Part shown: positions 1-64,000 of the stretch, piece after piece | Numbering within the stretch: position 1 is the first letter of the stretch | Layout of the letters: the number at the start of each line of letters is the position of its first letter | Assembly: GCF_002939785.1 (NCBI RefSeq) | Contig: NZ_MDEC01000022.1 | Location: forward strand, 1 to 64,000 | DNA: 64,000 nucleotides | Direction of reading: 5' to 3' | DNA from: Xanthomonas codiaei | GTDB lineage: Bacteria; Pseudomonadota; Gammaproteobacteria; Xanthomonadales; Xanthomonadaceae | The notes under the pieces: generated by a model | What the model saw: only the letters and a program-made list of their open reading frames with translations | What the model was told of the DNA's origin: nothing | Databases searched by the model: none | Program-made: the position numbers and the translations under genes

Positions 1-164
1 ACCGAACGTCAGCTGCATGGATGAATCCTCTACATGAGGCGGTAGTGTCGCGCATCTGTGGTGAGTTGATCAGACCTTTCCTAGGTTTACAACCAAATCG
101 CGAGATTTAATCTGTTAAGGTTCGGCAGCGCGGACCGGCGCCAAAGACTTCGTTCCTTCGAACA

Positions 165-180
165 CGAACATGCGTGTTCG
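165..180. promoter_or_regulatory. Probable HxlR operator, copy A (CGAACA-N4-TGTTCG)
   Basis: A perfect inverted repeat CGAACA-tgcg-TGTTCG, identical in both arms and spacing to the site at 2044-2059, which lies between an HxlR regulator and its divergent target. Copy A has an extra CGAACA half-site immediately upstream at 159-164, which also makes a longer palindrome CGAACAC...GTGTTCG at 159-180. Seen directly: symmetry and duplication. Inferred: binding by the HxlR protein encoded at 1616-2017. Confidence 0.6.
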
Positions 181-202
181 CGACGTAGGCCGATGTGCCT
201 TC

Positions 203-231
203 TTGTGCTCTCGATCGATATCGATCATATT
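203..231 (+). promoter_or_regulatory. Promoter copy A in front of the short-chain dehydrogenase
   Basis: TTGTGC at 203-208 and CATATT at 226-231 with a 17-base spacer, a modest sigma70-like pair. The same two elements with the same spacing occur at 2082-2110 in front of the qorB-like gene. The palindromic operator lies just upstream of the -35 element in both copies. Confidence 0.45.
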
Positions 232-269
232 CTTACCAACATTTTGTTCGTTGTCTCGGCGGCACTTAT

Positions 270-320
270 TTGCAGGTCGTCATGAGTGAAGCGAGCGGCG
301 AGATCAGGTGCGCTGGACCT
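270..320 (+). pseudogene. Degenerate remnant of a qorB-like gene start
   Basis: Twelve codons from 270 (TTG CAG GTC ...) read in the frame that aligns with the first twelve codons of the qorB-like gene at 2152. I count about 25 of 36 matching bases. The shared peptide element is SxASG, part of the Rossmann glycine loop. The spacing from the duplicated promoter differs by only three bases between the copies. It probably marks a decayed second qorB-like gene whose body has been replaced. The match is short, so this rests mainly on its position. Confidence 0.35.
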
Positions 321-467
321 AACCGACTGATGTCTCGACCTGCGCAATCTCTAGCGGAAAAGCGCAGTGCGATGCCGCCATCTGCGGCGACGCAACGCTG
401 AAAGAGCTCAAGTCTATCGCGCCGTTGCATGGACAGAGCCGGCCTTAACTAGAATGGAGAAGAAAGA

Positions 468-1214
468 ATGGAAGAAAAGATGATCGCGCTCATTACAGGC
501 GCGAATACAGGCCTTGGCAAGCAGATGGCCAAGGAACTGGCTACGCTGGGTTATATCGTCCTTCTGGGTTGCCGCAATTTTGATAGCGGGAAACAAGCGG
601 CCGAGGAAATCGGCGACAGTGCCCACGCGATCCATCTCGATGTGACCGATGGGCAAAGCATTGCAGCCGCGGCGGCGCGCATCACCACCGAATTTGGCCG
701 GCTCGATCTATTGATCAACAATGCGGCGATCGGCCAATCGGGACGCTACTCCTCCGTGGGAGAGGTGATGGCAGCAAGTAGACCGAGCGCGGCATCGCTG
801 GACGAAATCCGCGCACTCTTCGAAACGAACGTCTTGGGAGCTCTGGCGGTTACACAAGCCATGCTTCCGCTCATCCGGCAATCGCGGACAGGGCGCATCG
901 TGAACGTGTCCAGCGCCGCCGGTTCGTTGACAATCAATGCCGATCCCAATTCCCCAACTCGTCCCTATTTCGGCGTGACTTACGCCCTGTCCAAAAGCGC
1001 GCTCAATGCGATCACGGTGGCGCTCGCCATCGAATTGGAGGACTCCGGGATCAAGGTTCGTGCGGCCAGCCCTGCCATCACCGCGACGGCGATCAACGAT
1101 TTCATGGCTGGCGAAACCGTGGAGGTCGGCGTGCGGCCACTCGTCGCGGCGGCGCTCGATATGGATAGCCCGACGGGCAGCTTTACCGGACCGGACGGTG
1201 CGATACCGTGGTGA
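468..1214 (+). CDS. Short-chain dehydrogenase/reductase (SDR)
   Basis: A 248-residue classical SDR oxidoreductase, the normal family length. The nucleotide-binding glycine loop GANTGLG lies at about residues 10-16, the NNAA motif at about 85, the catalytic serine in NVSSAAGS near 147-152, and the catalytic pair as YALSK (Tyr172, Lys176). The C-terminus TGSFTGPDGAIPW resembles SDRs that act on small carbonyls, but the substrate cannot be read from sequence. The start is supported by GGAGA seven bases upstream; an internal ATG at 480 is possible. The gene sits in the lower-GC patch with the HxlR/QorB pair, and a duplicate of that pair's operator and promoter lies upstream, so it may belong to the same electrophile- or redox-responsive regulon. 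Confidence 0.88.
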   Translation: MEEKMIALITGANTGLGKQMAKELATLGYIVLLGCRNFDSGKQAAEEIGDSAHAIHLDVTDGQSIAAAAARITTEFGRLDLLINNAAIGQSGRYSSVGEVMAASRPSAASLDEIRALFETNVLGALAVTQAMLPLIRQSRTGRIVNVSSAAGSLTINADPNSPTRPYFGVTYALSKSALNAITVALAIELEDSGIKVRAASPAITATAINDFMAGETVEVGVRPLVAAALDMDSPTGSFTGPDGAIPW

Positions 1215-1615
1215 TTGCGACCGAGCATCCGATCCGGATCACAACAACACGGCCTCTGCGGATCACGCCCCTACTGCGTGGTCCGTCGACATGGCACGCT
1301 GTTCGTAGTCCGCATTAAGTCAAAGCTGGAATCAGAATGCGGCACCGTATGGTCGATCTACGTTGAGAGCGCGGAGAGCGTCATCGACGCGCCAGTCTGC
1401 CAGAGCGCATAGTAGCGCTTGCCCAAAAGAACGATCAATTCGAGCCAGGGCCTGACCGGTATCGAGGTCCTGGCTTCAATCTCGTGCGCTGCCTTCGAGG
1501 CAGTGCGATCGATGCCGACATATACCACGCATCCAAAGGCTGAGTTGGCAAGACAACTCACGGACCACGCTGGGACGATTGCTCATCCGCCGCAGGCGAA
1601 CCCTGCTGAACGCGG
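1215..1615. other. Gene-free stretch between the SDR and hxlR
   Basis: About 400 bases with no open frame that I recognise as a protein. Short frames on both strands have no ribosome-binding site or family motif. It may contain eroded remnants, since both flanks are accessory genes, but nothing specific can be supported. Confidence 0.4.
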
Positions 1616-2017
1616 TTAGTTGGTGTTCTTCGCCGCATCGAACTTCGCACGTGCCTTTTCCATCGCAGGACGATGCTTGACTGCCCAAGTGGCAAGAACC
1701 TGTAGCGGTTCGATCAGCGAGCGGCCGAGCTCCGTCAACTCATACTCGACCTTGGGCGGAATGGTCGCATAGGCAGTGCGGGTGGCAAGGCCATCTCGCT
1801 CCAGTGCGCGCAACGTCAGCGTGAGCATGCGGTGGGAGACGCCGCCGACCGCGCGCATGATCGCGTTGAAGCGCAAGGGGCCATTTGAGAGTGCGCCAAC
1901 AACCATGACAGTCCACTTGTCGCCAATACGATCCACTATCTGACCAATGGCCCGGCATTCCTCGGGTGGATGCTCAACGGGGGCAGGTTTTACCTCATCC
2001 AAGACTTTAATATCCAT
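1616..2017 (-). CDS. HxlR-family transcriptional regulator (YtfH/QorR-like)
   Basis: A 133-residue winged-helix regulator of the HxlR family. The conserved signature runs from about residue 25: IGDKWTVMVVGAL, then GPLRFNAIMRAVGGVSHRMLT and LRALERDGL, followed by the wing and YELTELGRSL. Cys21 (EECRAI) sits where YodB/HypR-type HxlR proteins carry their redox- or electrophile-sensing cysteine. I chose the start at 2017 because GGAGG lies eight bases upstream; an upstream ATG at 2050 would run translation through the operator. It is divergent from the qorB-like gene, matching the ytfH/qorB neighbourhood known in Escherichia coli. It is likely to bind the CGAACA-N4-TGTTCG palindrome between the two genes, acting as an autoregulating repressor. 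Confidence 0.88.
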   Translation of the reverse strand: MDIKVLDEVKPAPVEHPPEECRAIGQIVDRIGDKWTVMVVGALSNGPLRFNAIMRAVGGVSHRMLTLTLRALERDGLATRTAYATIPPKVEYELTELGRSLIEPLQVLATWAVKHRPAMEKARAKFDAAKNTN

Positions 2018-2043
2018 CACGAAGACCTCCAAAGACTTTAAAG

Positions 2044-2059
2044 CGAACACAAATGTTCG
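2044..2059. promoter_or_regulatory. Probable HxlR operator, copy B (CGAACA-N4-TGTTCG)
   Basis: A perfect 6-base inverted repeat CGAACA-caaa-TGTTCG in the divergent intergenic region between hxlR and the qorB-like gene, just upstream of the -35 element for qorB. A further TGTTCG half-site lies downstream at 2124-2129. Both features recur in copy A at the window start. Confidence 0.65.
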
Positions 2060-2081
2060 CGACGTACATCACTGTGCATTC

Positions 2082-2110
2082 TTGTGCTCTTACCCGATAT
2101 CGATCATATT
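2082..2110 (+). promoter_or_regulatory. Promoter of the qorB-like gene
   Basis: TTGTGC (2082-2087), 17-base spacer, CATATT (2105-2110). Transcription would start near 2117, giving a leader of about 35 bases to the ATG at 2152. It is duplicated at 203-231. Confidence 0.45.
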
Positions 2111-2151
2111 GTCACTAACATTTTGTTCGTGGATCGAAAGGGAGCATCCAA

Positions 2152-3000
2152 ATGAAGATCGGAGTGAGTGGCGCGAGCGGCAAGCTAGGCGGAGCCGTCG
2201 TAGCAGAACTGATCGCGCGAGGCGGCGGCCACGATCTGGTGGCGATATCGCGTTCGCCGGACAGCGTCACTGGGCCCGTCGAGGCGCGCCTCGGCGACTA
2301 TGATCAGCCCGCATCGCTCGTGAAGGCCTATGCGGGGCTTGATCGTCTGCTGATCATCCCGAGCGCCGACCTGCGTCCCGGGGTACGTGGGGATCAACTC
2401 AAGAACGCCATCGATGCCGCTGTGGAAGCTGGTGTCGCGCATATCTTCCTGATGTCGGCAGTCGGCACGCGGGAGGAGGCCGGGACCGGGCACACGTCGG
2501 CTTACTGGACGGCAGAGCAGCATCTCATCAACACCAGGGCCCGATGGACGATCCTGCGGATGAGCTACTACGCCGAGAGCATGGCCGACGAGATTAAGAT
2601 GTCCCTTGGCCAAGGTGTGCTCGCAGGCCTCGGCGATGAGCGCGTTTCCTATGTTTCTCGTGACGATGTGGCTGCAACGGCGACCGGCGCGCTGCTGGGG
2701 CACGATCACGAAGGCGCCATCTACGCTGCCACCGGGGCTGCCTCCGTCACCGGCCCCGAGCGCGCCGCAATCGTTTCCGAACTGCTTGGCAAGCCGATCA
2801 GCTTCGCCGTCATCTCGGAAGAGCAGTTGCGTGGTGGGCTTTCTCAGTCGGGCTTGCCCGACCCCATCATCGAGGCGTTTGTCGACATCAAGCGCCGCTT
2901 CGTCGCCGGCAACTTCGATATCGTGACCGACGACGTTCAGCGCCTCTCCGGTCGTGGACCGAAATCCCTGCGCGACATCCTCGCTCAGCAACTGGTGTGA
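2152..3000 (+). CDS. QorB-like NAD(P)H:quinone oxidoreductase (NmrA-type Rossmann fold)
   Basis: A 282-residue atypical SDR/NmrA-family protein, close in length and layout to E. coli QorB (YtfG). The Rossmann loop GASGKLGG is at residues 7-14, and a central LMSAVG and a WTxLRMxYYAES segment lie near 140-150, where QorB-type enzymes bind substrate. The likely reaction is NADPH-dependent reduction of quinones or related electrophiles in the cytosol. GGGAG seven bases upstream supports the ATG. It is divergent from an HxlR regulator, the same pairing as ytfG/ytfH. The gene lies in a lower-GC patch bounded on the right by an IS3-type remnant, which suggests it arrived by transfer. Confidence 0.85.
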   Translation: MKIGVSGASGKLGGAVVAELIARGGGHDLVAISRSPDSVTGPVEARLGDYDQPASLVKAYAGLDRLLIIPSADLRPGVRGDQLKNAIDAAVEAGVAHIFLMSAVGTREEAGTGHTSAYWTAEQHLINTRARWTILRMSYYAESMADEIKMSLGQGVLAGLGDERVSYVSRDDVAATATGALLGHDHEGAIYAATGAASVTGPERAAIVSELLGKPISFAVISEEQLRGGLSQSGLPDPIIEAFVDIKRRFVAGNFDIVTDDVQRLSGRGPKSLRDILAQQLV

Positions 3001-3002
3001 GT

Positions 3003-3250
3003 GATACGCCCAAGATGTCCCAGACATCTCAAGGCCATCAGTTGGCGACTCCCAGGTGTCCGTGAGCAGTAAGCGATGTACGGATGGGTTCAAGATCGAA
3101 GCGCTCCGGCAAGCGCCCGATCGTGGGTCCAGGGCGGAAGACGCCGCCGAACGGCTGGGCCTCACCATGCACTGCCTGTACGCCTGGCTGCGCAAGTTCG
3201 GCAAGCCCGGCGTGAACAAGGCTTCGCGCAGCACCGCTTGGAGACCGTGG
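3003..3250 (+). mobile_element. IS3-family transposase OrfA remnant
   Basis: From about 3062 the frame reads SSKRCTDGFKIEALRQ, then AEDAAERLGLTMHCLYAWLRKFGKPGV. This is the N-terminal helix-turn-helix of IS3-family OrfA proteins, which typically read KRYTDEFKIEAV...VAERLG...SLYAWLRKFG. Similarity stops near 3235, where unrelated sequence (an aldo/keto reductase fragment on the other strand) begins. OrfB and the right end are missing, so it cannot move by itself. It marks a breakpoint at the edge of the lower-GC patch. Confidence 0.75.
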
Positions 3251-3450
3251 GTCTATGGAATTCGGCGGTGTCGATGTGAGTGGCGCCGAGCGCGATCAGC
3301 TCGCGCAGCACCGCAAGCGCCACCTCCCGGTCTCGCGCAGGCCCCTGCACGTGATGCCCGGGCAACTGCATGCTGCCGTCGCCCATGCACGGCGAGTTCG
3401 ACCGAGGTGCCCGGCAGGGTGAGGCTGCCGCCGAGGGAGGGTGTAGGGGG
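3250..3450 (-). pseudogene. Aldo/keto reductase, 5' fragment with frameshift
   Basis: Read on the minus strand, one frame gives GGSLTLPGTSVELAVHG. A second frame continues with MGDGSMQLPGHHVQ, then REVALAVLRELIALGATHIDTAEF. Together these match the start of aldo/keto reductases, including the conserved IDTA segment around the active-site aspartate. The two parts need a one-base frameshift near 3390-3400. The reading stops at about 3255 against the IS3 remnant, and the rest of the barrel is absent. It follows the MDR oxidoreductase on the same strand with about 30 bases between, so the two were probably once an operon. Confidence 0.65.
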
Positions 3451-3481
3451 CACCGGTGATCTCGTTGCCTGGACGAGGGGA

Positions 3482-4405
3482 TCAGGCGACGGCGATGACG
3501 ATCTTGCCGCGTGCCTTGCCGGAGATCTGGCGGGCCCAGGCCTGGTCGAAGTCGTCGATACCGTGGGTACTGTCGATCACCACGCGCACGCCTTGCGCAA
3601 CGATGTCCGAGAGCAGCTGGCCAAGACGGTCTGCATAGGGCTTTGCGTAGAAGATGCTGGCCCTGACGCCGGTGGCTTCGGCATCGGCCTGGTCCGGCGG
3701 CATGGTGGTGGACACCAGGCGTCCGCCCTTGCGCAGCACCGTGTACGAGCGGGTCTGGGTATCGCCGCCGACCAGGTCCAGCACCACGTCCACATTGGAC
3801 ACGCGGCTGCTGAAGTCCTGCGTGGTGTAGTCGATGACCTCATCTGCGCCCAGGCTGCGTGCCAGTTCCAGTCCATCGCCGGAGGCGGTGGCGATGACGC
3901 GTGCCCTTGCCTTGTGCGCGAACTGCACCGCGAAGCTGCCCACGCCGCCCGCGGCCGCGTGGATCAGTACGGTTTCTCCAGCGGTGAGTTGCGCTGCGGA
4001 AAACAAGGCATGCCACGCGGTGATGCCGGCGGTGGGAATGGCAGCGCCTTCGGTCACGGACAGGCCAGGCGGCAGCGCGACGCAGGCACTGGCAGGGACT
4101 GCGGCAAACTCGGCCACAGCGCCGCTTCGCCCGGCATCGGTCCACACCAGCACGCGGTCGCCGGCACGCCATTGGGTCACCGCCGAACCGACGCGCTCGA
4201 TGCTGCCGACCAGGTCGGTGCCCAGGGTGATGGGCAAGGCGATGTCGAAGAACTGCTGGGCCACGCCGGAGACCACCAGTGCATCGAGCGGGTTCAGGGC
4301 AGCCGCCTGCACCCGCACCAGCACCTGATCGGGGGCGATAGCGGGGACGGGGATGTCTTCGAGCGCGGGGCGATCATTGAAGTGATGGATGCGGACAGCT
4401 TTCAT
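3482..4405 (-). CDS. Zinc-free MDR-family NADP-dependent oxidoreductase (quinone reductase-like)
   Basis: A 307-residue medium-chain dehydrogenase/reductase. It has the N-terminal GroES-like fold with NPLDALVVSG near 38-47, then the nucleotide-binding fold with the AAAGGVGSFAVQ loop at about 150-160 and LDLVGGDTQ near 213-221. The GHE and cysteine zinc ligands of true alcohol dehydrogenases are absent, placing it with quinone/enone reductases. The substrate is unknown. The gene lies downstream of a TetR regulator on the same strand, and a truncated aldo/keto reductase follows it. Control by the TetR protein is an inference from position only. Confidence 0.87.
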   Translation of the reverse strand: MKAVRIHHFNDRPALEDIPVPAIAPDQVLVRVQAAALNPLDALVVSGVAQQFFDIALPITLGTDLVGSIERVGSAVTQWRAGDRVLVWTDAGRSGAVAEFAAVPASACVALPPGLSVTEGAAIPTAGITAWHALFSAAQLTAGETVLIHAAAGGVGSFAVQFAHKARARVIATASGDGLELARSLGADEVIDYTTQDFSSRVSNVDVVLDLVGGDTQTRSYTVLRKGGRLVSTTMPPDQADAEATGVRASIFYAKPYADRLGQLLSDIVAQGVRVVIDSTHGIDDFDQAWARQISGKARGKIVIAVA

Positions 4406-4631
4406 GGTGTGCTCCGGATGGAATCGAACAGGCGAGGCTGCGCGGTGCAGCAGTCGCGATGGGGTGCTGGACTGCGGGTGGTGAAGCTGGTTTCTGTTGG
4501 CTAGCGGCCAGGAGCCAGACGACGGGCACGGCTGACCATCCCGGATCGGCCGATCCAGACGATGCGACGGGTAGGGTGCACGGCAATGCAGGCGATGGCG
4601 CTGCCGGTCGGTTGGGGTGGGGCGTCAGCGC

Positions 4632-5309
4632 TTATCCGCTGCGTTCTTCGAGAGTCTGTGCGCCGACCGCCGCGCCCTGCAGCAGGGTGCAGACGGCATT
4701 GCCGACGATGACGTCGATTTCCGAGTCGTGCAGCGGTGGGTTGATCAGGCCGACGATCGCCAGCAGCTTGACGTGGCTGGCGGTCATGCTCATGAACTGT
4801 TCGGCCAGCACGTAGGCAGAAAGGCCGGTGGTGAACTGGCCCGGCGCGTCGCCTTGCTGGGTGGCGATCCAGGCGGCCACCTTGGCCTGGATCTTGAGGT
4901 AGCTGGAATTCAACATCGCCTGCGCGATGTCGGGGAAGCGCTTGCCTTCGTTGGTCAGGATGCGGTGCACGGCCAGGGTGCGCGGCGACAGCGCGGTGCG
5001 CACCAGGGTATGGCCGAGCACGGGCAATGCCTCTGCCGGGTTGCGGCCTTCGATCACCAGGGCATCGAGTGGCTTGGCCATTTCCGCAGCCACATGCAGC
5101 ATCGCCGCCTTGAACAGCCCTTCCTTGCCGCCGAAATGCGCGTAGACATTGCGGCGCGACCCGCCGACCACCGCAAGGATGTCGTCCACGGACACGGCGT
5201 CGAAGCCCAGATCCAGAAAACGCTCGGAGGCGACCACGAGCAGGTCGTGGATACGCTGGGCGCCCTTGGTGGTGCGGTGGGTCGGTGGAGCGGGATCGGT
5301 GCTTGCCAC
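4632..5309 (-). CDS. TetR-family transcriptional regulator
   Basis: A TetR/AcrR-type repressor. The N-terminal helix-turn-helix reads LGFDAVSVDDILAVVGGSRRN followed by VYAHFGGKEGLF, the canonical recognition helix region. A helical ligand-binding domain follows (VLAEQFMSM...). The frame is open to 5453 with the first ATG there, but a GTG at 5309 gives 225 residues, the usual size, and leaves the GTAC repeat at 5344 outside the gene. No strong ribosome-binding site decides the start. It is upstream of, and co-directional with, the MDR oxidoreductase. The 4406-4631 gap between them shows no other gene. Confidence 0.82.
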   Translation of the reverse strand: MASTDPAPPTHRTTKGAQRIHDLLVVASERFLDLGFDAVSVDDILAVVGGSRRNVYAHFGGKEGLFKAAMLHVAAEMAKPLDALVIEGRNPAEALPVLGHTLVRTALSPRTLAVHRILTNEGKRFPDIAQAMLNSSYLKIQAKVAAWIATQQGDAPGQFTTGLSAYVLAEQFMSMTASHVKLLAIVGLINPPLHDSEIDVIVGNAVCTLLQGAAVGAQTLEERSG

Positions 5310-5343
5310 GGCTGCATCCGCTGACTGTTCCTGGTGAGGTGCT

Positions 5344-5352
5344 GTACCGTAC
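5344..5352. promoter_or_regulatory. GTACCGTAC inverted repeat, possible TetR operator
   Basis: A short palindrome GTAC-c-GTAC, 35 bases upstream of the GTG proposed as the TetR start. Its position suits autoregulation by a TetR repressor. Only the symmetry is seen; binding is inferred. Confidence 0.3.
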
Positions 5353-5473
5353 CATTTTGGACTTGCAAGCGATTTTTGCGGCGTCGCTGGTGAGGGTAAC
5401 TGGACACGCACTGCTGACCTGCCGGCGGTTGCGTGGGCTCGCGCCGTCTGCATCAGCTGAAATCGCTGTCACC

Positions 5474-5503
5474 CAAAAACACGACGAGCGCCGGGGCGCT
5501 CGT
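5474..5503 (-). terminator. Rho-independent terminator of the Cache-HAMP operon
   Basis: On the minus strand, GACGAGCGCC and GGCGCTCGTC form a 10-base stem with a two-base apex, followed by gtgTTTTTggg. It lies about 120 bases beyond the stop of the 5621-6244 gene. Confidence 0.7.
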
Positions 5504-5620
5504 CAGTTTCGATCCAAAATCAGGGCTTGCATGGTTGCAGCAGGTCGACCGAGCCACCGGTGGTACTGCATGTGGATCGACAACCGTCAGAAACGACCCG
5601 TGTGTTCCCGATGCCGCTCC

Positions 5621-6244
5621 TCAGCGCACCTTGGCCAGCGCAGTGCGTGCATCGGTCATGAAACGCTGCGCTTCCTGCGGCGTGGAGAGATTGGCGCCCA
5701 GCTGGCTGAGCACTTGCTCGATATCGCTGGAGGCGTCCCAGGCTTCGTCGCAGAGCATGCCGGCAATGGGGCCGAGATAGTTCAGCGCGACCTTTTCCAG
5801 CGCATCGCGCACGCGCTCGTCCGGCGCGCTGGTGCCGCCATTGGCTGACGGTGCAGGGGCAGGCGACGCCACCGGCGCCGGTGCCGGAACGACTGCGGGC
5901 GCGACCGGTGCGCGAACCGGGGACGGCGCGCCGCCCAGGTCCTGCTCGAAGCCACCCATCAGCCACTGGCGCGAATCCTCGCTCAGCAGCGAGGGTTTGC
6001 CCAGGCCGGCGCCCGGGTCGGCCTGGAAGCGGGCCTTTGCCGCATTGACCATGGTGAGGCGTTGCACCGCCTCATCGTTGCGCAGCATGCGGAAGACCAC
6101 CTCTTCGATCTGCCCGGCGTTGAGGCGGACGATGCAGGAGTGGTTTTCTTCGGTGACGACGAACAGAAAGCCGGACGCCTTCTTCAATGCCAGCGCCCTT
6201 AGCTCGCGCAGGACCTCGATCAGCGGACGGAATTCATTGGACAT
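5621..6244 (-). CDS. Conserved hypothetical protein with Ala/Pro linker, partner of the Cache-HAMP protein
   Basis: A 207-residue soluble protein without signal or membrane segment. Residues 1-85 form a compact domain (FRPLIEVLRELRALALKKAS ... VVTEENHSCIVRLNAGQIEEVVF) resembling small beta-rich signalling domains of the DUF4388/roadblock-associated kind; I do not recognise the family for certain. Residues 110-140 are a low-complexity Ala/Pro linker. The rest is helical (VRDALEKVALNYLGPIAGML ... SDIEQVLSQLGANL). AGGAAG upstream supports the ATG. It begins 44 bases after the Cache-HAMP gene on the same strand and ends before a good terminator, so the pair is probably one transcript. A role as cytoplasmic partner of the sensor is inferred from context. 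Confidence 0.75.
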   Translation of the reverse strand: MSNEFRPLIEVLRELRALALKKASGFLFVVTEENHSCIVRLNAGQIEEVVFRMLRNDEAVQRLTMVNAAKARFQADPGAGLGKPSLLSEDSRQWLMGGFEQDLGGAPSPVRAPVAPAVVPAPAPVASPAPAPSANGGTSAPDERVRDALEKVALNYLGPIAGMLCDEAWDASSDIEQVLSQLGANLSTPQEAQRFMTDARTALAKVR

Positions 6245-6288
6245 GGCGTCTTCCTTGCATCATCTGGTACGTCATCGGGCGGAACGGC

Positions 6289-7416
6289 TCAGCGTTTGCT
6301 GAGACGCTCCATGGCCAACCGGACGCTGTTGGACAGGCGGGAGATGGCGCGCGCCAGCGTACCAATTTCGTCCTTGAGGTTGACCTCTTCGATCGTGTGG
6401 TTCCACTTGCCCAGGCTGAGTTCCTCGGCCACGGTGGTCAGATGCTGGATCGGGCGCAACACGCGGCTCCAGATCAGGGCCCACTGCAGGCCGAGCAGCA
6501 GCGCGCACACCAGCAGGCCGATGCCGGCGATCCACAGCGACTGCCGCACGATCACGCCGTTGACGTCGCTCTTGGGATAGGCGGACACCAGGGTGAAGCC
6601 CCAATCGGGCACTTCCTGCTTGGTCACCACCCAGTCGTCCGGGCTGTCCTTGACGATCCGCTCGATGGTGGCGGTGTCGGTGGTGGCACCGGTGGTGGAC
6701 TGGAAGCGCAGCTTGTTCTTGCTGTCGAAGATGGCGATGAAGCCGGAATCGAGCACGCGACGGCTGCTGACCACGTTTTCCAGCGCCTGGGTGTCGGCCT
6801 TGTAGCCCACATACCAGGCGCCGATCACGCGCTTGTCGCTGCCGGCGAAGATCGGCTCGTAGCCGGTGACGTACGGGTTGCCCAGGATGTCGACCACGCC
6901 GTAGAAACTTTCGCCGTTACGCAGCTTGGCCGCGGCCTGGCCATTGGGATCGAGCACGGTGCCGATGGCGCGGCTGCCGTCGTCCTTCTTGACGTTGGTG
7001 GAGATACGCACGAAGTCCTCGCCGGTGCGCGAGAACAGCGTGGCGGTACCTTCGTGGATGGCGGTGACGTCGTCGAGCATGGTGAAGACGTTGGCCTGCG
7101 AGCGCTGGCCCAGCAGCAGGTCGTTGGCGTTGCGGTCGGCCACGCGGATCTCGTTGCCCAGGCTCGGCGCGCCCTGCGCGTTGGCTTCCTTGCGCAGCTG
7201 GCGCATCGAGGAATTGACGCGGTCGAGCATCATCGAGCGGGTGACCGTGAACAGGGTCTGCAACGACACCGACTGGCGCTCGATCGACTCGCCGGCTTCG
7301 AACTTGACCCGGTTCGCTTCGGTAATGGCCAGAATGACCGTCAGTGCCACCACCACGACCAGCACCAAGGCCAGCACCGGCAACAGCAGGCGCACCCGCA
7401 AAGAGTGACGAAGCAT
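6289..7416 (-). CDS. Membrane sensor with Cache domain and HAMP, no output domain
   Basis: About 375 residues. A membrane segment at about 10-30 (LLLPVLALVLVVVVALTVIL) is followed by a large periplasmic Cache (Cache_3/Cache_2-like) domain to about 285, with repeated DxxTxI, GYEPIF and GAWYVGYK elements. A second membrane segment (SLWIAGIGLLVCALLLGLQW) and a HAMP linker (RPIQHLTTVAEELSLGKWN...) run almost to the C-terminus. There is no methyl-accepting, kinase or GGDEF domain. It therefore senses a periplasmic ligand and ends just after HAMP, so it must pass its signal to another protein. The following 207-residue gene is the obvious candidate. AGGGGA upstream of the ATG at 7416 supports this start; the longer open frame to 7716 has no such site. 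Confidence 0.85.
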   Translation of the reverse strand: MLRHSLRVRLLLPVLALVLVVVVALTVILAITEANRVKFEAGESIERQSVSLQTLFTVTRSMMLDRVNSSMRQLRKEANAQGAPSLGNEIRVADRNANDLLLGQRSQANVFTMLDDVTAIHEGTATLFSRTGEDFVRISTNVKKDDGSRAIGTVLDPNGQAAAKLRNGESFYGVVDILGNPYVTGYEPIFAGSDKRVIGAWYVGYKADTQALENVVSSRRVLDSGFIAIFDSKNKLRFQSTTGATTDTATIERIVKDSPDDWVVTKQEVPDWGFTLVSAYPKSDVNGVIVRQSLWIAGIGLLVCALLLGLQWALIWSRVLRPIQHLTTVAEELSLGKWNHTIEEVNLKDEIGTLARAISRLSNSVRLAMERLSKR

Positions 7417-7827
7417 CGCAATTCCCCTGAACGCGTTTAGTGATTGAATCGATTGCCACCGCAGCCCAGTGCGGCGGTCGGACGTAGCCCTTATCGGCTG
7501 TCGCCAAGGATGCTGAAGCGGCCCCCATGCCGCTGGCGGTGCATACGATAGCTCAAGCCGATCGGTTTGAGAGTGCGGGACGATCGCGCCATGCGCCTTG
7601 CGTTCAAGAATGGTCGACCGCGTTGCAAAGTTCCCGGCCCGGTGCGCGTGCGGCGCGCGCCCACGACCCGGGAGGCAGCAGAGGCGGGCGATGGGGTGGA
7701 TGCACCTGTGCGTCACGTCCTGCCGCGTTGCGCTGGAGCAACCACGCCGCGCTCGGGCGAACGCATGCGCTGCGCCGAGACCAGGCCGATTGCTTCCCGC
7801 GGTGGCCCGGCGCGCGCCGCCGGCCGC
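7417..7827. other. Intergenic stretch without a recognisable gene
   Basis: About 410 bases between the Cache-HAMP operon and the response regulator. Open frames here lack ribosome-binding sites and family motifs. The promoter of the Cache-HAMP gene must lie at its left end, but I see no clear -35/-10 pair. Confidence 0.4.
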
Positions 7828-8469
7828 TCAGGTCTCCAGCGACAGGATCCCGCGGCGCAGTGCGACGGTCACCGCGTGGGTGCGATCGCGCACGCCCAGC
7901 TTGGCCAGGATGTTCTTCATATGCGCCTTGGCGGTTTCTTCGGAGATCGTCAGCGCGTTGCCGATCTGCTTGTTGGAGCAGCCGGTGGCCACCAGGCTGA
8001 GCACTTCGGTTTCGCGGGCGGAGAGCGCATCGTCGAGGACGTGGGCGGCGATGTTCTCGGCCACCGATGCCGGCACCTGCCGGCGCTGGCCGCGGCGCAC
8101 GTTGCGGATGGTGTCCACCAGTTCGCGCCGCAGCGCGCTCTTGAGCAGGTAACCGCAGGCTCCGGCCTGCAGCGCTCGCACCGCGCGCACGTCGCCGGTA
8201 TAGGTGGTCAGCACGATGACCTTGGCGGCAGGGTCGACGCGGCGGATGCGCTGGATCGCCTCGACCCCATCCACGCGCGGCATCTGCAGGTCCATCAGCA
8301 CCACGTCCGGGCGCAGGCTGGCGTAGCGGGTCACCGCCTGTTCGCCGTCTTCGGCTTCGCCCACCACGCGCATGTCGCGTTCGGCGGCCAGCATGGCGCT
8401 GAGCCCGTCGCGCAGCAGCGGATGGTCGTCCACCACCAGCACATCGGTCGGTTTGACCGGCTCAGCCAT
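7828..8469 (-). CDS. NarL/FixJ-type response regulator
   Basis: A two-domain response regulator of about 213 residues. The receiver has VVDDHPLLRDGL at the N-terminus, the phosphorylated Asp in DVVLMDLQMP, the T of LTTYTGD and the K of LLKSA. A LuxR-type HTH follows (LSARETEVLSLVATGCSNKQI, then ISEETAKAHMKNILAKLGVRDR). The ATG at 8469 overlaps the kinase stop (ATGGCTGA, eight bases), which argues for translational coupling and makes the two a cognate pair. A start eight codons upstream (8493) is possible but less likely. Confidence 0.92.
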   Translation of the reverse strand: MAEPVKPTDVLVVDDHPLLRDGLSAMLAAERDMRVVGEAEDGEQAVTRYASLRPDVVLMDLQMPRVDGVEAIQRIRRVDPAAKVIVLTTYTGDVRAVRALQAGACGYLLKSALRRELVDTIRNVRRGQRRQVPASVAENIAAHVLDDALSARETEVLSLVATGCSNKQIGNALTISEETAKAHMKNILAKLGVRDRTHAVTVALRRGILSLET

Positions 8470-11400
8470 CGAAGCTCTCCGTGGATCCTGCATGTCGAAA
8501 GGGCCACCACCACCGCGGCGGTCTGGCGTACGCGGCGCGGGCGGGGATGACGACCTGGATCTCGGTGCCGCTGCCCGGTCGCGACCACAGCTGCATCTTG
8601 GCGCCGATGCGTTGCGCGCGTTCCTGCATGCCGGTCAGCCCCCAATGGCCGGTGCGTGCATGACCATGCAACACGTCCGGATCCAGGCCGCAGCCATCGT
8701 CGCGAATGCGCAGCACGAAGTCACGTGAACCGTAACGCAGTTCCAGCGTGATCCGGCGGGCGTCGGCATGCCGGTCGGCATTGGCCAGCGCCTCGCGGCC
8801 GAGCTGGAACAGTTCATCGGCCACCAGCGGGCGCAGCGCCACCGGGCGGCCGTCCACCACGACCTGCAGCTCGGCGGCAGGTAGCGCCACGGTGGCGTTG
8901 CGCGAACGCTGCAGGGCGGCAGCCAGATCTTCGCGCAGGGCATGACTGTCGCGTAGCCCGTTGACGCGCTCGCGGCCTTCGACCAATGCGTCTTCGGCCA
9001 GGTCCACCGCGTGCTCCAGCTCCAGCCGGCGCGGGTCGTCGCAGGGCAGCGAGCGGCTGGCCGCATGCAGGCGCAGGATCAATCCCTGCGTGCCCTGCAG
9101 CAAGGTGTCGTGCAGCTCGCGGGCAATGCGCTCGCGTTCGCGGTAGCGCTCTTCCAGGCGCGCCCGCAGCCGCCCGGCCACATGGCGGGTGCGCAGGCGC
9201 CAGGCGATCGCAAGCATCAGTAGCAGGGCCAGCACGGCGCAGAGCTTGAACTGCCAGGTCTGCACGAAGGCCGCTTCGATGACGAAGTCCAGGGTGTCGC
9301 CGCGTTCGTTCCAGACGCCGTCGTTATTGGCGGCGGCGATGCGGAAGCGGTAACGCCCCGGCGCCAGATTGGTATAAAACGCCTCGTTGCGATTGCCGGC
9401 GTCCTGCCACTGCGCGTCCACGCCCTCCAGGCGATAACGGAAGCGTACCCGCTCGGGGCGGGTGAGGCTGACCGCGTCGTAGCCGATGCGCAGGCGGTCG
9501 GTCCATTTGGGCAGGCGCAGGCCGTGCTCGCGCGGGTAGGGGCGGTCGTTGGCGACCACCTCGGTGATGAACACCTCCGGCGCGGTGGGATTGCGGTAAG
9601 TCTGCGCCGGGTCCAGCCAGGCCAGGCCCTGGTTGGTGGTGAACCACAGCAGGCCGTCGTCCGCAGCCAGCGCCGTGGGCACCGGCGTCGCCTGCTGGGC
9701 GATCCCGGGAAGCCCATCCATGATGTCGTACAGCCGCAGCGCGGGGCCCGCCATACCCGTGTGCACACTGCGCAGCAGGGCGCGTTGAGCGACCTGCACC
9801 ACGCCGCGGTTGCCGTTCAACCACAGCCTGCCATGGCGATCCTGCGCGATGCCGGTAATGCCTTGCAGCAGCGGATTGGCCTGGTCGGCCACCTGGCGGA
9901 AACGGCCATCGGCACCGAGCACGGCCAGCCCGGTATCGCCGGCGACCAGGGTGAGCGAAGGGCTCTGCCAGATCGCGGTGATCGGGCCCACCGACAACCC
10001 GTCCCGGGCGCTGTAGCGGGTGACTTGCTGGCCTCGTAGCACCCGCACCTCGCCCTTGACGGTGCCGATCCACAGGCCGCCGTCCTGCGCGGTGGCGAGC
10101 ACCGAACAGGGCGTGTCCTGCACGGCGGCCAGCGGCTGCCAGGTGCTGCCGTCGAACACATGGGGGCCGCCGGCGTCCGGGCAGACCCACGGGTGAGCGT
10201 GGCGATCCACGACGAAGGCGCGAATGGCACCGGGCGTCACGTCCTGCGGCAGCGCCACCACCTGGGAGCGGCCGGCCTGCAGCCGCAGCAATGCATGTTC
10301 GGCCAGCACCCAGCCATTGGCGGTAGGGGGGACATCCAGGGTGCCAGGCGGTGCGCCGTGCTGCAGGCGTTCGACCCGTGCGCGGCTCAGCGCGAGCAGC
10401 CGGCCGTCGCGCAGGCTGGCCAGCAAGGGCTGGGGCACGCTGCCCTGGCCGGTGTCGAAGATGGCCACTGCCATCGCCTGGCCCGGCAGCAATGGCGCCA
10501 ACGGCAACAACGCGCGGTGCCGGAAGCGATTGAGGCCCAGATTGGTGCCGGCCCACAGATTGCCTTCGCGGTCTTCGAGCAAGGGGCCGGCGGTTGCCGA
10601 GGTCAGGCCCTGCACTGGACCGAAGCGTTCCAGTACCGGGGTTGGCGAGGTGGGTTGGCCGATGCGGAACAGGCCCTGCGCTGCGTAGTCGCTGCCCCAT
10701 AGCGCGCCATCGTGCATGAAGCGGATGCGCCGCGCATGCAGCCCGGGAAACTGCGGCGTGGCGCGGGCAGAGGCGGGCAGGACCTGGCCGTTGCCATCGG
10801 TCAACGCGAACACGCCACGGTGCGGGTCGGCCACCCAGATCGCTCCGTCCGGGCGTTGCGCCATGGTGACGTACGCGCCCACCTGCTGGCCGGTGGGTTC
10901 GAAACGATGCGCGCCGGGTTGCAGCGACAGGATCTGGGTTCCGTCGCTGACCCATAGCACGCCACGCACATCGCGCAGCAGCCAGTGCGCCTGGCTGCGC
11001 GGATAGCCCCAGTCGGTACCGGCGCGCCGCCAGCGTTGTCCATCGAACCAACACAGGCCACCATCGATGGCCGCCCATACGCGTCCGCTGCCATCGCGCT
11101 CGATCCGGAACACCATGCCGTCGGGCACGTCCTTGCCTGGCGCGAAGTGGGTGATGCGACCGTCTGCAAGCCGGTCGATGCCGGCGTTGAAATAGCCGAT
11201 CCACGCGGTGTCCCCTGCGGCCAACGACAGCGCGGTCATATTGTGCGATGCATAGGCTTGGCCATCCGGCGGTGCCTGCCGGACGAACCGCTCGCCGTCG
11301 AACTGGAACAGGCCAAACCCGGTCGCCAGCCACAACGGGCCGGCATTGGCCTGCTGGATATCCCAGATGTCGGCCGGCGCACCGCGCTCGGTGCTCCAGG

Positions 11401-11551
11401 CGGTGTGGTGGAACTGCAGCAATCCCGCGCGCGTGGAAGCGATGCCGGCCGCCCGAACGGGCGCAGGCAGCAGCCACATGCACATCACCACGATCAGCAC
11501 CGCGCACAGGCGAGACAGCAGGTGTGATCGGATGACGGGCTCATGCGGCAT
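8462..11551 (-). CDS. Beta-propeller sensor histidine kinase (Reg_prop/Y_Y_Y/HisKA_3)
   Basis: About 1029 residues. A signal anchor (LCAVLIVVMCMWLLPAPVRAA) is followed by a large periplasmic region of two-component-regulator propeller repeats (WLATGFGLFQFDG, IWVADPHRGVF, LWAGTNLGLNRF, LWIGTVKGEVRVL, LWFTTNQGLAWLD). Next come a Y_Y_Y domain (FRYRLEGVDAQWQDAG ... YTNLAPGRYRFRIAA) and a single membrane segment (FKLCAVLALLLMLAIAW). The cytoplasmic HisKA_3 domain has the phospho-acceptor His814 in ARELHDTLLQG, and a HATPase_c domain follows with DDGCGLD and GLTGMQERA. This architecture typifies sensors of extracellular carbohydrates or other polymers, but the ligand is not readable here. The stop overlaps the start of the downstream NarL-type regulator. 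Confidence 0.9.
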   Translation of the reverse strand: MPHEPVIRSHLLSRLCAVLIVVMCMWLLPAPVRAAGIASTRAGLLQFHHTAWSTERGAPADIWDIQQANAGPLWLATGFGLFQFDGERFVRQAPPDGQAYASHNMTALSLAAGDTAWIGYFNAGIDRLADGRITHFAPGKDVPDGMVFRIERDGSGRVWAAIDGGLCWFDGQRWRRAGTDWGYPRSQAHWLLRDVRGVLWVSDGTQILSLQPGAHRFEPTGQQVGAYVTMAQRPDGAIWVADPHRGVFALTDGNGQVLPASARATPQFPGLHARRIRFMHDGALWGSDYAAQGLFRIGQPTSPTPVLERFGPVQGLTSATAGPLLEDREGNLWAGTNLGLNRFRHRALLPLAPLLPGQAMAVAIFDTGQGSVPQPLLASLRDGRLLALSRARVERLQHGAPPGTLDVPPTANGWVLAEHALLRLQAGRSQVVALPQDVTPGAIRAFVVDRHAHPWVCPDAGGPHVFDGSTWQPLAAVQDTPCSVLATAQDGGLWIGTVKGEVRVLRGQQVTRYSARDGLSVGPITAIWQSPSLTLVAGDTGLAVLGADGRFRQVADQANPLLQGITGIAQDRHGRLWLNGNRGVVQVAQRALLRSVHTGMAGPALRLYDIMDGLPGIAQQATPVPTALAADDGLLWFTTNQGLAWLDPAQTYRNPTAPEVFITEVVANDRPYPREHGLRLPKWTDRLRIGYDAVSLTRPERVRFRYRLEGVDAQWQDAGNRNEAFYTNLAPGRYRFRIAAANNDGVWNERGDTLDFVIEAAFVQTWQFKLCAVLALLLMLAIAWRLRTRHVAGRLRARLEERYRERERIARELHDTLLQGTQGLILRLHAASRSLPCDDPRRLELEHAVDLAEDALVEGRERVNGLRDSHALREDLAAALQRSRNATVALPAAELQVVVDGRPVALRPLVADELFQLGREALANADRHADARRITLELRYGSRDFVLRIRDDGCGLDPDVLHGHARTGHWGLTGMQERAQRIGAKMQLWSRPGSGTEIQVVIPARAAYARPPRWWWPFRHAGSTESFDG

Positions 11552-11994
11552 CGCGGCATTGTCGGGCGAGATCGGGGCAAGCACCACCACCTCTTTCGGG
11601 GGGAGCGACGCGCAACAGCAAATCGGGTATGCAGGCCGCATGCAGTCTGCATGCGCCGCAGTGCGCGCCTCAGCGGGGCGATCGTGCCTGTATCGCGAAT
11701 CGGTTGCATCGCCTGTGGCGCTGTCGCGTTCGCTCGGTGTGCTGGTGTCGCCCGAGGGCTCGTCCGCGCGCTGCCTGCAGCGAACTGGAGCCGGAGTCTG
11801 CGCCGCGTCGCGCGGCCGCGGGATGCTGCTGCAGTCGTCGTCGTCGTCGTCGTCGTCGTCGTAGTTGTGGCCGTGGTCGCTTCCAGATGCTGGCCTGTCG
11901 CTCCCTCGAAAGGGTGACCAATCCGCATCACCATCGGGGGTGGGGCGCCTGAGATGTCGGCCGCACCATGACGGCATCCCCCCGGAGACGCCGC
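11552..11994. other. Divergent control region between the sensor kinase and the AraC operon
   Basis: About 440 bases without a gene. The main feature is a (TCG)9 run at 11835-11861. Both divergent promoters must lie here. An ATG at 11968 in frame with the AraC gene has no ribosome-binding site. Confidence 0.5.
11835..11861. repeat. (TCG)9 trinucleotide repeat
   Basis: Nine perfect TCG units, about 130 bases upstream of the AraC-type regulator and about 290 bases upstream of the divergent kinase. It lies outside any likely coding sequence. Confidence 0.9.
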
Positions 11995-12462
11995 ATGGCA
12001 CGTCTGCTCGCCACTGGTCGCCCCGATCTGCATGCAGGTCGTGCATCTGCACTGCATGCCCAACGCGCGCGTGCCGTGGCCAGGGCGCTGCACTACATCG
12101 AAACGCATCTGTGCGAGCCCACCGGCGTGGCGCAGCTGGCCGCCGCTGCCTGCATGAGCCGCTTCCACTTCGCCCGTGTCTTCCGCGATGCGACCGGTGC
12201 CAGCCCGATGGCGTACCTGCGCCGCCGCCGGCTCGAACGCGCGCAGGCATTGTTGCGCGAGGGCCGCCACACCGTCAGCCAGATCGCCACCGATCTGTGC
12301 TTCTTCGATCAAAGCCACTTCGTGCGCAGCTTTCGCACTGCCACCGGCTGCACGCCTGCGCGCTTCGCCGCGCAGGTTGCCTCCGATACCCGTACAGCCG
12401 TGCCGCGAGCGCTGCGGCACCACGGCCGTTCCCATTCCATGTCCCTGGAGCACCACGCATGA
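11995..12462 (+). CDS. AraC-family transcriptional regulator (stand-alone DNA-binding domain)
   Basis: About 155 residues, essentially only the AraC/XylS DNA-binding domain with a short N-terminal extension and no sugar- or effector-binding domain. The first helix-turn-helix reads VAQLAAAACMSRFHFARVFRD, and the second ISQIATDLCFFDQSHFVRSFR (here VSQIATD...), ending in the conserved F-R-x-x-G-x-x-P-x-x-F/R. The start at 11995 has GGAGA seven bases upstream; an ATG at 11968 would add nine residues. Its stop overlaps the next ATG (ATGA), so it is the first gene of the seven-gene operon and the likely local regulator. Confidence 0.87.
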   Translation: MARLLATGRPDLHAGRASALHAQRARAVARALHYIETHLCEPTGVAQLAAAACMSRFHFARVFRDATGASPMAYLRRRRLERAQALLREGRHTVSQIATDLCFFDQSHFVRSFRTATGCTPARFAAQVASDTRTAVPRALRHHGRSHSMSLEHHA

Positions 12463-13115
12463 CCACTGCTACTGCCACCCCCGGCAACGCCCTGCTGTCG
12501 CCCGGCGATCACGCCTTGATCCTGATCGACCATCAATCGCAGATGGCGTTCGCCACCCATACCATCGACATCTCGGCGCTGCGCAACAACGTCGCGTTGA
12601 TCGCCAAGGGCGCCAAGGGCTTCCAGGTGCCGGTGATCCTGACCACGGTGGCGGAAAAATCGTTCTCCGGGCCGTTGTTTCCCGAGCTGCCGGAGATCTT
12701 CCCAGGTGAGCCAGTACTCGATCGCACCAGCATGAATGCCTGGGAAGACCAGGCGGTGATCGACCGCGTCAACGCCATCGGCAAGCGGCGTCTGGTGATT
12801 GCCGGCCTGTGGACCAGCGTGTGCATCGTCGGCCCCGCGCTGTCGGCGATCGACCAGGGCTTTGAGGTCTATGTCATCACCGATGCCTGTGGCGACGTCA
12901 GCGACGAAGCGCATGAACGCGCGGTCACGCGCATGGTGCAGGCTGGCGCGGCGCCGATGACCAGCGTGCAGTACCTGCTGGAACTGCAGCGCGATTGGGC
13001 GCGCGGGGACACCTATGACCTCACCACCGGCATCGCCCGCGCGCACGCCGGTGGCTATGGCATCGGCATCCAGTACGCCAAGCACATGTTCGGCGCGCAG
13101 GAAGGCGGGCATTGA
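12459..13115 (+). CDS. Isochorismatase-like cysteine hydrolase (YcaC type)
   Basis: A 218-residue cysteine hydrolase of the isochorismatase superfamily, nearest in layout to YcaC. The catalytic triad can be placed: Asp in LILIDHQSQM (~residue 27), the central Lys (~93-111 region, GKRRLVIAG), and the nucleophile Cys in GLWTSVCIVGPAL (~residue 121). Substrates of YcaC-like enzymes are unknown; related ones act on carbamoyl or amide compounds. The C-terminal segment (DWARGDTYDLTTGIARAHAGGYG) is typical of the YcaC group. It overlaps the AraC stop by four bases and the DoxX start by four, firmly inside the operon. Confidence 0.87.
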   Translation: MTTATATPGNALLSPGDHALILIDHQSQMAFATHTIDISALRNNVALIAKGAKGFQVPVILTTVAEKSFSGPLFPELPEIFPGEPVLDRTSMNAWEDQAVIDRVNAIGKRRLVIAGLWTSVCIVGPALSAIDQGFEVYVITDACGDVSDEAHERAVTRMVQAGAAPMTSVQYLLELQRDWARGDTYDLTTGIARAHAGGYGIGIQYAKHMFGAQEGGH

Positions 13116-13540
13116 ACGCATCCGCGCCACGCGGCAGTGCGGCAGCGCTGCTGATGCTGCGTATCGCTGGGGGCGGATTGCTGCTGCCGCATGGGTTGGG
13201 CAAGTTGCTGGGTTGGTTCGGCGGACCGGGACTGGCCGGCTTCGCCGCCGAATTGCAGCAGTTCGGCCTTCCCGCTGCCGCGCCATTGCCGTTGCTGCTG
13301 GCATTGGTGCAGACGCTGTCCGGCCTGGCCGTGCTGCTGGGGCTGTGGACACGCGCGAGTGCTGCGCTGGCAGCGGTGTTCATCGCCACCACGGTGCTGG
13401 TGGCCGCGCCCAAAGGCTGGTTCTGGATGCACGGCGGCATGGAATACCCGTTGATGTGGCTGCTGGTGTTGCTGGCGCTGCTCGCCGCCGGTGGCGGCGC
13501 CTGGTCGCTGGATGGCCTGCGCAGGCGCGCTGCGACATGA
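13112..13540 (+). CDS. DoxX-family inner-membrane protein
   Basis: A 142-residue membrane protein with four hydrophobic segments (LLMLRIAGGGLLLPHGLGKLL, LPLLLALVQTLSGLAVLLGL, ALAAVFIATTVLVAA, WLLVLLALLAAGGGAW) and the G-x-x-K...LGWFGG pattern of DoxX/YphA proteins. The role of DoxX proteins is not settled; several have been tied to redox stress or to sulfur and quinone chemistry. The start is probably the TTG at 13112, which overlaps the previous stop (TTGA); a later ATG at 13154 would remove part of the first helix. It ends inside the next gene's start codon (ATGA). Confidence 0.83.
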   Translation: MNASAPRGSAAALLMLRIAGGGLLLPHGLGKLLGWFGGPGLAGFAAELQQFGLPAAAPLPLLLALVQTLSGLAVLLGLWTRASAALAAVFIATTVLVAAPKGWFWMHGGMEYPLMWLLVLLALLAAGGGAWSLDGLRRRAAT

Positions 13541-15495
13541 CCGGCAGCGCACGCGATCACAGCCCCGGACGCCGCCTGTGGATGCAAGGCGCCGCTGCCG
13601 GCTTTGCATTGGGCGCACTGCCCGGAACCTCGTCTGCTGCAAGGACACCGCCGATGGTCGATCTTGTCGTTCGCAATGCACGCGTCACCACGCTGGATCC
13701 GCGTCGGCCCAGTGCCACCGCGCTCGCGGTGGCCAATGGACGCATCGCGGCGGTGGGCGACGATGCGCAGATCATGGCAATGGCCGGGGACGCGCGCGTC
13801 ATTGATGCGCAGGGGCGGCGCCTGCTGCCCGGGCTCAACGACAGCCACACCCACCTGATCCGCGGCGGACTCAACTACAACCTGGAGCTGCGCTGGGATG
13901 GCGTGCGCTCGCTGGCCGATGCTATGGCCATGTTGAAGGCGCAGGTCGATCGCACCCCGGCTCCGCAGTGGGTGCGTGTGGTAGGGGGCTTCACCGCCCA
14001 TCAGTTCGCTGAAAAGCGCCTGCCCACGCTGGACGAAATCAATGCGATTGCGCCGGATACCCCGGTCTTCCTGCTGCATCTGTACGATCGCGCCTTGCTC
14101 AATCGCGCCGCGTTGCGCGCCTGCGGTTACGACAAGGCCACGCTCGATCCGCCCGGCGGGCGCATCGAGCGCGACAAGCTGGGCAATCCCACCGGCCTGC
14201 TGCTGGCCAAGCCCAATGCATTGATCCTGTATGCGAGCCTGGCCAAGGGACCGCGCCTGCCGCTGGACTACCAGGCCAATTCCACCCGCCATTTCATGCG
14301 CGAACTCAACCGGCTGGGCATCACCTCGGTGATCGATGCCGGTGGCGGCTTCCAGAATTATCCGGAGGACTACCAGGTCATCGAGCAGTTGCACGCGGCC
14401 GGTCAGCTGAGCGTGCGCATCGCCTACAACCTGTTCACCCAGAACAAGGGCAGGGAGGTCGCCGACTTCCGCGGCTGGACCGAGCTGCTGCCGGTGCGCA
14501 AGGGCGACGACCTGCTGCGCCACAACGGCGCCGGCGAGATGCTGGTGTTCTCCGCGGCCGACTTCGAGCAGTTCAGCGAACCGCGCCCGGAGCTGCCGCC
14601 GGAACTGGAGCCGGAGCTGGAACAGGTGGTGCGCTTACTGGTGGAAAAGCGCTGGCCGTTCCGTATCCATGCCACCTACGACGAGAGCATCGGACGCATT
14701 CTCGATGTCTACGAGAAGGTCAACGCCGACATTCCGTTCGATGGCCTGCACTGGTTCATCGACCATGCCGAGACCATCACCGCCCGCAATATCGATCGCA
14801 TCCGCGCCTTGAATGGCGGTATCGCCGTGCAGCACCGCATGGCGTACCAGGGCGAGGCCTTCGTGGCGCGCTACGGCGTGCAGGCCGCACGGCACACGCC
14901 GCCGATACGCCGCATGCTGGCGGCCGGTATTCCGGTCGGTGCCGGTACCGATGCCACCCGTGTGGCCAGCTACAACCCGTGGGTGGCGCTGTCGTGGCTG
15001 GTCACCGGCCGCACCGTGGGCGGGCTGGCGCTGTATGGCGAGGAAAACCTGCTCGATCGCGAACAGGCCTTGCGGCTGTGGACGCAGGGCAGTGCCTGGT
15101 TCTCCGGCGACGAGTCGCACAAGGGCACCCTGGCGGCAGGCCAACTGGCCGACTTCATCGTGTTGTCGGACGACTACTTCCGTGTCGACGATGCCGCCAT
15201 TGCCGAGATCACCAGCGTGTTGACGGTGCTGGGCGGGCAGGTCGTGCATGGCGATGGCGACTTTGCCGTATTGGCGCCGGGCCTGCCTCTGGCGATGCCG
15301 GACTGGTCGCCGGTCAACCGGTTCGGCGGCTATCAGGTGGGCGGTGTGGTGAGCGGGCTGGCCAGTGCCGCGCATACGCACGGCCCTGGTTGCGCTGCGC
15401 ACGGCCCGCACCGGCACGCCGCGCACCATGCAGCGCCCAGCGACGATCTGCGCGGGTTCTGGGGCGCATTGGGCTGCGCGTGTTTCGCCTTCTGA
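13537..15495 (+). CDS. Tat-exported YtcJ-type amidohydrolase (Amidohydro_3)
   Basis: 652 residues. The N-terminus has a twin-arginine-like signal (GRRLWMQGAAAGFALGAL...SSA), so a periplasmic location is likely. The metal-dependent hydrolase core follows: the HxH pair in NDSHTH (~107-109), a His in FRIHATYDES, a His in FIDHAE and the Asp in GAGTDATR, together the binuclear-metal set of the amidohydrolase superfamily. The C-terminal ADFIVLSDDYF is the usual closing motif of Amidohydro_3 enzymes. After about residue 605 there is a His-rich tail (HTHGPGCAAHGPHRHAAHH) ending CACFAF that looks able to bind metal and is not part of the family core. The substrate is unknown; YtcJ-like enzymes cleave amide or N-formyl bonds. 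Confidence 0.87.
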   Translation: MTGSARDHSPGRRLWMQGAAAGFALGALPGTSSAARTPPMVDLVVRNARVTTLDPRRPSATALAVANGRIAAVGDDAQIMAMAGDARVIDAQGRRLLPGLNDSHTHLIRGGLNYNLELRWDGVRSLADAMAMLKAQVDRTPAPQWVRVVGGFTAHQFAEKRLPTLDEINAIAPDTPVFLLHLYDRALLNRAALRACGYDKATLDPPGGRIERDKLGNPTGLLLAKPNALILYASLAKGPRLPLDYQANSTRHFMRELNRLGITSVIDAGGGFQNYPEDYQVIEQLHAAGQLSVRIAYNLFTQNKGREVADFRGWTELLPVRKGDDLLRHNGAGEMLVFSAADFEQFSEPRPELPPELEPELEQVVRLLVEKRWPFRIHATYDESIGRILDVYEKVNADIPFDGLHWFIDHAETITARNIDRIRALNGGIAVQHRMAYQGEAFVARYGVQAARHTPPIRRMLAAGIPVGAGTDATRVASYNPWVALSWLVTGRTVGGLALYGEENLLDREQALRLWTQGSAWFSGDESHKGTLAAGQLADFIVLSDDYFRVDDAAIAEITSVLTVLGGQVVHGDGDFAVLAPGLPLAMPDWSPVNRFGGYQVGGVVSGLASAAHTHGPGCAAHGPHRHAAHHAAPSDDLRGFWGALGCACFAF

Positions 15496-15580
15496 TGCTG
15501 CGATTGCTCCGCTGCGCATGCAGGCCAGCTGGCCGCCTGCGCAGCGCCCGTTGTCTTCGGTCCACTGGAGTCTTGCTGCG

Positions 15581-17209
15581 ATGACGTCTTCTGCCGCACC
15601 TGCCGATGGCAGTGCCTGGGCACCGCTGCGCGAACCGATGTTTCGGGCCCTGTGGCTGGCGATCCTGGGCAGCAACATCGGTACCTGGATCAACGATGTC
15701 GCCGCCTCCTGGGTGATGGCCGGGCAGACCGGCTCACCGTTGATGGTGGCAGCCGTGCAAGCGGCCACCACCTTGCCGGTGGTGCTGTTTGCGCTGGTTG
15801 CCGGAACCCTGGCCGATATCGTGGACCGGCGCCGCTATCTGCTGCTGACCCAGGGCTGGATGTTGCTGGTGGCCGGCGTGCTGGCCCTGCTTGCGCACCT
15901 GCAGTTGCTGACGCCATGGGTGCTGGTCGCGCTGACCTTTGCGATGGGCATGGGCGCGGCGATGGCGATGCCGGCGCAAGCGGCGATCGTTTCGGAGCTG
16001 GTGCCGCGCCCGATGCTGGCTTCGGCGGTGGCACTCAACTCGATCGGCATGAACATCGCCCGCTCGATCGGCCCGGCGATCGGCGGCCTGATCGTGGCGC
16101 AGTTCGGGCCACCGTGGGCCTTCCTGCTCAACGGGGTGACGTTCGGCCTGATGCTGCTGGTGCTGTGGCGCTGGCGTCGCGATGCACAGGCCTCGGCACT
16201 GCCACCGGAAAGCTTCGGCGCCGGCCTGCGTGCCGGCCTGCGCTATGCCGCACGTGCCGGCCGTCTGCAGGCGGTGTTGATCAAGGCCGCCGGCTTCTTC
16301 CTGTTCGCCAGCGCATTGACCGCCCTGCTGCCATTGGTGGTACGCCGCGACATGCAGCTGGGCGCCGGCAGCTACGGCATCCTGCTCGGCTGCATCGGTA
16401 TCGGCGCGATCAGTGGCGCCTTGCTGCTGCCGCGCTTGCGCGCCCGTTACGACCGCGACCTGCTGGTGTTCGTCGCCACGCTGGTCTGCGCCGCCTCGCT
16501 GCTGGGCCTGGCGTTGTCGCGCCAGATCGGCGTGTTGTGCCTGGTGATGGTGGTCAACGGTCTGGCCTGGATCACCGTGCTGTCGTCGTTGCAGATCGCC
16601 GCGCAGACCGCGGTGCCGGCCTGGGTGCGCGCGCGCGCCTTGTCGTTGTACATCGTGGTGTTCTCGGCCGGCATGGCGGCAGGCTCGCTGCTCTGGGGCG
16701 CGGTGGCGCAGCGCAGCTCGATTGCGATCGCGTTGCAGATCGCTGCCGCAGGCGCGGTGCTTGCGGCGCTGCTGGTCAAGCGCGCCCGCATCGCCGGCAC
16801 CGAACACCTGGATCTTGCACCGGCCGGACATTGGCCGGCACCTGCGCAGGCGGATGCGGTCGAGCACGACCGCGGCCCGGTGCTGGTGACCGTGGAATAC
16901 CGCATCGCCGCCGAGGCGCGCAGGAGTTTCCTGCAGTTGATGACGCAACTGGGAACCGCACGCCGTCGCGATGGTGCAGTGGTCTGGGGCATTGCCGAAG
17001 ACGCGGCCACCCCGGGCGTGCACCTGGAATACTTTATCGTTGCCTCCTGGCTGGAGCACCTGCGCCAGCACGAGCGCGTCACCGGCGACGATCGCCAACT
17101 GCAGGAGCAGATCCGCGCACTGCACCAGGGCGAGCGCGCTCCGGTGGTGCGCCATTTCGTCGGCGGTAGTGGCGTCATCGCGCCGCCGCATGCGCATTCG
17201 GATCTCTGA
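15581..17209 (+). CDS. MFS exporter (MFS_3/EntS-like) with C-terminal ABM-like domain
   Basis: 542 residues. The first ~405 form a twelve-helix major facilitator with the MFS_3 hallmarks (LGSNIGTWINDVAASWVMA at the first helix, VDRRRYLL in loop 2-3, ARSIGPAIGG in helix 5), the subfamily that includes the enterobactin exporter EntS. Residues ~430-530 (VLVTVEYRIAAEARRSFLQL ... VVWGIAEDA ... HLEYFIVASWLEHLRQHERV) form an antibiotic-biosynthesis-monooxygenase-like ferredoxin fold often fused to this transporter group. The start at 15581 is the ATG that begins just before the first helix. There is an 85-base gap from the amidohydrolase. The likely role is export of a product or toxic intermediate. 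Confidence 0.88.
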   Translation: MTSSAAPADGSAWAPLREPMFRALWLAILGSNIGTWINDVAASWVMAGQTGSPLMVAAVQAATTLPVVLFALVAGTLADIVDRRRYLLLTQGWMLLVAGVLALLAHLQLLTPWVLVALTFAMGMGAAMAMPAQAAIVSELVPRPMLASAVALNSIGMNIARSIGPAIGGLIVAQFGPPWAFLLNGVTFGLMLLVLWRWRRDAQASALPPESFGAGLRAGLRYAARAGRLQAVLIKAAGFFLFASALTALLPLVVRRDMQLGAGSYGILLGCIGIGAISGALLLPRLRARYDRDLLVFVATLVCAASLLGLALSRQIGVLCLVMVVNGLAWITVLSSLQIAAQTAVPAWVRARALSLYIVVFSAGMAAGSLLWGAVAQRSSIAIALQIAAAGAVLAALLVKRARIAGTEHLDLAPAGHWPAPAQADAVEHDRGPVLVTVEYRIAAEARRSFLQLMTQLGTARRRDGAVVWGIAEDAATPGVHLEYFIVASWLEHLRQHERVTGDDRQLQEQIRALHQGERAPVVRHFVGGSGVIAPPHAHSDL

Positions 17210-17210
17210 C

Positions 17211-17447
17211 ATGGCGGTGAACTGGAAGCTCATCGTCGGCCTGGTGTTGGGGATGGCCATTGGGTTCGGCTGCCGGGCGGCGGGAATTCCGTCGCCTGCA
17301 CCCACCGCCCTGGTGGGCGCGTTGCTGGTGCTGGCAATGACCTGTGGCTATGCGTTTGCCGATCGCTTTCTGGCCCGGCGCGCGGCACGCAGCCTGCGGC
17401 ATTGCGGTGGGCCGGTCGGTCCTTCGCTGGGGCAGGGCGAGGCATGA
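17211..17447 (+). CDS. XapX-domain small membrane protein 1
   Basis: 78 residues with two hydrophobic helices separated by a proline-rich turn: LIVGLVLGMAIGFGCRAAGI, then PSPAPTALVGALLVLAMTCGYAFAD. This GxxxGxxxxxxxxPxPxPxxxxG pattern defines XapX (DUF1427) proteins, a short family of unknown function often encoded beside transporters and hydrolases. The C-terminal 20 residues are extra compared with its neighbour. It starts two bases after the MFS stop. Confidence 0.8.
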   Translation: MAVNWKLIVGLVLGMAIGFGCRAAGIPSPAPTALVGALLVLAMTCGYAFADRFLARRAARSLRHCGGPVGPSLGQGEA

Positions 17448-17602
17448 GCATGGCGGTGATGGGCATCGTGCTCGCGCTGCTCATCGGCATCGGTTGCCGT
17501 GTGCTGGATCTGCCGTTGCCCGCACCGCCGCGCCTGACCGGCGCGCTGCTGGTGGTCGCGATGAGTGGCGGGTTCATCCTGGCCGACTGGCTGTTGCGCT
17601 AG
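17444..17602 (+). CDS. XapX-domain small membrane protein 2
   Basis: 52 residues, the full length of a typical XapX protein: GIVLALLIGIGCRVLDLPLP, APPRLTGALLVVAMSGGFILADWLL. Its ATG overlaps the stop of the first XapX gene (ATGA), and the two proteins align along their whole XapX domains. They therefore look like a tandem duplication that may form a hetero-oligomeric membrane unit. It is the last gene of the operon; no strong terminator is visible in the 290 bases after it apart from the one belonging to the opposite strand at 17838. Confidence 0.8.
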   Translation: MSMAVMGIVLALLIGIGCRVLDLPLPAPPRLTGALLVVAMSGGFILADWLLR

Positions 17603-17837
17603 CCAGCAGCTGTCACCTGGTGACGCCTGCACCTGCGCGATGTGGGGTGCGGTGGCCAGGCATCGTGCTCGCAGCGGCCAAGCAACGGTGATCGGTGAGA
17701 CGCGCATGTAGAGCCGCGCGTTGTCTGGCCCTTCCAGGCACCGTGCAGCGGGAGACCTTGCGGCTTACGGCATGCTTGCAGCATCCGGCGCACGCGGGTC
17801 GAACGCGTGGTCTGGCCTCTGCCGCGCAACCCACCAG

Positions 17838-17871
17838 ACAAAAAGAAGGGCCGGCTCTCGCGCGCCGGCCC
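17838..17871 (-). terminator. Terminator for the alpha/beta hydrolase
   Basis: Minus-strand hairpin GGGCCGGC / GCCGGCCC with an eight-base loop, followed by TTCTTTTTG. It lies about 25 bases past the hydrolase stop and between convergent genes, so it may also serve the XapX operon. Confidence 0.75.
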
Positions 17872-17894
17872 AGGTTGTTGCCTTGGCGCAGCGA

Positions 17895-18884
17895 TCAGGC
17901 CTTTGCGAAGGCCAGCAGATCCTTGTTGAACTGATCGGCGTGCGTGATGGTCAGCCCATGCGGCGCGCCGGCATAGATCTTCAGTTCGGCATTCTTGATG
18001 ATCTTGGACGACAGCTTGGCGGAGGCATCGATCGGCACGATCTGGTCGTCGTCGCCATGCACCACCAGCGCCGGCACGTCGATCTTCTTCAGGTCGGGTG
18101 TGTAATCGACTTCGGAGAATTCCTTGATGCAGTCGTACTGTCCCTTGTGGCCGCCCAGCATGCCCTGCAGCCAGAACGCATCGCGCATGCCCTGGGTAAC
18201 CTTGTTGCCGTCACGGTTGGCGCCGAAGAACGGGGTGGTCAGGTCCTGGTAGAACTGCGAACGGTCCTTGGCCACGCCCTCGCGGATGCCGTCGAACACG
18301 CTCATCGGCAGACCGCCCGGATTGGTCGGGCTCTTGACCATCTGCGGCGGTACCGCGCCCACCAGCACCACCTTGGCCACGCGCTTGCTGCCGTGACGAC
18401 CCACGTAGTGTGCCACTTCGCCGCCGCCGGTAGAGTGGCCGACCAGGATCGCGTCCTTCAGGTCCAGCGCGTCGATCACTGCGGCCAGATCGTCGGCGTA
18501 GGTGTCCATATTGTTGCCGTCCCAGGTCTGGCTGGAACGGCCGTGGCTGCGGCGGTCATGCGCGATCACGCGATAGCCGTGTTGACCCATGAACAGCATC
18601 TGCGGGTCCCAGGCGTCGCCGCTGAGCGGCCAGCCATGCGCGAACACGACCGGCTGGCCCTTGCCCCAGTCCTTGTAGAAAATGTTGGCGCCATCGGGGC
18701 GTTTGACGAAATTGGACATCGGGTTGACTCCGTGTGTAGACGAGTGGGGTGGGTTGGTCGGAACGGCAGGTGCAACGGCAGCGGTTGCGAATGCGGGCAA
18801 CGACAACGCTGCCACGGCGGCCGTGCCGGAGACGAGAAAGGTGCGGCGTCCGGCGTCGGCCGGAGGCGCCTCGAACGGATCCAT
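17895..18884 (-). CDS. Exported alpha/beta hydrolase (non-heme chloroperoxidase-like)
   Basis: 329 residues. The N-terminal 45 carry a twin-arginine-type signal ([24 protein letters not shown]). The alpha/beta-hydrolase fold follows: oxyanion region [11 protein letters not shown], nucleophile elbow GHSTGGGE, acid in [11 protein letters not shown] and His in [10 protein letters not shown], giving a complete Ser-Asp-His triad. This set, with the W and the DRRSHGRS element, is typical of cofactor-free haloperoxidase/esterase proteins. The natural substrate is unknown. AGGAG six bases upstream fixes the start at 18884. An internal start at the second Met cluster ([11 protein letters not shown]) would give the signal-less enzyme usually annotated in this family. 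Confidence 0.87.
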
Positions 18885-19539
18885 AGACACTCCTGTGGGC
18901 AAGGGCATGCAGCCCGGCGGTCGCATGACGCAATGCTGGTCATGCGCGCATGCGCCACGTGGTGACGCAGGCCAGGGACCAGCCGGTGCATGCCGGCAGT
19001 AGACCGCTTGCAGCCGTGGTGCAGATTGCATCCGTGTGCGCTCTATGCGGCGCGTCGCGGTGTGGCCGAAGGGTGCGATAGGCGCAGCCGCTCAGGCCAG
19101 GCAGGGCAGGCCCTGACCAGACTGCCGGATGACCTCACTGTCTTCTCCCGCTTGCGGGAGAAGGTGGCGCAACGCGCCGGATGAGGGCGCTCGTGCACCA
19201 ATCTCCCGGAAGTGAGCACCGGATGACCTGCACTGTCTTCTCCCGCTCGCGGGAGAAGGTGGCGCAACGCGCCGGATGAGGGCTCGTGCACCAATCTCCC
19301 GTAAGTGAGCACCGGATGGCCGGACTGTCTTCTCCCGCTTGCGGGAGAAGGTGGCGCAACGCGCCGGATGAGGGCGCTCGTGCACTAATCTCCCGCAAGT
19401 GAAAAGCCTGCGCGAAGGGGCGCGTGCCACTCCGTGCCCCTGGCGCTGTCCATCGGGGGGCCCCGTCGGAGCGGTCGAGCGCGTTGGCGGCCGGCGATGC
19501 GTGCAACCTGTCGCGGCATTGCCGCCACGTCGCCGCCGC
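18885..19539. other. Intergenic region with a triplicated hairpin repeat
   Basis: About 650 bases without a gene. The centre (19139-19402) is three tandem copies of a hairpin-bearing repeat, described separately. The rest shows no open frame with support. Confidence 0.6.
19139..19402. repeat. Three tandem copies of a ~92-95 bp hairpin repeat
   Basis: Copies begin at 19139, 19234 and 19326; the last is cut short at about 19402. Each opens with TGTCTTCTCCCGC, a 3-4 base turn and GCGGGAGAAG (a near-perfect hairpin). It continues GTGGCGCAACGCGCCGGATGAGGG and then a TGCACxAATCTCCCG tail. The copies differ at a few positions (for example CTTGC versus CTCGC in the hairpin turn). The hairpin sense is CTTCTCCCGC-GCGGGAGAAG, a form common between genes in Xanthomonas. 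No transposase is nearby. Confidence 0.9.
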
Positions 19540-20868
19540 TCAACGCAACACGGTGTCCCACAGCAGCTTGAGGTTCAACGCCACGATCACCAGCGCAATC
19601 ACCCAGGCGATGCGCACCAGCCAGGCCGGTGTCACCAGCGCGCCCATCAGTTGCCGGTCGGAGACGAAGCGCACCAGCGGGATCACCGCAAACGGCAACT
19701 GCATCGACAGCACCACCTGGCTCAGCACCAATAGCCGCGCCGTGCCGGCTTCGCCATACAGCCAGGTGACCACAACCACCGGCACGATGGCGATGCCGCG
19801 GGTGACCAGGCGGCGCAGCCACGGCGGCAACCGCAGTTGCAGGAAACCTTCCATTACGATCTGCCCGGCCAGCGTCGCGGTCACGGTGGAATTGACGCCG
19901 GAAGCGAGCAGTGCGAGCGCGAACAAGGTCGATGCCAGGCCCACGCCCAGCATCGGCGCGAGCAGGGCATGCGCCTGCTCGATCTCCTGCACGTCGGTGC
20001 GTCCCTGTGCATGGAACACCGCTGCGGCCAGGATCAGGATGGAGGCATTGATGAACAACGCGAACATCAACGCCACCGTGCTGTCGGTGACCGCCCAGCG
20101 CAAGGCCGAGCGGCGCCCGGTATCGGTGCGCGGGTAGGCACGCGTCTGCACGATCGACGAGTGCAGGTACAGGTTATGCGGCATCACCGTCGCGCCGATG
20201 ATGCCGATGGCCAGATACAGCGCCTGCGGGTCGGTCACCACCTGCGCACGCGGAAGGAAGCCGCCCAGCACCGCCGCGATCGGTGGCGCAGCCAGCGCGA
20301 TCTGGATGCCGAAACACACGAAGATGATCAGCAGCAAGGCCATCACGAAGGCTTCCAGCGCGCGGAAGCCGCGATGCATCAGCAGCAGCACCAGCACCAC
20401 ATCCACCGCGGTGATGATCGCGCCCAGCGTCAGCGGAATGCCGAACAGCAACTTCAGGGCGATCGCGGTGCCGATCACTTCGGCCAGGTCGCAGGCGATG
20501 ATCGCCAGCTCGCACAGCCCCCACAGCGCCAGGTTCACCGCGCGCGGATAACGCGCCCGGCAGGCCTGCGCCAGGTCCAGCCCGGTGGCGATGCCCAGCC
20601 GCGCCGACAGGCTCTGCAGCACGATCGCCATGATGTTGGACAGCAGGATCACCGACAGCAGCAGGTAGCCGAACTGCGAGCCGCCGGCCAGGTCGGTGGC
20701 CCAGTTGCCCGGGTCCATGTAGCCCACCGACACCATGTAGCCCGGCCCGAGGAACGCCAGCAGGCGGAACCACCAGTGACCCTTGCCGGGCACGGCGATG
20801 CTGGCGTGGTGATCGCCAAGGCCGCCAAGGGCGGGCGAAGGGGCGGAAGCGAGCTTGTCGGCGGACAT
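19540..20868 (-). CDS. mntH: Nramp-family divalent metal (Mn2+) transporter MntH
   Basis: 442 residues with about eleven membrane segments. The first-helix ion-binding motif DPGNWATD lies near residue 50 and the sixth-helix motif [10 protein letters not shown] near 230. Both are invariant in Nramp transporters; the Asp, Asn and Met bind the metal. It imports Mn2+ by proton symport at the inner membrane. The divergent neighbour is an MntR-type regulator, and a perfect MntR box lies between the two genes, so manganese-dependent repression is well supported. The repeat cluster lies just past its stop. Confidence 0.95.
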
Positions 20869-20902
20869 GCGGAGGAAGGCGACGGCGAATCAGGCAGATG
20901 AT

Positions 20903-20916
20903 ATAGCACTTGCTAT
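20903..20916. promoter_or_regulatory. MntR operator (ATAGCA-ct-TGCTAT)
   Basis: A perfect palindrome ATAGCACTTGCTAT between divergent mntH and mntR. E. coli MntR boxes have the same half-sites with the same four-base separation (ATAGC-N4-GCTAT). It probably represses mntH when Mn2+ is abundant and may autoregulate mntR. Confidence 0.8.
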
Positions 20917-21012
20917 TCTGTTGAGCATTGGCGAACTCAATCGTATTGATCGGCCGCGTGCCTCACACTACGCACCCCGGCACCAATTCCGGACGCAAGC
21001 ACGAGGACAAGG

Positions 21013-21480
21013 GTGGGCAAGAGCGAAAAGCTGGAGGCGGCCACGCCGTCCCTGATCGACGCACAGGTGCATATGGAAAGCTTCCGCCAGGTGCGCGAAG
21101 CGCGCCGCGCCGAGCTGGTCGAGGACTATGTGGAGCTGATCTCCGATCTGCTGGTCGATGGCGGCGAGGCCCGCCAGGTCGATATCGCCGCGCGCCTGGG
21201 CGTGGCCCAGCCCACGGTGGCCAAGATGCTCAAGCGGCTGGTGCGCGATGGCTGGGTGGTGCAGCGCCCGTACCGTGGCGTGTTCCTGACCCCGGCCGGC
21301 GAGGCACTGGCCGCCTCCAGCCGCCAGCGCCATCAGATCGTCGAGCGTTTTCTGCTGGCGCTGGGTATCGACGAAGCCACCGCGCGTCGCGATGCCGAAG
21401 GCATCGAGCACCATGTCAGCGAGGCCACGGTGGCCGCCTTCGCCGCGTTCCTGGATCGCCAGGGCGGCAGCGCGGCGTGA
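21013..21480 (+). CDS. mntR: Manganese-responsive regulator MntR (DtxR family)
   Basis: 155 residues. The winged helix ([27 protein letters not shown] ... [13 protein letters not shown]) is followed by the dimerisation/metal-binding helices ([30 protein letters not shown]), with E-x-x-x-H and HH residues placed as in MntR. Like E. coli MntR it has an N-terminal extension and no SH3 domain. The start is GTG with GAGGA upstream. It is divergent from mntH, with the MntR box in between. Its stop overlaps the tadA start by four bases. Confidence 0.92.
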
Positions 21481-21998
21481 GCTTGTCGCCCGATCGCAGC
21501 ATCGACGACGCGCCGCCGCAACTGCTGCTGGACCGGCAGTGGATGCAGCACGCCCTGCAGCTGGCCGCGCGTGCCGAGCGCGACTATGACGAGATCCCGG
21601 TCGGCGCGGTGCTGATCGATGCCCAGGGCCAGGTGCTGGGCGAAGGTTGGAACTTCAATATCGCCAGCCACGACCCCAGCGCGCATGCCGAAATCGTGGC
21701 GATGCGCGAGGCGGGGCGGCGTCTGGCCAACCACCGCCTGCTCGGCTGCACGTTGTACGTCACTCTGGAGCCGTGCGCGATGTGCGCCATGGCGATGATC
21801 CATGCGCGTATCGCGCGGGTGGTGTTCGCCGCCAGCGACCCCAAGACCGGCGCCTGCGGCAGCGTGTTCGACCTGCTGGCCGACCCGCGCCACAACCATC
21901 GCGTGCAGGTCACCGGCGGCGTCCTGGCGGCCGAGGCGAGCCTGCGGCTGACCAATTACTTTCGCGCAAAGCGCGGCAAGCCGCCGCTGCTGCCGTGA
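21477..21998 (+). CDS. tadA: tRNA adenosine-34 deaminase TadA
   Basis: 173 residues. It converts A34 to inosine in tRNA-Arg(ACG), which makes it essential in most bacteria. The zinc-dependent cytidine/adenosine deaminase core is complete: HAE (SAHAEIVAM) with the catalytic Glu, and PCAMC ([16 protein letters not shown]) giving the two Cys ligands. KTGACGS, which contacts the tRNA loop, follows. The GTG start overlaps the mntR stop. The N-terminus is longer than in E. coli by roughly ten residues, so an internal start is possible. Confidence 0.92.
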
Positions 21999-22070
21999 GC
22001 CACATGGGCGCGGTATCATGCGCGCCCTTTCCAGCACCCGGCCGGGCACGGCATTCCACAGGACGGCGAT

Positions 22071-22655
22071 ATGGCAGATACCCTCGCAGGCAACGACCGA
22101 CTGATCTGGATCGATCTGGAAATGACCGGCCTGGACACCGACCAGGACTCGATCATCGAAATCGCCACCATCGTGACCGATGCGCAGTTGAACGTGCTTG
22201 CCGAAGGGCCGGAACTGGCCATCGCCCATCCGCTGGAAACGCTGGAAGCGATGGACGAGTGGAACCGCAACCAGCATCGTCGGTCGGGCCTGTGGCAGCG
22301 CGTGCTGGACAGCCAGGTCAGCCACGCGCAGGCCGAGGCGCAGACGGTGGCGTTCCTGAGCGAGTGGATCCGCGCCGGCGCCTCGCCGATGTGCGGCAAC
22401 TCGATCTGCCAGGATCGCCGCTTCCTGCACCGCCAGATGTCGCGCCTGGAGCGTTACTTCCATTACCGCAACCTGGACGTGTCCACCATCAAGGAACTGG
22501 CGCGGCGTTGGGCACCGACGGTGGCCAATGGATTTGCCAAGAGTTCGGCGCACACCGCGCTGAGCGACGTGCGCGACTCCATTGCCGAGCTGCGCCACTA
22601 CCGGCAGTTCATGGGGGCACTGGGCGGCGATATCGCCGCTGGCGTGGAAGACTGA
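22071..22655 (+). CDS. orn: Oligoribonuclease
   Basis: 194 residues, DEDDh-type 3'-5' exoribonuclease that finishes RNA decay by cleaving di- and oligoribonucleotides and also degrades pGpG from c-di-GMP turnover. Exo motif I is [10 protein letters not shown], motif II has [13 protein letters not shown] and motif III is [12 protein letters not shown] with the catalytic His and Asp. Length and sequence match the family closely. AGGA lies upstream of the ATG. A bidirectional terminator follows. Confidence 0.96.
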
Positions 22656-22790
22656 GCGGTGGGAGCGGCAGGCGACCGCCCGAAGTGATGCAGGCAGGTG
22701 GGTGCCGCGCGAGCCCCGCAAACCCCGGCACAAGGACATCGCCGCATGGTGCAGGCCCGCCACCTGCGCAAGCAGGGCTGGCGAACGAGA

Positions 22791-22818
22791 AAGGCCGCAT
22801 CCTGCGATGCGGCCTTTT
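22791..22818. terminator. Bidirectional rho-independent terminator
   Basis: AAGGCCGCAT and ATGCGGCCTT form a 10-base stem with a six-base loop, with T-runs on both sides. It lies between the convergent orn and mscS genes. Confidence 0.85.
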
Positions 22819-22838
22819 CGTGTCTCGTCCGGTCGAAC

Positions 22839-23795
22839 TCACCGTGCCAGCGGCGGCCCCTTGGTGAGATCGCCATCGTCGGTGATGCCCTTGAGCAGCA
22901 GATCGGAGATCGGCTTGCCGTCGGCGTCATGGTGGTACACGTGCAGATCGCGCTGTGGATACGGAATATTGAGCCCGTTCTCCAATAACTGATTGCGGAT
23001 CTGCTCCAGCGTGCTGCTCTTGGCTGCGCCGAAATTGCCGTTGGTGGCATAAGCGAACAACATCAGGTCCACCGTGCTCTCGCCCAGGTTGGTCACCTGC
23101 ACGAATGGCGCCGGCGATTCCAGGATGTTGGGATTGTCCTTGGCGATCTGCAGCAACAGCTGCTGGGCCTTCTTCAGGTCATCGTCGTAGCCCACGCCCA
23201 CCGTCACGTCCAGCCGGCGGTTGGGCAGGGTGCTGTAGTTGATGATGGGGGCGGTGGTGATGGTGCTGTTGGGCAGGGTGATCATGCGCTCGTCGAAGGC
23301 GCGCAACCGGGTCTGAAAGATCCGGATCTCGTCGACAACACCTTCCTGCCCGGCGATGACCACATGGTCGCCATCGCGCATCGGCCGCAACACGATCAGC
23401 ATGACGCCTGCAGCGATGTTGGACAGCGAGTCCTTCAACGCCAGACCCACGGCCAGGCCGGCCGCGCCTAGCACCGCGATCAGCGAGGTCGGCGGCACGC
23501 CGATCTGGCTCAAGGCGCTGACGAAGACCAGCACCAGCAGCAACGCATACGCCACGTTGCGAAGGAAGTTGGTCAGCGTGGTTTCGATCCGTGCGCGTGT
23601 AAGCGCGCGGTGCAGCCACTGGCTCAGCTGCTTGGCCAGCCACATGCCGATCACCACGATCAGCAGCGCCAGGCCGCAGTTGAGTGCGTACTGCGCCCAG
23701 TTCACGCTCGACCAGTCGAAGGCCGGCGACTTCGCCGCCGGCTTGGCGGCCGCTGCTCCCGCAGCGACCGCCATCATTGCACCCAACAGTCCCAT
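22839..23795 (-). CDS. Small-conductance mechanosensitive channel (MscS family)
   Basis: 318 residues. Three membrane helices: WAQYALNCGLALLIVVIGMW, FLRNVAYALLLVLVFVSAL, and the pore-lining helix SLIAVLGAAGLAVGLALKDSL with the Ala/Gly packing of MscS TM3. The beta domain (GDHVVIAGQEGVVDEIRIFQTRL, TLPNST) and the alpha/beta C-terminal domain are complete. It releases solutes on hypo-osmotic shock. An alanine-rich stretch (AVAAGAAAAKPAAK) at the N-terminus could be a signal or simply the periplasmic leader. It is followed closely by ppsA upstream on the same strand; the two stop/start codons abut at 23795. Confidence 0.92.
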   Translation of the reverse strand: MGLLGAMMAVAAGAAAAKPAAKSPAFDWSSVNWAQYALNCGLALLIVVIGMWLAKQLSQWLHRALTRARIETTLTNFLRNVAYALLLVLVFVSALSQIGVPPTSLIAVLGAAGLAVGLALKDSLSNIAAGVMLIVLRPMRDGDHVVIAGQEGVVDEIRIFQTRLRAFDERMITLPNSTITTAPIINYSTLPNRRLDVTVGVGYDDDLKKAQQLLLQIAKDNPNILESPAPFVQVTNLGESTVDLMLFAYATNGNFGAAKSSTLEQIRNQLLENGLNIPYPQRDLHVYHHDADGKPISDLLLKGITDDGDLTKGPPLAR

Positions 23796-26188
23796 CAGCT
23801 CTCGCTCTTGAGCTTGGCCAGGCGCAGCCAGGTATCGACCACGGTGTCAGGATTCAGCGACACCGATTCGATCCCCTCCTGCATCAGCCACTCAGCCAGT
23901 TCCGGGTGGTCCGACGGCCCCTGGCCGCAGATGCCCACGTACTTGCCCTTGGCGCGCGCCGACTTGATCGCCATCGACAGCAGCTTCTTCACGGCCGGAT
24001 TCCGTTCGTCGAACAGGTGGGCCACGATCGAGGAATCGCGGTCCAGGCCCAGGGTCAGCTGGGTCAGGTCGTTGGAACCGATCGAGAAGCCGTCGAAGAT
24101 CTCCAGGAACTCGTCGGCCAGCAACGCGTTGGACGGCAGCTCGCACATCATGATGATCTTTAGCCCCGGCTTTCCATCAGCACCGTCGCCTTGCTTGAGC
24201 CCGTTCTGCTCCAGCACCTCGATCACCTTGCGGCCTTCCTCCAGCGTGCGCACGAACGGGATCATCACCCAGAGGTTGTCCAGGCCCATCTCGTTGCGCA
24301 CCTTCAGCACCGCCTTGCACTCCAGCGCGAACGCCTTGGTGAAGGACGGATCGACATAGCGGCTGGCGCCACGGAAGCCGATCATCGGGTTCTCTTCATG
24401 CGGCTCGTAGCGCGAGCCGCCGATCAGGTTGGCGTACTCGTTGGACTTGAAGTCCGACAGGCGCACGATCACCGTATTCGGTGCCACCGAGGCGGTCAGC
24501 GTAGCGATACCTTCGGCCAGGCGGTTGACGTAGAAGCTCACCGGATCGCCATAGCCGGCGATCTTGGCGTCGATCTTCTTGCGCACGTCGGCGTCCTGCT
24601 TGTCGTATTCCAGCAGGGCATTGGGATGGATGCCGATATGCGCGGCGATGATCATCTCCAGGCGCGCCAGGCCGATACCGGCGTTGGGCAGCTGGCCGAA
24701 GTCGAAGGCGCGCTCCGGGTTGGCCACGTTCATCATGATCTTGAGCGGGGCAGGCGGCATGTTGCCCAGGTCGGTGGTGGTGCGCTCGAACGGCAGCAGG
24801 CCGTCGTAGATGAAGCCGGTATCGCCTTCGGCGCAGCTCACCGTGACCTGCTGGCCATCGCTGATCGCATCGGTGGCATTGCCCGAGCCGACCACCGCCG
24901 GCACGCCCAGCTCGCGCGCGATGATCGCCGCGTGGCAGGTGCGCCCGCCACGGTTGGTGACGATCGCCGAAGCGCGCTTCATCACCGGCTCCCAATCGGG
25001 GTCGGTCATGTCGGCGATCAGCACGTCGCCGGCCTGCACGCGGTTCATGTCGTCCAGCGAGCGCACCACGCGTGCGACGCCGCTGCCGATCTTGGCGCCG
25101 ACCGCGCGGCCTTCCACCAGCACCTTGGCATCCTTCGCGTCGAGGGCGAAGCGCTCGATCTGGGTGGCGTGGCTGCGCGACTTCACCGTCTCCGGGCGCG
25201 CCTGCACGATGAACAGCTTGCCACTGACCCCGTCCTTGGCCCACTCGATATCCATCGGGCGGCCGTAGTGCTTCTCGATCACCAGGGCCTGCTTGGACAG
25301 TTCCTGCACGTCCTCGTCGCTGATCGAGAAGGTGTTGCGCAGCTCGACCGGCGTGTCTTCGATGCGCACGCGCTCGCCGGGCACGTCCGAATACACCATG
25401 CGGATCGTCTTGCTGCCCAGCGAACGGCGCAGGATGGCCGGCTTGCCCGCGGTCAGCGTGGGCTTGTAGACGTAGAACTCGTCCGGGTTGACCGCACCCT
25501 GCACGACCATTTCACCCAGGCCGAAGCTGGAGGTCACGAACACCACGTCGCGGAAGCCGGACTCGGTGTCCAGCGTGAACAGCACGCCCGACGAGCCCAC
25601 GCCCGAGCGCACCATCAACTGCACGCCGGCCGACAGGAACACGTCCTCGTGCTTGAAACCGTGATGCACGCGATAGGCGATCGCGCGATCGTTATAAAGA
25701 CTGGCGAACACTTCCTTGACCTTGTGCACCACATCGTCGGCGCCGGTCACATTGAGGAAGGTTTCCTGCTGGCCCGCGAACGACGCGTCCGGCAGATCCT
25801 CCGCGGTGGCCGAGGAGCGTACCGCCACGGCCACTTCGCCGCCGCCGTTTTCGGCGCACAGCTTGTCGTAGGCGGTGCGGATGTCGCGGTCCAGTTCCGG
25901 CTGCAGCGGGGCGTCGATCACCCAGCCGCGAATTTCCTTGCCGGCCACGGTGAGGGCATTGACGTCTTCCACGTCCAGCGTCTCGAGCTTGTCGAAGATG
26001 CGCTTGGACAGGTCGTTGTGGGCAATGAAGTCCTTGAACGCCTCAGCCGTGGTCGCATATCCACCTGGAACCGAAACGCCCAATCCGGCCAGGTTGCCGA
26101 TCATCTCGCCGAGCGAGGAATTCTTACCGCCTACGCGGGCCAGATCGACCAGGCGTAGCTCATGCAACCACAGGATATTCTCGTTCAA
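23795..26188 (-). CDS. ppsA: Phosphoenolpyruvate synthase
   Basis: 797 residues. Makes PEP from pyruvate with ATP giving AMP and phosphate, feeding gluconeogenesis. The order is: ATP-grasp domain ([41 protein letters not shown]), swivelling phospho-His domain ([21 protein letters not shown]) and PEP-binding barrel ([32 protein letters not shown] with the catalytic Cys). The best start is a TTG at 26188, eight bases after GGAG; it yields the family N-terminus [10 protein letters not shown]. The frame is open to 26317 but that leader shows no homology. It is divergent from its regulator PpsR. Confidence 0.95.
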
Positions 26189-26330
26189 GCGCGATGCTCC
26201 GTATGGCCATCGCCCGAGCGGGCTGGATGGCCGCGTCCGTAGGAAGAAGCCGCTATGATGCAGTGCACAGCGGAATCTGCACAAGCATGAACCCGTAAGT
26301 TTTGGACACCAGTTCAAAGAGGTGGTCTTG

Positions 26331-27152
26331 ATGTCAACAATCCGGCCGGTGTTCTACGTCTCCGATGGAACCGGTATCACCGCTGAAACGATTGGGCATA
26401 GCCTGCTCACGCAGTTCAGCGGATTCAACTTCGTCACCGACCGCATGTCGTTCATCGATGATGCAGAAAAAGCGCGCGATGCCGCGATGCGGGTGCGCGC
26501 CGCCGGCGAGCGGTATCAGGTGCGCCCGGTGGTCGTCAATTCGTGCGTGGATCCGCAGTTGAGCATGATCCTGGCCGAAAGCGGTGCGCTGATGCTGGAT
26601 GTGTTCGCGCCCTTCATCGAGCCGCTGGAACGCGAGCTCAATGCGCCACGGCATTCGCGGGTAGGGCGCGCGCACGGCATGGTGGATTTCGAGACCTACC
26701 ATCGCCGGATCAATGCAATGAACTTTGCCTTGAGCCACGACGATGGCATGGCGCTCAACTACGACGAGGCCGATGTGATCCTGGTAGCGGTCTCGCGCGC
26801 GGGCAAGACGCCGACCTGCATCTATCTGGCCCTGCACTACGGTATCCGCGCCGCGAACTACCCGTTGACCGACGAGGACCTGGAGAACGAGCAGTTGCCG
26901 CCGCGCCTGCGCAACTACCGCAGCAAGCTGTTCGGCCTGACAATCGATCCGGAACGGCTGCAGCAGATCCGCCAGGAGCGTCGCGCCAATTCGCGTTACA
27001 GCGCCGCAGAGACCTGCCGCCGCGAAGTGGCGATCGCCGAGCGCATGTTCCGAATGGAACGCATTCCCTCGCTCAGTACCACCAATACCTCGATCGAGGA
27101 AATCTCCAGCAAGGTGCTCTCGACCCTGGGGCTGCAGCGCGAGATGTTTTGA
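26331..27152 (+). CDS. ppsR: PEP synthase regulatory protein (bifunctional kinase/pyrophosphorylase)
   Basis: 273 residues. This DUF299-family enzyme turns PpsA off by ADP-dependent phosphorylation of a threonine next to the catalytic His and turns it on again by phosphate-dependent dephosphorylation. It starts with the signature [22 protein letters not shown] and has the nucleotide loop VSRAGKTPT (~residue 153-161). The ATG at 26331 has AAAGAGG upstream; an ORF start three codons earlier is unlikely. It is divergent from ppsA, the usual arrangement. The 140-base gap is expected to hold both promoters. Confidence 0.95.
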
Positions 27153-27355
27153 GGAGCCGGGATTGGCAGGGCGGGATTTGGGATTGGGCAGGCACGCGGC
27201 GCGTTCGCCGTCCGGATGCCGCCGCGATTGGTCAGACGGCCTGCTGGCAATCCGGGGGAGATCAAGCGGGCGGGGCAATGCTCCGCCAAGGTAGGCCTGT
27301 CGTCGGGCCGGCGTCAATGCTGCCCGTGCGGCAGCGCAGCGTGTAGGATCGCTGC

Positions 27356-27865
27356 ATGGCCCAGACACTGAGCAAACTCGACATCATTCCGCGCCTGAGC
27401 CGGTTCGGCTGGCTGATGGGCCTGTATGCGGAGAACTTCCAGCATCTGACCCGCCTGTTCGCCCCGGGCGACCTGGCACCGGGTTCGTATGTCTCTTCGA
27501 TCGGCGATGGCCTGGACCTGCGCCTGGACGTGATCGAGTGCCATCGCTACACCGTCGAACTGCGGCTGACCTACGACCTGTGCGACCCGGTCACCGGCGA
27601 GCCGGATCCCTCGGCGTATGTGCGCCTGTACCGCGATGCCCGGCAGGCGGAGACCACGCATTGCTATGTGGGTCGTCGCTGGCAGGACGTGATGGGCATG
27701 TTCCCGCCGCCGGCCGAGCTGATCAGCCACCGCATGCGCATGAACACCTTTTTGGGCAAGTGGCTGGAATACCTGGCTGAACGCGGCCATGGCGTGGCCA
27801 CCCTGCGGCTGGATTCGGAGTACGTCGCCCCGCCAAGGCCGGGTGCGCAGGCTGCTGCCGGCTGA
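27356..27865 (+). CDS. DUF1249 (YqiB-like) protein
   Basis: 169 residues, a conserved gammaproteobacterial protein of unknown function. The DUF1249 pattern is clear: RFGWLMGLYAENFQHL near 20-35, a central VIECHRYTVELRLTYDL and DPSAYVRLYRDARQAE near 85-100, then KWLEYLAERGH. In E. coli yqiB sits between nudF (a NUDIX hydrolase) and cpdA; here a NUDIX gene follows 218 bases downstream, a partial parallel. No signal peptide or membrane helix. Confidence 0.85.
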   Translation: MAQTLSKLDIIPRLSRFGWLMGLYAENFQHLTRLFAPGDLAPGSYVSSIGDGLDLRLDVIECHRYTVELRLTYDLCDPVTGEPDPSAYVRLYRDARQAETTHCYVGRRWQDVMGMFPPPAELISHRMRMNTFLGKWLEYLAERGHGVATLRLDSEYVAPPRPGAQAAAG

Positions 27866-28083
27866 GATCTGGCGCGGCGGTGCGCCTTGCGCTGTGGCGA
27901 ACGCGACAATGGCTGCCGGTTCATCGCAGCATGATGCGGTACCGACCAGGCTGGATATTGCGTGATTGCCGCCCACGGCGCCGGCCCATCGAGGCAGTGA
28001 GGCAAGATCGCGGCCAGCGATTCCCTCTGCGTCCAGGCGATGGCTTCGGTCATACTGATGCGCTTCGTGCCAGATCGTATGTC

Positions 28084-28572
28084 ATGCCCTATACCCCGAT
28101 TGTCGCCACCCTGGGCTACCTGCTGTCGCCGGACGGCACGCAGGTGCTGATGATCCACCGCAACGCGCGCCCGGGCGATCAGCATCTGGGCAAGTACAAC
28201 GGGCTTGGCGGCAAGGTGGAGCCGGAGGAGGACGTGCTGGCCTGCATGCGCCGCGAGATTCGCGAAGAGGCCGGCGTGGAGTGCGGCGACATGCAGTTGC
28301 GCGGCACCATCAGCTGGCCGGGCTTCGGCAAGCAGGGCGAGGATTGGCTAGGGTTCGTGTTCCTGATCCGCAGTTTCGACGGCATCCCGCAGGCATCCAA
28401 TCCGGAAGGCACGCTGGAGTGGGTTTCCATCGCGCAGATGGATCAGGTGCCGATGTGGGAGGGCGACCGCAATTTCCTGCCGCTGGTATTCGACGGCGAC
28501 CCGCGGCCGTTCCATGGCGTCATGCCGTATCGCGACGGGCGCATGCAGTCCTGGAGTTATTCGCGCGTCTGA
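28084..28572 (+). CDS. NUDIX hydrolase, MutT/8-oxo-dGTP diphosphatase-like
   Basis: 162 residues. The NUDIX box is complete: GGKVEPEEDVLACMRREI then REEAGV (GX5EX7REUXEEXGU), with the metal-binding glutamates. The N-terminus PIVATLGYLLSPDG...VLMIHRNARPGDQHLGKYNGLG is the form found in 8-oxo-dGTP diphosphatases of the YjhB/MTH1-like group, so sanitising oxidised nucleotides is the best guess. The ATG at 28084 overlaps an out-of-frame ATG five bases upstream. The gap 27866-28083 shows no gene. Confidence 0.9.
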   Translation: MPYTPIVATLGYLLSPDGTQVLMIHRNARPGDQHLGKYNGLGGKVEPEEDVLACMRREIREEAGVECGDMQLRGTISWPGFGKQGEDWLGFVFLIRSFDGIPQASNPEGTLEWVSIAQMDQVPMWEGDRNFLPLVFDGDPRPFHGVMPYRDGRMQSWSYSRV

Positions 28573-28794
28573 GGGAAATGTGGCCGCCGGCGCGCTGCGC
28601 GCGAGCGGCGAACCTTACGCCGTGTTCCTTCGTCAACGCGGAGGCACCGGCCAGCGGCTGGGGGGCGCCTGGGACGCGTCGCACAGTTTTCCACACCGCC
28701 TGTGGATGGAGGCTGCGCAAGTCTGTGGACAACCCATGAGAGCCCTTGCGCTGCAACGCTGTCAATCTGGCTGGCGAAAATTTCACCAGTGCGA

Positions 28795-29553
28795 TTATTG
28801 GGCAGTCCAGCCGCCATCGATGGCGATGGATTGCCCGGTGATGTTGCGCGCAGCGCGCGACATCAGGAAGGACACGGTGCCGGCCAGCTCGTCATATTCG
28901 ATGAAGGCGCCCTTGGGCATCGGTTTGAGCATCACATCGCGGACCACGTCGTCTTCGGCGATGCCGCGCGTGCGCGCCTGGTCTGCGATCTGGCGCTCCA
29001 CCAGCGGCGTGCGCACATAACTGGGGCATAGCGTATTGACGGTGATGTCGCAGTCGGCGGTTTCCAGCGCGATCACCTTGGACAAGCCGACCAGGCCATG
29101 CTTGGCCGCGACATAGGCGCTCTTGTAGGGGCTGGCCACCAGCGAGTGGATACTGCCGATGTTGACGATGCGTCCGTAGCCGGCCGCGCGCATGCCGGGC
29201 AACACCGCCCGGCTCAGGCGTGCGGCGCCGGTGAGCATCACATCCACCAGCAAGGCCCAGCGCTGCATCGGGAAGTCTTCCAGCGCCGCGACCTGCTGCA
29301 GGCCGGCGTTGTTCACCAGCACCTGCGGCGCGTGCGATGCGCTGGCCAGTGCGCGCGCGACGCTGTCTTCGTCGCTCACATCCAGCGCCAGTGCCTCGGC
29401 CGAGCCGCCAGCCTGGCGCACCTGCTGCGCGAGCCGCTCGGCGGCGGCCAGGTCCATGTCGCTGACCAGCAGATGGTGGCCGTCGCTGGCCAGATGGGTG
29501 GCGATGCCGGCGCCAATGCCGCTGCCGGCGCCAGTGATCAGGATGCTGCGCAT
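28795..29553 (-). CDS. D-3-hydroxybutyrate dehydrogenase
   Basis: 252 residues. SDR enzyme that oxidises 3-hydroxybutyrate to acetoacetate with NAD+, the entry to using stored PHB. It has GAGSGIGAGIA at the N-terminus, NNAGLQ at ~84, the Ser of NIGSIHSL, and YVAAKHG with catalytic Tyr and Lys. The HSLVASPYKSAYVAAKHGLVGL stretch and the C-terminal QSIAIDGGWTAQ are characteristic of bacterial BdhA. GAGGA supports the ATG at 29553. It is divergent from the pssA-like gene and phaE-phaC, completing a local PHB module. Confidence 0.92.
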   Translation of the reverse strand: MRSILITGAGSGIGAGIATHLASDGHHLLVSDMDLAAAERLAQQVRQAGGSAEALALDVSDEDSVARALASASHAPQVLVNNAGLQQVAALEDFPMQRWALLVDVMLTGAARLSRAVLPGMRAAGYGRIVNIGSIHSLVASPYKSAYVAAKHGLVGLSKVIALETADCDITVNTLCPSYVRTPLVERQIADQARTRGIAEDDVVRDVMLKPMPKGAFIEYDELAGTVSFLMSRAARNITGQSIAIDGGWTAQ

Positions 29554-29692
29554 CGGGTATCCTCGGAAGTCGGGAGAGCGTGCGCGGCCGGGAGCGGCCA
29601 CGCTGATCGCCAGCCTAGCGGAGTGCGGAGCAACGGTCGCCTGCGTGGCGCGCGCGCGTTACCCTTTGCGCCTCGCTTTCCTCAGGCTCCGC

Positions 29693-30307
29693 ATGAAACG
29701 CCATTTTTCGATGCTGCGCGATTTCCAACTCGCGGACTGGTTCACCCTGGCCAACGCCTTCTGCGGCACCGGGGCGATCTTCGCGGCGATGCGCTTCCTG
29801 CAGGAAGGCCACCGCGGCGACCTGCTGCTGGGCATGGCGTTGATTCCGCTGGCGTTCGTGTTCGATGCGCTGGACGGACACGTGGCGCGCTGGCGCAAGG
29901 CCTCGTCCACACTGGGGCGGGAACTGGACTCGCTGGCAGACGTGATCTCGTTCGGCGTTGCGCCGGCCGCGCTCGGTTATGCCTGCGGCATGCGTGGCGG
30001 TTGGGACTGGTTGGTGCTGAGCTATTTCGTCTGCTGCGGGGTGAGTCGACTGGCGCGCTACAACGTGACCGCCGAAGAGATCGCCGGCGATGCCGACAAG
30101 GTGCCGTACTTCGAAGGCACGCCGATTCCCACCAGCCTGGCGCTGGTGATCCTGCTGGCGGTGGCCGCCAGCACCGGCCGCATCGGCGAGACTTTGTGGT
30201 GGGGGCAATGGCAGCTGGGCCCCTGGCAGTTCCACCCGCTGGTGCTGCTGTTTGCGGTCTCCGGCTCGCTGATGATCAGCAAGACGCTGCGTATCCCCAA
30301 ACCCTGA
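29693..30307 (+). CDS. pssA: CDP-diacylglycerol-serine O-phosphatidyltransferase-like protein
   Basis: 204 residues, with about six membrane helices. The CDP-alcohol phosphotransferase motif DxxDGxxAR...GxELDSLAD is complete (DALDGHVARW..., then GRELDSLAD). VSRLARYNV and the GTPIPTSL element fit the PssA subgroup, which makes phosphatidylserine from CDP-diacylglycerol and serine at the inner membrane. It lies 55 bases upstream of phaE on the same strand. A functional tie to granule lipids would be speculation, but cotranscription is likely. Confidence 0.88.
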   Translation: MKRHFSMLRDFQLADWFTLANAFCGTGAIFAAMRFLQEGHRGDLLLGMALIPLAFVFDALDGHVARWRKASSTLGRELDSLADVISFGVAPAALGYACGMRGGWDWLVLSYFVCCGVSRLARYNVTAEEIAGDADKVPYFEGTPIPTSLALVILLAVAASTGRIGETLWWGQWQLGPWQFHPLVLLFAVSGSLMISKTLRIPKP

Positions 30308-30362
30308 ACGGCAACGCCCGGTACACGCGGTAGGATGGCCGGGTGGACACACGTGCGAGTGG

Positions 30363-31496
30363 ATGATGGCAAGCAGCGGTTCGGACAATGGCAACTTTCA
30401 GGACAAGGCGCGCCAGTACTGGGCGGCTTGGGGAGAGGCCATGCGTCACAGCCAGGCCGGCGCCGCTGCGCAACCGCCTCCGCCCGCAGGTGGCGATGCG
30501 CCGCAGGACTGGCGCAAGGCGGTGGACTGGTGGTCGCAGCTGTTGCCCACCCAGGCCGCGCCGCAGGCGCAGGAGGCCATCGACCGCTTCAGGACCCAGG
30601 CCGGCGACTGGTTCGGCACCATGCAGCAGGTCGCCGCGCAGTTTGCCGGGCGCGATACCTCGGCCACTGAGGTCTCCGATGCCTGGCGGCGTGCCGTGCA
30701 AGGGCAGGGCGAGCAACTGATGCAGTGGACCCTGGGCTCGCTGCGCGGTGGCAGCCCCGGCGGCTTCGATCCCTGGTTGCAGCAGGCGGCGCAGGCCTTG
30801 GGCAAGTGGCGGGAGGAAAACGCGCCATGGCTGGACATGCCCGCCTTCGGGCTGAACCGCAATCACCAGGCGCGCCTGCAGAAACTGGCACGCGCGCAAC
30901 AGGAGTTCCAGGCCCAATCGCAAGCCTACGCGGAGCAGTTGAAGGCGGCGATCGAACAGGCCTTCGCTCGCTTCACCAGCAAGCTGGGCGAACACGAAAG
31001 CAGCGGCAGCCAGCTGACCAGCGCACGTGCCCTGTTCGATCTATGGATCGAAGCGGCCGAAGAGTCCTACGCCGACATCGCGCTGTCGGACCAGTTCCGC
31101 GAGGTCTACGGCGGTTTTGCCAACGCGCATATGCGTCTGCGCGCCGCGCTGCAGGAAGAGGTGGAGCAGCTCAGCGAACGCTTCGGCATGCCCACGCGTT
31201 CGGAAATGGATGCCGCACATCGCCGCATCGCCGAACTGGAGCGAACGGTGCGGCGGATGCTGCGCAGCACGACCAGCGCATCGGGCAAGGCGGGAGCGCC
31301 TGACGAACCGGAGGTCGCGCCGGTGAAGCCGGCGCCGACCCCGCGCAAGGCGGCATCTTCCGCAGCTGCGGCGCGCAAGCCGGCAGCCGCCGCCAAGCCG
31401 GCCAAACCTGCGGCCGCCAAGCCGGCCTCCAGGGCTGGCGCCGGCAAAGCCGCAGACAAACCCGCTGCCGGCAAATCGCGTGGAGCCAGCGCATGA
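30363..31496 (+). CDS. phaE: Class III polyhydroxyalkanoate synthase subunit PhaE with histone-like tail
   Basis: 377 residues. PhaE activates PhaC in class III synthases. The helical body has WxxWW and GWF-type aromatic motifs (ARQYWAAWGEAM, AVDWWSQLLP, TQAGDWFGTMQQ), and the conserved C-terminal EVYGGFANAHMRLRAALQ...SERFGMPTRSEMDAAHRRIAELERTVRR region is the PhaE hallmark that contacts PhaC. After ~residue 315 comes a low-complexity Ala/Lys/Pro tail (repeats of AAKPAKPAAAKPA type), longer than in many PhaE proteins and like the DNA-binding tails of PhaF and histone H1-like proteins. It overlaps the phaC start (ATGA). Confidence 0.92.
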   Translation: MMASSGSDNGNFQDKARQYWAAWGEAMRHSQAGAAAQPPPPAGGDAPQDWRKAVDWWSQLLPTQAAPQAQEAIDRFRTQAGDWFGTMQQVAAQFAGRDTSATEVSDAWRRAVQGQGEQLMQWTLGSLRGGSPGGFDPWLQQAAQALGKWREENAPWLDMPAFGLNRNHQARLQKLARAQQEFQAQSQAYAEQLKAAIEQAFARFTSKLGEHESSGSQLTSARALFDLWIEAAEESYADIALSDQFREVYGGFANAHMRLRAALQEEVEQLSERFGMPTRSEMDAAHRRIAELERTVRRMLRSTTSASGKAGAPDEPEVAPVKPAPTPRKAASSAAAARKPAAAAKPAKPAAAKPASRAGAGKAADKPAAGKSRGASA

Positions 31497-32569
31497 AAGG
31501 GCCGTTGGGATTCAGTGCCGAAGATCTGATGCAGGAGACGCTGTCGCTGCAACGCAAGCTGCGCGAAGGTCTCAAGCTGCTGCCCGGCGTGGAGGATGTC
31601 GACTACGGCGTCACCGAACGCGAGGAAGTCTGGCGCGACGGCAAGGTGGTGCTGTATCGCTTCGTCGGCGAACAGGCACCGGTGGCCACGACGCCGCTGC
31701 TGATCGTGTATGCATTGGTCAATCGCCCGTACATGGTCGACCTGCAGGCCGATCGCTCGCTGGTCAAGGGCTTGCTGAGCCATGGCCAGGACGTCTATGT
31801 GCTGGACTGGGGCTACCCGGATCGCTCCGAGCGCTATCTCACGCTGGAAGACTATCTGTTGCGCTACATCGACGGCGCAGTGGATCACCTGCGCGCGCAC
31901 GCCGGGGTGGACGCGGTGGACGTGCTCGGCATCTGCCAGGGCGGCACGTTCTCGCTGTGCTACGCCGCGTTGCAACGGCACAAGGTGCGCAACCTGATCA
32001 CCATGGTCACCCCGGTGGATTTCCATACCCCCGACAACATGCTGTCCAACTGGGCGCGCATGGTCGATGTGGATCTGTTCGTGGACACCATGGGCAACGT
32101 GCCTGCGGATCTGATGAACGCCAGCTACCTGATGCTCAAGCCGTTCCGGCTCAACCTGCAGAAGTATGTCGGCCTGCTCGACATCCTCGACGACAAGCAG
32201 GCGCTGGAAGATTTCCTGCGCATGGAAAAGTGGATCTTCGACTCGCCCGACCTGGCCGGCGAGGCATTCCGCGAATTTGTCACGCTGTTCTACCAGCGCA
32301 ACGGACTGGTCACCGGGCAGGTCCGAATCGGCGGGCAGGCGGTCGATCTGCAGGATGTCGACATGCCGGTGCTGAACATCTACGCCGAACACGATCACCT
32401 CGTTCCGCCGGATGCCTCGCGCGCCTTGCGCAGCCTGGTGGGCAGCGAGGATTACAGCGAGCTGAGTTTTCGTGGCGGCCATATCGGCATCTATGTCTCC
32501 GGACGTGCGCAGCGCGAGGTGCCGGTGGCCATCCATCGCTGGCTGCAGGCGCGCGACAGCAGCGCCTGA
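31493..32569 (+). CDS. phaC: Class III polyhydroxyalkanoate synthase subunit PhaC
   Basis: 358 residues, the class III length (class I/II enzymes are near 560-600). Polymerises 3-hydroxybutyryl-CoA into PHB at the granule surface. The lipase-like box has the nucleophile Cys148 in GICQGG. The general base pair is Asp in EHDHLVPP and His in GGHIGIYVSG. DWGYPDRSERYLTLEDYL, which shapes the substrate tunnel, is also present. It follows phaE with a four-base overlap, as expected for a heteromeric synthase. Confidence 0.95.
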   Translation: MKGPLGFSAEDLMQETLSLQRKLREGLKLLPGVEDVDYGVTEREEVWRDGKVVLYRFVGEQAPVATTPLLIVYALVNRPYMVDLQADRSLVKGLLSHGQDVYVLDWGYPDRSERYLTLEDYLLRYIDGAVDHLRAHAGVDAVDVLGICQGGTFSLCYAALQRHKVRNLITMVTPVDFHTPDNMLSNWARMVDVDLFVDTMGNVPADLMNASYLMLKPFRLNLQKYVGLLDILDDKQALEDFLRMEKWIFDSPDLAGEAFREFVTLFYQRNGLVTGQVRIGGQAVDLQDVDMPVLNIYAEHDHLVPPDASRALRSLVGSEDYSELSFRGGHIGIYVSGRAQREVPVAIHRWLQARDSSA

Positions 32570-32672
32570 TATCTGCAAGGGCAACGCCGGTCGGCGCGCG
32601 GCGCCGGTGCCCATCACGGTCTGCTGCCGTCGGGCTTTCTAGACTGGCCGTCACGTTTCCAGGAAGCTGCCC

Positions 32673-32870
32673 ATGGCCACTACCGCACTGTCCCGTTCCC
32701 TCAACGATCGCATGATCGCCGGCGTCGTCGGCGGTATCGCGCGTCGCTTCGGTTGGAGTTCCACGCTGCTGCGCGTGCTGTTCGTCATCGTGTCGATCGC
32801 CTCGGCGGCGTTTCCCGGCATCCTGGTCTATCTGATCCTGTGGCTGCTGATTCCCAACCAGGCAGACTGA
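32673..32870 (+). CDS. PspC-domain small membrane protein
   Basis: 65 residues, a stand-alone PspC domain: SLNDRMIAGVVGGIARRFGWSSTLLRVLFV, then a hydrophobic helix (LVYLILWLLIP). PspC domains occur in phage-shock proteins that respond to inner-membrane stress; single-domain versions like this are common and uncharacterised. AGGAAG lies upstream of the ATG. No pspA-like gene is nearby. Confidence 0.85.
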   Translation: MATTALSRSLNDRMIAGVVGGIARRFGWSSTLLRVLFVIVSIASAAFPGILVYLILWLLIPNQAD

Positions 32871-32875
32871 CCCGG

Positions 32876-33328
32876 TTGCGGCATGGGCCGGCTGCGTTGC
32901 TGGCCCTGGGCGCGCTATGGACGCTGCCCAATACCGCACTGGGTCTGGCGATCGGTGCGCTCGGAAGCTGCTTTGGCGCACGCCCGCGCTGGTCGCGGCA
33001 GGAACTGGCCATCGTCTTCGATCGCTGGCCCTGGGGACCGGGTGGGGCGATGACGCTGGGCAATGTGATCCTGCTCAAGGGCCAGTCGCTGGACCTGCAC
33101 TGCAGCACCTACGCGCATGCGGCCGGCCGCTGCACGCATCCGCCTGTACGGCTGGGCGACCATGAGCGCGCCCACGTCTATCAATACATGCTGCTCGGCC
33201 CGCTGTTCCTGCCGGTGTATCTGTTCTGCGGCGGCATCCACGTGCGCAACCCACTGGAACGGGCGGCCGATGCCTACGCTCTGCATGGCCGCGGCTGGTG
33301 GCCGTGGTGGCCTTGCATGCGGCGTTGA
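32876..33328 (+). CDS. Hypothetical membrane protein with HERAH motif
   Basis: About 150 residues from a TTG at 32876, six bases after the PspC gene stop; the start is uncertain because no ATG is nearby. N-terminal half hydrophobic (ALLALGALWTLPNTALGLAIGALGS), then a region with WGPGGAMTLGNVIL and LGDHERAHVYQYMLLGPLFLPVYLF. The HERAH...Q element is reminiscent of metal sites in membrane or secreted hydrolases (HExxH-like but not exact). The C-terminus is Trp/Arg-rich (GRGWWPWWPCMRR). I do not recognise the family. The close spacing suggests cotranscription with the PspC protein. Confidence 0.55.
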   Translation: MRHGPAALLALGALWTLPNTALGLAIGALGSCFGARPRWSRQELAIVFDRWPWGPGGAMTLGNVILLKGQSLDLHCSTYAHAAGRCTHPPVRLGDHERAHVYQYMLLGPLFLPVYLFCGGIHVRNPLERAADAYALHGRGWWPWWPCMRR

Positions 33329-33558
33329 ACCGCAGCGGTTCAGCCAGGCCGGCCGTCGCTGCCTGTCAGGTGAGGCGATGGGAATGGGGCAAGGGAACGG
33401 AGATAGCCACCGCTGGTGAAGCCGCAGTGAGGCGAGGGCGGCATTGGCGCCGTCACCAAACCGCAAACAGCCGGCGTTAACGTGCGTGGAAAGCTCCTCA
33501 CGACGCGCTGGGTATGCTCGCGTCCCTAACGTAGCAACTGCAACAAAGAAGGTGTGGT

Positions 33559-33786
33559 ATGTCGATTGTCCTGTACGTCGGTGGCAGCAAAGATGGCGAC
33601 AAGGGCGTGGTGCCTTACGGGTTCAGCAAGTCGCGTGCGATGACCGATGCTGGCCCGGAGGTGTACGTGGAGCGCATGGTGCCCCTGAAAGACATGGGCA
33701 AGGTGCGGGTGATGGCGCTGGAATCGCTGCACGAGAGCATCCTGGTCGAACGCGCCGCCAGCCATTACGCGCACCGCGCCAGCTGA
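33559..33786 (+). CDS. Small hypothetical protein
   Basis: 75 residues, MSIVLYVGGSKDGDKGVVPYG..., soluble, with no signal peptide or known domain. Codon use fits the local genes, and the upstream sequence has AAGAAGG before the ATG, so it looks real. It resembles no family I can name. It lies between the membrane protein and tex with a 100-base gap to tex. Confidence 0.65.
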   Translation: MSIVLYVGGSKDGDKGVVPYGFSKSRAMTDAGPEVYVERMVPLKDMGKVRVMALESLHESILVERAASHYAHRAS

Positions 33787-33889
33787 GCGCGGCGGCACTG
33801 GTTTACCACGGCGCTGTCAACGGGTTTCCGTGGCGGGCGCGCACTGCGAAAATGCATTTTTTCAGTGAAGCGGTTCACCCCGCGCCGTC

Positions 33890-36256
<2,367 letters not shown>

Positions 36257-36821
36257 GTCAGGCTGCCTTGCGTGGCGGCTGGCTTGAAGTGATTGGGTAG
36301 CAACGTTGCGGATCAGTTGCAGAGCGGCTGATGTGCGACGTGACTGCAGGGCTCTTGCCCGCCACCCTCGCTGGACACGGCGCAAGTACGTCCTTGCAGG
36401 CGCTGATGCGGCATCCATGCCGCCCAAGGTTCCGCGACGGTAAGCGGGTAAGGATCGGTCGAGTCGGTCGATGCGCATGGCTTTCGATAAAACCGCCAGC
36501 AAACGCTCTGGCGCGGCGCCCTTACCGCTTGCGGGACCGTTGGCGGCATGGATGCCGCCATCGAGCTTCCATGGACGCATTCACGGCGGGTCCCGCAAGC
36601 GGTGAAGGCGCCGCGCCCTCGATGACCTGAGCTTTTGACTACATCCAACAAGCGACGCCACGCCCCGAATCCAATCGTGCGGACGCGGCCTGGAATCCAA
36701 TCCGGCTGCAATTGACGCGTGCCTGGATGTCAGACCGTTCGCTTCTGCAGGAAATTCTGCATGTGCGAGCTGGTCGTTGGCATTCTTCCCGCTCCTGTCT
36801 TATCGGCGCTACCGGGCGATT
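36257..36821. other. Intergenic region with a long inverted repeat
   Basis: About 560 bases without a gene between tex and the convergent hybrid kinase. It holds a ~106-base palindromic element at 36511-36616 (listed separately). Short frames across it are reading through the palindrome. Confidence 0.6.
36511..36616. repeat. Long palindromic intergenic element (28-bp arms)
   Basis: The left arm (36511-36538) starts GCGCGGCGCCCTTACCGCTTG and the right arm (36589-36616) is its reverse complement with two mismatches. A smaller inner palindrome (GGCGGCATGGATGCCGCC) lies in the loop. It has the structure of a non-autonomous, hairpin-forming intergenic repeat; no target-site duplication or transposase is visible. 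Confidence 0.85.
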
Positions 36822-39800
36822 TCACGCCGCTCCATGCACCGCGCGCGTCGGCACCACCAGGCGTTCGATCAGATCGACCAGGCCAGGCGGCTCCACCGGT
36901 TTGCCCATGTGCGCATCGAAGCCGGCCACCACCGCGCGGTCGCGGTCTTCCTCGCGCACGTAGGCCGTCAGGGCGATTGCCGGGATATGCCGCGGCAGCT
37001 CGCCGCCACCGGCCCGCACGGTGCGGATCAGATCGTAGCCATCGCGCACCGGCATCGCGATGTCGCTGACCAGCACGTCGAAGGGAGCCTCGGCCAGGCA
37101 CTGCTCGGCCGCCTCCACCGAGCCGGCGGCCTGTACCTGCGCACCGGCCAGCATCAGGAACTGCATCACCGCCTCGCGCGAATCCTGGTCGTCGTCGACC
37201 AACAACACGCGTACGCGGTCCAGGCGCCCGTGGCAGTCGGGCGGGAGTGGGCCCACCTGGGTCGTGTCGGCCGATGGCGGGCGCAGTCCACTGACACCGT
37301 GCTGGAACGGCAGCACGATGGTGAACAACGCCCCCCGGCCCTCGCCGGCGCTCGATGCGCCCAGGCTGCCGCCATGCAGGTCCACCAGCTGGCGCGAGAT
37401 CGACAAGCCCAGCCCAAGGCCGCCGACGCGGCGCGTGGTGCCGGCATCGGCCTGCCGGAACCGGTCGAAGACATGCGGCAGAAACTCCGGCGCGATGCCG
37501 ATGCCGGTGTCCTGCACGCATAGTCGCAGGCGCCCATCTTCCACATCCAGGCCCACCCGCACAGTGCCGCCCGGGGCAGTGAACTTGAGTGCATTGCTGA
37601 GCAGGTTGCTGAGCACCTGCTGCAGACGTCCGGCATCGCCGAAGAACCACAGCTCGCTGTCGATGGGTGCATCCAGTTCCAGCGCGATGTCGCGGGCGAG
37701 CGCGGCCGGTTGCATCAGGTCCAGCGTGCTGCGGGCCAGGCCGGCGATGTCGAAGTGCTCGGCCTGCAGGCGGATCTTGCCGGACAAGATCGCGCTCATG
37801 TCCAGCAGGTCGTCGATGATCTGCGTCTGCGCACGCGCGCTGCGCTCGATGATCACCAGGCCCTTGCCCAGCGTGTCCGCTTCGAAGCTAGGCGACTGCA
37901 TCAGCCGCGACCAACCCAGGATGGCATTGAGCGGCGTACGCAATTCGTGGCTGAGCGTGGCCAGGAATTCGTCCTTGACCCGGCTGGCATGTTCGGCCTG
38001 GTTGCGCGCGGCGGTTTCGGCCTGCAGCGACAGCTTGAGCTTGGCGTCGACGCGGGTCCGCTCGATCACGATCCCGGCCAGGTGCGATGCGGAGCGTGCC
38101 ATCGCCTGTTCGCGCAGCGAGGGCAGGTGGGTGCGGTCGTAATAGATGTTGAGCGTGCCCAGTACCTGGCCATTGCTGGCCAGGATCGGCGTCACGCAGC
38201 ACGCCACGATGCCCAGTGCCGCCGACACCGCATGATGGCGGCTGAAGCTCGGCTCGGCCTGGATGTCGGTGCAGATGATTTGCCGCCCGATGTGCGCGGC
38301 GCGTGCGCAGGGCGGGCCGTCCGATGCGATCGGCACCGGTTCGAACTGGCCGTGGTACTCCAGCGGAAAATGCGGTGCCGACCCGAAGCTCAGGGTATGG
38401 CGAATCTCATCCAGCACCATCACCGAGCAGTACAGGGGGATCTCGCCGCGCGCTTCCACGCTCAGTGCAATCGCGTCCAGCACCACCGGCAGCGGTGCGC
38501 CGGTGGTGATCAGGCTCAGGATCGCGCGGTCGGAGGCGGTGGCATCTTCGATGTGCTTGCGTTCGGAGATATCGGTGAGCGAGCCGATATGCCCGAGAAA
38601 GCGCCCATCGCTGGAAAAATGCGGCGAGGCGGTGTCGATGCACCAGCGGTACTGGCCGTCGTGGCGGCGCACGCGGTATTCGGCCAGGAATTCGCCACGC
38701 CGTTCCAGCGCCTGTTCGAAGGCCAGCCGTACGCGCCCGGCGTCGTCCGGGTGCATCACGTCCCACCAGCCCTGGTCCAGCGCCTGGTCCTCGCCCTGGC
38801 CGGTGAAGTGGTACCAGCGCGGGTTCCAGTACACGCACGCGCCTTGCGCATCGGCCATCCAGATCATCGCCGGCACCGTCTCGCACAGCGCGCGGAAGCG
38901 GATTTCGCTCTCGCGCAGTTGCTGCTCGAACATGCGGCGATCATGGATGTCGGTATAGGTGCCGATCCACTCGGCAATGCAGCCATCCTCGCCACGTACC
39001 GGCAATGCGCGGATCAGATGCCAGCGCGCTTGGCCATCGTGACGCAGCAACTCGCATTCCATCTCGTACGCCTGCTCACGCTGCAACGCCGTGGTCCAGG
39101 TCTCGCCCGACAGCTGCAAGCCCGCACTGGTGTGGGCCCGATGCCAGGCCGCCTCCTGGTTGTCGGCCGGATCCAGGCCGGTGTACTCGTACCAGCGCTG
39201 GTTGAAATAGTGCGGCCGGCCATCGGGTCCGGCAATGAAGATGATCTGCGGCAGCGTGTCGGCCAGGCGCCGCAGGCGCGCTTCGTTGGCCGCCAACTGC
39301 TGTTGCGCCTTGGCGCGTTGCATCGATTCCCAGCAGCGCGCCGCTACCAGCCGGACCAGTTCGATTTCGGTGGACAGCCAACGTCGTGGGGCGCGCTGGT
39401 GCACGCCGATGGCCGCCACCAGACGGCCATGCTTGTGCAACGGAATCGCCAGCGACGCGCGCAGGCCCGAGCAACGATACTGCTCGACCACGTAGTCCGG
39501 CGCGCCAGGTGCCTTGGCATCGGTGGTGAACCACGGGCGATTGTCCAGCAGCGCATCGCGCAGGCCTTGCGCCGCTTCCAGCGGAAAGTCGCCTTGCAGG
39601 CTGGGCATGTCCTGCACATGGTCGCTGATGACATGCATGGTGCTGCCGTCGGCGGCCGCCAGCCCGAAGGCACAGCGGTTGGCCTGCAGATGCTCGCCCA
39701 GCAGACGCACGCTGGTATCGATGATCTGGCGCGGGTCGGAGACATTCTGCAAGGCGTCTTCGAGCATCAGCAGGAAGCTGTCGCGGCTCTCGCTGCGCCG

Positions 39801-40580
39801 CTGCGCGGTGACATCGAAGCCATGCACCAGGATCGCATCGATCCGGCCATCGCTGTCGCGCATCGGTTGATAGAGGAAGTCGACGAAGGTTTCATCCAGC
39901 GCGCTGCCGGGCGAGCGCTGCAGATAGGCTGTCATCGATTCGCCGATGAAAGGCCGCCCGCTGCGACGCACCTCGTCGAGCAGGCCGAGGTAGCCCTGGT
40001 CGGCGATTTCCGGCATGGCATCCAGCAGTGCGCGGCCCAGTAACGGCCGCTCGCCGACCAGGTCGTGGAAGCGTTGGTTGACGCTTTCGATGACGTAGTC
40101 CGGCCCACGCAGCACCGCCATGAACGCTGGCGATTGGTCGAGTGCCGATGATGCGGCGGGTGCCGCGATGGTGGGGCGGGGCGGATCGATGCCGGCCGCA
40201 GATCCGGCGGCCACATACAGCGTGCCCACCTGCTGACCGTTCTCCAGCACCGGGCTGCTCGACCATGTCGACAGCTGCAGGCCCCCGGATGCGTCGCTCG
40301 GCAGGTCGCCGATTGTCAGCTCGGCAAGCGGCTGGCCGAACGCAACCGGATGCCGTGCCCCCAGGTGCGCAATGCAGGCATCGTTGTAGATGCAGCAGGC
40401 GTGATTGCCCCAGGTCAGCAGCATCGGATGGCGTGCGTGCAGGCAGACCGACAGCGTGGTGCGCAAGGCGACACTGCCGCGCAACAGCGGATCTGCGGCG
40501 CAGGGAGATGCCAGCAGCAAGCTTGCAGTTTCGCTCGTTTCCGGTAACAGGCCGGCAAACGGCGACACGGCAATATCCAT
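36822..40580 (-). CDS. Hybrid sensor histidine kinase (PAS/GAF/PAS/PAS/GAF-HisKA-HATPase-REC)
   Basis: About 1252 residues, all cytoplasmic (no membrane helix). Order: N-terminal PAS-like segment; PAS4 (~residues 150-265); GAF (~270-430, NRCAFGLAAADGSTMHVISDH); two PAS/PAC units (~445-690, with YTGLDP...GTYTDIHDRR and FTGQGED...GSLTDISERK); second GAF (~700-865); HisKA with His877 in LSHELRTPLN; HATPase (DTGIGIAPEFLPHVFDRF, GGLGLGL); C-terminal receiver with Asp1173 in VSDIAMPVRDG. The start at 40580 is the first Met of the conserved frame; the open frame goes a little further. The convergent neighbour at its 3' side is tex. A single-domain response regulator lies 110 bases upstream on the same strand, and the two are probably one phosphorelay unit. 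Confidence 0.9.
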   Translation of the reverse strand: MDIAVSPFAGLLPETSETASLLLASPCAADPLLRGSVALRTTLSVCLHARHPMLLTWGNHACCIYNDACIAHLGARHPVAFGQPLAELTIGDLPSDASGGLQLSTWSSSPVLENGQQVGTLYVAAGSAAGIDPPRPTIAAPAASSALDQSPAFMAVLRGPDYVIESVNQRFHDLVGERPLLGRALLDAMPEIADQGYLGLLDEVRRSGRPFIGESMTAYLQRSPGSALDETFVDFLYQPMRDSDGRIDAILVHGFDVTAQRRSESRDSFLLMLEDALQNVSDPRQIIDTSVRLLGEHLQANRCAFGLAAADGSTMHVISDHVQDMPSLQGDFPLEAAQGLRDALLDNRPWFTTDAKAPGAPDYVVEQYRCSGLRASLAIPLHKHGRLVAAIGVHQRAPRRWLSTEIELVRLVAARCWESMQRAKAQQQLAANEARLRRLADTLPQIIFIAGPDGRPHYFNQRWYEYTGLDPADNQEAAWHRAHTSAGLQLSGETWTTALQREQAYEMECELLRHDGQARWHLIRALPVRGEDGCIAEWIGTYTDIHDRRMFEQQLRESEIRFRALCETVPAMIWMADAQGACVYWNPRWYHFTGQGEDQALDQGWWDVMHPDDAGRVRLAFEQALERRGEFLAEYRVRRHDGQYRWCIDTASPHFSSDGRFLGHIGSLTDISERKHIEDATASDRAILSLITTGAPLPVVLDAIALSVEARGEIPLYCSVMVLDEIRHTLSFGSAPHFPLEYHGQFEPVPIASDGPPCARAAHIGRQIICTDIQAEPSFSRHHAVSAALGIVACCVTPILASNGQVLGTLNIYYDRTHLPSLREQAMARSASHLAGIVIERTRVDAKLKLSLQAETAARNQAEHASRVKDEFLATLSHELRTPLNAILGWSRLMQSPSFEADTLGKGLVIIERSARAQTQIIDDLLDMSAILSGKIRLQAEHFDIAGLARSTLDLMQPAALARDIALELDAPIDSELWFFGDAGRLQQVLSNLLSNALKFTAPGGTVRVGLDVEDGRLRLCVQDTGIGIAPEFLPHVFDRFRQADAGTTRRVGGLGLGLSISRQLVDLHGGSLGASSAGEGRGALFTIVLPFQHGVSGLRPPSADTTQVGPLPPDCHGRLDRVRVLLVDDDQDSREAVMQFLMLAGAQVQAAGSVEAAEQCLAEAPFDVLVSDIAMPVRDGYDLIRTVRAGGGELPRHIPAIALTAYVREEDRDRAVVAGFDAHMGKPVEPPGLVDLIERLVVPTRAVHGAA

Positions 40581-40689
40581 CCAGCATTCCGCCCGTGGCT
40601 TTTCGATGTCTGATTCTAGTGACAACGCGTCCGCTGGCAAACGCAGCTGCCTTCCCGCCGGAAAGGCAGCCGGGCCGCGGCCCGCCAAC

Positions 40690-41070
40690 TCAACTGTCGG
40701 CGCCGCTCAACTGCCGCGCGCGCGACAGCGCATTGACCAGTTCTTCGGACAGGTAAGGCTTGGTCAGGATCACGCCGCGTTCGAAGCCGGCGGGGATGCT
40801 GCCGGTGGCCACGCCCGTGGCCAGCACGAACGGGATGCCGCGCTCGGCCAGCAGGCGGGCTACCGGTTCGCTGGTCTCCCCATTGCCGAGGCGATAGTCC
40901 AGCACCGCGATATCCGGCGCATCGGCCTGGATCAGCTGCAGGGCATCCTGGACTTGCCCGACCGGGCCCACCACCGCCGCACCGATGTGGGAGAGCTGCA
41001 ATTCGAGCAACATGGCATTCATGTCATCGTTTTCGACCACGAGCACCCGAACTCCACGCAACACCGACAT
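40690..41070 (-). CDS. Single-domain response regulator
   Basis: 126 residues, a stand-alone receiver: VVENDDMNAMLLEL (acidic pair), the phosphorylated Asp in IAVLDYRLGNGE, Thr/Ala in VLATGVA and Lys in ILTKPYLSEEL. It has no output domain, so it acts by protein contact or as a phosphate sink. It is transcribed toward the hybrid kinase gene and lies directly before it, so partnership in a phosphorelay is likely. Confidence 0.88.
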   Translation of the reverse strand: MSVLRGVRVLVVENDDMNAMLLELQLSHIGAAVVGPVGQVQDALQLIQADAPDIAVLDYRLGNGETSEPVARLLAERGIPFVLATGVATGSIPAGFERGVILTKPYLSEELVNALSRARQLSGADS

Positions 41071-41191
41071 TGCTTACTCCTTCACCAAGTCAGCCAGTAT
41101 ATCGAGCCTGCTCAGCCGCAGCGCTGCTGACGCCGCTCGCACCTGAATTCGTCAGGCGCGTGGCAACACTGTTCGTTTCATTCGCGAGCCG

Positions 41192-41197
41192 CTATAC
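41192..41197 (+). promoter_or_regulatory. -10 element of tRNA-Leu promoter
   Basis: TATACT 11 bases upstream of the tRNA 5' end; a GC-rich discriminator (gcgcggcc) follows it, as is usual for stable RNA genes. I do not see an unambiguous -35. Confidence 0.5.
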
Positions 41198-41208
41198 TGC
41201 GCGGCCAC

Positions 41209-41295
41209 GCCGAAGTGGCGGAATCGGTAGACGCAGCGGACTCAAAATCCGCCGCCCTTAAAAGCGTGTGGGTTCGAGTCCCACCTTCGGCACCA
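41209..41295 (+). tRNA. tRNA-Leu (anticodon CAA)
   Basis: 87 bases including an encoded CCA. Acceptor arm GCCGAAG...CTTCGGC, long variable arm (class II, as for Leu), anticodon loop CTCAAAA giving CAA, which reads UUG. A terminator follows at 41314. Confidence 0.95.
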
Positions 41296-41313
41296 GATAC
41301 TGCAGTAACAGCA

Positions 41314-41346
41314 AAAGCCCTTCCGGCAACGCCGGAGGGGCTTTTT
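41314..41346 (+). terminator. Terminator of tRNA-Leu
   Basis: AAGCCCTTCCGGC-AAC-GCCGGAGGGGCTT stem followed by TTTTGC. Confidence 0.85.
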
Positions 41347-41840
41347 GCTTCAGGTCGGCCGACAAGGCGTAGCGAGCGGCCGCCTGGCGGCCGCGCAGTA
41401 GGCTTGTAAGCTGCTCGCAGCCGCTCTTGTGCATGCACGGGCGAGGATGCGGTGCCCACGGATGGATCCAGCGTCATGCGGGAGAACCTTGTGCTCGGCT
41501 GCAGCGTGCGCCTGATCGAGCGCTTATCGACACCGCGGACATCACGGTCGCGTAGTCTCCGGCGCGAACCGCGCAAATCGCGCAGATGTGTCGGTGTTGC
41601 CAGGTGGCATCGGTGCGCGATGCGATCCACCGCTCTCGTGCGCTGGATCGCGCAAGGGCACTGGCGTGTGCGCGCAGGTGACGCAGCAGGTGCTGCCAAC
41701 GCGTGGGTCGGTTGCGCGCGTGCGAACGCGGCAACGGCATTGAATCGTCGAGATCGTGTGCGTGTCGGATGACGCTGCAGGCACGCAACCATCACGGCCG
41801 GTGCGTACCTTGAAGCTCCCCCTTCAGGCCGGTGCTCACG

Positions 41841-42017
41841 ATGGACTTCGATGCTTCCCAGCAACTGCGCATTCTGCGCAACATCCACGATACCCAACCC
41901 GTGACGGATGAAGAGGCCAACTGGGCGGTGCGCGCCGGGTATGCCGCACAGGCCGAGGATGGCGATATCGACCTGACGCATGAAGGTCGCAAGGCGCTGG
42001 ATGACGGACAGGCGTAA
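41841..42017 (+). CDS. Small hypothetical protein
   Basis: 58 residues: MDFDASQQLRILRNIHDTQ, then VTDEEANWAVRAGYAAQAEDGDIDLTHEGRKALDDG. It resembles a minimal winged-helix half (helix, then a strand-wing ending LTHEGRKAL as in MarR/HxlR wings). A GTG at 41832 would add three residues. There is no clear ribosome-binding site, and function is unknown. The composition is that of a coding region. Confidence 0.5.
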   Translation: MDFDASQQLRILRNIHDTQPVTDEEANWAVRAGYAAQAEDGDIDLTHEGRKALDDGQA

Positions 42018-42157
42018 CGAATCCTGCTGTCTGCGCAGGTGGCTTGCATGGTCCGCCGCGGATGCCTGCGATCCGGCTGATTGGCACATCGCGCATCCGG
42101 CGCATGTGCTCCGTGCGAGCGGTAAAACGCGCAAGCAGGATTCTTGAGAGGCGTGGA

Positions 42158-42188
42158 TAAAAAAAGCCCCGGCAGTGCCGGGGCTTTG
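42158..42188 (-). terminator. Terminator of tRNA-Ala/tRNA-Glu unit 1
   Basis: Minus strand AAAGCCCCGGCACTGCCGGGGC followed by TTTTTTT. Confidence 0.88.
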
Positions 42189-42194
42189 GATGAT

Positions 42195-42270
42195 TGGCGT
42201 CCCCACGGGGATTCGAACCCCGGTGTCCACCGTGAAAGGGTGGTGTCCTAGGCCTCTAGACGATGGGGAC
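42195..42270 (-). tRNA. tRNA-Glu (TTC), copy 1
   Basis: 76 bases with encoded CCA; acceptor GTCCCCA/TGGGGAC, anticodon loop CTTTCAC giving TTC. Cotranscribed after tRNA-Ala. Confidence 0.95.
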
Positions 42271-42317
42271 GCGTATCAAAACCTCGTTGTCCAATCCAGA
42301 CGGCCTAATGTCTGAAG

Positions 42318-42393
42318 TGGTGGAGCCAGGCGGGATCGAACCGCCGACCTCCTGCATGCCATGCAGGCGCTCTCCCAGCTGAGCTATGGCCCC
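42318..42393 (-). tRNA. tRNA-Ala (GGC), copy 1
   Basis: 76 bases with encoded CCA; acceptor GGGGCCA...TGGCTCC, anticodon loop ATGGCAT giving GGC. A -10-like TATGAT lies upstream (42413-42418, minus strand). Confidence 0.95.
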
Positions 42394-42888
42394 GCGTTGC
42401 TGCGAGCCGGAAATCATAGCGACCCAAATCATCTTTGGGAAGGGGTCTTCGAAAAAATTTGCTGCAGCCGCGATTGCGGCGCAACCGGTGCTCGTCGAAG
42501 TGCGTGTTATCTCGCATTCCTTCGGCGCGCCGATCGCATCAGCGTTATCGCAGTCAAGTGCAAGGCCATCGAAGCTGCGCGTCGGTGGCGGGTTGTCATT
42601 GCTGCACCGTCGGCCTTGCTGCAGGTCCGTGCAATCTGTGTGTGTGCTATCGCGATGGTGTTGCGTGCGATCTCGCTTGCAGCGTAGTGGAGAGATGCGA
42701 GCGAGATCGATGGCGTCGCCGCGAGCGTGTTGCCTAGTGCGCTGCGGACGCCGGGCAGGTGGTATTGCCGTCGGTGACGTACTGCGTGGCGACCACTGAT
42801 CTTGCGCCTCGATGAGGCGAGCCAACCGGATTGTCGTCACGCGTCGATGTGCGCGCTTCATTGCGGGCGAGGAGGAATTTTTCGACGC
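42394..42888. other. Spacer between the two tRNA units
   Basis: About 495 bases with no supported gene. It holds the unit-1 promoter at its left edge (TATGAT on the minus strand at 42413-42418, with TTCCCA 17 bases further upstream). Confidence 0.5.
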
Positions 42889-42889
42889 A

Positions 42890-42920
42890 TAAAAAAAGCC
42901 CCGGCAGTGCCGGGGCTTTG
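42890..42920 (-). terminator. Terminator of tRNA unit 2
   Basis: Same hairpin and T-run as at 42158-42188. Confidence 0.88.
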
Positions 42921-42926
42921 GATGAT

Positions 42927-43002
42927 TGGCGTCCCCACGGGGATTCGAACCCCGGTGTCCACCGTGAAAGGGTGGTGTCCTAGGCCTCTAGACGATGGGG
43001 AC
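42927..43002 (-). tRNA. tRNA-Glu (TTC), copy 2
   Basis: Identical to copy 1. Confidence 0.95.
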
Positions 43003-43049
43003 GCGTATCAAAACCTCGTTGTCCAATCCAGACGGCCTAATGTCTGAAG

Positions 43050-43125
43050 TGGTGGAGCCAGGCGGGATCGAACCGCCGACCTCCTGCATGCCATGCAGGC
43101 GCTCTCCCAGCTGAGCTATGGCCCC
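43050..43125 (-). tRNA. tRNA-Ala (GGC), copy 2
   Basis: Identical to copy 1. Confidence 0.95.
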
Positions 43126-43142
43126 ACGAAACTCAGAACGAA

Positions 43143-43171
43143 ATGATAGCGGCCTGTTAATGTTCGCGCAA
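43143..43171 (-). promoter_or_regulatory. Promoter of tRNA unit 2
   Basis: Minus strand TTGCGC (43166-43171), 17-base spacer, TATCAT (43143-43148), then ~17 bases to tRNA-Ala. It differs from the unit-1 promoter (TTCCCA-17-TATGAT), so the two units have independent promoters. Confidence 0.6.
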
Positions 43172-43224
43172 GCGCTTTTTCATTCCGATTGAGACGACGC
43201 CGGCGTGCGCGTCGAGCGCGCACA

Positions 43225-43686
43225 TTACTTGACGCCGTGCAGGTCGCGCAGCTGCGTCGGCCGCGCGCCGAAATAGGCAGCCAGATCGGCAATGTCCTGA
43301 TCGCTCAGCGCGGTCGCCTGCGCCGTCATCAAGGGGTGCTGACGGTCTCCGCTGCGATACGCCTGCAAGGCATGCGCAAGATAGTCGCCGTACTGCCCGC
43401 CGAGTTTGGGATAGCTGGGGTCGATCGGGGCATTGCCGTCTGCGCCATGGCAGTCCACGCAGCTCTGGCCGGTGGCCTTGCCCTTGGCATGCGCGAGCTT
43501 GTCGCCGGCGTCTGCACGACCGGTAGGCAATCCGGCCGAGGAACTGGAACCGTGTTCGCCGCTGGCATGGCCGGCATCGCCAGCGGAATGATCGGGAGAT
43601 TCGACCTGGGATTGGGAGCAGGCCGCCATTGCGAGGGCAGCGACCAGGGCGATGGCTAGACGCGGAGCGTACAGGGCGTTCGGCAT
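43225..43686 (-). CDS. Lipoprotein cytochrome c (class I/c4-like)
   Basis: 153 residues. A lipoprotein signal (LAIALVAALAMAAC) with the lipid-bearing Cys near residue 22 anchors it to a membrane facing the periplasm. A His- and Ser-rich linker (HSAGDAGHASGEHGSSSS) follows, then a single heme domain: SCVDCH, YPKLGGQYGDYL and a Met in HPLMTAQATALSDQDIADLAAYF that can be the sixth ligand. This is the c4/c5-type half domain. It lies eight bases after a second cytochrome c gene on the same strand. Confidence 0.88.
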   Translation of the reverse strand: MPNALYAPRLAIALVAALAMAACSQSQVESPDHSAGDAGHASGEHGSSSSAGLPTGRADAGDKLAHAKGKATGQSCVDCHGADGNAPIDPSYPKLGGQYGDYLAHALQAYRSGDRQHPLMTAQATALSDQDIADLAAYFGARPTQLRDLHGVK

Positions 43687-43694
43687 GTGGGCGC

Positions 43695-44108
43695 TTATTT
43701 GAGAGTGGACAGGAAGGCGGAGATGTCGGCGATGTCCTGCTCGGAGAAACTCTGCGCCTGCGCCTGCATGGTCGGATGCTTGCGCTTGCCCTGGCGGTAT
43801 TCGGTCAGCGCCTGGGTCAGGTACTGGCTGGACTGGCCCCCGATCTTGGGCACGCGATAACTGGGGTAGGCGTTCTTGTAGCCGGTGACGCCGTGGCAGC
43901 CCTGGCAGGTGTAGGCAAGCAGACGGCCATTGGCCGGGTTGCCGCTCGGTGCGGCAGGCGCCGCTGCGGCAGTGGCTGGCGCTGCCGTGGTGGTGGCAGG
44001 CGTCGGCGTGGCCGGTGTTGCAGGCGTGACTGACGGTGTCGCTGCTGCGCCCCCAAACGGCAGGAAGACGACCAGAGCGAGACAAGCGGCGAGCGGCTGC
44101 GGGCGCAT
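43695..44108 (-). CDS. Secreted cytochrome c (class I/c4-like)
   Basis: 137 residues. Signal peptide (LAACLALVVFLPFGGAAA), a Thr/Pro/Ala linker, then one heme domain with YTCQGCHGVTGY, YRVPKIGGQSSQYL and Met in HPTMQAQAQSFSEQDIADISAFL. It is a paralogue of the following gene, and the two together have the two-heme content of a split cytochrome c4. The likely role is electron carrier to a terminal oxidase. The operon is divergent from the RND efflux genes. The start at 44108 has a weak upstream site. Confidence 0.87.
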   Translation of the reverse strand: MRPQPLAACLALVVFLPFGGAAATPSVTPATPATPTPATTTAAPATAAAAPAAPSGNPANGRLLAYTCQGCHGVTGYKNAYPSYRVPKIGGQSSQYLTQALTEYRQGKRKHPTMQAQAQSFSEQDIADISAFLSTLK

Positions 44109-44313
44109 GGTTTCGTATCCGGAAGACTGATTGAGCGTCCGCACGTTGGGGGCGTGACGGAACCGGACCGAGTATGCCTGCGATTTGGCGCGGCGCAAAC
44201 CGGGTGAATACGCGAAGTTGAACAGACCATGACCTTTGGCGCATTGGCGACATGTGTATCTAGGTGGTCTACTTGCCTACAACACCTGTTCACGCATCCA
44301 CTAGGACACTACG

Positions 44314-45443
44314 ATGTCGCCACTTTCCTTCCTGTCCCGCCGCGGCGGAGCCTGCGCCGCCGCGCTGTTGATGACCACCAGCCTGGTATTGGGCGGTTGC
44401 AAGGCTGGCGACGGCCAGGCCAAGGCAGCGGACGAAAAGAAGGCCGTGGATGCCGTGCCGGTGGAGGCGACCAAAGCCGCGCGCCGCGCGGTGGCTGCCA
44501 GCTACACCGGTACCGCTGCACTGGAGCCGCGTGCCGAAGCGCAGGTGGTGGCCAAGACCTCCGGCGTGGCGCTGGCAGTCATGGTGGAAGAAGGCCAGAA
44601 GGTCTCGGCCGGACAGGCGCTGGTGCGGCTGGATCCGGACCGTGCGCACCTGGCCGTGGTGCAGAGCGAAGCGCAGTTGCGCAAGCTGGAAAACAGCTAT
44701 CGCCGCGCCACCCAGCTGGTGCGCCAGCAGCTGGTGAGCGCAGCCGATGTCGACCAGCTCAAGTTCGACGTCGAAAACAGCCGTGCGCAGCATCGGCTGG
44801 CGTCGCTGGAGCTGTCCTATGCCACCGTGCAGGCGCCGATTTCCGGGGTGATCGCCTCGCGCTCGATCAAGACCGGCAACTTCGTGCAGATCAACACGCC
44901 GATCTTCCGCATCGTCGACGACTCGCAGCTGGAGGCCACGCTCAACGTGCCCGAGCGCGAATTGGCGACACTCAAATCCGGCCAGCCGGTGACCTTGCTG
45001 GCCGATGCGTTGCCCGGCCAGCAGTTCGTGGGCAAGGTGGACCGGATTGCGCCGGTGGTGGATTCGGGCAGCGGCACGTTTCGGGTGGTCTGCGCGTTCG
45101 GCAAGGGCGCCGAGTCGCTGCAGCCGGGCATGTTCGGACGCATCCGCATCGATTACGACCAGCGCAAGGACGCCCTGGTGATTCCGCGCCTTGCGCTGCT
45201 GGACGATGGCGAACCGGCCGTGTTCGTGGTGCGCAATGGCAAGGCCAACCGGGTGCCGGTGAAGCTGGGCTATGCGGAAGGGCCCTGGCTGGAAGTGCGG
45301 CAAGGCCTGAAGGAGGGCGACCAGGTGGTGACCGCCGGCAAGGTGGCGCTGCGCGATGGCACCGCCGTGCAGGTCATCGGCCAGCCGGATCGCAAGCCGG
45401 TTGCAGCTACGGCATCGGCAACCGGCAGCGACGGGAAGCGCTC

Positions 45444-45447
<4 letters not shown>
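44314..45447 (+). CDS. RND efflux periplasmic adaptor (MFP) lipoprotein
   Basis: 377 residues. Lipoprotein signal LLMTTSLVLGGC (Cys~29). Membrane-fusion architecture: lipoyl half (VAKTSGVALAVMVEEGQKVSAGQALVRLD), a hairpin of about 60 residues (SEAQLRKLENSYRRATQLVRQQLVS), the second lipoyl half (ATVQAPISGVIASRSIKTGNFV) and the beta-barrel domain. It bridges the RND permeases and an outer-membrane channel. AGGA lies before the ATG. Its stop overlaps the next start (ATGA). Confidence 0.92.
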
Positions 45448-48949
<3,502 letters not shown>

Positions 48950-48953
<4 letters not shown>

Positions 48954-51900
48954 GCGTTGCCGCCTTCAGTATCCGTCGCCCGGTCACCACCATCATGTGC
49001 TTCGTCTCGCTGGTGGTGGTGGGGCTGATCGCCGCGTTCCGGCTGCCGCTGGAGGCGCTGCCGGACATCTCTGCGCCGTTCCTGTTCGTGCAGTTGCCGT
49101 ACACCGGCTCCACTCCGGACGAGGTGGAGCGCAACCTGGTACGGCCGGCCGAAGAAGCCTTGGCCACGATGACCGGCATCAAGCGCATGCGCTCTACCGC
49201 CACCGCCGACGGCGCCAACATCTTCATCGAGTTCAGCGACTGGGACCGCGACATCGCCATCGCCGCATCGGACGCACGCGAGCGGCTGGACGCCATCCGC
49301 GACGACCTGCCGGACGATCTGCAGCGCTTCCATATCTTCAAGTGGTCCAGCAGCGACGAGCCGGTGCTCAAGGTGCGCCTGGCCAGCCAGACCGACCTGA
49401 CCGGCGCTTACGACATGCTCGACCGCGAGTTCAAGCGGCGCATCGAGCGCATTCCCGGCGTGGCCAAGGTGGAGATTTCTGGCGCACCGCCAAACGAGGT
49501 GGAGATCGCGATCGCGCCGGACCGGCTCACCGCGCACGACCTCAGCCTCAACGACTTGAGCGAGCGCCTGGGCAAGCTCAATTTCTCGGTGTCGGCCGGG
49601 CAGATCGACGACAACGGCCAGCGCATCCGCGTGCAGCCGATCGGCGAGCTGCGCGATCTGCAGGAACTGCGCGAGTTGGTACTCAATGCCAAGGGCCTGC
49701 GCCTGGGTGATATCGCGCAGGTGCGCCTGAAGCCCACGCGCATGAACTACGGGCGGCGGCTGGATGGGCGCCCCGCGATCGGCCTGGATATCTACAAGGA
49801 ACGCAGCGCCAATCTGGTGGAAGTCTCGCGGCTGGCCTTGAAGGAAGTCGAAGACATCCGCGCGGAACCGGCGATGCGCGACGTGCAGATCAAGGTGATC
49901 GACAACCAGGGCAAGGCGGTGACCTCGTCGCTGGCCGAACTGGCCGAGGCCGGCGCGGTCGGCCTGTTGCTGTCGATCACGGTGCTGTTCTTCTTCCTGC
50001 GGCACTGGCCCTCGACCCTGATGGTCACGCTGGCGATTCCGATCTGCTTTGCGATCACCCTGGGCTTCATGTACTTCGTCGGGGTCACGCTCAACATCCT
50101 GACCATGATGGGGCTGCTGCTGGCGGTGGGCATGCTGGTGGACAACGCGGTGGTGGTGGTGGAGAGCATCTACCAGGAACGCGAGCGCCTGCCGGGCCAG
50201 CCGCAGCTGGCGGCCTTGCTGGGCACGCGCAGCGTGGCGATCGCGCTCAGCGCCGGCACCCTGTGCCACTGCATCGTGTTCGTGCCGAATCTGTTCGGCG
50301 AGACCAACAACATCAGCATTTTCATGGCGCAGATCGCGATCACCATTTCGGTGTCGCTGTTGGCCTCGTGGTTGGTGGCGATCAGCCTGATCCCGATGTT
50401 GTCGGCGCGCATGAAGACGCCGCCGATGGTGACCTCCGAGCGCGGCGTCATCGCCAGGCTGCAGCGGCGCTATGCACGCATCCTGGCGTGGACGCTGGCG
50501 CACCGCGGCTGGAGCGTCACCGGCATCATCCTGATCAGCGTCATCAGCCTGGTGCCGATGAAGCTGACCAAGGTGGACATGTTCGGCGGCGATGGAGGCA
50601 ACGAGGCCTTCATCCAGTACCAGTGGAAGGGCTCGTACACGCGCGAGCAGCTGGGCGAGGAGATCGGCCGTGTGGAGAATTACCTCGAAGCCAATCGTGC
50701 CAAGTACCACATCACCCAGATCTATTCGTGGTTCAGCGAGGTGGAAGGCAGCAATACGGTGGTGACCTTCGACGCAAGCAAGGTGAAGGATCTGCCTCCG
50801 CTGCTGGAGAAGATTCGCAAGGAACTGCCGCGCTCGGCGCGCGCCGACTACAGCATCGGCAACCAGGGCGATGGCGGCAACGGCAACCAGGGGGTGCAGG
50901 TGCAATTGGTCGGCGATTCGACCGAGGCGCTGAAGTCGCTGGCCGACGATGTGGTGCCGTTGCTGGCGCAGCGCAAGGAACTGCGCGACGTGCACGTGGA
51001 TACCGGCGACCGCACCAGCGAACTGGCGATCCGCGTCGACCGCGAACGCGCCGCGGCGTTCGGCTTCAGCGCCGAGCAGGTGGCCAGTTTCGTGGGCCTG
51101 GCGCTGCGCGGCACGCCGCTGCGCGAGTTCCGGCGTGGCGACAACGAGGTGCCGGTGTGGGTGCGTTTTGCCGGCGCCGAGCAGAGCAAGCCGGAAGACC
51201 TGGCGGGCTTCACCGTGCGCACCAAGGACGGCCGCAGCGTGCCGTTGCTGAGCCTGGTGGACGTGCAGATCCGGCCCGCCGCCACCCAGATCGGCCGCAC
51301 CAACCGCCAGACCACGCTGACCATCAAGGCCAACCTGGCCGAAAAGGTCACCATGCCGGAAGCGCGCGCGGCGATGGAAAAGCCGCTCAAGGCGATGAGC
51401 TTCCCGGCCGGCTACAGCTATACCTTCGACGGCGGCGACTATCAGGACGACGGCGAGGCGATGGGCCAGATGGTGTTCAACCTGGTGATCGCGCTGGTGA
51501 TGATCTACGTGGTGATGGCGGCGGTGTTCGAGTCGCTGCTGTTCCCGGCGGCGATCATGAGCGGCGTGCTGTTCTCGATCTTCGGGGTGTTCTGGCTGTT
51601 CTGGATCACCGGCACCTCGTTCGGGATCATGTCCTTCATCGGCATCCTGGTGTTGATGGGCGTGGTGGTGAACAACGGCATCGTGATGATCGAGCACATC
51701 AACAACCTGCGCCGCCGCGGCATGGGCCGCACCCAGGCGCTGGTGGAAGGCTCGCGCGAGCGGTTGCGGCCGATCATGATGACGATGGGTACCGCCATCC
51801 TGGCGATGGTGCCGATCTCGCTGACCAGCACCACCATGTTCAGCGACGGCCCGCCGTACTTCCCGATGGCCCGTGCCATCGCCGGTGGCCTGGCGTTTTC

Positions 51901-52036
51901 CACCGTGGTGAGCCTGCTGTTCTTGCCCACCATCTACGCCATTCTCGATGACATGAGCAACGGCGCCGCTGCGCTGGTGCGACGTGCGCGTGGTGTGCCG
52001 AAGGCACTGCCTGCGAACGCCGCGTTGGAGTCTTGA
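48950..52036 (+). CDS. RND efflux permease 2 (HAE1 family, altered relay)
   Basis: 1028 residues, normal HAE1 size. TM4 reads LVDNAVVV (Asp-Asn instead of Asp-Asp) and TM10 reads VVNNGIVM (no Lys). Such D-N/N-N forms are found in a recognised branch of HAE1 pumps, so it is not a broken gene, but it differs from permease 1 at both relay positions. It overlaps permease 1 by four bases (ATGA). The adaptor-permease-permease order recalls MdtABC/MuxABC, where two different permeases assemble into one trimer. No outer-membrane factor gene is in the operon. Confidence 0.92.
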
Positions 52037-52497
52037 AATCAACCGTGCTGAAGTATTGAACGACGTGAGGCGGCTGAAGCCCCTCTCCCGTCGGGAGAGG
52101 GGTTGGGGTGAGGGTGCGGTTTCCCGGTTCGTGCCAAGCATGCGGCTGTCAGACACTGACTTCGGCAGCAGGCGGCAGCGCGGCCGGGCATCGGCTTTTC
52201 GGCGCGGCAGACATCCTGTCTGACGCGCCGTCGCGGCACATCCTTGTGCCGCTCTCCGCCAATCCCCAGCCACGCTGCCGCCTCGGTTTGTCATTGCCAT
52301 GGCTTCTGACAACAACAGTCGCGTGGCCAGCGATGCTTCGAAAGGTCCCTGTCAGCCTACGATCGAGCACTGGGGTAGGCGTTGCTACGCAGGAATACCT
52401 GATCCACAACCCTTGTTGAGACGATCAACACGTCCTTTCCGGCGCGCAGATCCAGACAAGCACGGTCATCAAGTCGTCCGACGAAGCGCCCAGCACA
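52037..52497. other. Intergenic region between the RND operon and eda
   Basis: About 460 bases between convergent genes with no gene. It holds one repeat hairpin at 52080-52104. The ORFs seen here run through the repeat. Confidence 0.5.
52080..52118. repeat. Single hairpin repeat of the CTCTCCCG-CGGGAGAG type
   Basis: CCCCTCTCCCG-T-CGGGAGAGGGG followed by TTGGGGTGAGGGT. Related in form, not identical, to the triplicated unit at 19139. It lies 40 bases after the permease stop and could act as a transcript-end hairpin. Confidence 0.75.
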
Positions 52498-53157
52498 TCA
52501 GCCAGCCCGCACCTGCCGCACGATCGCCGCGGCCTTGGCCGAGCTGTCCTTGACCTTGTCCCACTGGCCCTGGGCCAACCACTCCTTGGGCACCATCCAC
52601 GAACCGCCGATGCAGACCACATTCGGCTGCGACAGAAACTCGGCCGCGTTGGCTTCGCTGATGCCGCCGGTGGGGCACAGCTTGAGCTCGGACAGCGGGC
52701 CGGCCAGGCCCTTGAGCATCTGCAGGCCGCCCACCGCAGTGGCCGGGAACAGCTTGCATACGCGGAAACCCAGGCCCATCAGGGTCAGCAGCTCGGTCGG
52801 CGTGGCGGCACCGGGCACCGCCGGGATCGGCGCATCGGCCAGCAGGCGCGCCAGCGGGGCCGGCGTGCCGGGAGTCACCAGGAAGTCCGCACCGGCATCC
52901 ACCGACTGCCGCAGCTGCAGTTCGCTCAACACCGTACCGGCGCCGATCACGATATTGGGCAGTTCGCGCTTGAGCATGGCCAGCGCATCGATCGCCACCG
53001 GCGTGCGCAGGGTCAGCTCGATGGCGGGCAGGCCGCCTTCCAGCAGCGCGTCGGCGACGCGGCGTGCCTGGTCCAGCGTATCGACGGTGACCACCGGCAG
53101 GATGCCGGCGTCGCGCAGCAGCTGTTCGGCGGTGTTCTGGGTCTGGGCAATCGTCAT
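52498..53157 (-). CDS. eda: 2-dehydro-3-deoxyphosphogluconate (KDPG) aldolase
   Basis: 219 residues. Splits KDPG into pyruvate and glyceraldehyde-3-phosphate, the last step of the Entner-Doudoroff pathway. The catalytic Glu is in GGLPAIELTLRTP and the Schiff-base Lys in RVCKLFPATAVGG; the phosphate loop is TGGISEANAAEFL. GGAG six bases upstream supports the ATG. It is last in the ED block, 51 bases after edd. Confidence 0.96.
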   Translation of the reverse strand: MTIAQTQNTAEQLLRDAGILPVVTVDTLDQARRVADALLEGGLPAIELTLRTPVAIDALAMLKRELPNIVIGAGTVLSELQLRQSVDAGADFLVTPGTPAPLARLLADAPIPAVPGAATPTELLTLMGLGFRVCKLFPATAVGGLQMLKGLAGPLSELKLCPTGGISEANAAEFLSQPNVVCIGGSWMVPKEWLAQGQWDKVKDSSAKAAAIVRQVRAG

Positions 53158-53208
53158 TGCAACTCCATTAGACGGCGGCCGCCAAAGCGGCCGCGCAGAG
53201 GGAAGGGG

Positions 53209-55125
53209 TCAGGCGTCCTTGGACTCGTGCGGTGCAGCGGCGGCAGCGGCATCGGCGCCCAGTTCGTATTCGGCGTCGTAGCTCCACAACGCGCCATCCG
53301 GATGGGTCGGGCCGCAGGAAATGGAGATCGCGCCCTGGTCGGCCGGGCCGACCACCTGACGGTTGATGCCGAACAGGTTGCGGCCCAGATCGTTGCCGGC
53401 CACCGCGGTGTTGGGCGCCACCTCGCGCGAGGCCCATTCTTCGGCCGACACCAGCACTTCCAGGGTGCCGGCTTCGCCGTCCAGGCGCACGATGTCGCCT
53501 TCGCGCACGCGCCCGATCGGGCCACCACGTGCGGCCTCGGGGGTCAGGTGAATGGCCGCCGGGAACTTGCCGGAGGCACCGGACAGGCGGCCGTCGGTCA
53601 CCAGCGCCACGCGTCGGCCCTGGTTCTGCAGCAGGCCCAGCAACGGCGCCATCGAATGCAGCTCCGGCATGCCGTTCGCCCGCGGGCCCTGGTAGCGCAG
53701 CACCACCACGAAGTCGTGCGGCAGCACGCCGGCGGCATGCAGCTTGTTGAGCACCTGCGGGGTGTCGATCACCACGGCAGGTGCCTCGATCTTGCGGTGC
53801 TGCGGCTTCACCGCCGACAGCTTGATCAGCGAGCGGCCCAGGTTGCCGCGCAACAGTCGCAGGCCGCCCTGCGATTCGAACGCATCGCTGACCGGGCGCG
53901 CGACGCTGTCGTCGGCGGTGGTCGCAGTGCCGGGCACGTATACGACCTTGCCGTCCTGCAGGCGCGGCTCGTTGACATAGATGCGCATGCCACCCTCGAC
54001 CACGGTGGGCAGGTCGTCGTGCATGTAGCCGGCATCCATCAGTTCGCGGAACACGAACGCGGTGCCGCCGGCGGCCTGGAAGCGGTTTACGTCGGCTTCG
54101 CCGTTGGGGTAGACGCGGGTCAGCAGCGGCACGGTCTGCGAGATCAGGTCCATGTCGTCCCAGGTCAGCACGATGCCGGCCGCACGCGCCACCGCGATCC
54201 AGTGGATGGTGTGGTTGGTCGAGCCGCCGGTGGCCATCAGCGCGACCACCGCGTTGACGATGGCGCGTTCGTCGATCAGGCGGCCGAACGGGCGGAAGTC
54301 CTGGCCCAATGCCGAGATCGCCAACGCGCGCGCGGTGCCCTCGCGGGTCAGCGCATCGCGTAGCGGCTGTTCCGGATTGACGAACGAGGCGCCGGGCAGC
54401 TGCACGCCCATCGCTTCGAGCAAGACCTGGTTGGAATTGGCGGTGCCGTAGAAGGTGCAGGTGCCGGGCGAGTGGTAGGACGCCGATTCGGCTTCCAGCA
54501 GCTCGGCGCGGGTGGCTTCGCCGGCCGCATAGCGCTCGCGCACCTCGGCCTTCTGCTTGTTCGGAATACCGGGCGTCATCGGGCCGGCCGGCATGAAGAT
54601 CGCCGGCAGGTGCCCGAATGCCAGCGCGCCGATCAGCAGGCCCGGCACGATCTTGTCGCATACGCCCAGGTACACCACGCTGTCGAACATGTCGTGGCTC
54701 AGGCCGATCGCGGCAGCTTGGGCGATGTTGTCGCGCGAGAACAGCGACAGCTCCATGCCGGCGCGGCCCTGGGTGACGCCGTCGCACATCGCCGGCACCC
54801 CGCCGGCCACCTGCGCGGTGGCGCCGAGCGCGCGCGCGGTGTCGCGGATCAGCTGCGGGTAATGCTCGAACGGCTGGTGCGCCGACAGCATGTCGTTGTA
54901 GGCGGTGATGATGCCCAGGTTGGGCGTGGCCGCGCCGCGCAGACGCGATTTGTCGGTGGGCTCGGAGGCCGCAAAACCATGCGCGAGATTGCCGCAGCTC
55001 AACCGGCTACGGAATGGACCCTCACGCAGGGCGGCCTCGATGCCGGCCAGATAGGCCGCACGCGAAGGCGCGCTGCGCTTGCGGATGCGGTCGGTGACAG
55101 CTTGGATGTTCGGATGCAGGCTCAT
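53209..55125 (-). CDS. edd: 6-phosphogluconate dehydratase
   Basis: 638 residues, an IlvD/Edd-family [4Fe-4S] dehydratase. Converts 6-phosphogluconate to KDPG. Conserved segments: [49 protein letters not shown] with Cys for the cluster, [15 protein letters not shown] with the second Cys, [11 protein letters not shown] with the third, [29 protein letters not shown]. It stands between pgl (197-base gap) and eda (51-base gap). No strong ribosome-binding site at the ATG. Confidence 0.96.
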
Positions 55126-55322
55126 TGGCTACCGGCTATGAGAAACGGGGGGGTGTGGTGCGTGGACGTGGAATTCTGCAGGTCTGCGCGGCGGCTGGAA
55201 CGGGCATGGGGTCACCGAAGCGGCATGCGCCTACCCACAATTCTGCGCGCGCCCTGCAGCGTGCTGGCTGCTGCAGGAGGGCGCCATCGCGGGCATGCCG
55301 TAGCGTGCAACCGCGCGACGCA

Positions 55323-56042
55323 TCAAGCGCACCAGTGCACACGCAGCTTGGGGCCCGGCTGCTGCAAGGCCACGCGGATCGGGTACTGGCTGATGTCGTC
55401 GCCGGCCAGCGCCGCGGCCAGCACGTCGAGCTTCTGCTTGCCGCGCAACAGCAACAGCCGGCTGGGGATCGGCGCCAGCCCCGCCGGGGTCAGGGTGATG
55501 CGCAGCGGCCATTGATTGGCGCCCGGACAACCGGTGGCATCCAGGGACGCGTACGGCTGCGGGCTGGCGAGCGCTTTCGGCAGCTCGGTCGAGCCGGGGA
55601 ACAGCGAGGCGGTGTGGCCGTCGCCGCCCATGCCCAGCACCGCCAGGCAGGCCGGTTCGGCGTGGGTGGCCTGCAGGTTCGCGGTGTGCACGCATTCGGG
55701 CAGTTGCTTGCCCGGGCGAACCAGCGGGATGAAGGTGGCTGCCGGCGCATGGGCCAGGAAGCTGTGCTTCACCAGCCAGGCATTGCTGTCCTTGTCCTGC
55801 GGCGAGAGCCAGCGCTCATCGACCAGGCCCACCTCCACCCGCGACCAATCCAGCGGACGATGCGCCAGCGATTCGTAGACCGGCGCAGGCGTGGTGCCGC
55901 CGGAGAGCAGCATGCGCGCCTGGCCGCGGCGCGAGATCTCCCGTTCCAGCAGCTCGGCCATTTCGCTGGCCACCGCTTCGGTCCATTCGGCCGGGTCCTC
56001 GTAGCGCACCAGGGTGATGCGCGGGTCGTCCTGCGGGCTCAT
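55323..56042 (-). CDS. pgl: 6-phosphogluconolactonase
   Basis: 239 residues. Hydrolyses 6-phosphogluconolactone to 6-phosphogluconate. Conserved DevB/Pgl motifs: LSGGTTPAPVYESLA, VGLVDERWL and VLGMGGDGHTASLFPGS with the catalytic His. AGGAGA six bases upstream supports the start at 56042, which overlaps the glk stop by four bases. Confidence 0.95.
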   Translation of the reverse strand: MSPQDDPRITLVRYEDPAEWTEAVASEMAELLEREISRRGQARMLLSGGTTPAPVYESLAHRPLDWSRVEVGLVDERWLSPQDKDSNAWLVKHSFLAHAPAATFIPLVRPGKQLPECVHTANLQATHAEPACLAVLGMGGDGHTASLFPGSTELPKALASPQPYASLDATGCPGANQWPLRITLTPAGLAPIPSRLLLLRGKQKLDVLAAALAGDDISQYPIRVALQQPGPKLRVHWCA

Positions 56043-57046
56043 CGTTGTTCTCCTGGATGCTGCCGTTCGGCATCCACGGCATACGCCGCGGCGCCCAGCA
56101 GGCCGGCGTGGGGGTGCATGACCGCCAGCGAGGGCACCTTGGACATGATCGCGGAGAACCGGCCCTTGTGCTCGAAGCGCTGGCGAAAGCCGGAATGCTG
56201 CAACGAATCCAGCACCTTGGGGACCAGTCCGCCAGTCAGGAAGACACCGTCCCACGCACCCTGCATCAGCACCATGTCGCCGGCGATGGCACCGAAGATG
56301 GCGCAGAACAGATCGATGGTGCGCGACGAGCGCGGGTCGCCGGCGGCGGCGCGGGCGGTGATGTCCTTGGGCTGCAGCGGGCCCGGGTCGACCCCGGCAA
56401 TCTCGCTCAACGCGCGATGGATGTTCACCAAGCCCGGGCCGCAGATCAGCCGCTCGTTGGAGACCCGGCCGAACTGCTCGGAAAGGATTTCCAGGATCCG
56501 GATTTCTTCCGGCGTGCCCGGTGGGAAGCTGACATGGCCGCCTTCGGTTTCCAGCGGAAAACAGCGCCCGTTGCGGATGATCAGGCCACCGACGCCCAGC
56601 CCGGTGCCCGGGCCGATCACGCCGTAGTTGCGCGGCTGATCGATCGGCGCCGGCCGCCAGCTGGCGCCACCGACCTGCACCACGTCCTGCGGGCGCAGCA
56701 GGCTGATGGCCATGGCCTGCGCGGCGAAATCGTTGATCAGGTGCAAGGTGCTGAAACCGAGCATGCTGGCGGTGCGCGTGCGCGAGATCACCCAGGGGTG
56801 GTTGGTGATGCGCGCCTCGTCGCCATCCACGCGCCCGGCCACCGCGAACACGCCCTTGGTGGCCTGCACGCCGATCTGGTCGAGGTAGTAGCGCGCCGCT
56901 TCACCGAGCGATGCGAACTCCACAACCGCGAATTCGCGCGAGGTGTCGTCCAGCAACGGTACCGAGGCATCGACATCGGCCAGCGCGAAGCGCGCATTGG
57001 TTCCGCCGATATCGGCAACCAGCACCGGCTTGGAAGGAGCGGTCAT
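56039..57046 (-). CDS. glk: Glucokinase
   Basis: 335 residues. Phosphorylates glucose with ATP. Bacterial Glk (ROK-unrelated) form: ADIGGTNARFALAD at the N-terminus (phosphate loop), the glucose-binding HLINDFAAQA with the catalytic Asp, GPGTGLGVGGLI, LETEGGHVSFPP and the C-terminal GVFLTGGLVPKVLDSL. Flanked by four-base overlaps with zwf and pgl, so the three form one translation-coupled unit. Confidence 0.95.
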   Translation of the reverse strand: MTAPSKPVLVADIGGTNARFALADVDASVPLLDDTSREFAVVEFASLGEAARYYLDQIGVQATKGVFAVAGRVDGDEARITNHPWVISRTRTASMLGFSTLHLINDFAAQAMAISLLRPQDVVQVGGASWRPAPIDQPRNYGVIGPGTGLGVGGLIIRNGRCFPLETEGGHVSFPPGTPEEIRILEILSEQFGRVSNERLICGPGLVNIHRALSEIAGVDPGPLQPKDITARAAAGDPRSSRTIDLFCAIFGAIAGDMVLMQGAWDGVFLTGGLVPKVLDSLQHSGFRQRFEHKGRFSAIMSKVPSLAVMHPHAGLLGAAAYAVDAERQHPGEQR

Positions 57047-58500
57047 GCGTTGTTTCCCTGTGCATCGGTGGCGGGGGGCAGGAACGGTGCGGCGGTGTCC
57101 GGGCCCCAGCTGCCGGCCGGGTAGGGCTGCAGCGGAAGCTGGGCCGCGGCCCAGGCATCGCTGACGCTGTCGATCCAGGCCCAGGCGGCCTTGACCTCGT
57201 CGTCGCGCACGAACAATGCCGGGTTGCCGTTGAAGGCATCGACGAACAGGCGCTCGTAGGCGATACGGCGGTGCAGGCCGGTGGGCACCGACAATTCCAG
57301 TTCCAGCGGCTGCAGCTCGATCGCGCCCCATTCCGGGCCGGCCAGGCTGCTCATCAGGCCCAGCTCGATGTTTTCCTGCGGCTGCAACTGGAAGGTGAGG
57401 CGGTTGGGCACTGCGTTCTGCCGGTCGGGACGCTCGAACAGCCAATGCGTCACCGGCTTGAGCGTCACCACGATGCGGGTGGAGCGCTCGGCCAGGCGCT
57501 TGCCGGTGCACAGGTGGAATGGCACCCCGGTCCAGCGCCAGTTGTCGATATGCGCGGTCACCGCGACAAAGGTTTCCACCTCGCTGCCTTCCGGCGGGTG
57601 GTAGGCCTGCGCGGGCTGGCCGTTGATGGTGCCGGCGGTGTAGCGGCCGCGCACGCTGTCATGGGCGGCATGCTCGGCGGTCATCGGGCGCAGCGCGCGC
57701 AGTACCTTGACCTTCTCGTCGCGGATGCGGTCGGCTTCCAGCGAGGCCGGCGGCTCCATCGCCACCAGGCAGAGCAGCTGCAGGATATGGCTCTGCACCA
57801 TGTCGCGCAGCGCGCCGGAGCGGGCGTAGTAGGCGTCGCGCCCGTCCACGCCTTCGCTTTCGGCCACCAGGATCTGCACCGATTCGATATAGGTACGGTT
57901 CCAGACCGCCTCGAGCAGGGTATTGCCGAAGCGCAGCGCCACCAGGTTCTGTACCGCCGCCTTGCCCAGGTAATGGTCCAGGCGGAACACGCGGTCTTCG
58001 TCGATCAGCGCGCCGATCGACTGCAGGATCTCGCGGGCGCTGTCCGAGTCGTGGCCGATCGGTTTTTCCAGCATCAGCCGGTGTGGCGCGGCCAGCGCGC
58101 CCCCCAGGGCCAGGCCCTGGCAGGTGCTGATGTACAGGCCAGGCGGAATCGCCAGGTAGCTCACGATGCGGCGGCTTGCCAGCTCGCGGACCGCATCGGC
58201 CACCGACTCGGCATTGCGCAGGTCCACCGAACGGTAATCGATCCGCTGCAACAGCGCGGCGATCTGCTCGGGCGTGGCGATCGGCAGCGCTTCGGTCAGT
58301 CGCGGGCGCAACACCTCGCGGAACGCCTCGGTGTCGTGCGGCGACAACGCCAGCGCACGCACGCGGAAGTCCTCCGGCAACAGGCCATCGACGAACAGCC
58401 GCAGCAGGGAAGGAAACAGGTAGCGCTGGGCGAGATCGCCGGTGGCGCCGAACAGGATCAGGGTGTTGTGCATGGATCGCGTTTCGGATTCTGGGGACAT
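57043..58500 (-). CDS. zwf: Glucose-6-phosphate 1-dehydrogenase
   Basis: About 477-486 residues. Oxidises glucose-6-phosphate to 6-phosphogluconolactone with NADP+, the entry to the ED pathway. The nucleotide loop is GATGDLAQRYLFPSL; the active site is RLDHYLGKAAVQNL with the catalytic His; the substrate-binding LEKPIGHDSDSA is also present. Two starts are possible: MSPESETRS... at 58500 or MHNTLILFG at 58473; neither has a strong ribosome-binding site, and the second matches other family N-termini better. It is first in the ED operon, facing the LacI-type operator region. Confidence 0.94.
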   Translation of the reverse strand: MSPESETRSMHNTLILFGATGDLAQRYLFPSLLRLFVDGLLPEDFRVRALALSPHDTEAFREVLRPRLTEALPIATPEQIAALLQRIDYRSVDLRNAESVADAVRELASRRIVSYLAIPPGLYISTCQGLALGGALAAPHRLMLEKPIGHDSDSAREILQSIGALIDEDRVFRLDHYLGKAAVQNLVALRFGNTLLEAVWNRTYIESVQILVAESEGVDGRDAYYARSGALRDMVQSHILQLLCLVAMEPPASLEADRIRDEKVKVLRALRPMTAEHAAHDSVRGRYTAGTINGQPAQAYHPPEGSEVETFVAVTAHIDNWRWTGVPFHLCTGKRLAERSTRIVVTLKPVTHWLFERPDRQNAVPNRLTFQLQPQENIELGLMSSLAGPEWGAIELQPLELELSVPTGLHRRIAYERLFVDAFNGNPALFVRDDEVKAAWAWIDSVSDAWAAAQLPLQPYPAGSWGPDTAAPFLPPATDAQGNNA

Positions 58501-58893
58501 CGTTATCAGCGGCTTGGCGGAAAGGCGCCGGGGTGCCGGCGGTCGGTACGTCTGTTCCTGAGCGACACTTGCGTGCCCGCAGCGGGGGATGGACGCTGAC
58601 GCCCAATCCCCGATTGTTGCAGCAACTGGCGGCGAGCGGTTAGCGCATCGGCGGCATAGCTGCCCCTGCGTGGCGGAATGACCGGCTCTGCATGACAGCT
58701 GACACCGCGTGAAACAACGGCGTGGGTCGGTTGCGGCATGATTCCTCCCGAGATCGATGTTGCCATGTGAAAACGATTACATGTCAGAATAAACCAATGC
58801 ATTCGTTTGCAGGAACATTCCGTGCGAATGAGTCGGTCGTCATTGTCATCGGGAGGGCCGAGGGCAGGGCGCATACACAGTTGAGGCCGAACG
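58501..58893. other. Divergent control region between zwf and the ABC ATPase
   Basis: About 390 bases without a gene, holding the LacI-type operator at 58768-58781 and presumably both promoters. Confidence 0.6.
58768..58781. promoter_or_regulatory. LacI-family-type operator TGAAAACGATTACA
   Basis: Matches the half-site pattern TGnAAnCG-CGnTTnCA (central CG shared) that many LacI/GalR-family regulators recognise. It lies 113 bases upstream of the ABC ATPase and ~270 bases upstream of zwf. No LacI-family gene is in the window, so the binding protein is unidentified. Confidence 0.55.
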
Positions 58894-59988
58894 ATGGCGA
58901 AAGTGCAGTTGGAAGGTGTCCGCAAGGTCTATGAAAACGGCCAGGTGGCCGTGCAGGGCGCAAGCTTCGAGGTCGCCGATGGCGAGTTGATGGTGCTGGT
59001 GGGGCCATCGGGCTGCGGCAAGTCGACCTTGCTGCGCATGATCGCCGGGCTCGAGGACATCAGCGCGGGCACGTTGAAGATCGGCGAGCGCGTGGTCAAC
59101 GACGTGGCGCCCAAGGATCGCGACATCGCCATGGTGTTCCAGAGCTATGCGCTGTATCCGCACATGACCGTGGCCGAAAACCTGGCCTTCGGGCTCAAGC
59201 TGCGTGGCCATCCCAAGCAGGTGATCGCCGAGCGGGTCGCCAATGCCGCCGAGCTGCTCGGGCTGACCCCGATGCTGGACAAGCTGCCCAAGGCGATGTC
59301 CGGCGGCCAGCGCCAGCGCGTGGCGCTGGGGCGGGCGATGGTGCGCGAATCGTCGGTGTTCCTGCTCGACGAGCCGTTGTCGAACCTGGATGCCAAGCTG
59401 CGCCACAGCGTGCGCACCGAGATCGCACAGCTGCACCGCAAGCTCGGCACCACCATGATCTACGTCACCCACGATCAGGTCGAAGCGATGACGCTGGGCC
59501 AGCGCATCGTGGTGCTCAAGGATGGCGTCATCCAGCAGATCGACAGCCCGATGGCGCTGTACGACCGCCCGGCCAACCTGTTCGTGGCCGGTTTCCTGGG
59601 CAGCCCGGCAATGAACGTGCTGCAGGGCAGGCTGGATGATCAGGACGGCCTGCATCTGGTGATGGCCGATGGCTGGCGCGTGCCGTTGGGTGCTGCGCAG
59701 GTGGATCGCCGCTGGTTCGGTCAGGACGTGATCGTGGGCGTGCGACCGGAGCATCTGCAGCCCTCCAGCGACCCTGCGCTGGGGTTCGAGGCGCGTATCG
59801 AGGTGATCGAGCCGGTGGGCAACGAGATCTTCCTCAACCTGGATCGCGGCGGCCAGCCGCTGGTGATCCGCGTCGCGCCGCAGGCCTTGCCGGCGGTCGG
59901 CCAGCCATTGCGCCTGGCGCTGCGCAGCGATGCGCTGCATTTCTTCGACCCGGCCACCGGCGAGCGCCTGACAGACGCGGCTGCCTGA
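58894..59988 (+). CDS. Carbohydrate ABC transporter ATPase (UgpC/MalK type)
   Basis: 364 residues. ATPase domain with Walker A GPSGCGKST, Q-loop VFQSYALYPHMTV, signature MSGGQRQRVALGRAM, Walker B FLLDEPLSNLD and the H-loop VTHDQVEAM. A C-terminal TOBE/regulatory domain (VGVRPEHLQPSSD) follows, as in MalK/UgpC/MsmK. Such proteins power sugar-import permeases encoded elsewhere. No permease or binding protein is beside it, so it is probably a shared multitask ATPase. GAGG seven bases upstream supports the ATG. Confidence 0.92.
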   Translation: MAKVQLEGVRKVYENGQVAVQGASFEVADGELMVLVGPSGCGKSTLLRMIAGLEDISAGTLKIGERVVNDVAPKDRDIAMVFQSYALYPHMTVAENLAFGLKLRGHPKQVIAERVANAAELLGLTPMLDKLPKAMSGGQRQRVALGRAMVRESSVFLLDEPLSNLDAKLRHSVRTEIAQLHRKLGTTMIYVTHDQVEAMTLGQRIVVLKDGVIQQIDSPMALYDRPANLFVAGFLGSPAMNVLQGRLDDQDGLHLVMADGWRVPLGAAQVDRRWFGQDVIVGVRPEHLQPSSDPALGFEARIEVIEPVGNEIFLNLDRGGQPLVIRVAPQALPAVGQPLRLALRSDALHFFDPATGERLTDAAA

Positions 59989-60169
59989 GCACTGCTTCTG
60001 GCTGCCGGAATCTCAGCGCCGGCGGCGGAGCGACGCCGGTCCGCATCGCCGCGGGGCAGCGACGGCTGCGCCACGCAGGCCTGGTCACGTCGATTGCCAG
60101 TGCAGCGGTTCGAGAACTCACGGCCCCGACTCAGCGGGTCCGGCTCAGCGAGTGTCGCAGTAGGTCCGC

Positions 60170-61042
60170 TCAGCGGGTCAGGCCGGGCACCGTCTGCAGC
60201 AATAGGGCAGGGGCATCCCTGGCCTTCAATGCCATGCCATCGCCGATCGTCAGTTCCAGTGGCAGCACGGCCAGGGCCAGGGTACCGGCGGCGCTGACAA
60301 CGGTGCCTACCTCGGCGCCGTCCAGGCTGATCGCATCGCCCGGCGCGACGGCAGCGTCGGTGTCGAGCAGTTGCACCGCGCGCTTGGCCTTGCCGAGGAA
60401 GTGCGTGCGCGCCACGATTTCCTGCCCTGGATAGCAGCCCTTCTTGACGCTGAAAGCCTGCAGGCGGTCCAGCGCCAGTTGCTGCGGGGTCCACTGCTCG
60501 CGCTGCGTCTGCGGCAGGCGCACCAGCCCCAGTTGCAGGTCGGCGCGACGCCATTGGGCGTCAATGCCGGGCACATCGATAGGCGCAGTCAATGCATCGC
60601 CTGTCAGCAGCACCAGCGTACGCGGCAGGGTGCTGCCGCCGAAATCCAGTTCGATGCGCTGCGCTGCGATGGCCGCCTGCGCGCCGCGCGCCTGTTGCGG
60701 TGCCTGGAAGCCGCCGTAGGCCGCAGGCGTGGCGAGCTCGATCTTCAGCTTGCGCCGGAACACGAAACGCCCCAGCTGCGCGGCGATCTCGGCCGCGTTG
60801 CCGTCGGGCAGCAGCATCAGCAGGTGGGTGTCGTCCTCACGCAGGAGTGCGAAGATGGCGATCACGCGCCCCTTCGCCGTCAACCACGCATTCCATTGCC
60901 ACTGCCCGATCGCCAGCGCCAGTACGTCGTTGGCAAATTGCGCATGCGCGAACGCCACTGCATCCGTCCCGATCAGGCGGACGTATTGCATGTCGTGCAG
61001 GGAGCCAAAACCCTGCGGAATAAGATTCAGGTTGTCAGCCAC
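60170..61042 (-). CDS. ygfZ: Folate-binding Fe-S cluster assembly protein YgfZ
   Basis: 290 residues, GcvT-like fold. The YgfZ signature KKGCYPGQEIVAR (Cys-containing K-G-C-Y-x-G-Q-E) is complete. It helps maintain certain [Fe-S] enzymes, using folate. The start is a GTG at 61042 giving MADNLN; there is no clear ribosome-binding site. It is divergent from the SDH operon, itself an Fe-S enzyme; the -35 of the SDH promoter overlaps its first codons. Confidence 0.9.
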   Translation of the reverse strand: MADNLNLIPQGFGSLHDMQYVRLIGTDAVAFAHAQFANDVLALAIGQWQWNAWLTAKGRVIAIFALLREDDTHLLMLLPDGNAAEIAAQLGRFVFRRKLKIELATPAAYGGFQAPQQARGAQAAIAAQRIELDFGGSTLPRTLVLLTGDALTAPIDVPGIDAQWRRADLQLGLVRLPQTQREQWTPQQLALDRLQAFSVKKGCYPGQEIVARTHFLGKAKRAVQLLDTDAAVAPGDAISLDGAEVGTVVSAAGTLALAVLPLELTIGDGMALKARDAPALLLQTVPGLTR

Positions 61043-61061
61043 GGAAGGGGAGGACTAAAAT
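61032..61061 (+). promoter_or_regulatory. Promoter of the sdh operon
   Basis: TTGTCA (61032-61037), 18-base spacer, TAAAAT (61056-61061). Five of six consensus matches in each element. Expected start near 61068, leader ~14 bases. Confidence 0.65.
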
Positions 61062-61081
61062 CGCAACGTTGTGAGACCACT

Positions 61082-61252
61082 ATGATAGGCCATCCAACCC
61101 CCACGCCATTGCAGGATTCCGAGACGCAGCCTTCCTCTCAGGAGCACATTCCCGAGAAGCAGCCCCTGCCCAAAGAGATCGGTGGGCGCGACGGCCCCGA
61201 GCCGACGCGCTATGGCGACTGGGAGAAAAATGGACGCTGCATCGATTTTTGA
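61082..61252 (+). CDS. Succinate dehydrogenase assembly factor 4 (SdhAF4/DUF1674)
   Basis: 56 residues. C-terminal core KEIGGRDGPEPTRYGDWEKN then GRCIDF is the DUF1674/SDHAF4 motif, which in mitochondria binds flavinated SdhA during assembly. Its place at the head of the sdh operon supports the same role. The N-terminus is disordered and Pro/Gln/Ser-rich. Confidence 0.88.
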   Translation: MIGHPTPTPLQDSETQPSSQEHIPEKQPLPKEIGGRDGPEPTRYGDWEKNGRCIDF

Positions 61253-61308
61253 GCAGCTTTTAGCCACAGCGGCCTAGTGCCGCCCAGCCGAGATAACGAG
61301 CCCAGCGA

Positions 61309-61701
61309 ATGGCGATCCGCGAACGTCCCACTTCCCCACATCTGCAGGTATATCGCTGGCAGATCCAGATGGCGACCTCGATCCTGCACCGAGCCACCGG
61401 CGTCATTCTTTCCGGAGGGGCGCTGGTCATTGCCGTCTCCCTGCTGGTATTGATGCTTGGGCAGGACCATTGGTCGTGCCTCACCCAGCATCTTGGCGCC
61501 TGGTATGGCCAGCTGTTCCTGTTCGCATGGTCATGGGCCTTCGCCTATCACCTGTCCAACGGCATCCGCCACATCGTGCAGGATTTCGGCTACGGCTTCA
61601 GCATTCCCGCCTTCGTGCGCAGCAGCTGGACCTCGGTGATCTCCAGCCTGGTGATCACCGCCGCGATCTGGGCCTATGTCTTGACCGGAGCCGCCGCATG
61701 A
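61309..61701 (+). CDS. sdhC: Succinate dehydrogenase cytochrome b556 subunit
   Basis: 130 residues, three membrane helices. RPTSPHLQVYRWQIQMATSI at the N-terminus matches SdhC, as do SILHRATGV and the heme-ligand/quinone region WSWAFAYHLSNGIRHIVQDFG. Anchors SdhAB to the inner membrane and binds heme b. It overlaps sdhD by four bases. Confidence 0.95.
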   Translation: MAIRERPTSPHLQVYRWQIQMATSILHRATGVILSGGALVIAVSLLVLMLGQDHWSCLTQHLGAWYGQLFLFAWSWAFAYHLSNGIRHIVQDFGYGFSIPAFVRSSWTSVISSLVITAAIWAYVLTGAAA

Positions 61702-62084
61702 GCCGTTACCGTACCCCGTTGAAGACCGTGCGCGGCCTGGGCGCCGCCAAGACCGGCACCGAGCATTTCGTGCTGCAGCGCCTGACCGCCACCGCGCTGG
61801 TGGTGCTGGCGATCTGGTTCGTGGTGTTCGTGCTGAGCCTGCTCGGCTCGGACTACCCAACCGCGGTCGCGGCCGTGTCCAAGCCCTGGAATGCAGTCTT
61901 GCTGGTGGGTTTCCTGGTGGCGATGTTCTGGCACGCGCAGCTCGGTCTGCAGGTCGTGCTCGAGGACTACATCCACAATTCGCTGCTGGCACTGGCGTTG
62001 CAGACAACGGTGAAGTTCATCGCCGTGCTTGGCGCGATCGTCAGCATTTTCGCAGTGGCGCGCATCGCGCTGGGCGGTGCCTGA
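61698..62084 (+). CDS. sdhD: Succinate dehydrogenase membrane anchor subunit
   Basis: 128 residues, three membrane helices. HFVLQRLTATALVVL and the FWHAQLGLQVVLEDYIH segment with the heme-ligating His and the conserved DY are the SdhD features. Starts in the sdhC stop (ATGA); sdhA follows after 34 bases. Confidence 0.95.
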   Translation: MSRYRTPLKTVRGLGAAKTGTEHFVLQRLTATALVVLAIWFVVFVLSLLGSDYPTAVAAVSKPWNAVLLVGFLVAMFWHAQLGLQVVLEDYIHNSLLALALQTTVKFIAVLGAIVSIFAVARIALGGA

Positions 62085-62118
62085 GTCATCGGGCGCATAG
62101 AACAGGAATCCAGATTAG

Positions 62119-63909
62119 ATGTCCGCTTACAAGATCACTGAACACAAGTACGACATGGTCGTGGTGGGGGCCGGCGGTGCCGGTCTGCGCGCGACCTTCG
62201 GCCTGGCCCAGAAAGGCCTGCAGACGGTCTGCCTGACCAAGGTCTTCCCAACCCGCTCGCACACCGTGGCCGCGCAGGGCGGTATTTCCGCCGCGCTCGG
62301 CAACATGGGCGAGGACGACTGGCGCTACCACTTCTACGACACCATCAAGGGGTCGGACTGGCTGGGCGACCAGGACGCCATCGAGTACATGTGCCGCGAG
62401 GCGATTCCGGCCATCATCGAGCTCGAACATTACGGCGTGCCGTTCTCGCGCACCGAAGAGGGCAAGATCTACCAGCGTCCCTTCGGCGGCATGACCACCA
62501 AGTACGGCGAGGGCCCGTCCGCGCAGCGCACCTGCGCCGCGGCCGACCGTACCGGCCACGCCATGCTGCACACGCTGTACCAGCAGTCGCTGGCGCACAA
62601 CGCGCGTTTCATGATCGAGTATTTCGCGCTCGACCTGATCTTCGACGACGAAGGCGTCTGCCGCGGCGTGCTCGCGCTGGACATGGCCGAAGGCTCGCTA
62701 CACCTGTTCCGTGCGCAGGGCGTGGTGCTGGCCACCGGCGGTTACGGTCGTGCCTATTTCAGTGCCACCTCGGCCCACACCTGCACCGGCGACGGCGGCG
62801 GCCTGGTGATGCGTGCCGGCCTGCCGATGCAGGACATGGAGTTCGTGCAGTTCCATCCCACCGGCATCTACGGTGCGGGCTGCCTGATCACCGAAGGCGT
62901 ACGCGGCGAAGGCGGCATCCTGCGCAACAGCAATGGCGAGCGCTTCATGGAGCGCTATGCACCGCATTACAAGGATCTGGCCTCGCGCGACGTGGTGTCG
63001 CGTTCGATGACCATCGAGATCCGCGAAGGCCGCGGCGTCGGCGAGCACAAGGACCACATCCTGCTCGACCTGACCCATCTCGGTCCGGAAGTGATCAACG
63101 ACAAGCTGCCCGGCATCGCCGAGAGCGCGCACATCTTCGCCGGCGTGGACGTGGCCAAGCAGCCGATTCCGGTGCTGCCGACCGTGCACTACAACATGGG
63201 CGGCATCCCCACCAATTACCACGGCGAAGTGGTGCGCAAGCAGGGCGACAACCCGGATGCGGTGGTCCCCGGCCTGTACGCCATCGGCGAGGCGGCCTGC
63301 GTGTCGGTGCACGGCGCCAACCGTCTGGGCTCCAACTCGTTGCTGGACCTGGTGGTATTCGGCCGCGCGGTGGCCAACCGGTGTGCGGAAACCATCAAGA
63401 CCAACCAGCCGCACAAGCCGCTGCCGTCCGATGCCTGCGACAAGGCGTTGGGCCTGCTGGACAAGTTGCGCCACGCCAACGGCTCCACGCCGACCTCGGT
63501 GATCCGCGACAACATGCAGCGCACCATGCAGTCGGACGCTGCGGTGTTCCGTACCAGCAAGACGCTGAAGGAAGGCGTGGACAAGATGGCGCAGATTTTC
63601 GCCACCTTCGAGGACGTCAAGGTGTCGGACCGTTCGCTGGTGTGGAACTCGGACCTGATCGAGACCTACGAGTTGAACAACTTGCTGCTCAACGCCGTGG
63701 CGACAATCAACTCGGCCGAGCAGCGCAAGGAAAGCCGCGGCGCGCATGCGCACGAGGACTTCCCCGAGCGCGACGACGTCAACTGGCAGAAGCACACGCT
63801 GGTCACCGTGGACGACAAGGGCAAGTGCGATTTCGAGTATCGCCCGGTCCACATGTACACGCTGAGCAAGGAAGTGGATGTGGTTCCGCCGAAGCCGCGC
63901 GTCTACTGA
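62119..63909 (+). CDS. sdhA: Succinate dehydrogenase flavoprotein subunit
   Basis: 596 residues. Oxidises succinate to fumarate in the TCA cycle and passes electrons to ubiquinone. Dinucleotide loop GAGGAGLRA at ~15; the covalent-FAD His in [18 protein letters not shown]; substrate site and catalytic Arg in [21 protein letters not shown]; the [21 protein letters not shown] segment near the C-terminal half. The C-terminus KPRVY is normal. sdhB is expected just past the window, but a repeat and a short new frame follow. Confidence 0.96.
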
Positions 63910-63914
63910 TCGTC

Positions 63915-63944
63915 GATGCCGATGCCGATGCCGATGCCGATGCC
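63915..63944. repeat. (GATGCC)5 hexanucleotide repeat
   Basis: Five perfect GATGCC units, starting five bases after the sdhA stop. As hexamers they would not change a reading frame. Confidence 0.9.
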
Positions 63945-63959
63945 TGATACCGCCCCCAT

Positions 63960-64000
63960 GACCCGATCGACCCAGCGCGTGGTGCGTACGGACGTTGCGG
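63960..64000 (+). CDS. Possible partial gene start at the window edge
   Basis: An ATG at 63960 opens a frame (MTRSTQRVVRTDVA) that runs off the end. No recognisable motif in these residues; it does not read like the SdhB N-terminus. Confidence 0.3.

Follow-up and report, generated by a model that had tools for sequence, protein, structure and literature searches.

A YcaC-like hydrolase and a tailed amidohydrolase kept together across bacterial phyla: a proposed envelope module of Xanthomonas codiaei with exchangeable parts

A YcaC-like cysteine hydrolase and an Amidohydro_3 metallohydrolase are encoded side by side across bacterial phyla, and XapX, DoxX, an MFS_3 transporter, an alpha/beta-hydrolase and an outer-membrane porin are recurring, optional slots around them. 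We propose, at somewhat less than an even chance, that these genes form a modular system, its parts interchangeable, for the hydrolysis of a small ester- or amide-type molecule across the envelope.

Results

The window analysed here comprises 64,000 nt of Xanthomonas codiaei (NZ_MDEC01000022.1, assembly GCF_002939785.1, positions 1 to 64,000). Seven open reading frames, all on the plus strand, were confirmed at 11995-17602 with the coordinates and strand given by a first-pass annotation, whose other claims were supported in part. The first encodes a stand-alone AraC-type DNA-binding protein (11995..12462, 155 aa, or 164 aa from an alternative ATG at 11968) for which no domain besides HTH_18/HTH_AraC was reported. 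It is followed by a YcaC-like isochorismatase-fold cysteine hydrolase with an Isochorismatase match (12459..13115, 218 aa), a DoxX-family membrane protein (13112..13540, 51.8 bits), a YtcJ-like metallohydrolase of the Amidohydro_3 family (13537..15495, 652 aa), an MFS_3 transporter with a soluble C-terminal extension (15581..17209, 542 aa) and two XapX-domain small membrane proteins (17211..17447, 78 aa, and 17444..17602, 52 aa). Neighbouring genes overlap by 4 bases at 12459-12462, 13112-13115 (where DoxX has a TTG start), 13537-13540 and 17444-17447, and a single base, 17210, separates the MFS gene from the first XapX gene. These junctions bear out the tight packing that had been claimed, except for the 85 bases between the amidohydrolase and MFS genes (15496-15580). 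The seven genes are real and under purifying selection. In pairwise Nei-Gojobori comparisons with four same-genus loci (three for DoxX; two dS values exceeded 1), dN/dS was 0.07-0.12 for the YcaC-like, amidohydrolase and MFS genes, 0.09-0.18 for DoxX and both XapX genes, and 0.23-0.36 for the AraC gene.

Three genes on the minus strand flank the set. Upstream and divergent lie a sensor histidine kinase with Reg_prop, Y_Y_Y, HisKA_3 and HATPase_c domains (8462..11560, start codon approximate) and a LuxR-type response regulator matching the Response_reg and GerE profiles (7828..8493), whose gene overlaps that of the kinase by 32 bases. Downstream and convergent is an alpha/beta-hydrolase of the non-heme chloroperoxidase/arylesterase type (17895..19031; best structure match 1a8s, E 4e-123) with a Tat-like N-terminus, RRTFL. 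Longer stretches were retrieved for 15 of the 17 genus orthologue loci, all but G014 and G026. The kinase/regulator pair and the alpha/beta-hydrolase were matched in all 15, while DoxX was unmatched in two (L039 and L047), XapX was missing in two, and two XapX matches stood at separate places in nine. The description of the locus as a seven-gene operon was thus too narrow. Of 34 genus mates, 17 lack the set. The kinase (E <= 1e-200) and the amidohydrolase orthologue occur in an identical group of 18 genomes out of 61, a distribution that could also have arisen if neighbouring DNA was lost as a block. Some copies within the genus appear damaged: the response regulator, MFS protein and alpha/beta-hydrolase of L043 each match in two pieces, as does the kinase of L045, and in G004 a stop lies inside the amidohydrolase match.

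Wider conservation was assessed in the 80 best-scoring loci out of 587 confirmed relatives, a sample that therefore leans to close relatives. By tblastn (E <= 1e-10, query coverage of 60% or more), a YcaC homologue was found in 76 of these 80 loci, in 75 of them within 3 kb; it lay 5.8 kb away in L094, was only about 40% identical in L096, L106, L108 and L128, and was not found in L078, L081, L107 and L129. Clustering of ORFs counts YcaC in 73 of the same 80 loci because overlapping ORFs are discarded, and stricter clustering places it within 3 kb in 60 of the 68 loci outside Xanthomonadaceae. An even sample of phyla contained 10 genomes with the amidohydrolase, and in 9 of them the YcaC homologue lay no more than about 6 kb away. 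The first-pass annotation had staked its case on an order conserved outside close kin; the core is so conserved, across phyla. The slots, named from Pfam matches of cluster representatives, were counted at distances of up to 3 kb from the amidohydrolase (best 80 of 587 relatives): MFS_3 in 44, XapX in 42, DoxX in 37, an Alginate_exp-cluster porin in 31 and an alpha/beta-hydrolase in 30. Among 119 genomes, six of the seven that bear XapX also have the amidohydrolase (Fisher p 4e-7, relatedness ignored), and the two genes adjoin in four of those six.

The amidohydrolase matches PF07969 (Amidohydro_3) over the whole profile (1-472 of 472) with 456.5 bits against a cut-off of 29.7. Its predicted metal ligands, HxH, His, His and Asp (H104, H106, H378, H410, D472), do not vary across the 81 aligned rows, and an AlphaFold2 model (mean pLDDT 82.7, pTM 0.84) supports the amidohydrolase fold for the window enzyme. 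What is new here, judging from the alignments, is a lysine that is absent and a Cys/His tail that is invariant. Alignment A1 comprised P0004 plus seven further rows, taken from L033, L035, L039, L048, L050 (two) and L051, with L049 (G054) left out; alignment A2 comprised 48 of the 80 loci and the window protein. The lysine precedes a DG motif in seven of eight generic comparators and is absent from the window amidohydrolase and from both tail-less module copies aligned. An invariant glutamate, E334, lies near the site, and we propose that it may stand in for the bridging lysine of the fourth strand. That lysine is not universal in the amidohydrolase superfamily, so its absence lowers the likeness and leaves Pfam membership intact.

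The tail covers residues 613-652 (15373..15492, plus strand) and ends FWGALGCACFAF. Residues C619, H622, H625, H627, F641, G643, G646, C647 and C649 are the same in every one of the 81 rows; this invariance is that of aligned columns, and 24 of the best 80 of 587 relatives match the strict pattern FWGxLGCxCxAF. The tail has low confidence in the AlphaFold2 model (pLDDT < 50); to judge by its residues, it probably binds a transition metal, most likely zinc. Such a tail would suit a module whose main job is to handle zinc or copper in the envelope, the amidohydrolase then acting as a metal buffer or as an enzyme gated by metal. An Nramp-type gene beyond the alpha/beta-hydrolase in 14 of the 15 same-genus loci (the fifteenth stops at a contig end) points the same way, as do ChIP peaks of CzcR at PA2696 and PA2698 of Pseudomonas aeruginosa under zinc excess (PMC13209446), which also agree with a metal-dependent enzyme in the proposed envelope module. 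The CzcR motif at PA2698 belongs to the weakest of the classes given there (p < 0.01), and neither gene has an entry in the RNA-seq column. Against a metal role, Nramp is rare beside the core outside the genus (a cluster of 4 loci among the best 80 of 587 relatives), and no metal-resistance genes were recognised in the 45 largest ORF clusters, most of which carry no annotation. We know of no metal role for a YcaC-type hydrolase, and we consider metal handling as the main job very improbable.

Residues 1-36 of the amidohydrolase (13537..13644, plus strand) resemble a twin-arginine signal, GRRLWMQGAAAGFALGALPGTSSA, with RR and a hydrophobic stretch recognised by eye and by a crude pattern; the same pattern finds the RR motif in only 45 of the best 80 of 587 relatives. 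Proteomics (PMC4899797) and a reporter assay (PMC6085387) both show the apparent orthologue PA2699 to be Tat-dependent, which favours the earlier claim of a metal hydrolase probably exported by Tat. The proteomic study further reports that PA2699 has two start codons, that the Tat signal is lost in several plant-associated pseudomonads, and that native PA2699 was found in the medium while the His-tagged form stayed aggregated and did not show up in the supernatant (PMC4899797).

The claims of a cytosolic cysteine hydrolase (YcaC-like and without a signal), a DoxX membrane protein and two XapX proteins also stood. The XapX domain (TIGR03510) was matched with 51.4 and 48.3 bits against a cut-off of 27.8, and neither protein matched the longer form, DUF1427 (PF07235), at E <= 0.1; L115, a representative of other loci, matches PF07235 with 125 bits. 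The transporter had been called an EntS-like exporter with an ABM domain. It is an MFS_3 carrier (624 bits, residues 11-527) whose soluble C-terminal part lies inside the MFS_3 match; Pfam reported no separate ABM domain at E <= 0.1, and an EntS-type siderophore exporter was rejected (99.5 bits against an equivalog cut-off of 324).

Discussion

In the mechanism that we tentatively favour, the compound would enter the periplasm, by way of an OprD- or Alginate_exp-type porin in loci that have one, and would be cleaved there by the amidohydrolase, exported folded and metal-loaded by Tat, often together with the alpha/beta-hydrolase. Any part entering the cytosol would be opened by the YcaC-like cysteine hydrolase and the residue expelled by the MFS_3 carrier, while DoxX and XapX would act at the inner membrane in the service of the exported enzyme or of what it produces. 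Control of the set in Xanthomonas would fall to the kinase/LuxR pair and the small AraC protein. The optional slots differ so widely between loci that neither uptake nor export suits all of them. The proposal that an amide or carbamate is the substrate was not borne out, nor was the idea that the product is pumped out, since the Alginate_exp porins (31 of the best 80 of 587 relatives) and OprD porins suit uptake as well.

Those porins, present in many loci, also fit a module that imports and degrades an organic nutrient under starvation, such as an N-acyl or ester compound from plants, fungi or lysed cells, with porin and secreted enzymes feeding the cell and the MFS protein balancing or exporting a by-product. 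Amidohydrolase homologues occur on 383 of 72,556 plasmid records, many of them from Rhizobium, Sinorhizobium and Pantoea, which agrees with scavenging. MFS_3 carriers are exporter-like, however, and no catabolic pathway genes were recognised among the same 45 largest, mostly unannotated ORF clusters. PA2699 was found in the exoproteome only under phosphate starvation (PMC4899797), again as scavenging would have it, but PA2698 responds to BexR, which raises it together with pirin and FMN-reductase genes and alters efflux pumps (PMC2796861). We regard scavenging as unlikely.

The pirin and FMN-reductase genes under BexR are better suited to detoxification, in which an electrophilic or aromatic toxin of plants or microbes would be hydrolysed and expelled by the MFS carrier. 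The layout of AraC protein, hydrolase and carrier, the frequency of MFS_3 near the amidohydrolase and the presence of pirin in 15 of 80 neighbourhoods (best 80 of 587 relatives) speak for it, as does a 2005 list that has DUF1427 only in bacteria counted as plant-associated, P. aeruginosa included (PMC554113). The porins suit uptake, however, and hosts such as Nitrosomonas and Chitinophaga in the same sample have no evident tie to plants; we rate detoxification as unlikely, to about the same degree as scavenging.

A bolder version of the envelope module is a distinct class of metallohydrolase, exported by Tat, with the lysine lost and a zinc-loading or zinc-sensing tail that makes it metal-gated, working with XapX/DUF1427, DoxX and the cytosolic cysteine hydrolase on a single compound that soil and plant-associated bacteria of different phyla encounter. 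We hold this to be improbable; if true, it would give XapX/DUF1427 a first role. XapX/DUF1427, DoxX, the YcaC-like hydrolase, PA2699 and the MFS protein, until now puzzles of their own, become a single question open to experiment once they are joined in one module. Its invariant tail and its altered metal site supply particular residues to start from. The core recurs across phyla and homologues sit on plasmids, yet we found no function in print.

Comparison with known systems

The P. aeruginosa genes PA2698-PA2701 appear to be the same module, a likeness drawn from a printed signal peptide and gene list. They encode a hydrolase, the YtcJ-like Tat substrate PA2699, the OprD-type porin OpdB (PA2700) and PA2701, which we take to be the MFS gene. 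The YcaC-like hydrolase adjoins a tail-bearing, Tat-like amidohydrolase both in the window and in Pseudomonas-family loci, and L173 has a similar order to PA2698-PA2701 (YcaC, amidohydrolase, partial OprD, MFS_3). In L166 and L177 the enzyme is followed by an OprD porin, and Abhydrolase_3 precedes YcaC. Unlike the window operon, PA2698-PA2701 has a porin, and the 12 Pseudomonas-family loci gave no match to DoxX or XapX next to the enzyme. By eye, the printed signal peptide of PA2699 (PMC6085387) closely resembles those of L178-L192. The accessible literature treats PA2698-PA2701 piecemeal and assigns it no function, so the earlier label of an undescribed system holds for function and not for the genes themselves.

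The Sax system of Pseudomonas is comparable by gene logic, which the detoxification reading follows. SaxA is of the metallo-beta-lactamase type, an enzyme different from the module hydrolases. The logic in common is that of regulator, hydrolase and efflux, directed in Sax at isothiocyanates; SaxB is described as uncharacterised (PMC12903958).

The YcaC-like protein scores 149 bits (E 1e-43) against the YcaC equivalog NF041461, and because 310 are needed it is, on this measure, a relative and not an orthologue of YcaC, in a separate subfamily. Its nearest solved relatives by sequence are the YcaC proteins of Escherichia coli (1yac) and P. aeruginosa (4wgf; PMC4519933); they are of the same family, and the regions of the catalytic-type Asp and Cys are kept in the alignment.

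With YtcJ-like enzymes such as the N-substituted formamide deformylase NfdA and the metallo-bile-salt hydrolases (PMC13081902), the amidohydrolase has in common the whole PF07969 domain, the HxH, His, His, Asp ligands and the fold. It differs from them in being without the lysine of seven of eight comparators and in carrying the invariant E334 and the Cys/His tail.

Gene set in the window and in the genus

An ORF check of the window, which is part of a 5.04 Mb genome, bore out the seven open reading frames placed at 11995-17602 (+ strand) by the first-pass annotation. In order, Pfam and NCBIfam searches assigned them to AraC-type HTH, Isochorismatase, DoxX, Amidohydro_3, MFS_3 and two XapX domains. 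The HTH was the sole domain that these searches found in the AraC-type protein, and the YcaC-like Isochorismatase protein scored under the NCBIfam YcaC equivalog cut-off. An ABM domain had been ascribed to the MFS protein, for which neither database gave a separate ABM match. The tight junctions that had been described hold for four 4-base overlaps and one 1-base gap but not between the amidohydrolase and MFS genes, which lie 85 bases apart. Comparison of the window with loci from the same genus, four in all but three for DoxX, gave a dN/dS of 0.07-0.36 across all seven genes, both small XapX ORFs included.

Upstream and divergent lie a sensor kinase gene (Reg_prop, Y_Y_Y and HisKA_3 domains in Pfam) and its paired LuxR response regulator gene. 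In a set of 61 genomes, 17 of the window genome's 34 genus mates, as well as that genome itself, had an amidohydrolase orthologue (at least 83% identity), and the kinase was found in exactly those 18, an identity of distribution that could result from block gain or loss of contiguous DNA alone. Fifteen of the 17 orthologue loci were fetched. The response regulator, kinase, AraC, YcaC, amidohydrolase, MFS and alpha/beta-hydrolase genes were each matched in 15/15, DoxX in 13/15, and XapX twice in nine loci, once (partially) in four and not at all in two. Some same-genus copies look damaged: the response regulator, MFS and alpha/beta-hydrolase of one locus (L043) and the kinase of another (L045) each match as two pieces, and genome G004 has a stop inside the amidohydrolase match.

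The stretch that separates the AraC gene from the divergent kinase gene contains a perfect GTC triplet repeat of 9.7 copies (11834-11862). When the 15 same-genus loci were searched by pattern for at least five GTC triplets, none turned up, and the repeat is possibly a strain-specific length variation of a shared promoter region. Downstream of the set and convergent with it, homology search placed an alpha/beta-hydrolase of the non-heme chloroperoxidase/arylesterase type (17895-19031); beyond this is a gene that by eye is of the Nramp type. At 19125-19402, between these two genes, a 92-base unit stands in three tandem copies (93% match).

Distribution beyond the genus

Strong amidohydrolase homologues occurred in 4 of the 26 genomes of the 61-genome set that lie outside the genus (G047, G054, G039 and G050), and in all four a YcaC homologue lies close by. 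When named genomes were scanned with an alignment of eight rows as query, 587 relatives were confirmed, of which the best 80 were analysed. Their hosts include Stenotrophomonas, Pseudoxanthomonas, Luteimonas, Pseudomonas, Cupriavidus, Achromobacter, Sphingomonas, Rhizobium, Microvirga, Azospirillum, Caulobacter, Nitrosomonas, the myxobacterium Archangium and Chitinophaga (Bacteroidota), among others. In these best 80 of 587, a YcaC homologue was present at 76 loci, at 75 of them within 3 kb of the amidohydrolase. ORF clustering within the same 3 kb, a stricter count, gave YcaC 72, MFS_3 44, XapX 42, DoxX 37, Alginate_exp porin 31, alpha/beta-hydrolase 30, DUF1275 21, AraC 17, kinase 13, VOC-like 11, response regulator 11, LysR 10 and pirin 8 (the names porin, DUF1427, DUF1275 and pirin come from Pfam on one representative each). 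The core persisted when the 12 Xanthomonadaceae loci were set aside (YcaC 60/68, XapX 38/68, DoxX 32/68, MFS 32/68). Annotated plasmids agree with this clustering: that of Azospirillum B510 carries alpha/beta-hydrolase, hydrolase, XapX, amidohydrolase, DoxX and YoaK, and that of Microvirga terrae carries hydrolase, amidohydrolase, DoxX and two tandem DUF1427 genes. At E ≤ 1e-50, 383 of 72,556 plasmid records held an amidohydrolase homologue. Partial amidohydrolase homologues on Escherichia albertii plasmids (records NZ_CP117603, NZ_CP034167, CP043253) cover 50-75% of the query and are perhaps incomplete copies.

An even sample of 120 genomes across the phylum, 119 besides the window genome, was searched at an amidohydrolase cut-off of E ≤ 1e-100. 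Ten of the 119 had the amidohydrolase, seven had XapX and six had both (Fisher p 4e-7, relatedness ignored). A YcaC-like gene lay within about 6 kb of the amidohydrolase in nine of the ten; in the tenth (G114) the YcaC match was on a different contig. XapX adjoins the amidohydrolase in four of the six genomes with both (G068, G155, G167, G076) and lies elsewhere in the other two (G118, G122); G067 was the sole genome with XapX and no amidohydrolase. Among 14 control genomes XapX was matched in two, E. coli and Haloferax volcanii, and PF07235 in none.

Metal site and tail of the amidohydrolase

The predicted structure (mean pLDDT 82.7, pTM 0.84) is an amidohydrolase barrel, and the solved folds nearest to it belong to two archaeal hydrolases, both uncharacterised. 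All 81 aligned rows have the metal site HxH/H378/H410/D472 unchanged. The lysine that precedes the DG motif in seven of eight ordinary relatives is absent from the window amidohydrolase; E334, which is invariant and ends strand 327-334, is a candidate for its replacement. In the C-terminal tail (residues 613-652), C619, H622, H625, H627, F641, G643, G646, C647 and C649 are invariant (81/81), and Cys or His stands at position 613 in 77/81 rows and at position 615 in 79/81. A stricter pattern for the C-terminal end fits 24 of the best 80 of 587 loci. The tail, modelled with pLDDT below 50, probably binds metal. It is absent from two related copies in similar clusters, the first copy of L050 and that of L051. 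At L050 (15582-19315) the tail-less amidohydrolase, 47% identical to that of the window, lies directly upstream of a tail-bearing copy. The two are paralogues within one cluster, together with YcaC and with proteins that by eye resemble YceI and an Alginate_exp porin.

A proposed route across the envelope

The alpha/beta-hydrolase of the window begins with a Tat-like RRTFL, and a crude pattern found such a motif in 16 of 44 members of its cluster, suggesting that two hydrolases of the set, this one included, may be Tat-exported. The slots that recur most likely make up a hydrolysis route that would span the envelope: an outer-membrane channel, an esterase, a Tat-exported amidohydrolase, small inner-membrane proteins, a cytosolic cysteine hydrolase and an MFS carrier. 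The co-location, domain content and conserved residues of the module are observed; we infer the substrate class, the direction of flow, metal in the amidohydrolase tail, what DoxX and XapX do and control by the kinase pair. Such a route may serve either detoxification or scavenging.

Comparison with Pseudomonas aeruginosa

In three of the loci the gene order is YcaC, amidohydrolase, OprD-type piece, MFS_3 (L173) or Abhydrolase_3, YcaC, amidohydrolase, OprD (L166, L177). In P. aeruginosa, PA2701 is an MFS gene. The orders of these loci fit the printed set of the hydrolase PA2698, PA2699, opdB (PA2700) and PA2701, for which one table lists PA2699-2701 as an operon (PMC11599538). The N-termini of L178-L192 are, by eye, similar to the published PA2699 signal peptide (PMC6085387). 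Export of PA2699, the apparent orthologue, has been shown in print to be Tat-dependent; the gene has two start codons, phosphate starvation was the only condition in which the exoproteome contained the protein, and a His-tagged form aggregated and was absent from the supernatant (PMC4899797). PA2698 was up 7-fold with BexR, along with pirin and FMN-reductase genes (PMC2796861), up upon parB overexpression (PMC5521831), up together with PA2699 in Pf4r comparisons (PMC8402870) and up 2.5-fold in a spermidine-transporter mutant (PMC2110884); in zinc excess, CzcR ChIP peaks were at PA2696 and PA2698 (PMC13209446). The excerpts of these export, expression and ChIP accounts give no function for PA2698 or PA2699. 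DUF1427, the longer form of XapX, was given in a 2005 listing as limited to bacteria that its authors counted as plant-associated (PMC554113).

The protein families are all known already, and the P. aeruginosa copy has in part been published. We found no description in the open-access literature of the cross-phylum module, the XapX partnership, the amidohydrolase tail or the altered metal site.
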